In this document: positions 1 to 29,253 of the stretch, piece by piece
Position numbering within the stretch: position 1 is the stretch's first letter
Layout of the letters: each line of letters begins with the position of its first letter
Virus record (IMG/VR): IMGVR_UViG_3300010392_000286
Span: 1 to 29,253 of that record
From: a virus
Length of the DNA: 29,253 nucleotides
Strand: one strand, 5' to 3'
The notes under the pieces: model-generated
The model's input: only the letters and a program-made list of their open reading frames with translations
Databases searched by the model: none
What the model was told of the DNA's origin: nothing
Made by a program: the position numbers and the translations under genes

Positions 1-411
1 AATATCAGCACAGAACCCTAAATCAGTAAATGCCTTTGTTAGCGCGTCTGTGCGTACTTTCTTTACGGCTTCGTCGTCTATCTTTAGATACCCTTTGCCG
101 CCATTTGTAACGTAAGACTCTTTAATCTGAGCCGCTATTGGAAATTCTGCGCGATTCTCTTCGTAGTTATAAAAAGCCGTTGCTGTGTAATTTAGTATGC
201 ACGTCTGGTTTTCATAGTGGACACGCTGGTAATCCTCACTGCCAGCAACAACGCCCCAACCCAAACCATACATGCCAAATTGCTCGGTTATCATCATTTT
301 CTTGTACTGCGCATCTACAGCCGTTCTTTTCTGGCCTGACACGCTCGCATCTTTTGTGTATTGCGGATTGGTTTTCTCAACCTTCTTCCAAAAATCAATC
401 GGTTTGCCCAT
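1..411 (-). CDS. phage single-strand annealing protein, N-terminal part (Rad52-like/DUF1071-like)
   Basis: The minus-strand frame is open from ATG at 411 to the window edge and gives the first 137 residues, so the C-terminus is missing. A GGAGG Shine-Dalgarno lies 6-7 nt before the ATG. The fragment begins with a MGKPIDFWKKVEKTNP-like head and ends in VRTDALTKAFTDLGFCADI. That last stretch matches the 'DALTKAL..LGF.AD' signature of phage annealing proteins of the Rad52-like/DUF1071 type. Such proteins coat single-stranded DNA and anneal complementary strands during phage recombination, usually beside an exonuclease or SSB. A recombination role fits the divergent NinB-like gene at 701. The gene is transcribed leftward from the shared-motif promoter at 437-474. 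Family placement rests on the motif only; a different annealing superfamily such as Erf is possible. Confidence 0.65.
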   Translation of the reverse strand, partial: MGKPIDFWKKVEKTNPQYTKDASVSGQKRTAVDAQYKKMMITEQFGMYGLGWGVVAGSEDYQRVHYENQTCILNYTATAFYNYEENRAEFPIAAQIKESYVTNGGKGYLKIDDEAVKKVRTDALTKAFTDLGFCADI

Positions 412-436
412 TTCATTTCCTCCGTTATTTCCTACA

Positions 437-474
437 ACTCTACACTAAAAATCTCATTAAGTGGTTTGACCAGT
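437..474 (-). promoter_or_regulatory. leftward shared-motif promoter of the annealing gene
   Basis: On the minus strand, ACTGGTCAAACCACT (474-460) is followed by a 17-nt spacer and a weak -10, TAGAGT (442-437, four of six matches to TATAAT). The start codon lies 25 nt further on. The same element and spacing recur at 6026, 16385, 20212 and 22724. No good -35 hexamer is present, which suggests an activator site in its place. Confidence 0.6.
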
Positions 475-480
475 GAAGGG

Positions 481-508
481 TTGACTGTATAAAAGCGTGT
501 GACATAAT
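481..508 (+). promoter_or_regulatory. sigma70-type rightward promoter of the recombination operon
   Basis: TTGACT (481-486), 16-nt spacer, CATAAT (503-508). It lies 6 bp downstream of the shared 15-bp element at 460-474, so a protein bound there could influence both divergent promoters. The first gene starts at 540 behind a GAAAGGAAAG purine-rich Shine-Dalgarno. Confidence 0.65.
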
Positions 509-539
509 ATTAGTACATTATACATAGAAAGGAAAGAAA

Positions 540-704
540 ATGGCGTCACCAAATCACACGCAAGTAATGATTAATAAAAACGTCAATCGAATGCTTGACG
601 AAATCAGAGACAAGAGAAAAGCAGAGGGCCACTACAGCAACACAAAGGCATCTATACTGCATGAGCTAATTATGAAACAACATGCGAAGGAGTGTAAGAA
701 GTGA
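540..704 (+). CDS. small ribbon-helix-helix (Arc/MetJ-like) DNA-binding protein, putative
   Basis: This 54-residue protein has the plan of a ribbon-helix-helix dimer. A short strand (TQVMI, residues 7-11) is followed by helix 1 (about 15-30, NRMLDEIRDKRKAEG) and helix 2 (about 35-49, TKASILHELIMKQHA) with a basic tail. Arc/MetJ-type dimers insert the paired strands into the major groove of short repeated half-sites. The gene is first in the rightward operon and shares a GTGA overlap with the next gene. It lies just beside the conserved TGGT-N3-ACCA element at 460-474, which makes it a natural candidate for the factor that reads that element; this link is inference. It was called by hand because it is very short, but the promoter, the Shine-Dalgarno and the overlap all support it. 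Confidence 0.6.
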   Translation: MASPNHTQVMINKNVNRMLDEIRDKRKAEGHYSNTKASILHELIMKQHAKECKK

Positions 705-1150
705 TTCAAAAACAGACGCTAGAGCTAAATAAAGCCACCAGCGCCGAAGATGGAAAGCGCCTTTGGGAGGTTGTAAAGATGTTCTTTGCTCAATCTGATA
801 AGCCGGTAAGGGTTACGATTGAAGAAGGTGGCGAGACTCGAAAGCTAAAGCAAAACAGGCTCAACTTTCTTTGGTGTGGAGAGTTGGCGGAGCATATATT
901 CAAAACTCAAGGTAACGTGTTTAGCTCTGAGGACTTGCACGAGTATCTAGCAAGAAAGCTTTTACCTGTGCGCGTAGTTCAAGTAAACGGTGAAACTGTA
1001 ACGGTGCGCAGTGAGACTAAAAATCTCACCGTGAAAGATTTTGCCAATTACTTAAACCGCGTTGAGTTCTATGCCACTGAGCATTTAGGCGCAACACTAA
1101 CACACCCTGACGATTTATATACCCAGGCTTTAATGAGGGATGGAGAATGA
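701..1150 (+). CDS. ninB: NinB/Orf-family recombination protein
   Basis: This 149-residue protein starts at GTG, overlapping the preceding stop. The segment from 'KPVRVTIEEG' through 'KLKQNRLNFLWCGELAE' has the layout of NinB (lambda Orf): KP(I/V).VTI near residue 35, then QNR..LW/F. The C-terminal block 'LTVKDFANYLNRVEFYATEHLGATLTHPDD' matches the NinB end, 'm.v.eFael.e.i.afa.e.Gv.f.dp'. Length agrees with the family. Lambda Orf binds single-stranded DNA and SSB and acts as a recombination mediator in place of RecFOR. Its neighbours (an annealing protein leftward, an HNH-like protein next) form the usual phage recombination set. Confidence 0.75.
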   Translation: MIQKQTLELNKATSAEDGKRLWEVVKMFFAQSDKPVRVTIEEGGETRKLKQNRLNFLWCGELAEHIFKTQGNVFSSEDLHEYLARKLLPVRVVQVNGETVTVRSETKNLTVKDFANYLNRVEFYATEHLGATLTHPDDLYTQALMRDGE

Positions 1151-1536
1151 ACAGCGGAAAACTAACTAAACTGGAATCTGAATGGCGCGCAATGGTGGTT
1201 GATTTTGCATGGTCGTCTCGGTGGTTAAATGATATGTACAGTAACGACTGTATAACACCTTACTTGTTCGAGATTGACCACATAATCGGAGCAAAGGCAA
1301 AGCGCAAGATTAACGGCGAAACTGTGAAGGTAGGCGAGCTTGCAATAATGCCTCTAAGCTTTGAGTTGCATAACATTCGCTCAAACCACGAGCTAAACCG
1401 GACTTTACGCCCAGCGGCTTATCGAAAGATGTACGGGCACGAAAAACAAGTATGGCGCGACATGCTATACGCAATGGTCGATGCTGGCTACGAACTACCA
1501 TTTAATAATGATTTGATAGAAGGGGTAATGCGGTGA
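1147..1536 (+). CDS. HNH-like recombination-region protein (DUF968/NinG-like)
   Basis: 129 residues, with an ATGA overlap on the NinB-like gene. The core reads 'FEIDHIIGAKAKR', then 'VGELAIMPLSFELHN', then 'NRTLRPAAYRKMYGHEKQVW'. An acidic-His pair (DH) on a strand, a loop, then 'PLS.ELHN' is the pattern of His-Me finger/HNH-type folds in small phage proteins such as the DUF968 family found beside NinB. There is no Cys4 zinc knuckle, so it is not a classical NinG. A structure-specific nuclease role in recombination is plausible from position, but catalysis is not demonstrated. Confidence 0.5.
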   Translation: MNSGKLTKLESEWRAMVVDFAWSSRWLNDMYSNDCITPYLFEIDHIIGAKAKRKINGETVKVGELAIMPLSFELHNIRSNHELNRTLRPAAYRKMYGHEKQVWRDMLYAMVDAGYELPFNNDLIEGVMR

Positions 1537-1691
1537 AATTGACTAACGCAATGCTTTTCGCAGCGGTTAAGCAGGCTGTAAAGGAGGGCATATTACCTAA
1601 GTATGCGCCTATGAAAATTCATGAAGAACATTACGAGGCCATGGAAAGAATAATAGAGGCGGCATTAAGCAAGGAAGATGAAGAGCTATGA
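1533..1691 (+). CDS. small hypothetical protein (52 aa)
   Basis: GTG start overlapping the upstream stop (GTGA) and ATGA overlap with the next ORF. The product is predicted to be helical (AVKQAVKEGILPKY and AMERIIEAALSKEDEE). No family was recognised. Support comes from the tight overlaps on both sides and the acidic helical composition typical of small phage proteins. Confidence 0.55.
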   Translation: MKLTNAMLFAAVKQAVKEGILPKYAPMKIHEEHYEAMERIIEAALSKEDEEL

Positions 1692-1879
1692 AAAAAGAAA
1701 CATTCACAAACTGCTCATCGCTAGAGCCTCGCGCACGCATGGCCCTAGACGAGCACCTTAAAGAAAACCCAAACGGAGCGCCGCTATACGGTGGTAAATC
1801 CAAACCTAAACAGTATTACGGCCTACACCGGATACGTGAAACAGCTACAACGGTTTTTATTGATAAGATTGGAGGGTGA
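1688..1879 (+). CDS. small hypothetical protein (63 aa)
   Basis: ATG overlaps the preceding TGA and the stop lies 1 nt before the next start, so it sits in the operon without gaps. The product is basic (KSKPKQYYGLHRIRET). It has no recognisable domain. Confidence 0.5.
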   Translation: MKKETFTNCSSLEPRARMALDEHLKENPNGAPLYGGKSKPKQYYGLHRIRETATTVFIDKIGG

Positions 1880-1880
1880 T

Positions 1881-2087
1881 ATGTTAGAAGTAATTGGGTT
1901 GATTGTTTGGACATTGTTTGCTTCATGGTTAACGGCTTTCTCAGTATTAGGGTATCTCGGGACGAAGATGTTTGGAGGCTATATTGGCAAGTCTGACGGC
2001 GCTGCATTGGCGTTAATATTCGCATTTGCTGTGGCTAATTGGTACTGGATTTTTACAAAAACAAACATAAGCATAACTATCAACTAA
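1881..2087 (+). CDS. small inner-membrane protein (68 aa, two TM segments)
   Basis: The start is set at ATG 1881 because GGAGGGTGAT lies directly in front of it; the longer open frame from 1791 overlaps the previous gene. Two hydrophobic stretches (about 4-27, IGLIVWTLFASWLTAFSVLGYLG split around a Trp/Thr patch, and about 41-57, ALALIFAFAVANWYWIF) predict a hairpin membrane protein. It is the last gene of the recombination operon. Function unknown; small phage membrane proteins of this kind can alter host envelope traits or exclude other phages, but nothing here shows it. Confidence 0.55.
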   Translation: MLEVIGLIVWTLFASWLTAFSVLGYLGTKMFGGYIGKSDGAALALIFAFAVANWYWIFTKTNISITIN

Positions 2088-2100
2088 AACAAAACCCCGC

Positions 2101-2128
2101 TTGACCTGAAATCATAGCGGGGTATAAT
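2101..2128 (+). promoter_or_regulatory. sigma70-type promoter of the replication module
   Basis: TTGACC (2101-2106), 16-nt spacer, perfect TATAAT (2123-2128). The promoter is built into an inverted repeat: CCCCGCT (2095-2101) and AGCGGGG (2116-2122) flank it. The repeat may be an operator or the 3' hairpin of the upstream operon. It lies 14 nt after the end of the membrane gene and precedes a leader of about 190 nt. Confidence 0.7.
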
Positions 2129-2134
2129 TTAACT

Positions 2135-2285
2135 ACGCGGCTTATCTTTGCTGATGGATTGATCCCCAGTTGACGCATTGAGACAGGCCACCACCCTGAA
2201 TCCTTCCTAATTCTTGGCTTGCCGCTACTTCTCTTGATGGGCTGAGATACAAGGGCGGCATTATCAAATCACATAATGCCTTTTT
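2135..2285 (+). ncRNA. structured leader or small RNA ahead of the replication genes
   Basis: From the expected start of the 2101 promoter to the T-run at 2281-2285 there is about 150 nt with no convincing ORF. It holds complementary blocks TGCCGC (2220-2225) with GCGGCA (2255-2260), and inside them CTTG (2233-2236) with CAAG (2250-2253). The 3' block overlaps the 5' arm of the terminator-like hairpin (2257-2264), so the two folds exclude each other, as in an attenuator. The alternative is a free-standing phage small RNA ended by that hairpin. No known riboswitch family was recognised. Confidence 0.45.
2257..2285 (+). terminator. intrinsic terminator or attenuator before the initiator gene
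   Basis: GGCATTAT (2257-2264), 8-nt loop, ATAATGCC (2273-2280): a perfect 8-bp stem followed directly by TTTTT (2281-2285). The stem has three G-C pairs, so it is moderate. It lies 38 nt before the initiator start codon and therefore within the transcript of that gene. Confidence 0.6.
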
Positions 2286-2322
2286 GAATCCGGTTAAGTC
2301 CGGCCAATATAGGTGTATCTAT

Positions 2323-2985
2323 ATGAGCGCTAAATATACGTATCGAGCAATCGAATACAATCCTGGTAATCCAATTAAAAAACTTATTCTTATCGTAATG
2401 GCTGACATAGCCGACGACCAAGGATGCTGCTTCCCTAGCAACAAAACAATAGCTGAACGCTGCGGAGCCTCTACAAGCACGGTAAAGTCTCACATAAAAG
2501 AATTATCCGAGGCAGGGATAATAGTTAAGCAGGAGCGATACAAAGAAGGCTCGCAAACATCAAACATGTTTAAGCTGTGCCTGCCAATGACAGATTGGGA
2601 ATGCAGAGACACCCCAGCCGAGAACCGGCTACCCCCCAGCCAGATTCTGACCACCCCCCAGCCAGAATCTGACCACGAATCTACTCAATTAACCTACTCA
2701 ATTAAAAAGACTACTGAGTCAGTCGTCAGTCTGTACCATGATATTTTGCCAGAAATGCCGAGAGTAGAAAAAATTACCAGTAAGAGAGAGAAGTCAATCA
2801 TGGCTAGACATAAGGGTGACTTTAATTCTGACATTGAAAACTGGAGGGGTTACTTTGAGTACATTAGAGATAACTGTAAGTGGGTAATGGGGAAGCGTGA
2901 GGGCAAGAAGCAAAACAGCATTGACTTGCTAATCAGAGAAGAAACAGTCGTATCAGTCATGGAGGGTCAATTTAATGACCGATAA
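2323..2985 (+). CDS. O-like phage replication initiator with winged helix and internal origin
   Basis: ATG 2323 is chosen because AGGTG lies 7 nt upstream; an in-frame TTG at 2284 lies beside the terminator. This gives 220 residues. Residues about 15-75 read 'IKKLILIVMADIADDQG.CFPSNKTIAERCGASTSTVKSHIKELSEAGII', the winged helix-turn-helix at the front of lambda-O-type initiators ('cyPS..tiA..cg.s..TV...i..L...G.i'). A Pro/Gln-rich linker (PPSQ, TTPQPES) is encoded by the iterons at 2632-2675. The C-terminal part (about 140-220) presumably contacts the helicase. The stop overlaps the helicase gene by 11 nt. Role: binds the origin inside its own gene and recruits the DnaB-like helicase. Confidence 0.75.
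   Translation: MSAKYTYRAIEYNPGNPIKKLILIVMADIADDQGCCFPSNKTIAERCGASTSTVKSHIKELSEAGIIVKQERYKEGSQTSNMFKLCLPMTDWECRDTPAENRLPPSQILTTPQPESDHESTQLTYSIKKTTESVVSLYHDILPEMPRVEKITSKREKSIMARHKGDFNSDIENWRGYFEYIRDNCKWVMGKREGKKQNSIDLLIREETVVSVMEGQFNDR
2612..2705 (+). other. putative phage replication origin (iterons plus AT-rich 13-mers)
   Basis: Two contiguous 22-bp direct repeats, CCCCCCAGCCAGATTCTGAC+CA (2632-2653) and its copy at 2654-2675, differ at one base. That base is the centre of the palindrome CAGA(T/A)TCTG. A degenerate copy precedes them (2612-2631). Two AT-rich 13-bp direct repeats beginning CTACTCAATTAA follow at 2681-2693 and 2694-2706. Iterons with internal dyads next to an AT-rich stretch, inside the O-type initiator gene, are the lambda-type origin layout. 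Confidence 0.65.
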
Positions 2986-4345
2986 CATTCCACCATTCAG
3001 TGAAGAGGCAGAGAAAGCCGTATTAGGTATCGCGCTATTCTCTGATAACTACGAAACCAAAGAGCTATTCGACATTCTGCGCTACGACATGTTTTATTTC
3101 TCCGCTCATCAGGTGATATTCAAAACAATGTCAGAAATGCGAGACAGGGATTTAATCAGCGTTACTGAAAAGCTAACCGATGACGGCTTGATTGATGATG
3201 CTGGCGGGTTCACATACGTCGCCGACCTGGGCAAGGGGCACTTTCTTAAATCTCAGCTAATGAAGTATGCAGAGATTATCCAAGACAAGTATTACAAGCG
3301 CTCACTGATCGGAATTATGAACACTGGCGTAGAGTCTGTTTATCAAGGTGTTGAAAGTCACTCAGTGATAGACAGCGTTAAAGGTCAAATTCAAGCCATC
3401 GATATGGGTAGCGCCTATGAGCCTGTAAATATCTCAACGCTCGCCGCTGGATTCATGGATAGAATGGAAGCCAAAACCAAAGGCGATGAATCAGCAATTG
3501 GGATAAAAACCGGCATCAAACCGCTTGATGATGTGATAGGTGGTATCGGATCAGATTGGCTTTTCGTTATAGCTGGCCGTCCTTCTATGGGCAAAACCAA
3601 AATTGCCCAGATGATTACAAACAACATTGCCCGCAAAAAGTCTGCGATGTTTTTCAGTATGGAAATGTCAGACGAAGAAACGTTTGACCGCGTTATTGGT
3701 ATAGGTGCGGGCGTAAAGCCTCTGAATATGAGATTGGGAGCGCTTACAGATTACGAGTGGCAAAGGGTAAGCGAAGTACTCAGAAGCATTGATGAAAATG
3801 AATTCAGGATGTTTCTTGATGTCGATTCGTCTCTATGCGCCGCGCAAATACGTGCAAGGGTTAAGGCTGCAAAAAGAAAGAATCCAGACTTGGCGGCATT
3901 CGTTGTCGATTACGTGGAGTTGATGACGCTTGAGAAAGGTGAGCGTTACGATTTGATGATAGCGCTAACCGTGAAGAAGTTGAAAGAGATTGCACGAGAC
4001 CTGAAAGTGCCATGCATCCTACTTGCACAGGCTAACCGTGGCGCAGACGAAAAGAACAGGCCGTCAATGTCAAATCTCTACGGCTCATCCGCTCCAGAGA
4101 AGTACGCTGACTACATCATGTTTGTTCACAGGGATGACGTAGCAAACCCTGAATCTGTCTACAAAGGTATAACTATGCTTATCTCTGCGAAATCCAGACA
4201 CACGGATATCGCCAGAGATATATACATGAAGCAGAAGCCGGACGAAAACGGCGGCGGCGTTTATTACCTTGACGACTCTGAGCTTGGATTACTGGAGCAT
4301 CAAAACGAGCTTAAAAACGAACCTAAAAGGTATAAGGTCCGATGA
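2975..4345 (+). CDS. dnaB: DnaB-like replicative helicase
   Basis: 456 residues, close to the usual DnaB length. The N-terminal helical domain opens with 'PPFSEEAEKAVLGIALF' (DnaB: 'P.s.eAE.avLG.ll'). The RecA-like domain has the Walker A 'AGRPSMGKT' at about residues 200-208, 'FFSMEMSDEE' just after it, Walker B 'FVVDYVELM' at about 308-316, and the 'ILLAQANRG' motif with conserved Gln near 350, followed by the DnaB-typical 'SGSS'-like region (YGSSAPEKYADYIMFVHRDD). It unwinds the fork as a hexamer. It overlaps the initiator gene, so the two are translated together, and no separate loader gene is visible. Confidence 0.9.
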   Translation: MTDNIPPFSEEAEKAVLGIALFSDNYETKELFDILRYDMFYFSAHQVIFKTMSEMRDRDLISVTEKLTDDGLIDDAGGFTYVADLGKGHFLKSQLMKYAEIIQDKYYKRSLIGIMNTGVESVYQGVESHSVIDSVKGQIQAIDMGSAYEPVNISTLAAGFMDRMEAKTKGDESAIGIKTGIKPLDDVIGGIGSDWLFVIAGRPSMGKTKIAQMITNNIARKKSAMFFSMEMSDEETFDRVIGIGAGVKPLNMRLGALTDYEWQRVSEVLRSIDENEFRMFLDVDSSLCAAQIRARVKAAKRKNPDLAAFVVDYVELMTLEKGERYDLMIALTVKKLKEIARDLKVPCILLAQANRGADEKNRPSMSNLYGSSAPEKYADYIMFVHRDDVANPESVYKGITMLISAKSRHTDIARDIYMKQKPDENGGGVYYLDDSELGLLEHQNELKNEPKRYKVR

Positions 4346-4503
4346 AACCCTACCAAATCAAACTAACCTACAAAGGCAATCAATACCAATTCGCCATGCT
4401 ATCCAACGCCGACGACATCGAGCAGAGTTTGCGGGAACTGTTTCCTGGGTGTGAGTGTGAGGTGGTAGGACCAGATGATAAATATGAAAATAATCACAAA
4501 TAA
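4342..4503 (+). CDS. small hypothetical protein (53 aa)
   Basis: ATGA overlap with the helicase stop. Sequence MKPYQIKLTYKGNQYQFAML then SNADDIEQSLRELFPGCE: two beta strands and a helix, with Cys39 and Cys41 of a CEC triplet. Similar short 'y.v.l.y.g..y......sa.dai......fp.....' proteins are common downstream of phage replication genes. Function unknown. Confidence 0.6.
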   Translation: MKPYQIKLTYKGNQYQFAMLSNADDIEQSLRELFPGCECEVVGPDDKYENNHK

Positions 4504-4506
4504 GTG

Positions 4507-4534
4507 TTGACAGTAGTCACAGATTTGCTATTAT
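4507..4534 (+). promoter_or_regulatory. strong sigma70-type middle promoter
   Basis: Consensus TTGACA (4507-4512), 16-nt spacer, TATTAT (4529-4534). The expected start is near 4541, about 25 nt before the next gene. It needs no activator by sequence and should be among the strongest promoters in the window. Confidence 0.75.
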
Positions 4535-4565
4535 ATATACATCAACAACGAGGAAGGACAACGAA

Positions 4566-4808
4566 ATGAAAACATTAACAACAAGCCAAATCACAGCAAA
4601 GCAAGTTAAACAAGAATCAGTAAAAGTAGACCTAGCGGTGGTAACAACAAACAAGCGTGGCGAAGTATTCTCGGCAAGTCACATGATTGTTGCAAAAGAT
4701 TTGAATGGTTACAGAGTTGGTTACATTGGCCGCGAAACTGGAAAGGTTGAGAAAGTTGGAAAATTCCCAAACATCGCAGAAGTAAAACGAGCAGTAGCAG
4801 CGGCCTAA
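4566..4808 (+). CDS. hypothetical protein (80 aa)
   Basis: First gene behind the strong 4507 promoter, with GAGGAAGGAC as Shine-Dalgarno. N-terminal half Thr/Lys/Gln rich (TTSQITAKQVKQESVKVDLAVV), then probable beta strands (GYRVGYIGRETGKVEKVG) and a C-terminal helix ending in AAA. High expression is expected from the promoter, fitting a stoichiometric host-takeover or DNA-binding protein. No family recognised. Confidence 0.65.
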   Translation: MKTLTTSQITAKQVKQESVKVDLAVVTTNKRGEVFSASHMIVAKDLNGYRVGYIGRETGKVEKVGKFPNIAEVKRAVAAA

Positions 4809-4828
4809 TGGCCGCAATGGAGGGAATA

Positions 4829-5056
4829 ATGAATTTTATGGAATTAACAGAGGCGTCTAGATTCTATTCTATAGATGTGCACGAAATGAAAAAAGTCGCC
4901 ATGTATTTTTTAGGTGATGACTTAGCTTCTTCATACGATAAAGCCATGGCCTCCTTCTCTGAAAGACTTATCAAGGAAGAAAGGGGTAGCGAATCTGAGC
5001 TTGAGTGTATTGCATTAATGAAGCGGGCAAATCAAATTTTCAGGGGAGGTAAATGA
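4829..5056 (+). CDS. hypothetical protein (75 aa)
   Basis: Start placed at ATG 4829 because GGAGGG ends 4 nt before it; the frame is also open from ATG 4808. Helical, acidic product (MNFMELTEASRFYSIDVHEM onward) with no recognised domain. ATGA overlap with the next gene. Confidence 0.6.
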   Translation: MNFMELTEASRFYSIDVHEMKKVAMYFLGDDLASSYDKAMASFSERLIKEERGSESELECIALMKRANQIFRGGK

Positions 5057-5268
5057 TTAATTTAAAGCGGCACTTATCAAAATACAAAAGTTTGTACGAA
5101 GCCAGCAAGGCAACAGGCATTCACGCTCAGCAGTTGGCTAGATGGATTAAAGCAGGCGCATTAATCGACAAAGACGGCCAGGTGTGGATTAAGTCAAAGG
5201 GGCGATTGCCTGTAAACGGCGAGCAGGTTCTATCTGTTCGGTTAGAGAAAATGGAGGAAGGGAAATGA
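5053..5268 (+). CDS. small helix-turn-helix protein
   Basis: 71 residues. 'SLYEASKATGIHAQQLARWIKAGALIDKDGQVWI' (about 13-46) has the helix-turn-helix plan: helix, TGI turn, then recognition helix 'AQQLARWIKAG', followed by a short wing ('GQVWIKSKGR'). Small proteins of this kind are common in phage middle regions as Cro-like or regulatory proteins. It overlaps both neighbours by ATGA, with GGAGG upstream. Its target is unknown; it is a second candidate reader of the shared promoter element. Confidence 0.55.
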   Translation: MINLKRHLSKYKSLYEASKATGIHAQQLARWIKAGALIDKDGQVWIKSKGRLPVNGEQVLSVRLEKMEEGK

Positions 5269-5798
5269 AACGGCCACACGGATTCGAAACGGCTATTGAG
5301 TTAGCAAACTACGATGATGGTTTTGCGAATATTTCTATCTCGAAGGAGCTTATCCTTGAGCTTGATAATTATATTTGCCAGCTTGAGGTAAAGTGTGACG
5401 CCACACAACCACGCAAGACGGTGAGTGATGCGGTTGATTATTATGATGGTTTTTGGCCTCATGAGATACGCAATGTATTAAGTTGGTGTAGCAAAGAAAG
5501 GTTATGGTTTTTTGGAATGCCAATTAACGGGCAATACAAAGTCTGCACACGCGAAGAATTCGAAGCAGACGTAGAGCGGAGGAAGGGTGAAGAGTGGACG
5601 CATGTAGACCTAGAAGGGGATAAATGCAAAGTGATTCACACGCACGATGATTACGTATGGGTCCAATATGATTCAGGCAAGCATTCCGTGTATAAAAGCA
5701 AATTTATATCTAAACGCAAACCATCAATCAGCAAGGCTGAGGCGTGGAGCAAGTTAGTGAAAAAAAATAGAGGGCCCAGAAGAAAAGTCTGTGTTTAG
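5265..5798 (+). CDS. hypothetical protein (177 aa)
   Basis: ATGA overlap with the HTH gene and GGAGG...GGGAA upstream. The middle is Trp/Tyr rich (YYDGFWPHEIRNVLSWCSKE). The second half contains 'WTHVDLEGDKCKVIHTHDDYVWVQYDSGKHSVYKSKF', which looks like a small SH3/Tudor-type beta barrel ('g..v.v....d.v.v.y..G.......') of the kind often appended to phage proteins of unknown role. The C-terminus is strongly basic (KKNRGPRRK). No enzyme motif seen. Confidence 0.65.
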   Translation: MKRPHGFETAIELANYDDGFANISISKELILELDNYICQLEVKCDATQPRKTVSDAVDYYDGFWPHEIRNVLSWCSKERLWFFGMPINGQYKVCTREEFEADVERRKGEEWTHVDLEGDKCKVIHTHDDYVWVQYDSGKHSVYKSKFISKRKPSISKAEAWSKLVKKNRGPRRKVCV

Positions 5799-5837
5799 TG
5801 CATTTTATGACCTTTTAGAACAGTTTGAGGTGAAGTG

Positions 5838-6026
5838 ATGAAAGTAAGAATAACAGCAACAGAAATAATCAGGTATTCGAAAGTTGTCGATATGACAGAG
5901 GATGAATTCGACGAGTTTCAAAATGACCTAGAAGACTTTGGTGCAGATATTGTTGGAGACATGATGAGTAAAGGCGATATTCAAGACGGCGAATGGGAAG
6001 ATGTCGAAGCTTGGCGCGACGACTAA
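5838..6026 (+). CDS. small acidic hypothetical protein (62 aa)
   Basis: ATG 5838 is 7 nt after GAGG; the overlapping GTG at 5835 is too close. Very acidic (MTEDEFDEFQNDLEDF, DGEWEDVEAWRDD). Small acidic phage proteins are sometimes DNA mimics or inhibitors of host enzymes, but there is no direct evidence here. Its stop codon overlaps the first base of the shared-motif promoter at 6026. Confidence 0.6.
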   Translation: MKVRITATEIIRYSKVVDMTEDEFDEFQNDLEDFGADIVGDMMSKGDIQDGEWEDVEAWRDD

Positions 6027-6063
6027 CTGGTCAAACCACAAAACAAAATTAACCCGTTATAAT
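6026..6063 (+). promoter_or_regulatory. rightward shared-motif promoter
   Basis: ACTGGTCAAACCACA (6026-6040), 17-nt spacer, perfect TATAAT (6058-6063). The start codon follows 26 nt later. The hexamer at the -35 position is ACCACA, only three matches to TTGACA. This is the only clear rightward copy of the element; the others drive leftward genes. Confidence 0.7.
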
Positions 6064-6089
6064 GGGTGAAACTAATGGAGGGAATGAAG

Positions 6090-6515
6090 ATGAAGAAAAT
6101 AAACAAAGATACAGTTAAGCACACGCAGTCTGTGATAGCTGATGTAGTTTACGAGTTGGCCAACTACCTGACTGCTACAAATTACGAAAGCGACGAAGTG
6201 TACGGTATTGAGATTGAGGTGACCGAGTTTGATAATTGCAGGGAACATGGATATCAGTACGAAGTCACTAACGGAAAGCAGAATGTAGTATTCTGCGTTT
6301 ACGAGCACAGAGATTCAGATGGATTAATAATTAACGGATGCAGGAAGGAATACGTTTCAAGCTACGGGCCTTATAATGGCGAATCCAAATACGACTATCT
6401 TGCCAGCTTTAGCTATAACGAGCACTACAAGTGCGCAAGCCAGTTATCGGAATGGCTTATAGCTGTTTACAAGGGTGAGTTTGATGAATCTATTCTGACG
6501 GAGGGTGCCAAATGA
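6090..6515 (+). CDS. hypothetical protein (141 aa)
   Basis: Of the in-frame starts at 6066 (GTG), 6075, 6084 and 6090, ATG 6090 has the best distance (7 nt) from GGAGGG and lies about 20 nt after the expected transcript start. Mixed alpha/beta product with many Tyr and Cys residues ('YEVTNGKQNVVFCVYEHRDS', 'HYKCASQLSEWLIAVYKGEF'). First gene of the 6026 transcript. No family recognised. Confidence 0.65.
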   Translation: MKKINKDTVKHTQSVIADVVYELANYLTATNYESDEVYGIEIEVTEFDNCREHGYQYEVTNGKQNVVFCVYEHRDSDGLIINGCRKEYVSSYGPYNGESKYDYLASFSYNEHYKCASQLSEWLIAVYKGEFDESILTEGAK

Positions 6516-6892
6516 ATTTCGAACAGCACCAAACAGCATACGACAGACAGCTACCAGACGAGCTAGAATCAACGCCACTGACTTATAACGATGCCAGCAA
6601 TGATAACCTATGGTATATCGCCGAAAAGCTGGCAGAGCGCGTTGCAGATGGTAAAAACCTGTCCTGGGGCTATCGCCGGTCGTTTATCACGTTTAATCAC
6701 GTTCAAACCGCATTAGCAGAAGATTACGATACGATGTACGAGCTAACACGCCTTACCATCGAATCAGACGCTAACGAGGCGCAGAAGTATCTATTGGCTA
6801 AGTGGGATGAAAAGGCAAAGGATATGATTTACGAGGCTATCGGTGAAGAAATGGGTATGCCGGTTGGGTATGATTGGTCAGACTTTATATGA
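6512..6892 (+). CDS. hypothetical protein (126 aa)
   Basis: ATGA overlap with the previous gene. Acidic and mainly helical ('NLWYIAEKLAERVADG', 'ALAEDYDTMYELTRLTIESDANEAQKYLLAKW'). No motif recognised. Its location upstream of the late promoter is where lambdoid phages carry Q, but it has no zinc or HTH signature that would support that role. Confidence 0.6.
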   Translation: MNFEQHQTAYDRQLPDELESTPLTYNDASNDNLWYIAEKLAERVADGKNLSWGYRRSFITFNHVQTALAEDYDTMYELTRLTIESDANEAQKYLLAKWDEKAKDMIYEAIGEEMGMPVGYDWSDFI

Positions 6893-7053
6893 ACAAGCAT
6901 TGCAGAAAAATAACCAAAGCCCTGGAATTCAAACCGAAAACAATTCAGGGTGTAGCGCGATTGTCAGGGCTTCGCGGCCCTGATGTCACTTATCAGATGT
7001 TCAGTCATCCAGAGTTGTTACGCATTTTTACTGAGAATGGGGGTAGAGTGTGA
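6889..7053 (+). CDS. small HTH-like protein (54 aa)
   Basis: Starts with an ATGA overlap and ends in a GTGTGA overlap with the next gene. 'KTIQGVARLSGLRGPDVTYQMFSHPELL' resembles a short helix-turn-helix ('..t...vA..sGl....v......'). 54 residues, basic N-terminus (MNKHCRKITKALEFKPK). Possible small regulator; the fold is inferred from pattern only. Confidence 0.5.
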   Translation: MNKHCRKITKALEFKPKTIQGVARLSGLRGPDVTYQMFSHPELLRIFTENGGRV

Positions 7054-7268
7054 GCGATAAAGTTAACGCGGTATTGTTAGGTAATGGCGGCTATTTAGGC
7101 ATGGGAAATGTGAAATTCCCTGTCAGCGTCAGTGCAACCATGATTGGAAGTAGCGGCATAATGGTCAGCGCGCTTGAGTTGGTTAGAGTTGGCGCAAGTC
7201 GTGACGAATTCTCATTGTCAGATGACTATTGCTTTGTGATTGGGAAGGATTGCGAGGTTGAGGAATGA
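7050..7268 (+). CDS. hypothetical protein (72 aa)
   Basis: GTG start overlapping the upstream stop, behind GGGGGTAG. Beta-rich with repeated small hydrophobics (VSVSATMIGSSGIMVSALELV), then 'SDDYCFVIGKDCEVEE'. No recognised family. ATGA overlap with the next gene. Confidence 0.55.
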   Translation: MSDKVNAVLLGNGGYLGMGNVKFPVSVSATMIGSSGIMVSALELVRVGASRDEFSLSDDYCFVIGKDCEVEE

Positions 7269-7453
7269 AACGATACGGCACAATAGCGCCTGCAATCATC
7301 GCAGAGGCGAAAACGGGTAAACATCGCACGGTGTTGTCACTATCCAATGCGGTAGGCTGTCACCCGCAATACGCGTACCGTGTGGTGAACGATAATATCG
7401 AAGCATTTACAGCGATACATAAAGCTAAGAAAAGTTGGAGGGAGAAAAGATGA
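7265..7453 (+). CDS. small HTH-like protein (62 aa)
   Basis: Basic 62-residue product with 'TVLSLSNAVGCHPQYAYRVVNDNIEAF' (about 22-48), a helix-turn-helix-like 'slsnavGchpqya.rvv' core. ATGA overlap at the front; the tail overlaps the next gene by 4 nt. The third small HTH-like ORF of this middle region (with 5053 and 6889). Confidence 0.5.
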   Translation: MKRYGTIAPAIIAEAKTGKHRTVLSLSNAVGCHPQYAYRVVNDNIEAFTAIHKAKKSWREKR

Positions 7454-7725
7454 GTGAGGCTGAGTTTACGAAAGGCGAGTGGATTGTTTTAGATGGGGCA
7501 TTTGTTTATGCGCTTAACGATGACGGCGTTAATCAATTTGATTTAACTATTCAGGGTCATGGCGATAAGGGTGCGTCAGATAATGAGTTGCAGGCAAATG
7601 CCCACCTAATAGCAGCGGCACCGGAGCTTTATGATTTCATCGAGGATTTATCACAAAACTCAGAGGATGTCACACAGCGAGAAGAGGCAAAGAGACTACT
7701 AGCAAAAGCGCGGGGTGAGGTATGA
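7450..7725 (+). CDS. conserved phage protein of unknown function (91 aa)
   Basis: Start set at ATG 7450, 7 nt after GGAGGG, not at the upstream TTG. The product has the layout of a common small phage family: 'FTKGEWIV' near the start and 'NAHLIAAAPELYDFIEDL' in the middle ('..aNAhLIaaAPeLlealk.l'). That conserved block makes the call secure even though its biochemical role is unknown. Confidence 0.75.
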   Translation: MSEAEFTKGEWIVLDGAFVYALNDDGVNQFDLTIQGHGDKGASDNELQANAHLIAAAPELYDFIEDLSQNSEDVTQREEAKRLLAKARGEV

Positions 7726-7892
7726 ACGAATTCTACTACACATACATGGTAATCACATTCGCCGGTATAGCCTGGGCATCACTTGAGCTTGCATGGGGTG
7801 AGTATATCGAGCAGACGAAAGGTAATGTTGTTGCTATGGGTTTAGGTTGGGCTGTTTGGCTGTTTATGCTTGGATGGGGGTTGTTGTCGTGA
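7722..7892 (+). CDS. small membrane protein (56 aa)
   Basis: ATGA overlap with the previous gene. Two hydrophobic segments (about 7-23, TYMVITFAGIAWASLEL, and about 36-55, VVAMGLGWAVWLFMLGWGLL) separated by GEYIEQTKG. A two-pass inner-membrane protein of unknown role. Confidence 0.55.
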   Translation: MNEFYYTYMVITFAGIAWASLELAWGEYIEQTKGNVVAMGLGWAVWLFMLGWGLLS

Positions 7893-8068
7893 ACTACCGC
7901 GCATCAACAACGATAGGCGGTAAAGAATACTCGTGTGACATATACGACGCACGGAACCTCCAAGAGGCCGAGCACGCATTTCAACAATGGATGTATAGCG
8001 AATATGAGCTGGACTTCATGCAGTTGCCTATCGGGGTTAGTTATCAACCTTTGGTGGTTAATGATTGA
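7889..8068 (+). CDS. small hypothetical protein (59 aa)
   Basis: GTG 7889 overlaps the previous stop (GTGA) and follows GGATGGGGG; the longer frame from 7847 lies inside the membrane gene. Sequence MNYRASTTIGGKEYSCDIYD, then an acidic helix. Its stop overlaps the -35 box of the late promoter. Confidence 0.5.
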   Translation: MNYRASTTIGGKEYSCDIYDARNLQEAEHAFQQWMYSEYELDFMQLPIGVSYQPLVVND

Positions 8069-8093
8069 CACCACACAACTAACCCGCTATGTT
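8065..8093 (+). promoter_or_regulatory. putative late promoter (pR'-like)
   Basis: Consensus TTGACA (8065-8070), ideal 17-nt spacer, TATGTT (8088-8093). Transcription would start near 8100 and meet the terminator at 8119-8144 after about 45 nt, unless modified. A strong promoter immediately followed by a terminator ahead of the terminase genes is how lambdoid late operons are arranged for antitermination. Confidence 0.7.
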
Positions 8094-8118
8094 AAAGACT
8101 GTTTCTTCCCCTCCAGTT

Positions 8119-8144
8119 GCCCTGTTATCCGCAGGGCTTTTTTT
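8119..8144 (+). terminator. intrinsic terminator between late promoter and terminase genes
   Basis: GCCCTG (8119-8124), 7-nt loop, CAGGGC (8132-8137) and seven T residues (8138-8144). Strong by inspection. It ends the middle operon and would also stop transcripts from the 8065 promoter. Confidence 0.85.
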
Positions 8145-8194
8145 ATCCCATCATGTGGTATATTTAAGACTGATTAATTAACGGTGTTGATTAT

Positions 8195-8605
8195 ATGGGA
8201 TTCGGCAGGCCGACAGAGTACACAGAAGAAATGTTATGTAAGGCGATTGATTACGTTCAGTCATTTGCAGAGAACGGCTGCGCACCGAATAACCCTATAG
8301 AGGTTTTCCCTTCCATTGTTGGTCTTTGCAAGCACATCAACCGGTCCAAATCCATCGTCTACGATTGGGCGAAACATAAAGACAAAAGTGATTTTTCGGA
8401 CATTTTATCGTGCGTAAACGAATTGCAAGAGGTTTTTCTTCTGAATAAAGGGCTAAATGGCGAATTTAATCCGGCAGTAACGAAGATGATACTTAGTAAA
8501 CACGGATACTCCGACAAGGTAGAGCAGGACCACAAATCATCAGATGGCACTATGAGTCCAACCCGTATTGAATTGGTCGCGCCAGATGACCACCGCGAAG
8601 ATTGA
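8195..8605 (+). CDS. terS: terminase small subunit
   Basis: 136 residues. 'GRPTEYTEEMLCKAIDYVQS' at the front and 'FPSIVGLCKHINRSKSIVYDWAKHKD' at about 44-69 form the helix-turn-helix DNA-recognition domain seen in Sf6/P22-type small terminases ('GRPs.y......i......g.s...vc......s..tvyrWl..h..F'). The middle is a helical oligomerisation segment, and 'ILSKHGYSDKVEQDHKSSDG' is the usual end. It recognises the pac site and stimulates the large subunit. It overlaps terL by 20 nt. The Shine-Dalgarno is weak; an extended -10 like TGGTATATT (8156-8164) lies 30 nt upstream. Confidence 0.8.
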   Translation: MGFGRPTEYTEEMLCKAIDYVQSFAENGCAPNNPIEVFPSIVGLCKHINRSKSIVYDWAKHKDKSDFSDILSCVNELQEVFLLNKGLNGEFNPAVTKMILSKHGYSDKVEQDHKSSDGTMSPTRIELVAPDDHRED

Positions 8606-9827
8606 AATCCCGCCTAAACTATTAACCGTATTCTCAAAGCCCCGTGGTTATTACCGCTACCGTGGCGCACATGGTGGGCGGGGTTCAGGTAAAACACGCA
8701 CATTCGCATTAATGACAGCCGTACATGGTTATCAGATGGGCATGAATGGCGAGTCTGGCGTTATACTCTGTGCACGTGAACACTTAAATTCCCTTGATGA
8801 TTCGAGCATGGAAGAAATCAAGCAGGCTATCCGGTCTGTTGATTGGCTTTCTGCGTATTGGGAGATAGGTGAAAAGTACATTCGGTCTATTGATGGGCGC
8901 ATCAAATACGTGTTTGCCGGTCTGCGTCATAATCTTGACAGTATCAAGTCAAAGGCAAAGATTCTGTTATGCTGGATTGACGAGGCAGAGACGGTAAGTG
9001 AAACGGCCTACAAGAAACTAATTCCGACAGTACGTGAAGCCAACTCCGAAATATGGGTGACATGGAACCCTGAGAAAGACGGAAGCCCAACGGACCTTAG
9101 ATTCAGAAAGCGCGACAGGGATGATTCTATATTCGTCGAAATGAATTACATGGATAATCCGTGGTTTCCTGATGTGCTAGACCAGGATAGGCTATCAGAC
9201 CTTAAATCACTCGACCCGCAAACATACGCGCATATTTGGGAAGGCACTTACCTTGAGAATTCAGATAGCCAGGTGTTTGCTAATAAGGTTCGCGTCGCAG
9301 AATTTAAGCCTGGCGCTGATTGGGATGGGCCATATTGCGGATTGGACTTTGGATTCTCTCTCGACCCGACAGCAGCAACAAAGTGCTGGGTTTACGATGG
9401 TCGCCTATGGGTGGAGTATGAAGCAGGACGCACAAAGCTTGAGCTTGACGATACAACCGAATTTATCACTAAGAAAATACCCGACTTCCACAAATACGTT
9501 TGCCGCGCCGATTCTGCCCGACCTGAGTCAATCAGTTATCTTGTCAATCACGGCATGCCACGCGTTATTGGTGTGGATAAGTGGAAAGGTAGCGTTGAGG
9601 ATGGCGTTCAGCATATGCGCTCATACAAAGAGATTGTTGTTCACCCGCGCTGTGAAGAGACCAGAAAAGAAATGCGCATGTACAGCTACAAGGTAGACAG
9701 GCTGACTGGCGACGTATTACCTGATATAGTGGATAAACACAATCACTACATTGATTCGATTCGCTACGGGATTAGTCCGTTGATTCAGCAGAAGCGTAAA
9801 CCAGCAGCCGCACCGAGGTTTGGATGA
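8586..9827 (+). CDS. terL: terminase large subunit
   Basis: ATG 8586 is preferred to an in-frame TTG at 8568; 413 residues. ATPase domain: Walker A 'GAHGGRGSGKT' (about 26-36) and Walker B with catalytic Glu 'ILLCWIDEAE' (about 126-135). RNase H-like nuclease domain: 'GLDFGFSLDP' (about 252), 'RADSARPESI' and 'DKHNHYIDSIRYG' near the end supply the acidic residues. This matches Sf6/P22-type Terminase_3 proteins, which package headful concatemers. It motors DNA into the prohead and cuts it. Confidence 0.92.
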   Translation: MTTAKIEIPPKLLTVFSKPRGYYRYRGAHGGRGSGKTRTFALMTAVHGYQMGMNGESGVILCAREHLNSLDDSSMEEIKQAIRSVDWLSAYWEIGEKYIRSIDGRIKYVFAGLRHNLDSIKSKAKILLCWIDEAETVSETAYKKLIPTVREANSEIWVTWNPEKDGSPTDLRFRKRDRDDSIFVEMNYMDNPWFPDVLDQDRLSDLKSLDPQTYAHIWEGTYLENSDSQVFANKVRVAEFKPGADWDGPYCGLDFGFSLDPTAATKCWVYDGRLWVEYEAGRTKLELDDTTEFITKKIPDFHKYVCRADSARPESISYLVNHGMPRVIGVDKWKGSVEDGVQHMRSYKEIVVHPRCEETRKEMRMYSYKVDRLTGDVLPDIVDKHNHYIDSIRYGISPLIQQKRKPAAAPRFG

Positions 9828-10039
9828 ATATTGTAAACATGAGAAACGACACAGCATTAAACCCTGATAACGTGCTAGACGCTGCAAAGGGTGAGTACGA
9901 GTCAGTGTTTGTTATTGGGTACGACCATGAGGGTATAATGGATGCGAGGTCAACAACCAATTTAAACGCGGCGCAAATCCTGTTTCTGCTGGAGTGCTTT
10001 AAAAATAAACTCTTGAACGGGGATTATGCGGATGATTGA
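9824..10039 (+). CDS. conserved small hypothetical protein (71 aa)
   Basis: ATGA overlap with terL. 'YESVFVIGYDHEGIMDARSTTNLNAAQILFLLECFKNKLL' resembles a family of small phage proteins ('..vmvigyd.dG....ass..n...alwllek.k..l'), often found in this position or among early genes. Function unknown. Confidence 0.6.
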   Translation: MNIVNMRNDTALNPDNVLDAAKGEYESVFVIGYDHEGIMDARSTTNLNAAQILFLLECFKNKLLNGDYADD

Positions 10040-10250
10040 GAAAAGAATATTCACAAAGCACGCAGCAGAAAGATATATGGAGCGATACCCTAAGCTAGAT
10101 TTTAAGCTCGCCTCAAGCCAAGTTAACAGGGTAAGTAAGAAAGACAAGCCTATGCGCAACAAAGAAAAGCGCAGTAAGTGTAAATTGTATAAATCATGGC
10201 TTGGCCCTACTTTTGTTGTAGTTGGTAATTACGTGGTTACTGTCCTATGA
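10026..10250 (+). CDS. small basic protein, DUF4258-like pattern
   Basis: 74 residues; ATG 10026 overlaps the previous gene, and ATG 10032 has slightly better spacing to GGGGA. 'FTKHAAERYMERYP' near the start and 'CKLYKSWLGPTFVVVGNYVVTVL' at the end recall DUF4258-type domains ('fskHa.eR..eR', '..l.vv...d.vvTv'), a fold related to small RNases of toxin systems. The similarity is weak. The gene sits between terminase and head morphogenesis genes. Confidence 0.5.
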   Translation: MRMIEKRIFTKHAAERYMERYPKLDFKLASSQVNRVSKKDKPMRNKEKRSKCKLYKSWLGPTFVVVGNYVVTVL

Positions 10251-10981
10251 CAATCACAATAAACCTAGACGCACAACTAATGCACGAGGCGTACCTTGAT
10301 AGGTTAAATTCAGGGTATATCAACGCGTCTGTGTATCCAGGGTTAGAAGAAACTTACCGGCTAATCAGGTTGCTCATTCTTGACGGTGGCCTGCCACGCA
10401 CACCAAAACAGCTTGAGACTATCGAGCGGCGCATACAGCGCATCATCGAATTAAACTCAGGATGGGCAGATTACACCAAGGATATGCAGGAGGCGGCATT
10501 GTACGAAGTGCGCTACATGTTGCGCAATACTGAGTTAACGCCACCGGCAAAGAATGAGATTCTATCCTTCATCGGCGAGCAAATGGTTGTCATGGAGCAG
10601 TCAAAGCAGGCTGGTTTCTGGGATGAATTCATAACGGGCAATAACGCTGGACGCAATCAGCGCATTATGTCAATGGTTCGGCAAGGCTATTCACGCGCTG
10701 AGACAGTCAATCAGGTGCTAAAGAATATCCGCGCTGAGTTTGACGGCACGCTAAAAACTCGCGCCGAGTCATTAGCCAGAACAGCGTTCACGCATTACGT
10801 GCAACAGGCAAGGCGGGCAAACGTATCTGCGCATCCTAAGTATTATCAGGAAGCGATATTTGCTGCTGTGTGGGATAATCGGACTAGCCTGATATGCCGC
10901 ACCAACTCAAGAAACGGTTTAAGGCTGACGACCCAAAGCTACCGATTCCACCGTTACACCCAAACTGCCGTAGCACACTAA
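10247..10981 (+). CDS. head morphogenesis protein (SPP1 gp7/Mu F-like), 5' part of a split gene
   Basis: 244 residues in this frame. The region 'LKTRAESLARTAFTHYVQQARRANVSAHPKYYQEAIFAAVWDNRTSLICR' is the minor head protein core ('...iaRTe...a.n.a...........i.....Ws.vlD.rTc..C'). The family motif normally goes straight on to a Pro-rich '.p.pPlHPnCRs', which here is in the -1 frame (next entry). After 'CRTNSRNG' this frame runs on as an unrelated Arg/Thr/His-rich tail to 10981. The protein enters the prohead and may be ejected with DNA. Either one base is missing around 10905-10920 or ribosomes shift there. Confidence 0.75.
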   Translation: MTITINLDAQLMHEAYLDRLNSGYINASVYPGLEETYRLIRLLILDGGLPRTPKQLETIERRIQRIIELNSGWADYTKDMQEAALYEVRYMLRNTELTPPAKNEILSFIGEQMVVMEQSKQAGFWDEFITGNNAGRNQRIMSMVRQGYSRAETVNQVLKNIRAEFDGTLKTRAESLARTAFTHYVQQARRANVSAHPKYYQEAIFAAVWDNRTSLICRTNSRNGLRLTTQSYRFHRYTQTAVAH

Positions 10982-11346
10982 TCTACGGTCCTGAAGGCTT
11001 CGAGCTAACCGGTCAACAGGTTGCCATAGGCGGTAAGTCGGGACCGGCAGCAAAAGAGGCGTTCGAGAAGAAAGAGGCCCGCACGGATGGCAAACCAAAG
11101 TATCGAGGCAAGCGCGACAAAGACGCATTTGACCCGACAACAGTTAGAAGTGATACCAGCCACGAGGCATGGTTACGCAGACAGCCTAGATGGTTTGTTG
11201 AGTCATCGCTTGGTACTACAAGGGCCAAACTGTTTCTTGACGGCAAATTATCGCTATCCAAATTCACCGATATGACGGGCCGCACAATCACATTAAACGA
11301 GCTTGAGCAAGAGGAATCGACAGTATTTAAGCGATTGGGCTTGTAA
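10894..11346 (+). CDS. head morphogenesis protein, 3' part in the -1 frame
   Basis: The overlapping frame carries 'RFKADDPKLPIPPLHPNCRSTL', the conserved end of the Mu F/SPP1 gp7 domain, followed by about 110 residues ending RLGL. Read in continuity with the previous entry, the junction is roughly 'CRTNSRN' to 'RFKADDPK'. The sequence at the junction (AAGAAACGG) is not a classic X XXY YYZ heptamer, but one extra A in the run would restore the frame. The ATG at 10894 lies inside the upstream frame, so independent translation of this piece is doubtful. Confidence 0.65.
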   Translation: MPHQLKKRFKADDPKLPIPPLHPNCRSTLIYGPEGFELTGQQVAIGGKSGPAAKEAFEKKEARTDGKPKYRGKRDKDAFDPTTVRSDTSHEAWLRRQPRWFVESSLGTTRAKLFLDGKLSLSKFTDMTGRTITLNELEQEESTVFKRLGL

Positions 11347-11360
11347 GTGGTTAGACCAGT
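11346..11360. promoter_or_regulatory. orphan copy of the shared 15-bp element
   Basis: AGTGGTTAGACCAGT on the plus strand, ACTGGTCTAACCACT on the minus. It overlaps the stop of the head morphogenesis gene, 36 nt before the portal start. Unlike the other copies it has no leftward gene and no -10 at the fixed spacing (AAATAC). A second dyad, CTGGT-N8-ACCAG, lies at 11424-11441 inside the portal gene. Confidence 0.5.
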
Positions 11361-11396
11361 GGCTAAAATTGGAGCAAATATCAAAAGGCGCATCAA

Positions 11397-12959
11397 ATGG
11401 CAGAATTAACACGCAATGACACACTGGTTAGCTCAGACCAGCACCCAGATTATTATTTTGCTGCAAATTTAATGCGCATTGGTCGCGACTGCCTAGAAGG
11501 TGAGCCTCGCATAAAAGAGGCAAGACAAGCATATCTCAAACACCCGTCAGATATCGATACTGATTCAACGGCGGCAGTTGCTCGTTATGACAGATTCATC
11601 GACGGCGCAGAGTACGACAACGCGCCAGCAGAAACTAAACGCGCATTGCTTGGTAAGATGCGTATTGCCGATTCTGATATTGAGCTACCTGAGCGTATCG
11701 AGTACTCGGTTGATGACTGCGACGGTGATGGACGCTCGTTAGTCTCTGCCATTCAATCTGCTGTTGGCCGTGCGCTGATGAATAAGTATGACTTTTTGGT
11801 CGTTGACTATCAGGGGTTGGGCGATGCTGACCTAGATAGCGTTACGATTGCAGATGTTCGCGCGGCTAACCCGAGAGCCAAGATTAAGCAATACAGCCGT
11901 GAAAACGTCGTTGATTGGAATTTCGCCCGCATTAATGGGGTGATGCAACTTGAGTACATCAAACTGCTTGAGCGCGGCTATGACTTCGACAAAACTACAG
12001 GCCAGCGTGTAAACATTGAGTCCTATCTAATCCTGGCGCTTGATGATGAGGGCAATTACTACCAGCAAAAAGAGATATTCAAAGAAGGTGTATCTGACGA
12101 GCCTTCAGAACCTTCCTATGTCTCAGTATCTGGCCAACCGTTAAAATGGCTACCTGTTTTCGTTGTCGCTGACGAGTATTTAGAAGCCGGTGAATTTCCG
12201 CGCTCTATGGGCTACCTGTTCCCAATCTGCCTTAAATCGCTTGATAAATATCGCGTGTCTGCTGTGTATAAAGAGGTTCAGCGAAGTCTTGCGCCTACTA
12301 CGTTTACTGGCGGGTGGAAAGAAGGTGATGCTAAGATATTCAAAGAGGCTAACAACGGGCGTGAATACATCGCTACCGGTCCGACATCGGTTAACAACCT
12401 GCCTGAAGGCGTAACAGTAGACATTGTGTCAGGCTCCGCAGAGATGGGTGATTTTCAGTGGTACTTTGACGCGACTGACAAAAAGATTCGATCCATGGGT
12501 GGCTCTGTCAAATCTGAGTCTGTCAATATGACGGCAACTGAGGCTGACATAAACGCCACCGACCAGAACGCCATGCTTGAATCGTTAGCGCACAACACAG
12601 AAGAGGCTTTCATCATGGCTTGTCAGTGCCGCGCTATGTTTGAGGGTTTGGTGTCGCCGGACAACATGCAAGATTTAGATGTATCGATTAACCTGCCTCG
12701 TGATTTTGCAACGCCTCGACTGACTGTTGATGAGGTTCGCGTAATCTTTGAAGGCCGCACGAATGGCGCATTCAGTCACGCAGAAATGATGCGACAATTG
12801 CAAAACGGCGGCTGGCTGATTGAGGATATCGAAACAGTATTGGCAGAAATGGAAATGGACATGGGCGACCCTGTAGTGGCCCGACCAGTTGACAGCGTAA
12901 ACGAATCGGTACAAAATGACGATAACCCTGACGATGAGCAGGACAACGCTACGGTGTAG
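11397..12959 (+). CDS. portal protein (DUF4055-type)
   Basis: 520 residues, right for a portal. The N-terminal 'ANLMRIGRDCLEGEPRIKEARQAYLKHP' and 'YDRFIDGAEYDNAPAETKRALLGKM' match the start of DUF4055 portals ('...i.D...Ge..vk.ag..yLp......y..yk.RA.fyn...r.v..l.g.'). 'SMGYLFPICLKSLDKYRVSAVYKEVQRSLAPTTFTGG' follows the family's central block, and 'ESVNMTATEADINATDQNAMLESLAHNTEEAF' is the long portal stem helix. The acidic C-terminus (DDNPDDEQDNATV) is typical. It forms the dodecameric vertex through which DNA enters. Order terL, morphogenesis, portal, scaffold, coat supports the call. Confidence 0.8.
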   Translation: MAELTRNDTLVSSDQHPDYYFAANLMRIGRDCLEGEPRIKEARQAYLKHPSDIDTDSTAAVARYDRFIDGAEYDNAPAETKRALLGKMRIADSDIELPERIEYSVDDCDGDGRSLVSAIQSAVGRALMNKYDFLVVDYQGLGDADLDSVTIADVRAANPRAKIKQYSRENVVDWNFARINGVMQLEYIKLLERGYDFDKTTGQRVNIESYLILALDDEGNYYQQKEIFKEGVSDEPSEPSYVSVSGQPLKWLPVFVVADEYLEAGEFPRSMGYLFPICLKSLDKYRVSAVYKEVQRSLAPTTFTGGWKEGDAKIFKEANNGREYIATGPTSVNNLPEGVTVDIVSGSAEMGDFQWYFDATDKKIRSMGGSVKSESVNMTATEADINATDQNAMLESLAHNTEEAFIMACQCRAMFEGLVSPDNMQDLDVSINLPRDFATPRLTVDEVRVIFEGRTNGAFSHAEMMRQLQNGGWLIEDIETVLAEMEMDMGDPVVARPVDSVNESVQNDDNPDDEQDNATV

Positions 12960-12984
12960 CATAACTAATTTAGGCGGTGCTTAA

Positions 12985-13719
12985 ATGTTTGTAGAATCAC
13001 TTGATAACTTGCCGGATGAATTAAAATCTCAGTTTGTTGAGGTAGAGATTGACGGCAAAAAGGGCTTTCAGGATAAAGACGCGCATGAGTTGCGCAATCA
13101 TTTGTTTAACGTTAAGAACGAAAACAAAGACCTGAAAACACGGTGCGGCGAGGCATCCGAAACCCTGAAAGGGTATGAAGAGGCCAAGCAACGCGAAATC
13201 GAAGAGGCCCGTAAAAAGGCTTTGGAAGAGGCGCGCAAATCTGGCAATACTGAATTGTTCGAGCAGCAATTAGCTGACGCAAAGAAACGATTCGGCGAAA
13301 CGGAAAGCCAGTACCAGGAAAGAATTAAGGGTTTAGAGGACCGCATTAAGGGTGAGAAGCGTAATGCGATTGTCGCGGACTTAGCAAGTGAGTACGCATC
13401 GAAAGACGGTGCAGCAGCATTTAAGCGCCTTGTCTCATCAATGATTGATGTGGACATTGAAAGCGGTAAAGAAATCTATCTTGATGATAATGGCGGTGCC
13501 ACATCATTGGATAAAAGTGGGTTTATTGCTGAGTTGAAGAAAAACGCAGTATTTGCCCCAGTGTTAAAAGCTGACGTTGTAACCAGCGGAGGCGGTAAAG
13601 TGAACGGCGGTGGAAGTGGCGGTGCTACTGTTAAAACAGCCTCAAGAGCCGAATTTGAAGGATGGAATCAGGCGCAACGGTCTGAGTTCTTCAAGAAAGG
13701 CGGTAAATTAACTGATTAA
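12985..13719 (+). CDS. capsid scaffolding protein
   Basis: 244 residues, highly charged. A coiled coil spans about residues 35-135 (NVKNENKDLKTRCGEASETL onward, rich in E/K/R heptads). A linker then contains GGGKVNGGGSGG (about 205-216), followed by a basic C-terminal helix (WNQAQRSEFFKKGGKLTD), which in scaffolding proteins binds the coat. Position immediately before the coat gene is diagnostic. It directs prohead assembly and leaves before packaging. GGCGGTG serves as Shine-Dalgarno. Confidence 0.8.
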   Translation: MFVESLDNLPDELKSQFVEVEIDGKKGFQDKDAHELRNHLFNVKNENKDLKTRCGEASETLKGYEEAKQREIEEARKKALEEARKSGNTELFEQQLADAKKRFGETESQYQERIKGLEDRIKGEKRNAIVADLASEYASKDGAAAFKRLVSSMIDVDIESGKEIYLDDNGGATSLDKSGFIAELKKNAVFAPVLKADVVTSGGGKVNGGGSGGATVKTASRAEFEGWNQAQRSEFFKKGGKLTD

Positions 13720-13730
13720 GGTATTTTAAA

Positions 13731-14876
13731 ATGGCTAACGTATTAACAGATTTAGCGGCTGACATCTATAAAGCGGCCGATGTGGTAGCTCGTGAGCAGG
13801 TAGGTTTTGTGCCTGCTGTAACTATCAACGGTAACGGCTCAGAGCGTGTTGCTGTAGGCGACACTGTTCGCTCGCACTTCACTCCTGCGGCTACTGCCAC
13901 TGACGTAACACCTTCAATGACTATTCCTGAAGGTACTGACCAGACGATTGCTAACAAAACAGCGACCATCACCAAGTCTAAAGCGGTTCAAATTCCGTGG
14001 ACTGGTGAAGATATGCGCCACGTTAACAACGGCTCAGGCTTCGAAACCATCTATGGCGACCAGATTGCACAAGCCATGCGAACTCTGTGTAACGAAGTTG
14101 AGGCTGACCTGTGGACCGAAGCTTATCAAAACGCATCACGCGCTGTAGGCACTGCCGGTACTACTCCATTCGGCTCAAACCACCACGTTATTAACGAAGC
14201 ACGCCAAATCCTAGTGGATAACGGCGCGCCAACGTTTGACGGCATGGTGTCGATGGTAATGAATACCACGGCTGGAACCAACCTGCGCAACCTGTCTAAC
14301 CTGTACAAGGTAAACGAAGCTGGCTCTGAATCTCTGCTGCGTCAAGGCGTACTACAAGATATTTCAGGCGTAATGCTGCGTGAATCTGCACAGGTTGGCC
14401 TGCACACTAAAGGCACTGGCTCTGGCTATCTGGTTAACGGCGCACTGTCTATCGGTGATGAAACTGTAACCGCTGACACTGGCTCAGGCACAATCTTGGC
14501 GGGTGACGTTGTTACCTTTGCTGCTGATACTGATAACAAGTACGTTGTCAACTCTGCATTAAGTGGTGGTGACTTCGACTTAGCAGAGCCTGGATTGCTT
14601 GCTGCAATTGCAGACAACAACGCAATCACTGTGGGTAACAGCTACACAGGTAACGTTATGTTCCACCGTTCAGCGATGGAATTGATTGTGCGTCCGCCTG
14701 CGGTTCCAGGTGGCGGCGATGCTGCTGTAGATGCAATGCTGGTTCAAGACCCTCGCTCTGGATTGGTGTTTGAAATCCGCGTGTACAAAGGCTACAAGAA
14801 AACAATGTTTGAGGTGGCTTTGGCGTGGGGTGTTCGCTGCTGGATGCCAAAATATGTTGCAGCAATCCTTGGATAA
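13731..14876 (+). CDS. major capsid protein (P22 coat-like)
   Basis: 381 residues beginning 'MANVLTDLAADIYKAADVVAREQVGFVPAVT'. It contains 'AVQIPWTGEDMRHV', 'AMRTLCNEVEADLWTEAYQNASRA' (long helix of the HK97 fold) and a beta-rich middle 'GALSIGDETVTADTGSGTILAGDVVTF' (about 239-265), which corresponds to the insertion domain of P22-type coats. The C-terminus 'MFEVALAWGVRCWMPKYVAAILG' agrees with the P22 family end ('...i.ALwGv....p...g.i'). Codon use is biased towards common codons, as expected for the most abundant protein. Confidence 0.85.
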   Translation: MANVLTDLAADIYKAADVVAREQVGFVPAVTINGNGSERVAVGDTVRSHFTPAATATDVTPSMTIPEGTDQTIANKTATITKSKAVQIPWTGEDMRHVNNGSGFETIYGDQIAQAMRTLCNEVEADLWTEAYQNASRAVGTAGTTPFGSNHHVINEARQILVDNGAPTFDGMVSMVMNTTAGTNLRNLSNLYKVNEAGSESLLRQGVLQDISGVMLRESAQVGLHTKGTGSGYLVNGALSIGDETVTADTGSGTILAGDVVTFAADTDNKYVVNSALSGGDFDLAEPGLLAAIADNNAITVGNSYTGNVMFHRSAMELIVRPPAVPGGGDAAVDAMLVQDPRSGLVFEIRVYKGYKKTMFEVALAWGVRCWMPKYVAAILG

Positions 14877-14898
14877 TTTTATCCCCTAGTGATATAAT
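14870..14898 (+). promoter_or_regulatory. promoter of the HNH endonuclease gene
   Basis: TGGATA (14870-14875, within the last codons of the coat gene), 17-nt spacer, perfect TATAAT (14893-14898). The hairpin of the terminator begins at 14899, so transcription from this promoter would start inside the terminator stem and escape termination. Confidence 0.5.
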
Positions 14899-14922
14899 AG
14901 CCCTCTTTATGAGGGCTTTTTT
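14899..14922 (+). terminator. terminator after the coat gene, overlapping the HNH gene's Shine-Dalgarno
   Basis: AGCCCTC (14899-14905), loop TTTAT, GAGGGCT (14911-14917) and a run of six T (14917-14922) directly before ATG 14923. The right arm supplies GAGGG at 7 nt from that ATG, so the same hairpin both terminates read-through from the coat gene and hides the ribosome site. Confidence 0.75.
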
Positions 14923-15441
14923 ATGCGTGAAGTTGATATTGATTACTTAAACAAAATACTTAGATACGACCCAGAAACTGGCGACTTGTATTGGAGAGGG
15001 CTTGACCATAAGCCGAAATACATACAGACAAGATACGCCAACAAGAAGATATCAGGCTCTGTATCAAATGGATACAAGAGAGTAAAAATAAACGGAAAGC
15101 ACATATTCGCACACAGGATAGCTTTTGCTCTTTATTACGGCGCATTCCCATCTAAATATATAGACCACATAAGTGGCGACACTTTGGATAACAGGATAGA
15201 AAATCTCAGAGAGTGCAGCTTAAGCAATAATCAAAGAAACAAGAGATTAAACAAAAACTCAACGACAAAATATACAGGGGTCGGTTTTCATAAAATGTCT
15301 GGCAGGTGGAGAGCTTATGCAAGCGACAAAGGTAAGCAGGTACACATCGGCAATCATGATGATTTTTACGACGCGGTAAAGGCAAGGGAAGAGTACAGCA
15401 TGAAAAACGGATTCACTAATAGACATGGCGCGAGAAAATAA
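14923..15441 (+). CDS. free-standing HNH homing endonuclease with AP2-like domain
   Basis: 172 residues. Residues about 60-105 hold 'HIFAHRIAFALYYG', 'YIDHISGDTLDNRIENLRECSLSNNQRN', the HNH_3 catalytic core: D81-H82, N90, N94 and the closing N residues. Residues about 115-160 ('KYTGVGFHKMSGRWRAYASD...IGNHDDFYDAVKAREEY') form an AP2-type DNA-binding domain, as in many phage homing endonucleases. Such genes spread by cutting alleles that lack them. It sits between coat and downstream head genes with its own promoter and terminator on both sides, an insertion in the late operon. Confidence 0.88.
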   Translation: MREVDIDYLNKILRYDPETGDLYWRGLDHKPKYIQTRYANKKISGSVSNGYKRVKINGKHIFAHRIAFALYYGAFPSKYIDHISGDTLDNRIENLRECSLSNNQRNKRLNKNSTTKYTGVGFHKMSGRWRAYASDKGKQVHIGNHDDFYDAVKAREEYSMKNGFTNRHGARK

Positions 15442-15445
15442 AGAA

Positions 15446-15469
15446 AGCCCTGCTTATGCGGGGCTTTTT
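15446..15469. terminator. bidirectional terminator between the HNH gene and cassette A
   Basis: AGCCCTGC (15446-15453), loop TTAT, GCGGGGCT (15458-15465, one G-T pair) and TTTTT on the plus strand; on the minus strand the hairpin is followed by TTTCTTTATTTT. It lies across the stop codon of the leftward gene ending at 15454, so it serves both converging transcripts. Confidence 0.75.
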
Positions 15470-15741
15470 GTTATGCTTGCATTGTAATGGAGTAGTGGCG
15501 GCAACCCTTCATCAAGCTCCACATAGTGCCACATTTTGTTGAGATAGAAATAGTGTCGCTTGCCCTTTCCAATCTGCTTGATGCGCGCTTCCCAGTACGG
15601 GACATCTATTGATCTCCATGTGCCGCCATCAAAGCTGGATACACCACCACTTACTCCACTTGCACTTATCCACTCGCCGCCATAACCGCCACCGTAATGA
15701 TTTGCGACTTCCACGCCGTTTACTGCTATTTCTTTAAACAT
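15454..15741 (-). CDS. cassette A gene 4: hypothetical protein (95 aa)
   Basis: ATG 15741 overlaps the stop of the upstream leftward gene by one base (TGATG). Glycine- and aromatic-rich: 'NHYGGGYGGEWISASGVSGG' then 'WEARIKQIGKGKRHYFYLNKMWHYVELDEG'. Predicted beta-rich and soluble, with no recognised family. Last gene of the leftward cassette; its 3' end lies in the bidirectional terminator. Confidence 0.6.
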   Translation of the reverse strand: MFKEIAVNGVEVANHYGGGYGGEWISASGVSGGVSSFDGGTWRSIDVPYWEARIKQIGKGKRHYFYLNKMWHYVELDEGLPPLLHYNASITKSPA

Positions 15742-15902
15742 CACTTGCCATCCCTATCCTTTAATGCCCAAACAAGCCTTTCTAGCTCACCAAGGCTAAA
15801 ATGACCACTAAGACATATGTCGTCCAAATCTTCCGCGTCAATATGCGGAATGCTTGATTCGTGCAAATCTCTGAATACGTATTCGTAATCTTCCTCGCTC
15901 AT
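15741..15902 (-). CDS. cassette A gene 3: small acidic protein (53 aa)
   Basis: ATG 15902 lies 9 nt after GAGGG on the minus strand. Acidic helical product (MSEEDYEYVFRDLHESSIPH, then EDLDDICLSGHFSLGELERLVWALKDRDGK). It overlaps both neighbours by 1-4 nt. No family recognised. Confidence 0.6.
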   Translation of the reverse strand: MSEEDYEYVFRDLHESSIPHIDAEDLDDICLSGHFSLGELERLVWALKDRDGK

Positions 15903-16072
15903 TGCTTGCCACCCTCTACACAAACGTATCCAATTAAGGCTCTAGCTATCTCGCCTTCACACCCAATTGCCGCATCAAAGTAAAAATACAAATTAATCGT
16001 TATAGGTATAATTATTACCGCAGCAATTAAAGCCGCGTATGCTTTCTTGCCTAATTTGTTTATCCAATCCAT
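15899..16072 (-). CDS. cassette A gene 2: small single-pass membrane protein (57 aa)
   Basis: Minus-strand ATG at 16072 overlaps the upstream stop, and its own stop overlaps the next ATG (ATGA). Basic N-terminus (MDWINKLGKKAY) followed by one hydrophobic segment, residues about 11-32 (AALIAAVIIIPITINLYFYF). A tail of about 25 residues contains two Cys (38 and 51). It looks like an uncleaved signal-anchor or small inner-membrane protein, possibly with a periplasmic disulfide. It is too short for most gene callers but has clear overlaps on both sides. Confidence 0.6.
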   Translation of the reverse strand: MDWINKLGKKAYAALIAAVIIIPITINLYFYFDAAIGCEGEIARALIGYVCVEGGKQ

Positions 16073-16353
16073 CACTTAACCCTCACTTTGTAGCCTAGTG
16101 CTTTGAAGTATTCAAACTGCAACTCAACACCATCCAAAACAAGCACATAACAATCTCTTGCTGGTGCTGTAAATTGGCCGCAAGACTTTTTCATTACGTG
16201 GTCATATAGGTGCGTAACTGTAATATCACCATTGTCATTAATATCATCTATATGAACGGTATGTGTCCAATCTTCTCTATCAATGAAGCCTGGTGTTCTG
16301 AATATCGCAATATCACCTTTTATTGGCTTTCTTCTTACGCCCCTTGCAATCAT
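16072..16353 (-). CDS. cassette A gene 1: hypothetical protein (93 aa)
   Basis: Start at ATG 16353, 6 nt after GGAG; a TTG at 16365 is upstream in frame. 'PIKGDIAIFRTPGFIDREDWTHTVHIDDINDNGDITVTHLYD' is beta-rich and recalls small SH3-like or hydrolase-like barrels ('GDi.if......wtHv.iv'). Cys62 and Cys72 are present, but no catalytic Cys-His pair in the right order can be shown. First gene of the leftward cassette, just downstream of the 16385-16422 promoter. Confidence 0.65.
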   Translation of the reverse strand: MIARGVRRKPIKGDIAIFRTPGFIDREDWTHTVHIDDINDNGDITVTHLYDHVMKKSCGQFTAPARDCYVLVLDGVELQFEYFKALGYKVRVK

Positions 16354-16384
16354 TCCATTCTCCAAATTTGCCTAAACTCTAGCC

Positions 16385-16422
16385 ATTATAGTAAACTGTA
16401 CGTAACAAGTGGGCTAACCAGT
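16385..16422 (-). promoter_or_regulatory. shared-motif promoter of cassette A
   Basis: Minus strand: ACTGGTTAGCCCACT (16422-16408), 17-nt spacer, perfect TATAAT (16390-16385); start codon 31 nt further. The -35 position reads CCCACT. The element ends 9 nt before the start codon of the rightward gene at 16432, so the promoter fills the whole gap between the divergent genes. Confidence 0.72.
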
Positions 16423-16431
16423 GAGGCTCAC

Positions 16432-16581
16432 ATGACAGAGCAGAAATCAAAGCAAACTCGCAAGCCAAGAGCATCAAAACCTAAGTCTGATTTAGTTAAG
16501 ATGGTGCGCGGTGAAAAGCAGGCTGACGTACACCCTGATATGGTGGAGTCATACAAAGCTGGTGGATGGAAAAATGGCTAA
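16432..16581 (+). CDS. small conserved phage protein downstream of the coat gene (49 aa)
   Basis: Lys-rich N-terminus (TEQKSKQTRKPRASKPKSD) and a conserved-looking end 'LVKMVRGEKQADVHPDMVESYKAGGWKNG'. Short proteins with '..mvr....a.VhPdmv..yk.gGW...' follow the coat gene in many phages. GAGG lies 5 nt before the ATG, immediately behind the shared 15-bp element. Role unknown, possibly head maturation or anchoring. It overlaps the next gene by 8 nt. Confidence 0.7.
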   Translation: MTEQKSKQTRKPRASKPKSDLVKMVRGEKQADVHPDMVESYKAGGWKNG

Positions 16582-17185
16582 CTACCCATCGGAAAATGGC
16601 CATTACATTTCGACAGGTAAAGACCCGTCGAAGTCTCGTATGGCTACTGATAACCAGCAGGCATCGTTTGAGAACAACTTACAGTTTAAGTTCTTCGACG
16701 ACTGCAGCGGCGCGGATGCTATTGCTGATACTGATATTCTCATCTATCGGTTTGCAACTGTTTACCCGCTAAAACTACAGCTACGCCTGATTAACGGATG
16801 GGCAGGTGGCCGTAAGTATATTGTTTACCCGTTCACCGGTAGCGAGACTATCGGCGGCGGCACGTGGACAGACGTAACAAGCACCAAAGTTTCGCCGATT
16901 AACAATGACCTATCTGTTAGTGGCTTGGCTTCGCACCCTACAAGCGGCGTGACCATTGAGAAGCGCCTTGCAACGTCATTCAGCACAACGGCACCAAAGC
17001 GCACAGGTACGTCTTACCTTGTGCCAACATCGGGCGGTGGTAGCCGAGCGACTTCAAGCTACACGGCAAGCGGTAATGCGTCAGGCGTGGCAGCGGGTAA
17101 TACTTTCCTGTTGGTGTTTACGAACATCAACGGCACAACAGATAGTGAATTTCTTTATCAACTCGAATGGGAGGAGGCGCAATGA
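16574..17185 (+). CDS. head-associated structural protein (203 aa), putative decoration or fiber
   Basis: ATG 16574 gives 203 residues; the longer frame from 16511 runs through the previous gene. Beta-rich, Gly/Ser/Thr-rich throughout ('GGTWTDVTSTKVSPINNDLS', 'SGGGSRATSSYTASGNASGVAAGNTFLLVF'), with 'KLQLRLINGWAGGRKYIVYPF' suggesting a jelly-roll or Ig-like surface domain. Its position between coat and connector genes, next to the beta-helix gene, suggests a capsid surface protein. Confidence 0.55.
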   Translation: MANYPSENGHYISTGKDPSKSRMATDNQQASFENNLQFKFFDDCSGADAIADTDILIYRFATVYPLKLQLRLINGWAGGRKYIVYPFTGSETIGGGTWTDVTSTKVSPINNDLSVSGLASHPTSGVTIEKRLATSFSTTAPKRTGTSYLVPTSGGGSRATSSYTASGNASGVAAGNTFLLVFTNINGTTDSEFLYQLEWEEAQ

Positions 17186-19092
17186 GCTTCAGGTATCGCA
17201 ACTTTAAATTAATCGGCCTGAACTTCTCAGGCATTCCGACCATGTGGTCGTACACCACTGACGATACGATTGCCCAGGTTACTGCTGAGGGGTACTTCGA
17301 CGACCCTCGCCTAGATGTTGAGCCGGTTGATATTATCAAAGTCCAGGCCTCCGACGGCCCCTATGAGGTGCAGTTGGTTGGGGGTGTAGCAAGCGTTGTG
17401 ATTGGCACTGTTGGTAATGAGATTAATATACTGCAATATGGCGCATCATCGAATGATATTGGCCCTGCCTTACTGAAAGCTTGGAATGAATTAAAATCAG
17501 TGGGCGGCACAATATACATTCCTTCTGGATTAGTTAAGAGTAGCCAGCAGGTTTTCGGCAGAGCATCGCAGACGGTAAAGATCGTATCTCAAGGATTATG
17601 TAAAGTTCAGCCAACTGAAAGTCCAATGGTTGGCTATATGTGGGAGTTTGACAATGAATCAGGCGTTACGCATGTTGAGTTTCATAATGTGCAAATCGAC
17701 GGGCAAGTAACACCAGGCTCAGACGCAAGCGCGAGATTTGTTTTTGATGGTGTTTTGGTTGGTAGCTCAAACAATCTAGTTGTGGACAATTGCTTCGGTA
17801 GATTCGTTGATGGGCGAGCTTGGGAATTCCGGCGTTGCCATAATTCAAAGATTGACATCAAGACCTACAAGTCAGGAAATGCGTCCAAGTCATCAGTTTT
17901 TCATACCGGCGACCCAGCGACAGGTGATGTTTTTAATGATGTTTTAATCTCAGGTACGGGCGAGAGAGATATTAACGGGTGGGCGTTCGAAGGTGGCACA
18001 TTATTGCGCACAAAAGAAGAGCTAAAAATTCACGGCTCCCCAGACTCACTCAGAGGGTTACAGATTCTAAGGGTTGCAGATTTTGACATCGAATGTAAGC
18101 CGACTTTGGATTATGGTAAGGACGGCTTTATATATGTTGGCGACTCATCCAATGCAGAAGGGTTAACGCTTGAGGTTGCGCAATCAGCGGGGAATGTGAC
18201 TAGGGGCACGTTGAAGGTAAACAATCACTATAACTGCAACTCTGTGTTAACCACTGGTAATGCCGACCTTGTGAAGATTGATTGTGGCACAGCAAACAGC
18301 GCTGTTATGGTTACAGGGATATTTAAGTCAATTACAAGCGCAGGGGCGACGGTTAGTGCAATCGGCTTGGATGCTGGAAACAATGCCGCATATATAGATC
18401 TCACCGGCGTTAGATTTGCTGGCGCTGACTCGTCTTTAGTTGTTAGGGATGGTAGAGCATCACAGCGAGCTATAGCAATGAGAGGTGTGGACCGTTCAGT
18501 AACAGGGAATTCTGATACGTTGCTGCTTTCATTCAACGGATATAGAACGGTTGGTGATACCGTCTCGTTTAACACTAGCGGTAATGGTGAGTTGCCACCG
18601 TTGAAATTTGAGACAACCTGCTTTGAAAACGCAGCGTTTGGCAGCTACGGTCAGCGCTTTGTCGAGTCATTCAAATTCGGCTCCACATCTGGCGTTACTA
18701 CAAGCGCAATTGTCGCCCCGTCAAAGTATTTGATAGCGGCTGCTGATTCATCTGGCAATCAATGCCCATCTGACCTAGAAAGAATACAGATAGGCGCGAC
18801 AGGCGTTACGGCATCACATGATGACGCTAATTTTTGGCGGGTCGATATATACCAATCTACAACGTTAGTTCACTCTCTCGCCGTGACCATGGATCCGTCA
18901 CCAACAAGCACAAGCGAAACGCCCGACAGGATAGCGGGAAATAGCACGAGAGGGCAGGTTATGGATTATTGGGAGAATATCGACACGAGATACCTAAAAG
19001 GAAATTTCTTTTCCATTGAACTTGTCAAGGTTGGCTCTCCTGCCGATATAGATGACTTAATGGTTACAACACAGTACGTGATTAGAACATAA
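17182..19092 (+). CDS. capsid-anchored right-handed beta-helix protein, putative head fiber
   Basis: ATG 17182 behind GGAGGAGG gives 636 residues. N-terminal module 'MSFRYRNFKLIGLNFSGIPT' to about residue 70 is a short beta domain. Then 'INILQYGASSNDIGPALLKAWNELKSVGGTIYIPSG' (about 78-113) is the classic entry to a pectate-lyase-like beta-helix ('...v.dfGA.gDGvtDdt.ai..A......g..v.ipaG'). Repeating beta rungs ('VEFHNVQIDG', 'LVVDNCFGRFVDG') follow to about 480. The C-terminal part is a beta sandwich-like domain ending 'DLMVTTQYVIRT'. The fold suits glycan binding or cutting; its location among head genes is odd for a tailspike. Confidence 0.7.
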   Translation: MSFRYRNFKLIGLNFSGIPTMWSYTTDDTIAQVTAEGYFDDPRLDVEPVDIIKVQASDGPYEVQLVGGVASVVIGTVGNEINILQYGASSNDIGPALLKAWNELKSVGGTIYIPSGLVKSSQQVFGRASQTVKIVSQGLCKVQPTESPMVGYMWEFDNESGVTHVEFHNVQIDGQVTPGSDASARFVFDGVLVGSSNNLVVDNCFGRFVDGRAWEFRRCHNSKIDIKTYKSGNASKSSVFHTGDPATGDVFNDVLISGTGERDINGWAFEGGTLLRTKEELKIHGSPDSLRGLQILRVADFDIECKPTLDYGKDGFIYVGDSSNAEGLTLEVAQSAGNVTRGTLKVNNHYNCNSVLTTGNADLVKIDCGTANSAVMVTGIFKSITSAGATVSAIGLDAGNNAAYIDLTGVRFAGADSSLVVRDGRASQRAIAMRGVDRSVTGNSDTLLLSFNGYRTVGDTVSFNTSGNGELPPLKFETTCFENAAFGSYGQRFVESFKFGSTSGVTTSAIVAPSKYLIAAADSSGNQCPSDLERIQIGATGVTASHDDANFWRVDIYQSTTLVHSLAVTMDPSPTSTSETPDRIAGNSTRGQVMDYWENIDTRYLKGNFFSIELVKVGSPADIDDLMVTTQYVIRT

Positions 19093-19335
19093 ATGCGACC
19101 ACTTATCGAACCATACCGGTTCGGTGAGATAGGCAGTACGCCGGACGAAATGACATACGAATGCTTTACGGTGCTTTCGTATTTCTGGCCCATGAATGAA
19201 GTGACTATACATGGGCTGGATAGGCAGGTTACACTTGGGCAGGCTAAAGCGTTACGTAAGTATTTACGTGACCAGGGTATAACAACAGTACGCTATGTGC
19301 GTAATGGTAGAGTGAAAATACAATGGCTACGATAA
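19093..19335 (+). CDS. hypothetical protein in the connector module (80 aa)
   Basis: ATG immediately follows the previous stop. 'MRPLIEPYRFGEIGSTPDEM' then 'VTLGQAKALRKYLRDQGITTVRYVRNGRVKIQWLR'. The second half looks like a small alpha-beta domain. Its position before a head-tail connector suggests a virion-assembly role. Family not recognised. Confidence 0.6.
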   Translation: MRPLIEPYRFGEIGSTPDEMTYECFTVLSYFWPMNEVTIHGLDRQVTLGQAKALRKYLRDQGITTVRYVRNGRVKIQWLR

Positions 19336-19682
19336 CAGTTTCAGAGGTTCGGGATTTTGTGCCTAACAGCCTGTCAGATGCGTCAATTCAAATGATTATT
19401 GATGTAGTCGACGAAGCGGATTCATGTATCACGACAGGCGGTTACAGTGACGCACAGGCGAAATTAGCAAAAATGTACGGCGCTGCGGCGATGATTGTGC
19501 AGCAGTCTGGCGGGCAGCTTTCCAGTCAGGCGAGCTTTACCGGTGATTCGGTATCGTTCGACACAAGCAAAGGCTCCGGTAATCAGTATCTTGATTTGCT
19601 TCAAGGTATGGATGCTGGAGCCTGTGTTCTGACTGCTATTGGTCAGGGTGGCACGTATCCTTTACAGATTCAGAGAGGGTAG
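19323..19682 (+). CDS. head-tail connector (adaptor-like) protein
   Basis: 119 residues. 'MATITVSEVRDFVPNSLSDASIQMIIDVVDEADSCI' fits the start of gp6/gp15-type adaptors: a strand-turn and then helices that count 'ls D..i...i..A...v'. The rest, 'DAQAKLAKMYGAAAMIVQQSGG', is the second helix pair. It would dock on the portal ring. Its 3' 47 nt overlap the convergent leftward gene ending at 19636. Confidence 0.65.
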   Translation: MATITVSEVRDFVPNSLSDASIQMIIDVVDEADSCITTGGYSDAQAKLAKMYGAAAMIVQQSGGQLSSQASFTGDSVSFDTSKGSGNQYLDLLQGMDAGACVLTAIGQGGTYPLQIQRG

Positions 19683-19851
19683 CTTTTAGGGCTGCCTCTA
19701 CTTTTTCTACACACTCTTCCGCGCACTTTAGCTCGGCAATAAGTTGCTCTTCACAGGAGAGTGGCAACGACTCTATTAGTTTCTTTTTGCTTTTGTAGTC
19801 CGCTATCGCTAGAGAAATAGGCAGCATCCTTAGTGGTGTTAAGTCAATCAT
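19636..19851 (-). CDS. cassette B gene 2: hypothetical protein (71 aa)
   Basis: Start placed at minus-strand ATG 19851, just after AAAGG and overlapping the upstream stop by 8 nt; the frame is open further up. Helical product with 'LIESLPLSCEEQLIAELKCAEECVEKVEAALKATL' (two Cys pairs three to four residues apart), probably a coiled coil. The 3' end runs antisense into the connector gene, so its tail is less certain. Confidence 0.5.
   Translation of the reverse strand: MIDLTPLRMLPISLAIADYKSKKKLIESLPLSCEEQLIAELKCAEECVEKVEAALKATLSESVKDTCHPDQ
19674..19706. terminator. weak hairpin at the left end of cassette B
   Basis: AGAGG and AGC (19674-19683, two unpaired bases between) pair with GCT and CCTCT (19691-19699), followed by C and TTTTT at 19702-19706. 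The imperfect 8-bp stem straddles the connector stop codon. On the plus strand it could attenuate late transcription before the cassette. Confidence 0.4.
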
Positions 19852-20182
19852 TACCTTTGACCTCTCGCACTTCAATGATATTTCGATACATGCTAAAAAA
19901 CCCAATTCGCCAACCGTAAACCTTGGCGTTGTACGTCTTGCCCTCCTTTAGCTCGCCTTGAATGTCAGCGCTGTTAAACTTGAATCTGAATATCGTATCT
20001 ACATTCTTAAACACTTCAATGTCTGTAAATATCACCCATTTGCTCGACGTTGAATCCCCGCTTCCGGTTACAATGCGCTCCTTACTTTCAACGGTAAATG
20101 TTACATAATCCTCTGTGCCAAAGTTATACAAAGCCGAAATTGCAAAAAAGAATAAAAATATTCCTGTGTAAATTTTACCCAT
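19844..20182 (-). CDS. cassette B gene 1: membrane-anchored small protein (DUF1523-like pattern)
   Basis: Start at ATG 20182, 6 nt after GGAG, gives 112 residues. A signal-anchor (residues about 2-22, GKIYTGIFLFFFAISALYNF) is followed by 'YVTFTVESKERIVTGSGDSTSSKWVIFTDIEVFKNVDTIFRFKFNS' and 'LKEGKTYNAKVYGWRIGFFSMYRNI'. This strongly recalls small prophage or plasmid-borne proteins with 'k.ylift..EvfeN.Dsl...KfnS.d.yg.l..Gk.Y...vyG.Ri.flS.YrNi'. Those are membrane-attached with a periplasmic beta domain and unknown function. It is a likely lysogenic-conversion or exclusion gene. The exact DUF number is from memory. Confidence 0.65.
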   Translation of the reverse strand: MGKIYTGIFLFFFAISALYNFGTEDYVTFTVESKERIVTGSGDSTSSKWVIFTDIEVFKNVDTIFRFKFNSADIQGELKEGKTYNAKVYGWRIGFFSMYRNIIEVREVKGND

Positions 20183-20211
20183 GACTATCTCCAATTGTTA
20201 AAGTCAAATGC

Positions 20212-20250
20212 ATTGTAGTACACTATCTGTATATTAGTGGTCTAACCAGT
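20212..20250 (-). promoter_or_regulatory. shared-motif promoter of cassette B
   Basis: Minus strand: ACTGGTTAGACCACT (20250-20236), 18-nt spacer, TACAAT (20217-20212); start codon 29 nt further. The right edge of the element is 8 nt from the start codon of the rightward gene at 20259. Confidence 0.68.
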
Positions 20251-20258
20251 AGGCAAGC

Positions 20259-20600
20259 ATGAGCACAATTATCGGCCAATTCCCACAAGAGACTGTGACC
20301 ATATGGCGCAAATCCACTGTTGATACGTCATCGTCACCATACGGCGGCGGCTGGGATGCGCCTGTTACATTTGACGCTAGGTTCAAGAATGGTGGCGCTA
20401 TTCGCCGCGATGACGAACAGGAAGAGTTTCAGCCTAATACAACCTATGTAACCAAGTACGCCAGCGCACAGAAGGGTGATATGATTGCGGTGGGTGAGTA
20501 CGCTGATTCGTCTCCGGTGTCAGGCGCTGAGAAAATCGTCAAGGTGGAAACTGCCACGCCTTTAGTTGGCGGTAAAGATTATGTGTTGTTGACGGGATAA
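20259..20600 (+). CDS. head closure/head-tail joining protein, putative
   Basis: 113 residues beginning 'MSTIIGQFPQETVTIWRKSTVDTSSSPYGGGWDAPVTFDAR', a beta-barrel pattern shared by small head-closure (gp16/gpFII-like) proteins: 'vtl.r.........g.........a.v', then later 'kgd.i..g.y.......A..I..v........' . Position between adaptor and HK97-gp10-like genes matches a stopper. The stop and next start share an A (TAATG). Confidence 0.6.
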   Translation: MSTIIGQFPQETVTIWRKSTVDTSSSPYGGGWDAPVTFDARFKNGGAIRRDDEQEEFQPNTTYVTKYASAQKGDMIAVGEYADSSPVSGAEKIVKVETATPLVGGKDYVLLTG

Positions 20601-21010
20601 TGCCATTTAAACCATGTAAGTCATACACGGACGCTAACAACAAGTTGGACGCATGGACCAAAGAGTTGCAGGTTAAGGCTAAAGATGCCTGTTACATGAC
20701 TGCGTGGAAACTTGGCACGGCTTCTGACTACTTTGTGCCGATGGATACGGGCGACCTATTGAGCAGTAAAGACGTAACCACACCTGTCCGAGAAGGTGGC
20801 GCATGGTCTGTCACGTTAAGCTATGGCGGCGACCACACAACAGCGTATGCCGGTTGGTTGTACTACAATGATAACTGGTCTCCGCGCGGCCCTGACGCAT
20901 CCGGTAAGCGTGGCGCACTAACGAACCCTAACGCAAAATCACGCTGGATTGAACACGGATTGCAGACCATAAACCTAAACGAAGTATTTAGAGAGGAAAT
21001 GAGCAAATGA
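20600..21010 (+). CDS. HK97 gp10-like minor head-tail protein
   Basis: 136 residues. 'ELQVKAKDACYMTAWKLGTASDYFVPMDTGDLLSSKDVTTPVREGGAWSVTLSYGGDHTTAYAGWLYY' follows the pattern of HK97 gp10-type proteins: a helix, then 'a....P.dtG.Lr.s......... v.. y...YA...e'. 'SRWIEHGLQTINLNEVFREEMSK' is the end helix. It overlaps the next gene by ATGA. Role: joining of head and tail or tail completion. Confidence 0.7.
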   Translation: MPFKPCKSYTDANNKLDAWTKELQVKAKDACYMTAWKLGTASDYFVPMDTGDLLSSKDVTTPVREGGAWSVTLSYGGDHTTAYAGWLYYNDNWSPRGPDASGKRGALTNPNAKSRWIEHGLQTINLNEVFREEMSK

Positions 21011-21405
21011 GCGCAAGCACGTTACCAGCGGAAGTTATCCGCACTGCACTAATTGATAATGTGCTTACTGGCTATCATCATGCTATTTTCTGGGATGATT
21101 CAGCGCTGCCATTCACTAATGATAGCGTGTCAATCTGTTTGGTTAACGCTACCGGCAGAGAATCAAACACCGACACCGCTCGATACCTTATTCAGGTGAC
21201 GCTATTTAGTGATGTGTCAGAGTTGCCCGATGATTGGCTTACTTTGGTGAATGATGCGACAAGCTGCCAAACATACCTATTTAACAACTTGTCGTATGAT
21301 AGCGGCACCATGAAAGTGGTTAACACCGCCGAATCAGTTGGACGACCTATGCGCACAGGCTCAGGCCGGTGGATGGTTAGGTTTTCTGTGAATGTTGAGT
21401 GTTAG
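21007..21405 (+). CDS. tail terminator-like protein
   Basis: 132 residues. 'PAEVIRTALIDNVLTGYHHAIFWDD' then 'VSICLVNATGRESNTDTARYLIQVTLFSDVSELPDDWLTLVNDA', a helix plus beta-sheet layout seen in tail terminators (gpU/gp17-like). The position just before tail tube genes supports it. Its last 29 nt overlap the convergent moron gene ending at 21377. Confidence 0.6.
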   Translation: MSASTLPAEVIRTALIDNVLTGYHHAIFWDDSALPFTNDSVSICLVNATGRESNTDTARYLIQVTLFSDVSELPDDWLTLVNDATSCQTYLFNNLSYDSGTMKVVNTAESVGRPMRTGSGRWMVRFSVNVEC

Positions 21406-21775
21406 TCAGATACCGCTTCTTGTCTATATAATCTTTACCACCAAACCTTAACTGCTCTCTCCAAGAGCCATTCATGTATATCTTCCTTGACGCTGCGTTT
21501 ATGTATGTATACCTGTAAAATTGGACTCCACATGAAAGACAGATGCTTGTCATCATCTCGTCATGGCTTATCTCGCATAAGCACTCAGGACATAGAACTA
21601 CAGGCTCCCAATTTGTATAAGCCGGGCCTTTGCAGTTATCATTCTCTGGTTTGCCTTCGGCTCTTTTCATGGCGACCGTGTTAATGAGTTTTTCCATATT
21701 GTCGCTTGTGCGCTTCTCGTATACAAAAACAAAACCCGCAACAACGAAAATTAGTATCAATATTGTTTCAATCAT
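21377..21775 (-). CDS. cassette C gene 5: membrane-anchored zinc-ribbon protein
   Basis: 132 residues. N-terminal transmembrane segment (about 2-19, IETILILIFVVAGFVFVY), then a cytoplasmic or periplasmic stretch. A zinc-ribbon-like set of cysteines follows: CPEC (62-65), Cys67, and CLSCG (79-83), with 'HDEMM' between. The C-terminal domain is basic (YINAASRKIYMNGSWREQ). It overlaps the upstream gene by ATGA. Function unknown; a membrane zinc-ribbon protein in a moron is a candidate for host-envelope or anti-phage activity. The 3' end is antisense to the tail-terminator gene. Confidence 0.62.
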   Translation of the reverse strand: MIETILILIFVVAGFVFVYEKRTSDNMEKLINTVAMKRAEGKPENDNCKGPAYTNWEPVVLCPECLCEISHDEMMTSICLSCGVQFYRYTYINAASRKIYMNGSWREQLRFGGKDYIDKKRYLTNTQHSQKT

Positions 21776-22056
21776 AATCCATCCCTCGAATTCTCAGCGT
21801 TAACCAGCGCCGAGCAAAGTGCGTTTATGTAAATGCGCAAGCCTCCGGCAACAAGCGGCCAATCACATTTTTTATGCTGGCTCATATCATACCAACCAAC
21901 AATGCACCCAAGAGCGAATTCGCTGCCATTTTCTGCGCTAATGAATCTGTATCCATCAAACGTTACGCTGTGAAGTTTTGGCCCAGTAGAAACACCAATC
22001 AATGCCACATGCTTGGGCGGCAACTGCTCCGATACTAATTTAAATGTTCCGCTCAT
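21772..22056 (-). CDS. cassette C gene 4: hypothetical protein (94 aa), DUF551-like pattern
   Basis: 'FKLVSEQLPPKHVALIGVSTGPKLHSVTFDGYRFISAENGSEFALGCIVGWYDM' resembles short phage proteins of the DUF551 type ('Wi.vseqLPp....Vlv........v..g.yr..........vthWmp'), which are frequent among accessory phage genes. ATGA overlaps on both sides. Soluble and beta-rich by inspection. Role unknown. Confidence 0.6.
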   Translation of the reverse strand: MSGTFKLVSEQLPPKHVALIGVSTGPKLHSVTFDGYRFISAENGSEFALGCIVGWYDMSQHKKCDWPLVAGGLRIYINALCSALVNAENSRDGL

Positions 22057-22244
22057 AATCCCTCCCGTGGGTCTTCTAAGAAAAAAGTTTTGCCATCATC
22101 TACAGACTCTGTTGCGTGCAAAACTGCATCGAAATTAGCTTTTGCAATTGCAAATCCTACTAAATCGTTTACCTCAAGCCTTCCGATAGCCAAATCCTTC
22201 AACCGCTCAAGCTCTTTCTTTTTTCTTTCTTTAAAGTCGCTCAT
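22053..22244 (-). CDS. cassette C gene 3: hypothetical protein (63 aa)
   Basis: Lys/Glu-rich helical N-terminus (MSDFKERKKKELERLKDLA), then 'NDLVGFAIAKANFDAVLHATES'. ATGA overlaps with both neighbours. No recognised family. Confidence 0.58.
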   Translation of the reverse strand: MSDFKERKKKELERLKDLAIGRLEVNDLVGFAIAKANFDAVLHATESVDDGKTFFLEDPREGL

Positions 22245-22471
22245 TCTTCACCCCTGTAAAAAATAACACCATTAACCGAAACATAATCAAGCAAATCAGC
22301 ATCGTGTGAAGTTGTAACTTCTGCGTATGATTTTACTGTTACGCGGTCATATTCTGGTACTTTTTCAGTGAATGTTATTTCGCCTGTTGACTCAAGTCTA
22401 GCAGTTACAATGCTAGGCGTGCAAAAATCCCCTGCCACCTCAAGAGAGGCCAAGTAAAACACACCGTTCAT
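22241..22471 (-). CDS. cassette C gene 2: hypothetical protein (76 aa)
   Basis: Minus-strand ATG 22471 after GGAAGAACA. Beta-rich product: 'SIVTARLESTGEITFTEKV', 'VTVKSYAEVTTSHDADLLDYVSVNGVIFYRGEE'. One Cys, no membrane segment. A 26-nt gap separates it from gene 1. Function unknown. Confidence 0.58.
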   Translation of the reverse strand: MNGVFYLASLEVAGDFCTPSIVTARLESTGEITFTEKVPEYDRVTVKSYAEVTTSHDADLLDYVSVNGVIFYRGEE

Positions 22472-22497
22472 TGTTCTTCCGTCATCAAGATCGGCTT

Positions 22498-22701
22498 TTA
22501 CCTTGATTCTTTTCCTGAATTGCGCGATTTAATAAGCTTTGATGCTTTTTCTGCGTCGAGTGTTTGCATTAAAATCTCAGTCAGCTTGAGTTTTGACTCA
22601 TTAAAAAAACTCAACCACTCACGGCTCTTTCTTGTGTCGACTTCTAAATCATTGCTGACTGATATGCTAATAATCTCACGTTTTTCTAATTTCAATTTCA
22701 T
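22498..22701 (-). CDS. cassette C gene 1: hypothetical protein (67 aa)
   Basis: Start at ATG 22701, 6 nt after GGAGGG; the frame from 22725 would begin inside the -10 region. Charged, helical (MKLKLEKREIISISVSNDLE, then 'FFNESKLKLTEILMQTLDAEKASKLIKS'). First gene of the five-gene leftward cassette. Family not recognised. Confidence 0.58.
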   Translation of the reverse strand: MKLKLEKREIISISVSNDLEVDTRKSREWLSFFNESKLKLTEILMQTLDAEKASKLIKSRNSGKESR

Positions 22702-22723
22702 TTTATACCCTCCTAAAAACCCC

Positions 22724-22761
22724 ACAATACCATAAATATTGCGTCTAGTGGTTTGACCAGT
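22724..22761 (-). promoter_or_regulatory. shared-motif promoter of cassette C
   Basis: Minus strand: ACTGGTCAAACCACT (22761-22747), identical to the 460 copy, then a 17-nt spacer and TATTGT (22729-22724). The start codon lies 22 nt further. The -10 is only four of six, fitting a need for an activator. Confidence 0.62.
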
Positions 22762-22796
22762 TAGAATGACTATAAATCAACCATGAGGATTAAACC

Positions 22797-23213
22797 ATGT
22801 CAGTAGGTGCAGGTATTCACACTAGAGAGTGGGAAGCGACGTTTGGTGGTACAAGCGTTATCTTTACTGAGCTAAACTATAGCATTTCACACTCACCATC
22901 CGAAACAACCGGCTCGCAGTCAGGTCAATATACCGAGTATCATGCAGAGCCTGGTACATCATCAATGACCATTACCGCAACTGGTGTGGCTCGCAATAAC
23001 AGTTGGCTTAAATCTGCGTCAGCAGGTGGCTCGCAAGCTTATTTGCTTAACGCTGAATGCTTGGCAGATAACGCAGGCACAAGCGGCTCACAGATTGATG
23101 GTACATTCTTCCTTGCCACTTTAGAGCAGGGCGGCGGCGGCAATGAATTAATGACGTTTTCAGTAACCTTGCAATCGTCTGGTGCATGGACGTTTACCGA
23201 TCCGGTGGTTTAA
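22797..23213 (+). CDS. major tail tube protein
   Basis: 138 residues, beta-rich with low charge. 'MSVGAGIHTREWEATFGGTSVIFTELNYSISHSPSETTGSQSGQY' and 'TITATGVARNNSWLKSASAGGSQAYLLN' match tail-tube proteins that bear 'g..tg.....g....i.ge' repeats and a 'G.f.v..le..g...e...fs..l.ssG..t.t' end (here 'GTFFLATLEQGGGGNELMTFSVTLQSSGAWTF'). Directly upstream of the chaperones and the tape measure, as in all siphoviruses. GAGG is the Shine-Dalgarno. Confidence 0.78.
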   Translation: MSVGAGIHTREWEATFGGTSVIFTELNYSISHSPSETTGSQSGQYTEYHAEPGTSSMTITATGVARNNSWLKSASAGGSQAYLLNAECLADNAGTSGSQIDGTFFLATLEQGGGGNELMTFSVTLQSSGAWTFTDPVV

Positions 23214-23214
23214 T

Positions 23215-23583
23215 ATGAGCTATCGAATTATCGAACTGTCGTGGGGTGATAATGAAGTAAGCGTGCCCGTTGATATGGACCTGCTTGAATATGTCACTAA
23301 CAAAATCGGCAGTCCATTCACGCTAGGCGCAAAGATATATCTTGGCGATTATCCAGATTATACGATTTGCTCAAAACTGATTAGCGTTATTCTTTCTAGG
23401 GGCGGCGTTAAGGTTGACCCAATGGAAGTATGGAATTCTCTTACAACAAAAGAGAATTTCAAGAAAACGCAAGACGTAACAAATCAGATACTGGATGCCT
23501 TGTGCCCCAAATGGGAAGGTGAAATCCCGTCAGACAAAGAGGCTGCTGAACTGTCGGAAAAGATGAAGGCGCAGAAGATTTAA
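23215..23583 (+). CDS. tail assembly chaperone, short form (gpG-like)
   Basis: ATG 23215, one nt after the tube gene's stop; 122 residues. Alpha-beta product with 'WNSLTTKENFKKTQDVTNQILDALCP' and a Glu/Lys-rich tail (EAAELSEKMKAQKI). The zero-frame product ends at 23583; a fraction of ribosomes should shift at 23556-23562 to give the long form. Short and long forms coat the tape measure during tail assembly. Confidence 0.75.
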   Translation: MSYRIIELSWGDNEVSVPVDMDLLEYVTNKIGSPFTLGAKIYLGDYPDYTICSKLISVILSRGGVKVDPMEVWNSLTTKENFKKTQDVTNQILDALCPKWEGEIPSDKEAAELSEKMKAQKI

Positions 23584-23792
23584 AACGGCTTTGCCCTAAT
23601 CTGCTGCGCGAGTGCATCATATACGGGATGAAGCCGCACGAGTTCTGGCAATCTTCGCCGTATGACATATTTACTTATGTTGCGGTTAACCGCCCGCCTG
23701 AAATGGTTGGAAAGATAACCAGAAAGCAATTCGAAAGAGCATCTGATTTGCTCGAAAAGCTAGAAGCTAAGAAAGGTGTAACCAGTGGCTAA
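23215..23792 (+). CDS. tail assembly chaperone, frameshifted long form (gpGT-like)
   Basis: Zero frame to 23562, then the -1 frame, open from just after a TGA near 23548 to TAA 23790-23792. This gives 116 + 76 = 192 residues. The extension, 'DLKRLCPNLLRECIIYGMKPHEFWQSSPYDIFTYVAVNRP', has the 'ms..efw..tp.e...........' motif of T-type domains, which bind the tape measure. It has no usable start codon of its own. The end overlaps the tape measure GTG by 8 nt. Confidence 0.75.
23556..23562 (+). other. programmed -1 frameshift site
   Basis: The heptamer is GGAAAAG, read G GAA AAG in the zero frame and GGA AAA G after slipping. It resembles lambda's GGGAAAG at the same place in G/T. The A-site codon re-pairs perfectly (AAG to AAA); the P-site codon only partly. 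It falls inside the required 23548-23583 window. Confidence 0.65.
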
Positions 23793-25599
23793 TCAAATAG
23801 AGTTTGACGTAAAGGTATCTGACGCAGGCGTTGTGTCCGCAAACGCCAAGATAAAAGCGTCAAACGACACTGTTGAAGAGTCATTCCATGATGTCGATGC
23901 TGCCGCCAAAAAAGCCGGTGAAGGCATAGGTTCCAGCACTGAGAAAGCAGCGAAAAGGGTAAAATCATCAACCGCGCAAGCCTCTGCTGGTATGGTTGGA
24001 TTATCCAGAAAGACTGGCATGGCTGCTGTTCAGTTTGAGCAGTTCGTGGGGCAAGTCAACTATGGCGGCAATATAATCCAAGCAGCAGCCTTCCAAATGG
24101 CAGACCTTGGGATTGTTCTGGGCGCTCCAATGCTCGGCGCTATCGCTGGTCTTAGCGCCTCGATAGTTGGAATGCTTGTACCATCTTTATTTGATGCAGA
24201 AGACAAAACCGAAAAGCTAATAGATAAACTCAGAGAGCTAGCCGAAACAAAAATCCTCACCAAAGAGCAAGCTGCGCTGCTCGCTCAGGAAGAGCGAAAG
24301 CTAATCAAGGAGAAAGAAGAGCTAATCAAGACCACCCGCGAAGAGATTGCCGAAAACGAAAGGCAACTTAAAAACATTGGAAATATCATAGAGCGCGGCC
24401 AGCTTGGAGCAAAGGCTTACAACAACCTGCAAAAGTCAGCCAGAGAGCTTAATGAAGAAATAGTCGCATTTAATGCTGTCATATCAACGTCAAATCAAGA
24501 AATTGACGAATCGAGAGTAAAGCTAGACTTCTATACTGCCGCTGTAAAGGGAAATATAGACCAAACAAAGGCGCAGAAAGAAGCGATAATGGACTTTGTT
24601 GCCTCCATCCAAGCCCAAGCCGACGCTATAGGCAAGACAGAGCGACAAATAGCCCTGCAAAAAGCCACCCAGGACGGCGCTAACCAATCTCAAATTGACG
24701 CAATAAATGCGGCTTACGATGCCATCGAAGCGGAAGAGGAAAGAGTAAAGGCTGCGATAATTGCCCAAAGAGAGCTACTTAAGGCGCAACGTGAAGCGTC
24801 TGCCGAAAGACTCAAGATTGAGCGCGAAGAGGAAGCTGAAAGGCTGAGAATCAAACGTGAAGCTGAGCAGCAGTCGGCGGCTCGTGTTTCTGCTGTTGAG
24901 CAAATACGACAGGAGATAATGACTGAGCAGCAGTTGATGGCTCAGAAATTTATCACTGACGGCGAGATGCTTAAAGAAGCATTGGCTAATGAAGAGATAA
25001 CCAAGGCCGAGTTTGACGCTATAGAGCGCGAGCGTGTTGCACAGCATCAACAGGCGCTTATTGCGCTAGAAAACCAGTCGGTTAATGAGCGCATAGCGTT
25101 ACAGAAGAAATACGAAGCAACCGTAGCGAGCATGAGAAATGCAGCGCTGCAAAACGCGGCGGGATTACTTGACCAGTTCGCAGGACAGTCAAAAGCGGCT
25201 GCTATCGCATCTATCGCGGTAAATAAAGGATTATCTCTCGCTCAAAACACCCAAAATACACTAGTGGCACAAACTAGGGCGCTTGCAGAATTGGGTCCGA
25301 TTGCAGGCCCTCCTATGGCGGCCACTATAGGCGCTTACGGAAAGTTAAACGGGGCGCTTATAGCAGCAACCGGACTCGCTCAGGCCGCAAACGTAAGCAA
25401 CGGAAATACTGCTCAATTTAGCGGCGGCGTGCCAGCAACCGCGACAACCACGAACAGCAGCGCGGTAGCTCAAGCACCAAACAGAACATTTGACATTCGC
25501 GGCTTAAACCCGTCTGACATGGTATCAGGACAGCAAGTTTACGACCTGCTCAAAGCCCTTGCGGGTGATGGGTATGACTTTAACTTTATAGGGGGTTAA
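23785..25599 (+). CDS. tape measure protein
   Basis: GTG 23785; 604 residues, implying a tail near 90 nm if the usual 1.5 angstrom per residue holds. N-terminal 'ANQIEFDVKVSDAGVVSANAKIKASNDTVEESFHDV'. A hydrophobic segment follows at about 95-137 (AAFQMADLGIVLGAPMLGAI and LSASIVGMLVPSL), typical for the membrane-active part. A long coiled coil runs from about 145 to 445, including EAEEERVKAAIIAQRELLKA and an R/E-rich run. The end is Ala/Gly-rich with a short 'RTFDIRGLNPSDMVSGQQVY' conserved-looking tail. It sets tail length and is ejected at infection. Confidence 0.85.
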   Translation: MANQIEFDVKVSDAGVVSANAKIKASNDTVEESFHDVDAAAKKAGEGIGSSTEKAAKRVKSSTAQASAGMVGLSRKTGMAAVQFEQFVGQVNYGGNIIQAAAFQMADLGIVLGAPMLGAIAGLSASIVGMLVPSLFDAEDKTEKLIDKLRELAETKILTKEQAALLAQEERKLIKEKEELIKTTREEIAENERQLKNIGNIIERGQLGAKAYNNLQKSARELNEEIVAFNAVISTSNQEIDESRVKLDFYTAAVKGNIDQTKAQKEAIMDFVASIQAQADAIGKTERQIALQKATQDGANQSQIDAINAAYDAIEAEEERVKAAIIAQRELLKAQREASAERLKIEREEEAERLRIKREAEQQSAARVSAVEQIRQEIMTEQQLMAQKFITDGEMLKEALANEEITKAEFDAIERERVAQHQQALIALENQSVNERIALQKKYEATVASMRNAALQNAAGLLDQFAGQSKAAAIASIAVNKGLSLAQNTQNTLVAQTRALAELGPIAGPPMAATIGAYGKLNGALIAATGLAQAANVSNGNTAQFSGGVPATATTTNSSAVAQAPNRTFDIRGLNPSDMVSGQQVYDLLKALAGDGYDFNFIGG

Positions 25600-25600
25600 C

Positions 25601-25723
25601 ATGACACCTGAAAATGAAGCAACAATTCCAGCGCCTAGCGCAAACACTCCGGTTAGCGAAGGTGCGGTGTCAGCGCCTAGCGCCGCAACGCCAGTAACGC
25701 CAGCACCAATCGACGCGCCATAA
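25601..25723 (+). CDS. small repeat protein in the tail module (40 aa)
   Basis: ATG 25601 behind GGGGG; 40 residues of Ala/Pro/Ser/Thr. It is made of 14-residue units: ENEATIPAPSANTP, VSEGAVSAPSAATP, and the start of a third (VTPAPIDAP). The next ORF (25733) is in the same frame and carries the same repeat, so this may be the front part of one protein cut by TAA at 25721, or a separate small tail accessory. Confidence 0.5.
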   Translation: MTPENEATIPAPSANTPVSEGAVSAPSAATPVTPAPIDAP

Positions 25724-25732
25724 GGATCCGTA

Positions 25733-26872
25733 ATGACTGCGCTACCTACAGACTTTAGCGTTACATCAAATAGGGTTACGCCAACGCCAACACCTGATTG
25801 GCCTATTGACTCACCCTTTGCTGTAACTGCCGTTAGCGGGGCGAGCATAACCGACCCTGATGCGTTATCCGCTGTGTCTGTCGGCAGCATCTCCACGCCT
25901 GTGTCGCACTCGACTGTTAGCGGCTCAGTTATATCTTCTCCTGTGGCATGGAGCGCCGAGGCGATAGCAGGCATTTCGTCGCCTTCTGTTTTGTCGTCTG
26001 TCTCGGGTGCATCCATTGCAGCGCCTACGGCAAAGACGCCACAATCGACTGCGGCTATCTCTGCTCCAGCGGCGATAACACCTACGACCGGCACAGTCAC
26101 AACGCCACCTTTCCCGCTTAACCATGCGCGGATACTTTATGACAACCTACTGCTAAATTACGATAGCGTGTCAGTGACAACCGGCACCAATGGTGCTTAT
26201 GCGTTAGTGCCAAACACATACAAAAAGTGGACGTTCACAGGCGGTGCAGAGATTACCATCACGCTACCTGCCAATGTTGATATTGACACGATATGCGTAG
26301 GCGCTCATACACTGGGTACGTCACTGTTTTCTGTTGGTGCGGAATGGTCAGGGGCCACCACAGGCTCATTTACGCCGTTAACGACGGGCAAGAACCCGAC
26401 TGACAACACGCCGCTAATGTTTCACTACACTGGCGGTACGGTGTCGGCTCGCAGGATAAAAATCGTGTGCAGCGGCACAGGTTCGGTAGGAATAGGCTAC
26501 ATCTCAGCAGGTATCGCCCTGCAATTGCAGCGCCCATTCTTTAGCGGGCATACGCCTATCACTATGGCTGACAGAACGGTCTACCGCAACAACATGACTG
26601 ATGGCGGCGAGCTTGCATCTCGTAGCATTATCCGTAAAGGGTTTGCCAATAGCGTGACACTGGATAACGTGGATAGAACTTGGATACAGAATTACTTTTT
26701 AGACTTCAAAGAGGTGTCGAAAGAATACCTGTATTTCATTGCATGGAACCTGCTTGAATATCCTGATGAGGTCGGCTTATGCGAGACTGGTGGTGATATC
26801 TCGCTACAGTTCAGCGGAACTCGTAATTTAATGTCTATTAACTGGAGTCAGACTGGCAATGGCTCTGTATAA
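25733..26872 (+). CDS. tail protein with N-terminal 14-residue repeats
   Basis: 379 residues. Residues about 20-131 consist of eight 14-residue repeats of the pattern xSGaxIssPvaxSx (for example VSGASITDPDALSA, VSGSVISSPVAWSA, EAIAGISSPSVLSS). The rest is globular: a beta-sandwich-like region (about 135-270) and 'FFSGHTPITMADRTVYRNNMTDGGELASRSIIRKG', then 'WNLLEYPDEVGLCETGGDISLQFSGTRNLMSINWS'. The latter resembles distal tail or baseplate hub-associated proteins of siphoviruses. Position after the tape measure supports a tail-tip role. It overlaps the next gene by 14 nt. Confidence 0.7.
   Translation: MTALPTDFSVTSNRVTPTPTPDWPIDSPFAVTAVSGASITDPDALSAVSVGSISTPVSHSTVSGSVISSPVAWSAEAIAGISSPSVLSSVSGASIAAPTAKTPQSTAAISAPAAITPTTGTVTTPPFPLNHARILYDNLLLNYDSVSVTTGTNGAYALVPNTYKKWTFTGGAEITITLPANVDIDTICVGAHTLGTSLFSVGAEWSGATTGSFTPLTTGKNPTDNTPLMFHYTGGTVSARRIKIVCSGTGSVGIGYISAGIALQLQRPFFSGHTPITMADRTVYRNNMTDGGELASRSIIRKGFANSVTLDNVDRTWIQNYFLDFKEVSKEYLYFIAWNLLEYPDEVGLCETGGDISLQFSGTRNLMSINWSQTGNGSV
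25832..26125 (+). repeat. tandem 42-bp coding repeats (14-residue units)
   Basis: Seven consecutive well-formed units, with an eighth just upstream from 25790. The hydrophobic sixth residue and Pro at position nine are kept while other positions vary, which points to selection on protein structure. DNA-level identity is low except in the 25601 ORF, where AGCGCCTAGCGC recurs 42 nt apart. Confidence 0.7.
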
Positions 26873-27068
26873 CAACGCGAAGAAAGAAGCAGTAAAGCGT
26901 CCATTTTATTATGTGGAGATTGACTGTGACGGCACGACATTTCGTTTTTGCCTTGACCGCTCACCTGTTCCTCCTGGTCTTGATGCTGCGCCATTTGTTG
27001 CGGGTACTCCGTCATTCGGTGCAACATCTATTGACCCAGAGGCGGCATCGGCATCCGTGGCCGAGTAA
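26859..27068 (+). CDS. tail-tip protein, 5' part of a split gene
   Basis: 69 residues: 'NNAKKEAVKRPFYYVEIDCDGTTFRFCLDRSPVPPGLDAAPFVAGTPSFGATSIDPE' is a beta-rich start. In this frame it ends in a short unrelated tail (ASASVAE). From about 27040 the -1 frame continues the protein as 'GGIGIRGRVTVNIRDHNDET' and joins the large ORF below. One G missing from GAGGCGGC would explain it; no canonical slippery heptamer is seen. Confidence 0.65.
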   Translation: MALYNNAKKEAVKRPFYYVEIDCDGTTFRFCLDRSPVPPGLDAAPFVAGTPSFGATSIDPEAASASVAE

Positions 27069-27124
27069 CGGTAAATATCCGTGACCACAATGACGAGACT
27101 GAGCTTTCAACACCTGGAAACCCT

Positions 27125-29068
27125 GTGGACTTTTGGCCGTTATGGAGGGCCACTTACCCGTATTATCAGGGATTCCCTATGCGGGTATACTCCGGCTACC
27201 TTGACGACAAATTCACGTTTGATACTAACGCATTTCAGGCGCGTCATTACCTGATGGATTCGTTCAAGAAAACCGCTTCAGGTGTGTCCATTCCAGGCCG
27301 CGACCCGTTAAAGTTTGCTGACAATGACCGTGCGCAATACCCGTCAAAATCAACCGGCTACCTGAACGCAGATATCACTGACACTGACACAAGCATCACA
27401 CTCGCCCCTACAGGCGCTGGTGATGCTAATCACGGCACAAGCGGGATTATCCGTATCAACGACGAAATAATGACCTACACGCGTACCAGCGGCAGTGACA
27501 CGCTGACAGTAGTTAGGGCGCAATATAACACCGTGGCCGACGCGCACAGTGCTGATGACACAGTACAGGAATGCGTTGAGATTCAAGATACTGTTGATAA
27601 TATCTTATACCTGCTGCTTGTTACCGGAGCGGGCCTTGATTCTTCTTACATTTCAACATCAAAATGGGCGGCAGAGAGAAGCGCGTATTTGCCGGGCAAC
27701 TATTACACCCTGCTAACTGAGCCGGTAGGCATTAAGACGCTGCTGAAAGAACTGGGCATGGAAGCGCCGCATCGCCTGTACTGGGATGAGCGGTTGGCAG
27801 AGATATCGTTTGTCGCAATCAAAGACTTCTCTTCATCCGCGCCAACGTGGACAGACGAAGGTGAATTGCTTGCCGATACTGTGTCGTGGCAAGATAAACT
27901 GGACATGCGGGTTAGTACTGTCATTGTGAATTTTGGCATCTACGACTACGCCAAAGACCTTGACGAGATAACCAACTATCAGCAAGGTTATGTGCGCATC
28001 GACCCTGATAGCGCGTCAAATTACGGCTCACAGAAAATCAAAACGATTAACTGCCGCTGGATTAACAATGATAACAAGGCTGCTGCAATTCTTTTGGCTG
28101 CAAGATGGGGCCGCAGATACTCGAAAGCGCCTATCGAAATATCATTCCAGTTGGATTCAAAAGACACCGACGTATGGACAGCGGGTAACGCTTACGTTAA
28201 CACCAGAACGATTGTGGATAACACAAACTCCCGTATTGACTTGCCCGTTGAGGTTATGTCGGCGCAGGGGTCGGATAATTTTAGCTACACCTGCCTTGAA
28301 CACTCATACGGCCAAGAGCTATCCCAAGACGAAGGCGTTGACGAGGGCGTGCTTGTAGTTCAGTTATCCAGTGAAATTGACCAGTTGAAAGATGCGGGAG
28401 GCACTGCACGGACGCTTCGTGATGTATTTGACGACCAATCCCCGCCATCAAGCTATGACGCAGACACGCAGGTTAGGATTATTTTTGATGGCTTCTGTGT
28501 GGCTGGTAGTAGCGATACCACACAGCCCGCCGTGTCAACTGGCGATTTTAGCTACTTCAACAATGACCCAATACTCGATGTTAGGGGTTTGATTGTTGGT
28601 AAAGGCGGTGACGGCGCGAACCTTGGCGGCACGCCGGAAGATGGCGGTATAGCCTTATACCTTGAAACCAATGTGCAGATTGACAACTCAGGCACCATTG
28701 GTGGCGGCGGCGGGGGCGCTAACGGACAAAGCGCATCGAGTGGCGGCGTATCGGCCTTTGGTGCCGGTGGTGGCGGTGCGGGCTATACTAACGGTCTAGG
28801 TGCTACAGGTAGCTTTGTATCACCTTCTGCCAACGCCATTGACATTACCCCTGCACAGAATGGCGACAACACGACTGGCGGCGCTGGTGGTATAGCGACT
28901 GCTGATGATGGTGCTGGTGGTATATTTACTGCGACAGGCTTTGCAGGTGGCAACCTTGGTCAGGCTGGCGGCGGTTCAGGTGGTGCGGCAGGTGCAGCCA
29001 TTGAAAGAAATGGTTATACTATTAATTGGATTAACACAGGCACCGTGCTTGGTGCTGACAACCCATAG
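27125..29068 (+). CDS. tail-tip/hub protein with glycine-rich C-terminus, 3' part of a split gene
   Basis: 647 residues from a GTG at 27125, but coding continues in this frame back to about 27040 (see previous entry). 'VDFWPLWRATYPYYQGFPMRVYSGYLDD' and 'TGIIRINDEIMTYTR....LTVVRAQYNTVADAHSADDTVQ' (about 105-150) form a known insert pattern of tail proteins. 'LLKELGMEAPHRLYWDERLAEISFVAI' and 'AAILLAARWGRRYSKAPIEISFQLD' resemble central tail-tip proteins. The C-terminal about 100 residues are very rich in Gly (GGGGGGANGQ, GAGGGGAGYTNG, GGAGGIATADDGAGG), a pattern known from tail adhesin tips. Likely a baseplate hub with a host-recognition tail. Confidence 0.68.
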   Translation: MDFWPLWRATYPYYQGFPMRVYSGYLDDKFTFDTNAFQARHYLMDSFKKTASGVSIPGRDPLKFADNDRAQYPSKSTGYLNADITDTDTSITLAPTGAGDANHGTSGIIRINDEIMTYTRTSGSDTLTVVRAQYNTVADAHSADDTVQECVEIQDTVDNILYLLLVTGAGLDSSYISTSKWAAERSAYLPGNYYTLLTEPVGIKTLLKELGMEAPHRLYWDERLAEISFVAIKDFSSSAPTWTDEGELLADTVSWQDKLDMRVSTVIVNFGIYDYAKDLDEITNYQQGYVRIDPDSASNYGSQKIKTINCRWINNDNKAAAILLAARWGRRYSKAPIEISFQLDSKDTDVWTAGNAYVNTRTIVDNTNSRIDLPVEVMSAQGSDNFSYTCLEHSYGQELSQDEGVDEGVLVVQLSSEIDQLKDAGGTARTLRDVFDDQSPPSSYDADTQVRIIFDGFCVAGSSDTTQPAVSTGDFSYFNNDPILDVRGLIVGKGGDGANLGGTPEDGGIALYLETNVQIDNSGTIGGGGGGANGQSASSGGVSAFGAGGGGAGYTNGLGATGSFVSPSANAIDITPAQNGDNTTGGAGGIATADDGAGGIFTATGFAGGNLGQAGGGSGGAAGAAIERNGYTINWINTGTVLGADNP

Positions 29069-29076
29069 GTGAAATG

Positions 29077-29253
29077 ATGTCATACTACCCAGTACCATTG
29101 ACAGCGCTTGCAGAGTCTGATGATGACGGGACAGGCGGCAAGAATATCGTTGCAGATGCTGTTGTCACAGCCACCGACCTGTCTTTAACAACTGCGCTTC
29201 TTTATGATGATGCGTCAGGCTCAAATCCTGCCACGTCGAAAAAAACAGGCTCC
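29077..29253 (+). CDS. tail protein, N-terminal fragment
   Basis: Starts at ATG 29077, 5 nt after GGTGA (ATG 29074 is too close), 9 nt after the previous stop, and runs off the window with 59 codons. 'MSYYPVPLTALAESDDDGTGGKNIVADAVVTATDLSLTTALLYDDASGSNPATSKKTGS' looks like the beginning of a tail fiber or tip protein with Asp/Gly-rich loops. The rest lies outside the window. Confidence 0.6.
   Translation, partial: MSYYPVPLTALAESDDDGTGGKNIVADAVVTATDLSLTTALLYDDASGSNPATSKKTGS

Follow-up and report, generated by a model that had tools for sequence, protein, structure and literature searches.

Four leftward open reading frames (ORFs), referred to here as cassette A, lie with the coat gene on one side and the following head-tail gene on the other in the phage of the IMG/VR record IMGVR_UViG_3300010392_000286. 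The window (W), i.e. the whole stretch of DNA that was analysed (29,253 nt, positions 1-29,253 of the record), encodes NinB, an O-like initiator, the DnaB helicase, terminase, portal and scaffold, as well as a P22-type coat, tail tube, tape measure and tail fibre. The tail fibre is ~41-47% identical to the fibres of Pseudoalteromonas, Alteromonas and Idiomarinaceae siphophages, which makes W likely to be a marine gammaproteobacterial siphovirus.

With ORF starts reset to those best backed by Shine-Dalgarno (SD) sequences and homologues, cassette A comprises, all on the minus strand, A1 (16072-16353, 93 aa), A2 (15899-16072, 57 aa), A3 (15741-15902, 53 aa) and A4 (15454-15741, 95 aa). The four overlapping leftward genes announced by the original prediction are all present, and every junction between them is an overlap (TGATG, ATGA and TGATG), as would be expected of a coupled operon. 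A2 has one hydrophobic stretch (mean Kyte-Doolittle value of 2.18 across 19 residues) and is, as proposed for the 57-residue product, a predicted single-pass membrane protein, while A3 is very acidic, with a net charge of -10. The earlier statement that none of the genes has a recognised function holds in Pfam, PHROGs and PADLOC, which provide no credible match for A1-A4. The Pfam hits to CHAP for A1 and to SecD_SecF_C for A2 were far below the cut-off and have been rejected, and AlphaFold2 models of A4 and A1 (mean pLDDT of 36 and 48, respectively) were unusable.

Both predicted borders of the block were confirmed at the level of signals. A hairpin of 12 pairs (15442-15469), with a T run on the plus strand and a T-rich minus side by eye, forms a predicted terminator that closes cassette A as well as the coat side, where an HNH/AP2 endonuclease gene (14923-15441, plus strand) separates the coat gene from the cassette. 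At the opposite end, the element ACTGGTTAGCCCACTT (16407-16422, minus strand) and a presumed -10 hexamer TATAAT (16385-16390, minus strand), spaced 32 nt from the element's start, constitute the predicted promoter upstream of A1. The GC content of cassette A is 42.5%, compared to 50.5% in the coat gene and 47.4% downstream.

Gene content and joints of the slot in related phages

Two related phages, B and C, were located through A4 and the gene downstream of cassette A; phage B is represented by four contigs, which are identical across the shared stretch, and the comparison within W's own group comprises three distinct cassettes (W, B and C). In B and C, too, four leftward genes form a block that lies between the coat and this downstream gene. 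The original prediction regarded the block as a unit to be found present or absent in relatives: its position is indeed kept, but the gene set is mostly different. The leftward ORFs are of 93-57-53-95 aa in W, 113-64-101-103 aa in B and 49-121-55-101 aa in C, and only A4 is common to all three, A3 being shared by W and C and the remainder being different. Conservation of the block in all relatives, together with a requirement for virion assembly, was the outcome named in advance as incompatible with the prediction; we observe that the content differs among W, B and C.

Purifying selection acts on the shared ORFs. The identity of A4 is 64% between W and B, 66% between W and C and 52% between B and C, with dN/dS of 0.24-0.40, and A3 is 83% identical to its only homologue, in phage C, with dN/dS of 0.2. 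No homologue was found for A1 and A2, except that the C-terminal end of A1 (ALGYKVRVK) recurs in otherwise different ORFs of B and C. Among viral contigs, A1 had no match and the A4 profile retrieved only those of B and C. Among isolated phages, A3 and A4 had no match and A1 only a weak one (Bordetella phage FP1, E-value 0.1), in a stretch that runs opposite an annotated gene; a DNA search with W 13.7-19.1 kb against the same phages yielded 0 matches. Scans of genome contigs retrieved distant relatives of the tail fibre only, and none of the downstream gene.

The turnover of ORFs in cassette A falls exactly between conserved signals, namely two joints and the terminator, of which a near-identical hairpin is present in B and C. 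Joint J1 (16354-16422, minus strand) extends from the promoter to the ribosome-binding site; as far as the start codon, it is 91-96% identical in B and C. Joint J2 (16070-16098, minus strand) is 29 nt long and spans the last codons of an ORF, an SD sequence and the start of the following ORF, which overlaps the first; W, B and C share it without a mismatch amid unrelated flanks, and it was not found in the remaining viral contigs of the collection. The coat proteins of W and B belong to different families (phrog_283 and phrog_247, respectively), hence the slot is independent of the type of coat. The closest relatives exhibit other fillings and no empty version of the slot. Farther away, among isolated relatives, counter-oriented genes follow the major capsid protein (MCP) gene in the Alteromonas phages PB15 and XX1924 as well as in Pq0, PHS3, SL25 and 1N2-2, and the slot is empty only in the distant GJ44, in which there are none.

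A shared promoter class and an accessory slot

The element ACTGGTYNRMCCAC occurs in 6 copies in W, against 0.003 expected, and recurs in phages B and C; in 5 of the 6 copies in W, the distance from the start of the element to that of a TAnnnT hexamer is 32-33 nt. Besides the copy of cassette A, one (459-474, minus strand) precedes the leftward recombination operon, whose exonuclease-like, Holliday-resolvase and SSB genes were read from L191, a contig that is 99.8% identical to W across 11.2 kb and extends beyond it. Another copy (6026-6041, plus strand) precedes a rightward block starting at 6066, one (11345-11360, minus strand) lies upstream of the portal gene with a weak -10 only, and two more (20235-20250 and 22746-22761, both on the minus strand) precede sister cassettes. 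Thus, the promoter described earlier as self-contained does head cassette A, but its class is not private, being shared with the recombination operon and other cassettes. Recombination-operon genes are usually early, and co-expression of cassette A with the genes behind this promoter class is a better reading of the arrangement than independent expression from a prophage.

Two genes found beside copies of the element deserve mention in their own right. A 54-aa protein encoded at 540-704, divergently from the recombination operon and next to the element at 474, resembles a ribbon-helix-helix regulator by eye and has no Pfam match; in phage B, the first gene behind one copy (L110:15287-15994) encodes a pentapeptide-repeat-like protein.

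The sister cassettes exhibit the same sporadic pattern. Sister cassette B (19.7-20.2 kb) contains a DUF1523-type gene (19844-20194, minus strand). Phage B lacks this cassette, and the genes that flank it in W are contiguous there; such an empty site reveals an insertion between genes that are adjacent in a relative, as expected of a moron. Of the five leftward ORFs of the other cassette (21377-22725, minus strand), phage B possesses a homologue of one only (21772-22056).

We consider it somewhat probable (roughly 0.62) that the four genes of cassette A make up a moron-like accessory operon, which occupies a fixed slot, exchanges its content at the joints and is expressed together with the recombination operon. 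The slot is bordered by the coat side and by the following head-tail gene. A phage promoter of the shared class would drive transcription of cassette A in the direction opposite to the structural operon, and the hairpin probably stops this transcription and closes the coat side as well. Recombination at J1, J2 and the terminator may add or exchange ORFs and, because the joints carry expression signals, a captured ORF would be expressed at once. Co-expression with the recombination operon and with the other counter-oriented cassettes is most likely, and the shared promoter class suggests that it takes place early in infection. The products would be host-takeover or counter-defence factors. More specific roles, i.e. 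superinfection exclusion for A2 and DNA mimicry or an antitoxin function for A3, are guesses based on size, charge and hydropathy. It should be added that the signals around variable ORFs could also be conserved because expression itself is under selection, with no recombination taking place there.

Morons of lambdoid phages are extra genes located between conserved genes, with their own promoter and terminator, deviating composition and sporadic distribution. Cassette A resembles them in all these respects, with a predicted promoter and terminator, variable content and a GC content below that of its neighbours; on the other hand, its promoter belongs to a phage-wide class and several of its ORFs are swapped piecewise between conserved joints. 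A further trait of morons is independent expression, e.g. from a prophage, whereas for cassette A co-expression with the recombination operon is the likelier reading. The original prediction of a moron is thus partly supported: it was right on the anatomy and variability, including the replacement of content at a locus that is no conserved virion module, but the superinfection-exclusion, anti-defence or conversion roles that it offered are unproven, and its account of regulation is incomplete, as the promoter class is not private to the cassette.

Short conserved boundary sequences between exchangeable genes are also known from the lambdoid nin region and from the linkers of T-even phages. J1 and J2 are comparable to these, being short, identical or highly similar blocks with expression signals at the edges of exchanged ORFs; they differ in that they lie inside one counter-oriented cassette of a marine siphophage, and recombination at them is inferred. 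Relaxed homology-driven mosaicism due to Rad52-like recombinases is established in temperate phages of E. coli (PMC3945230), and homology-driven exchange by phage recombinases may likewise take place at the joints of cassette A. The small genes that follow MCP in PB15, XX1924, PHS3, SL25 and Pq0 share the slot and orientation of cassette A but lack homologues of A3 and A4; the blocks of PB15 and XX1924 lie behind an ACTGGTC-type element, whose right half differs from that of W. With the slot defined by identifiable joints, reading the sequence between these and the matching promoter element provides a way to gather the accessory genes of this phage group.

Possible FadR-like operators and other explanations

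FadR, a sensor of long-chain acyl-CoA, is a regulator of bacterial fat metabolism. A possible, albeit tentative, interpretation of the shared element is that it represents a FadR-type operator, by which the promoters would be switched by host FadR or by a FadR-like DNA-binding domain of the phage that lacks a ligand domain; this adds to the explanation of the cassette and does not replace it. With a matrix built from eight published FadR sites, including no phage sequence, PB15 and XX1924 have 8 and 9 sites at 13.5 bits or more (best 19.9), and 10 and 9 sites at 12 bits or more, compared to a shuffle mean of 1.6 and a maximum of 4. The counter-oriented blocks of both phages are preceded by AACTGGTCGGAGTTGTT-type elements, and their promoter elements are among the best-scoring sites, but some sites fall inside genes. 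Most FadR-like sites in PB15 (L114) and XX1924 (L115) were observed to precede gene blocks of either orientation directly. The FadR-like site of the Shewanella fabA promoter, a probe of which is bound by FadR (PMC4537474), differs from the PB15/XX1924-type element in one base out of 15, and (C/A)ACTGTTCAGAGTTGTT occurs ~77 nt before FabA in two gammaproteobacterial genomes (G355 and G146); of 40 regions upstream of fabA, the majority are devoid of a FadR-like site. Among the viral stretches caught by the motif, 16 out of 27 have at least two such sites.

A candidate for a phage-borne FadR domain is encoded by phage B: a 107-aa protein whose best matches in the PDB are FadR (E-value 1e-5), with HGKPTK conserved, and whose Pfam GntR score of 20.3 bits does not reach the cut-off of 27. 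By sequence, it is a solo GntR-type winged helix without a ligand domain, and the last codons of its gene (L099:7318-7641) hold a copy of the promoter element. A similar solo protein of 80 aa, also without a ligand domain, is encoded in another related record (L112:4192-4434 in G002), and a solo GntR-type domain is weakly detectable in PB15. At an E-value of 1e-3 no GntR match was found in W, PB15 and XX1924, a result that we list on the side of the FadR interpretation.

For the window itself the agreement is only suggestive, as the left half-site and geometry agree and the right half does not. As in FadR-activated fabA promoters, there is a CTGGTC-type half-site and a distance of ~32-34 nt from the start of the site to the -10 (PMC4537474, PMC4259882). 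In contrast to them, the right half-site in W is ACCACT instead of WGTT, which accounts for the low scores of the elements in W, B and C (9-11 bits, no better than shuffles). Since the matrix does not part these elements from background, we do not claim FadR membership for the window. In 369 gammaproteobacterial genomes, the W motif shows no enrichment (8 exact matches, fewer than for the reversed control). A literature search of partial coverage retrieved nothing relevant on FadR at phage promoters. The wider proposal, that the promoter network of this marine phage group, cassette promoters included, is built on host FadR operators and that some members possess a sensor-less FadR domain, is one that we put forward as a speculation with less than even odds. 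If true, phage expression would read or override the fatty-acid status of the host via one well-studied regulator.

Returning to the accessory operon with exchange at its joints, the HNH/AP2 gene raises the question of what drives the exchange. Its product (HNH_3, E-value 8e-14; AP2 weak and below the cut-off) is predicted to be an HNH homing endonuclease on the basis of its domain and sporadic presence, and cassette A could be hitch-hiking cargo if this endonuclease drove exchange of the coat-to-tail junction. The gene directly adjoins cassette A, HNH or AP2 genes follow MCP also in PB15 and 1N2-2, and W and B differ in the coat family on one side while having 85-90% related genes on the other. 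Nonetheless, we find this explanation unlikely, as B and C contain a variable cassette and no HNH gene at that place, and the gene lies outside the terminator common to the three cassettes. It is quite improbable, too, that A3 with A4 (or A2) forms a toxin-antitoxin or DNA-mimic pair, so that the cassette would have an addiction or anti-restriction module at its core: A3 is small and acidic, overlaps A4 and is kept together with it in W and C, but A4 occurs without A3 in phage B and no family match supports any of the four ORFs. An essential, conserved role in virion assembly, which the location inside the structural operon and the conservation of A4 in three phages might suggest, is very hard to reconcile with the differences in gene content among close relatives, which largely refute it, and with the lack of an A4 homologue in any isolated phage.

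Apart from cassette A, two of the related records may be assembly chimeras or joined genomes: G003 (IMG/VR 3300027758_000008, 73.5 kb) contains two related phage genomes, and G002 (IMG/VR 3300027790_000027, 67 kb) a second related stretch. Finally, the protein encoded at 17167-19092 of the window and its counterparts (L001:3006-4619 in phage B and L092:1933-3414) have a related N-terminal part and unlike C-terminal bodies, which by eye are β-helix-like in the window and SGNH-hydrolase-like in the other two, making them candidates for an exchanged surface or receptor module.
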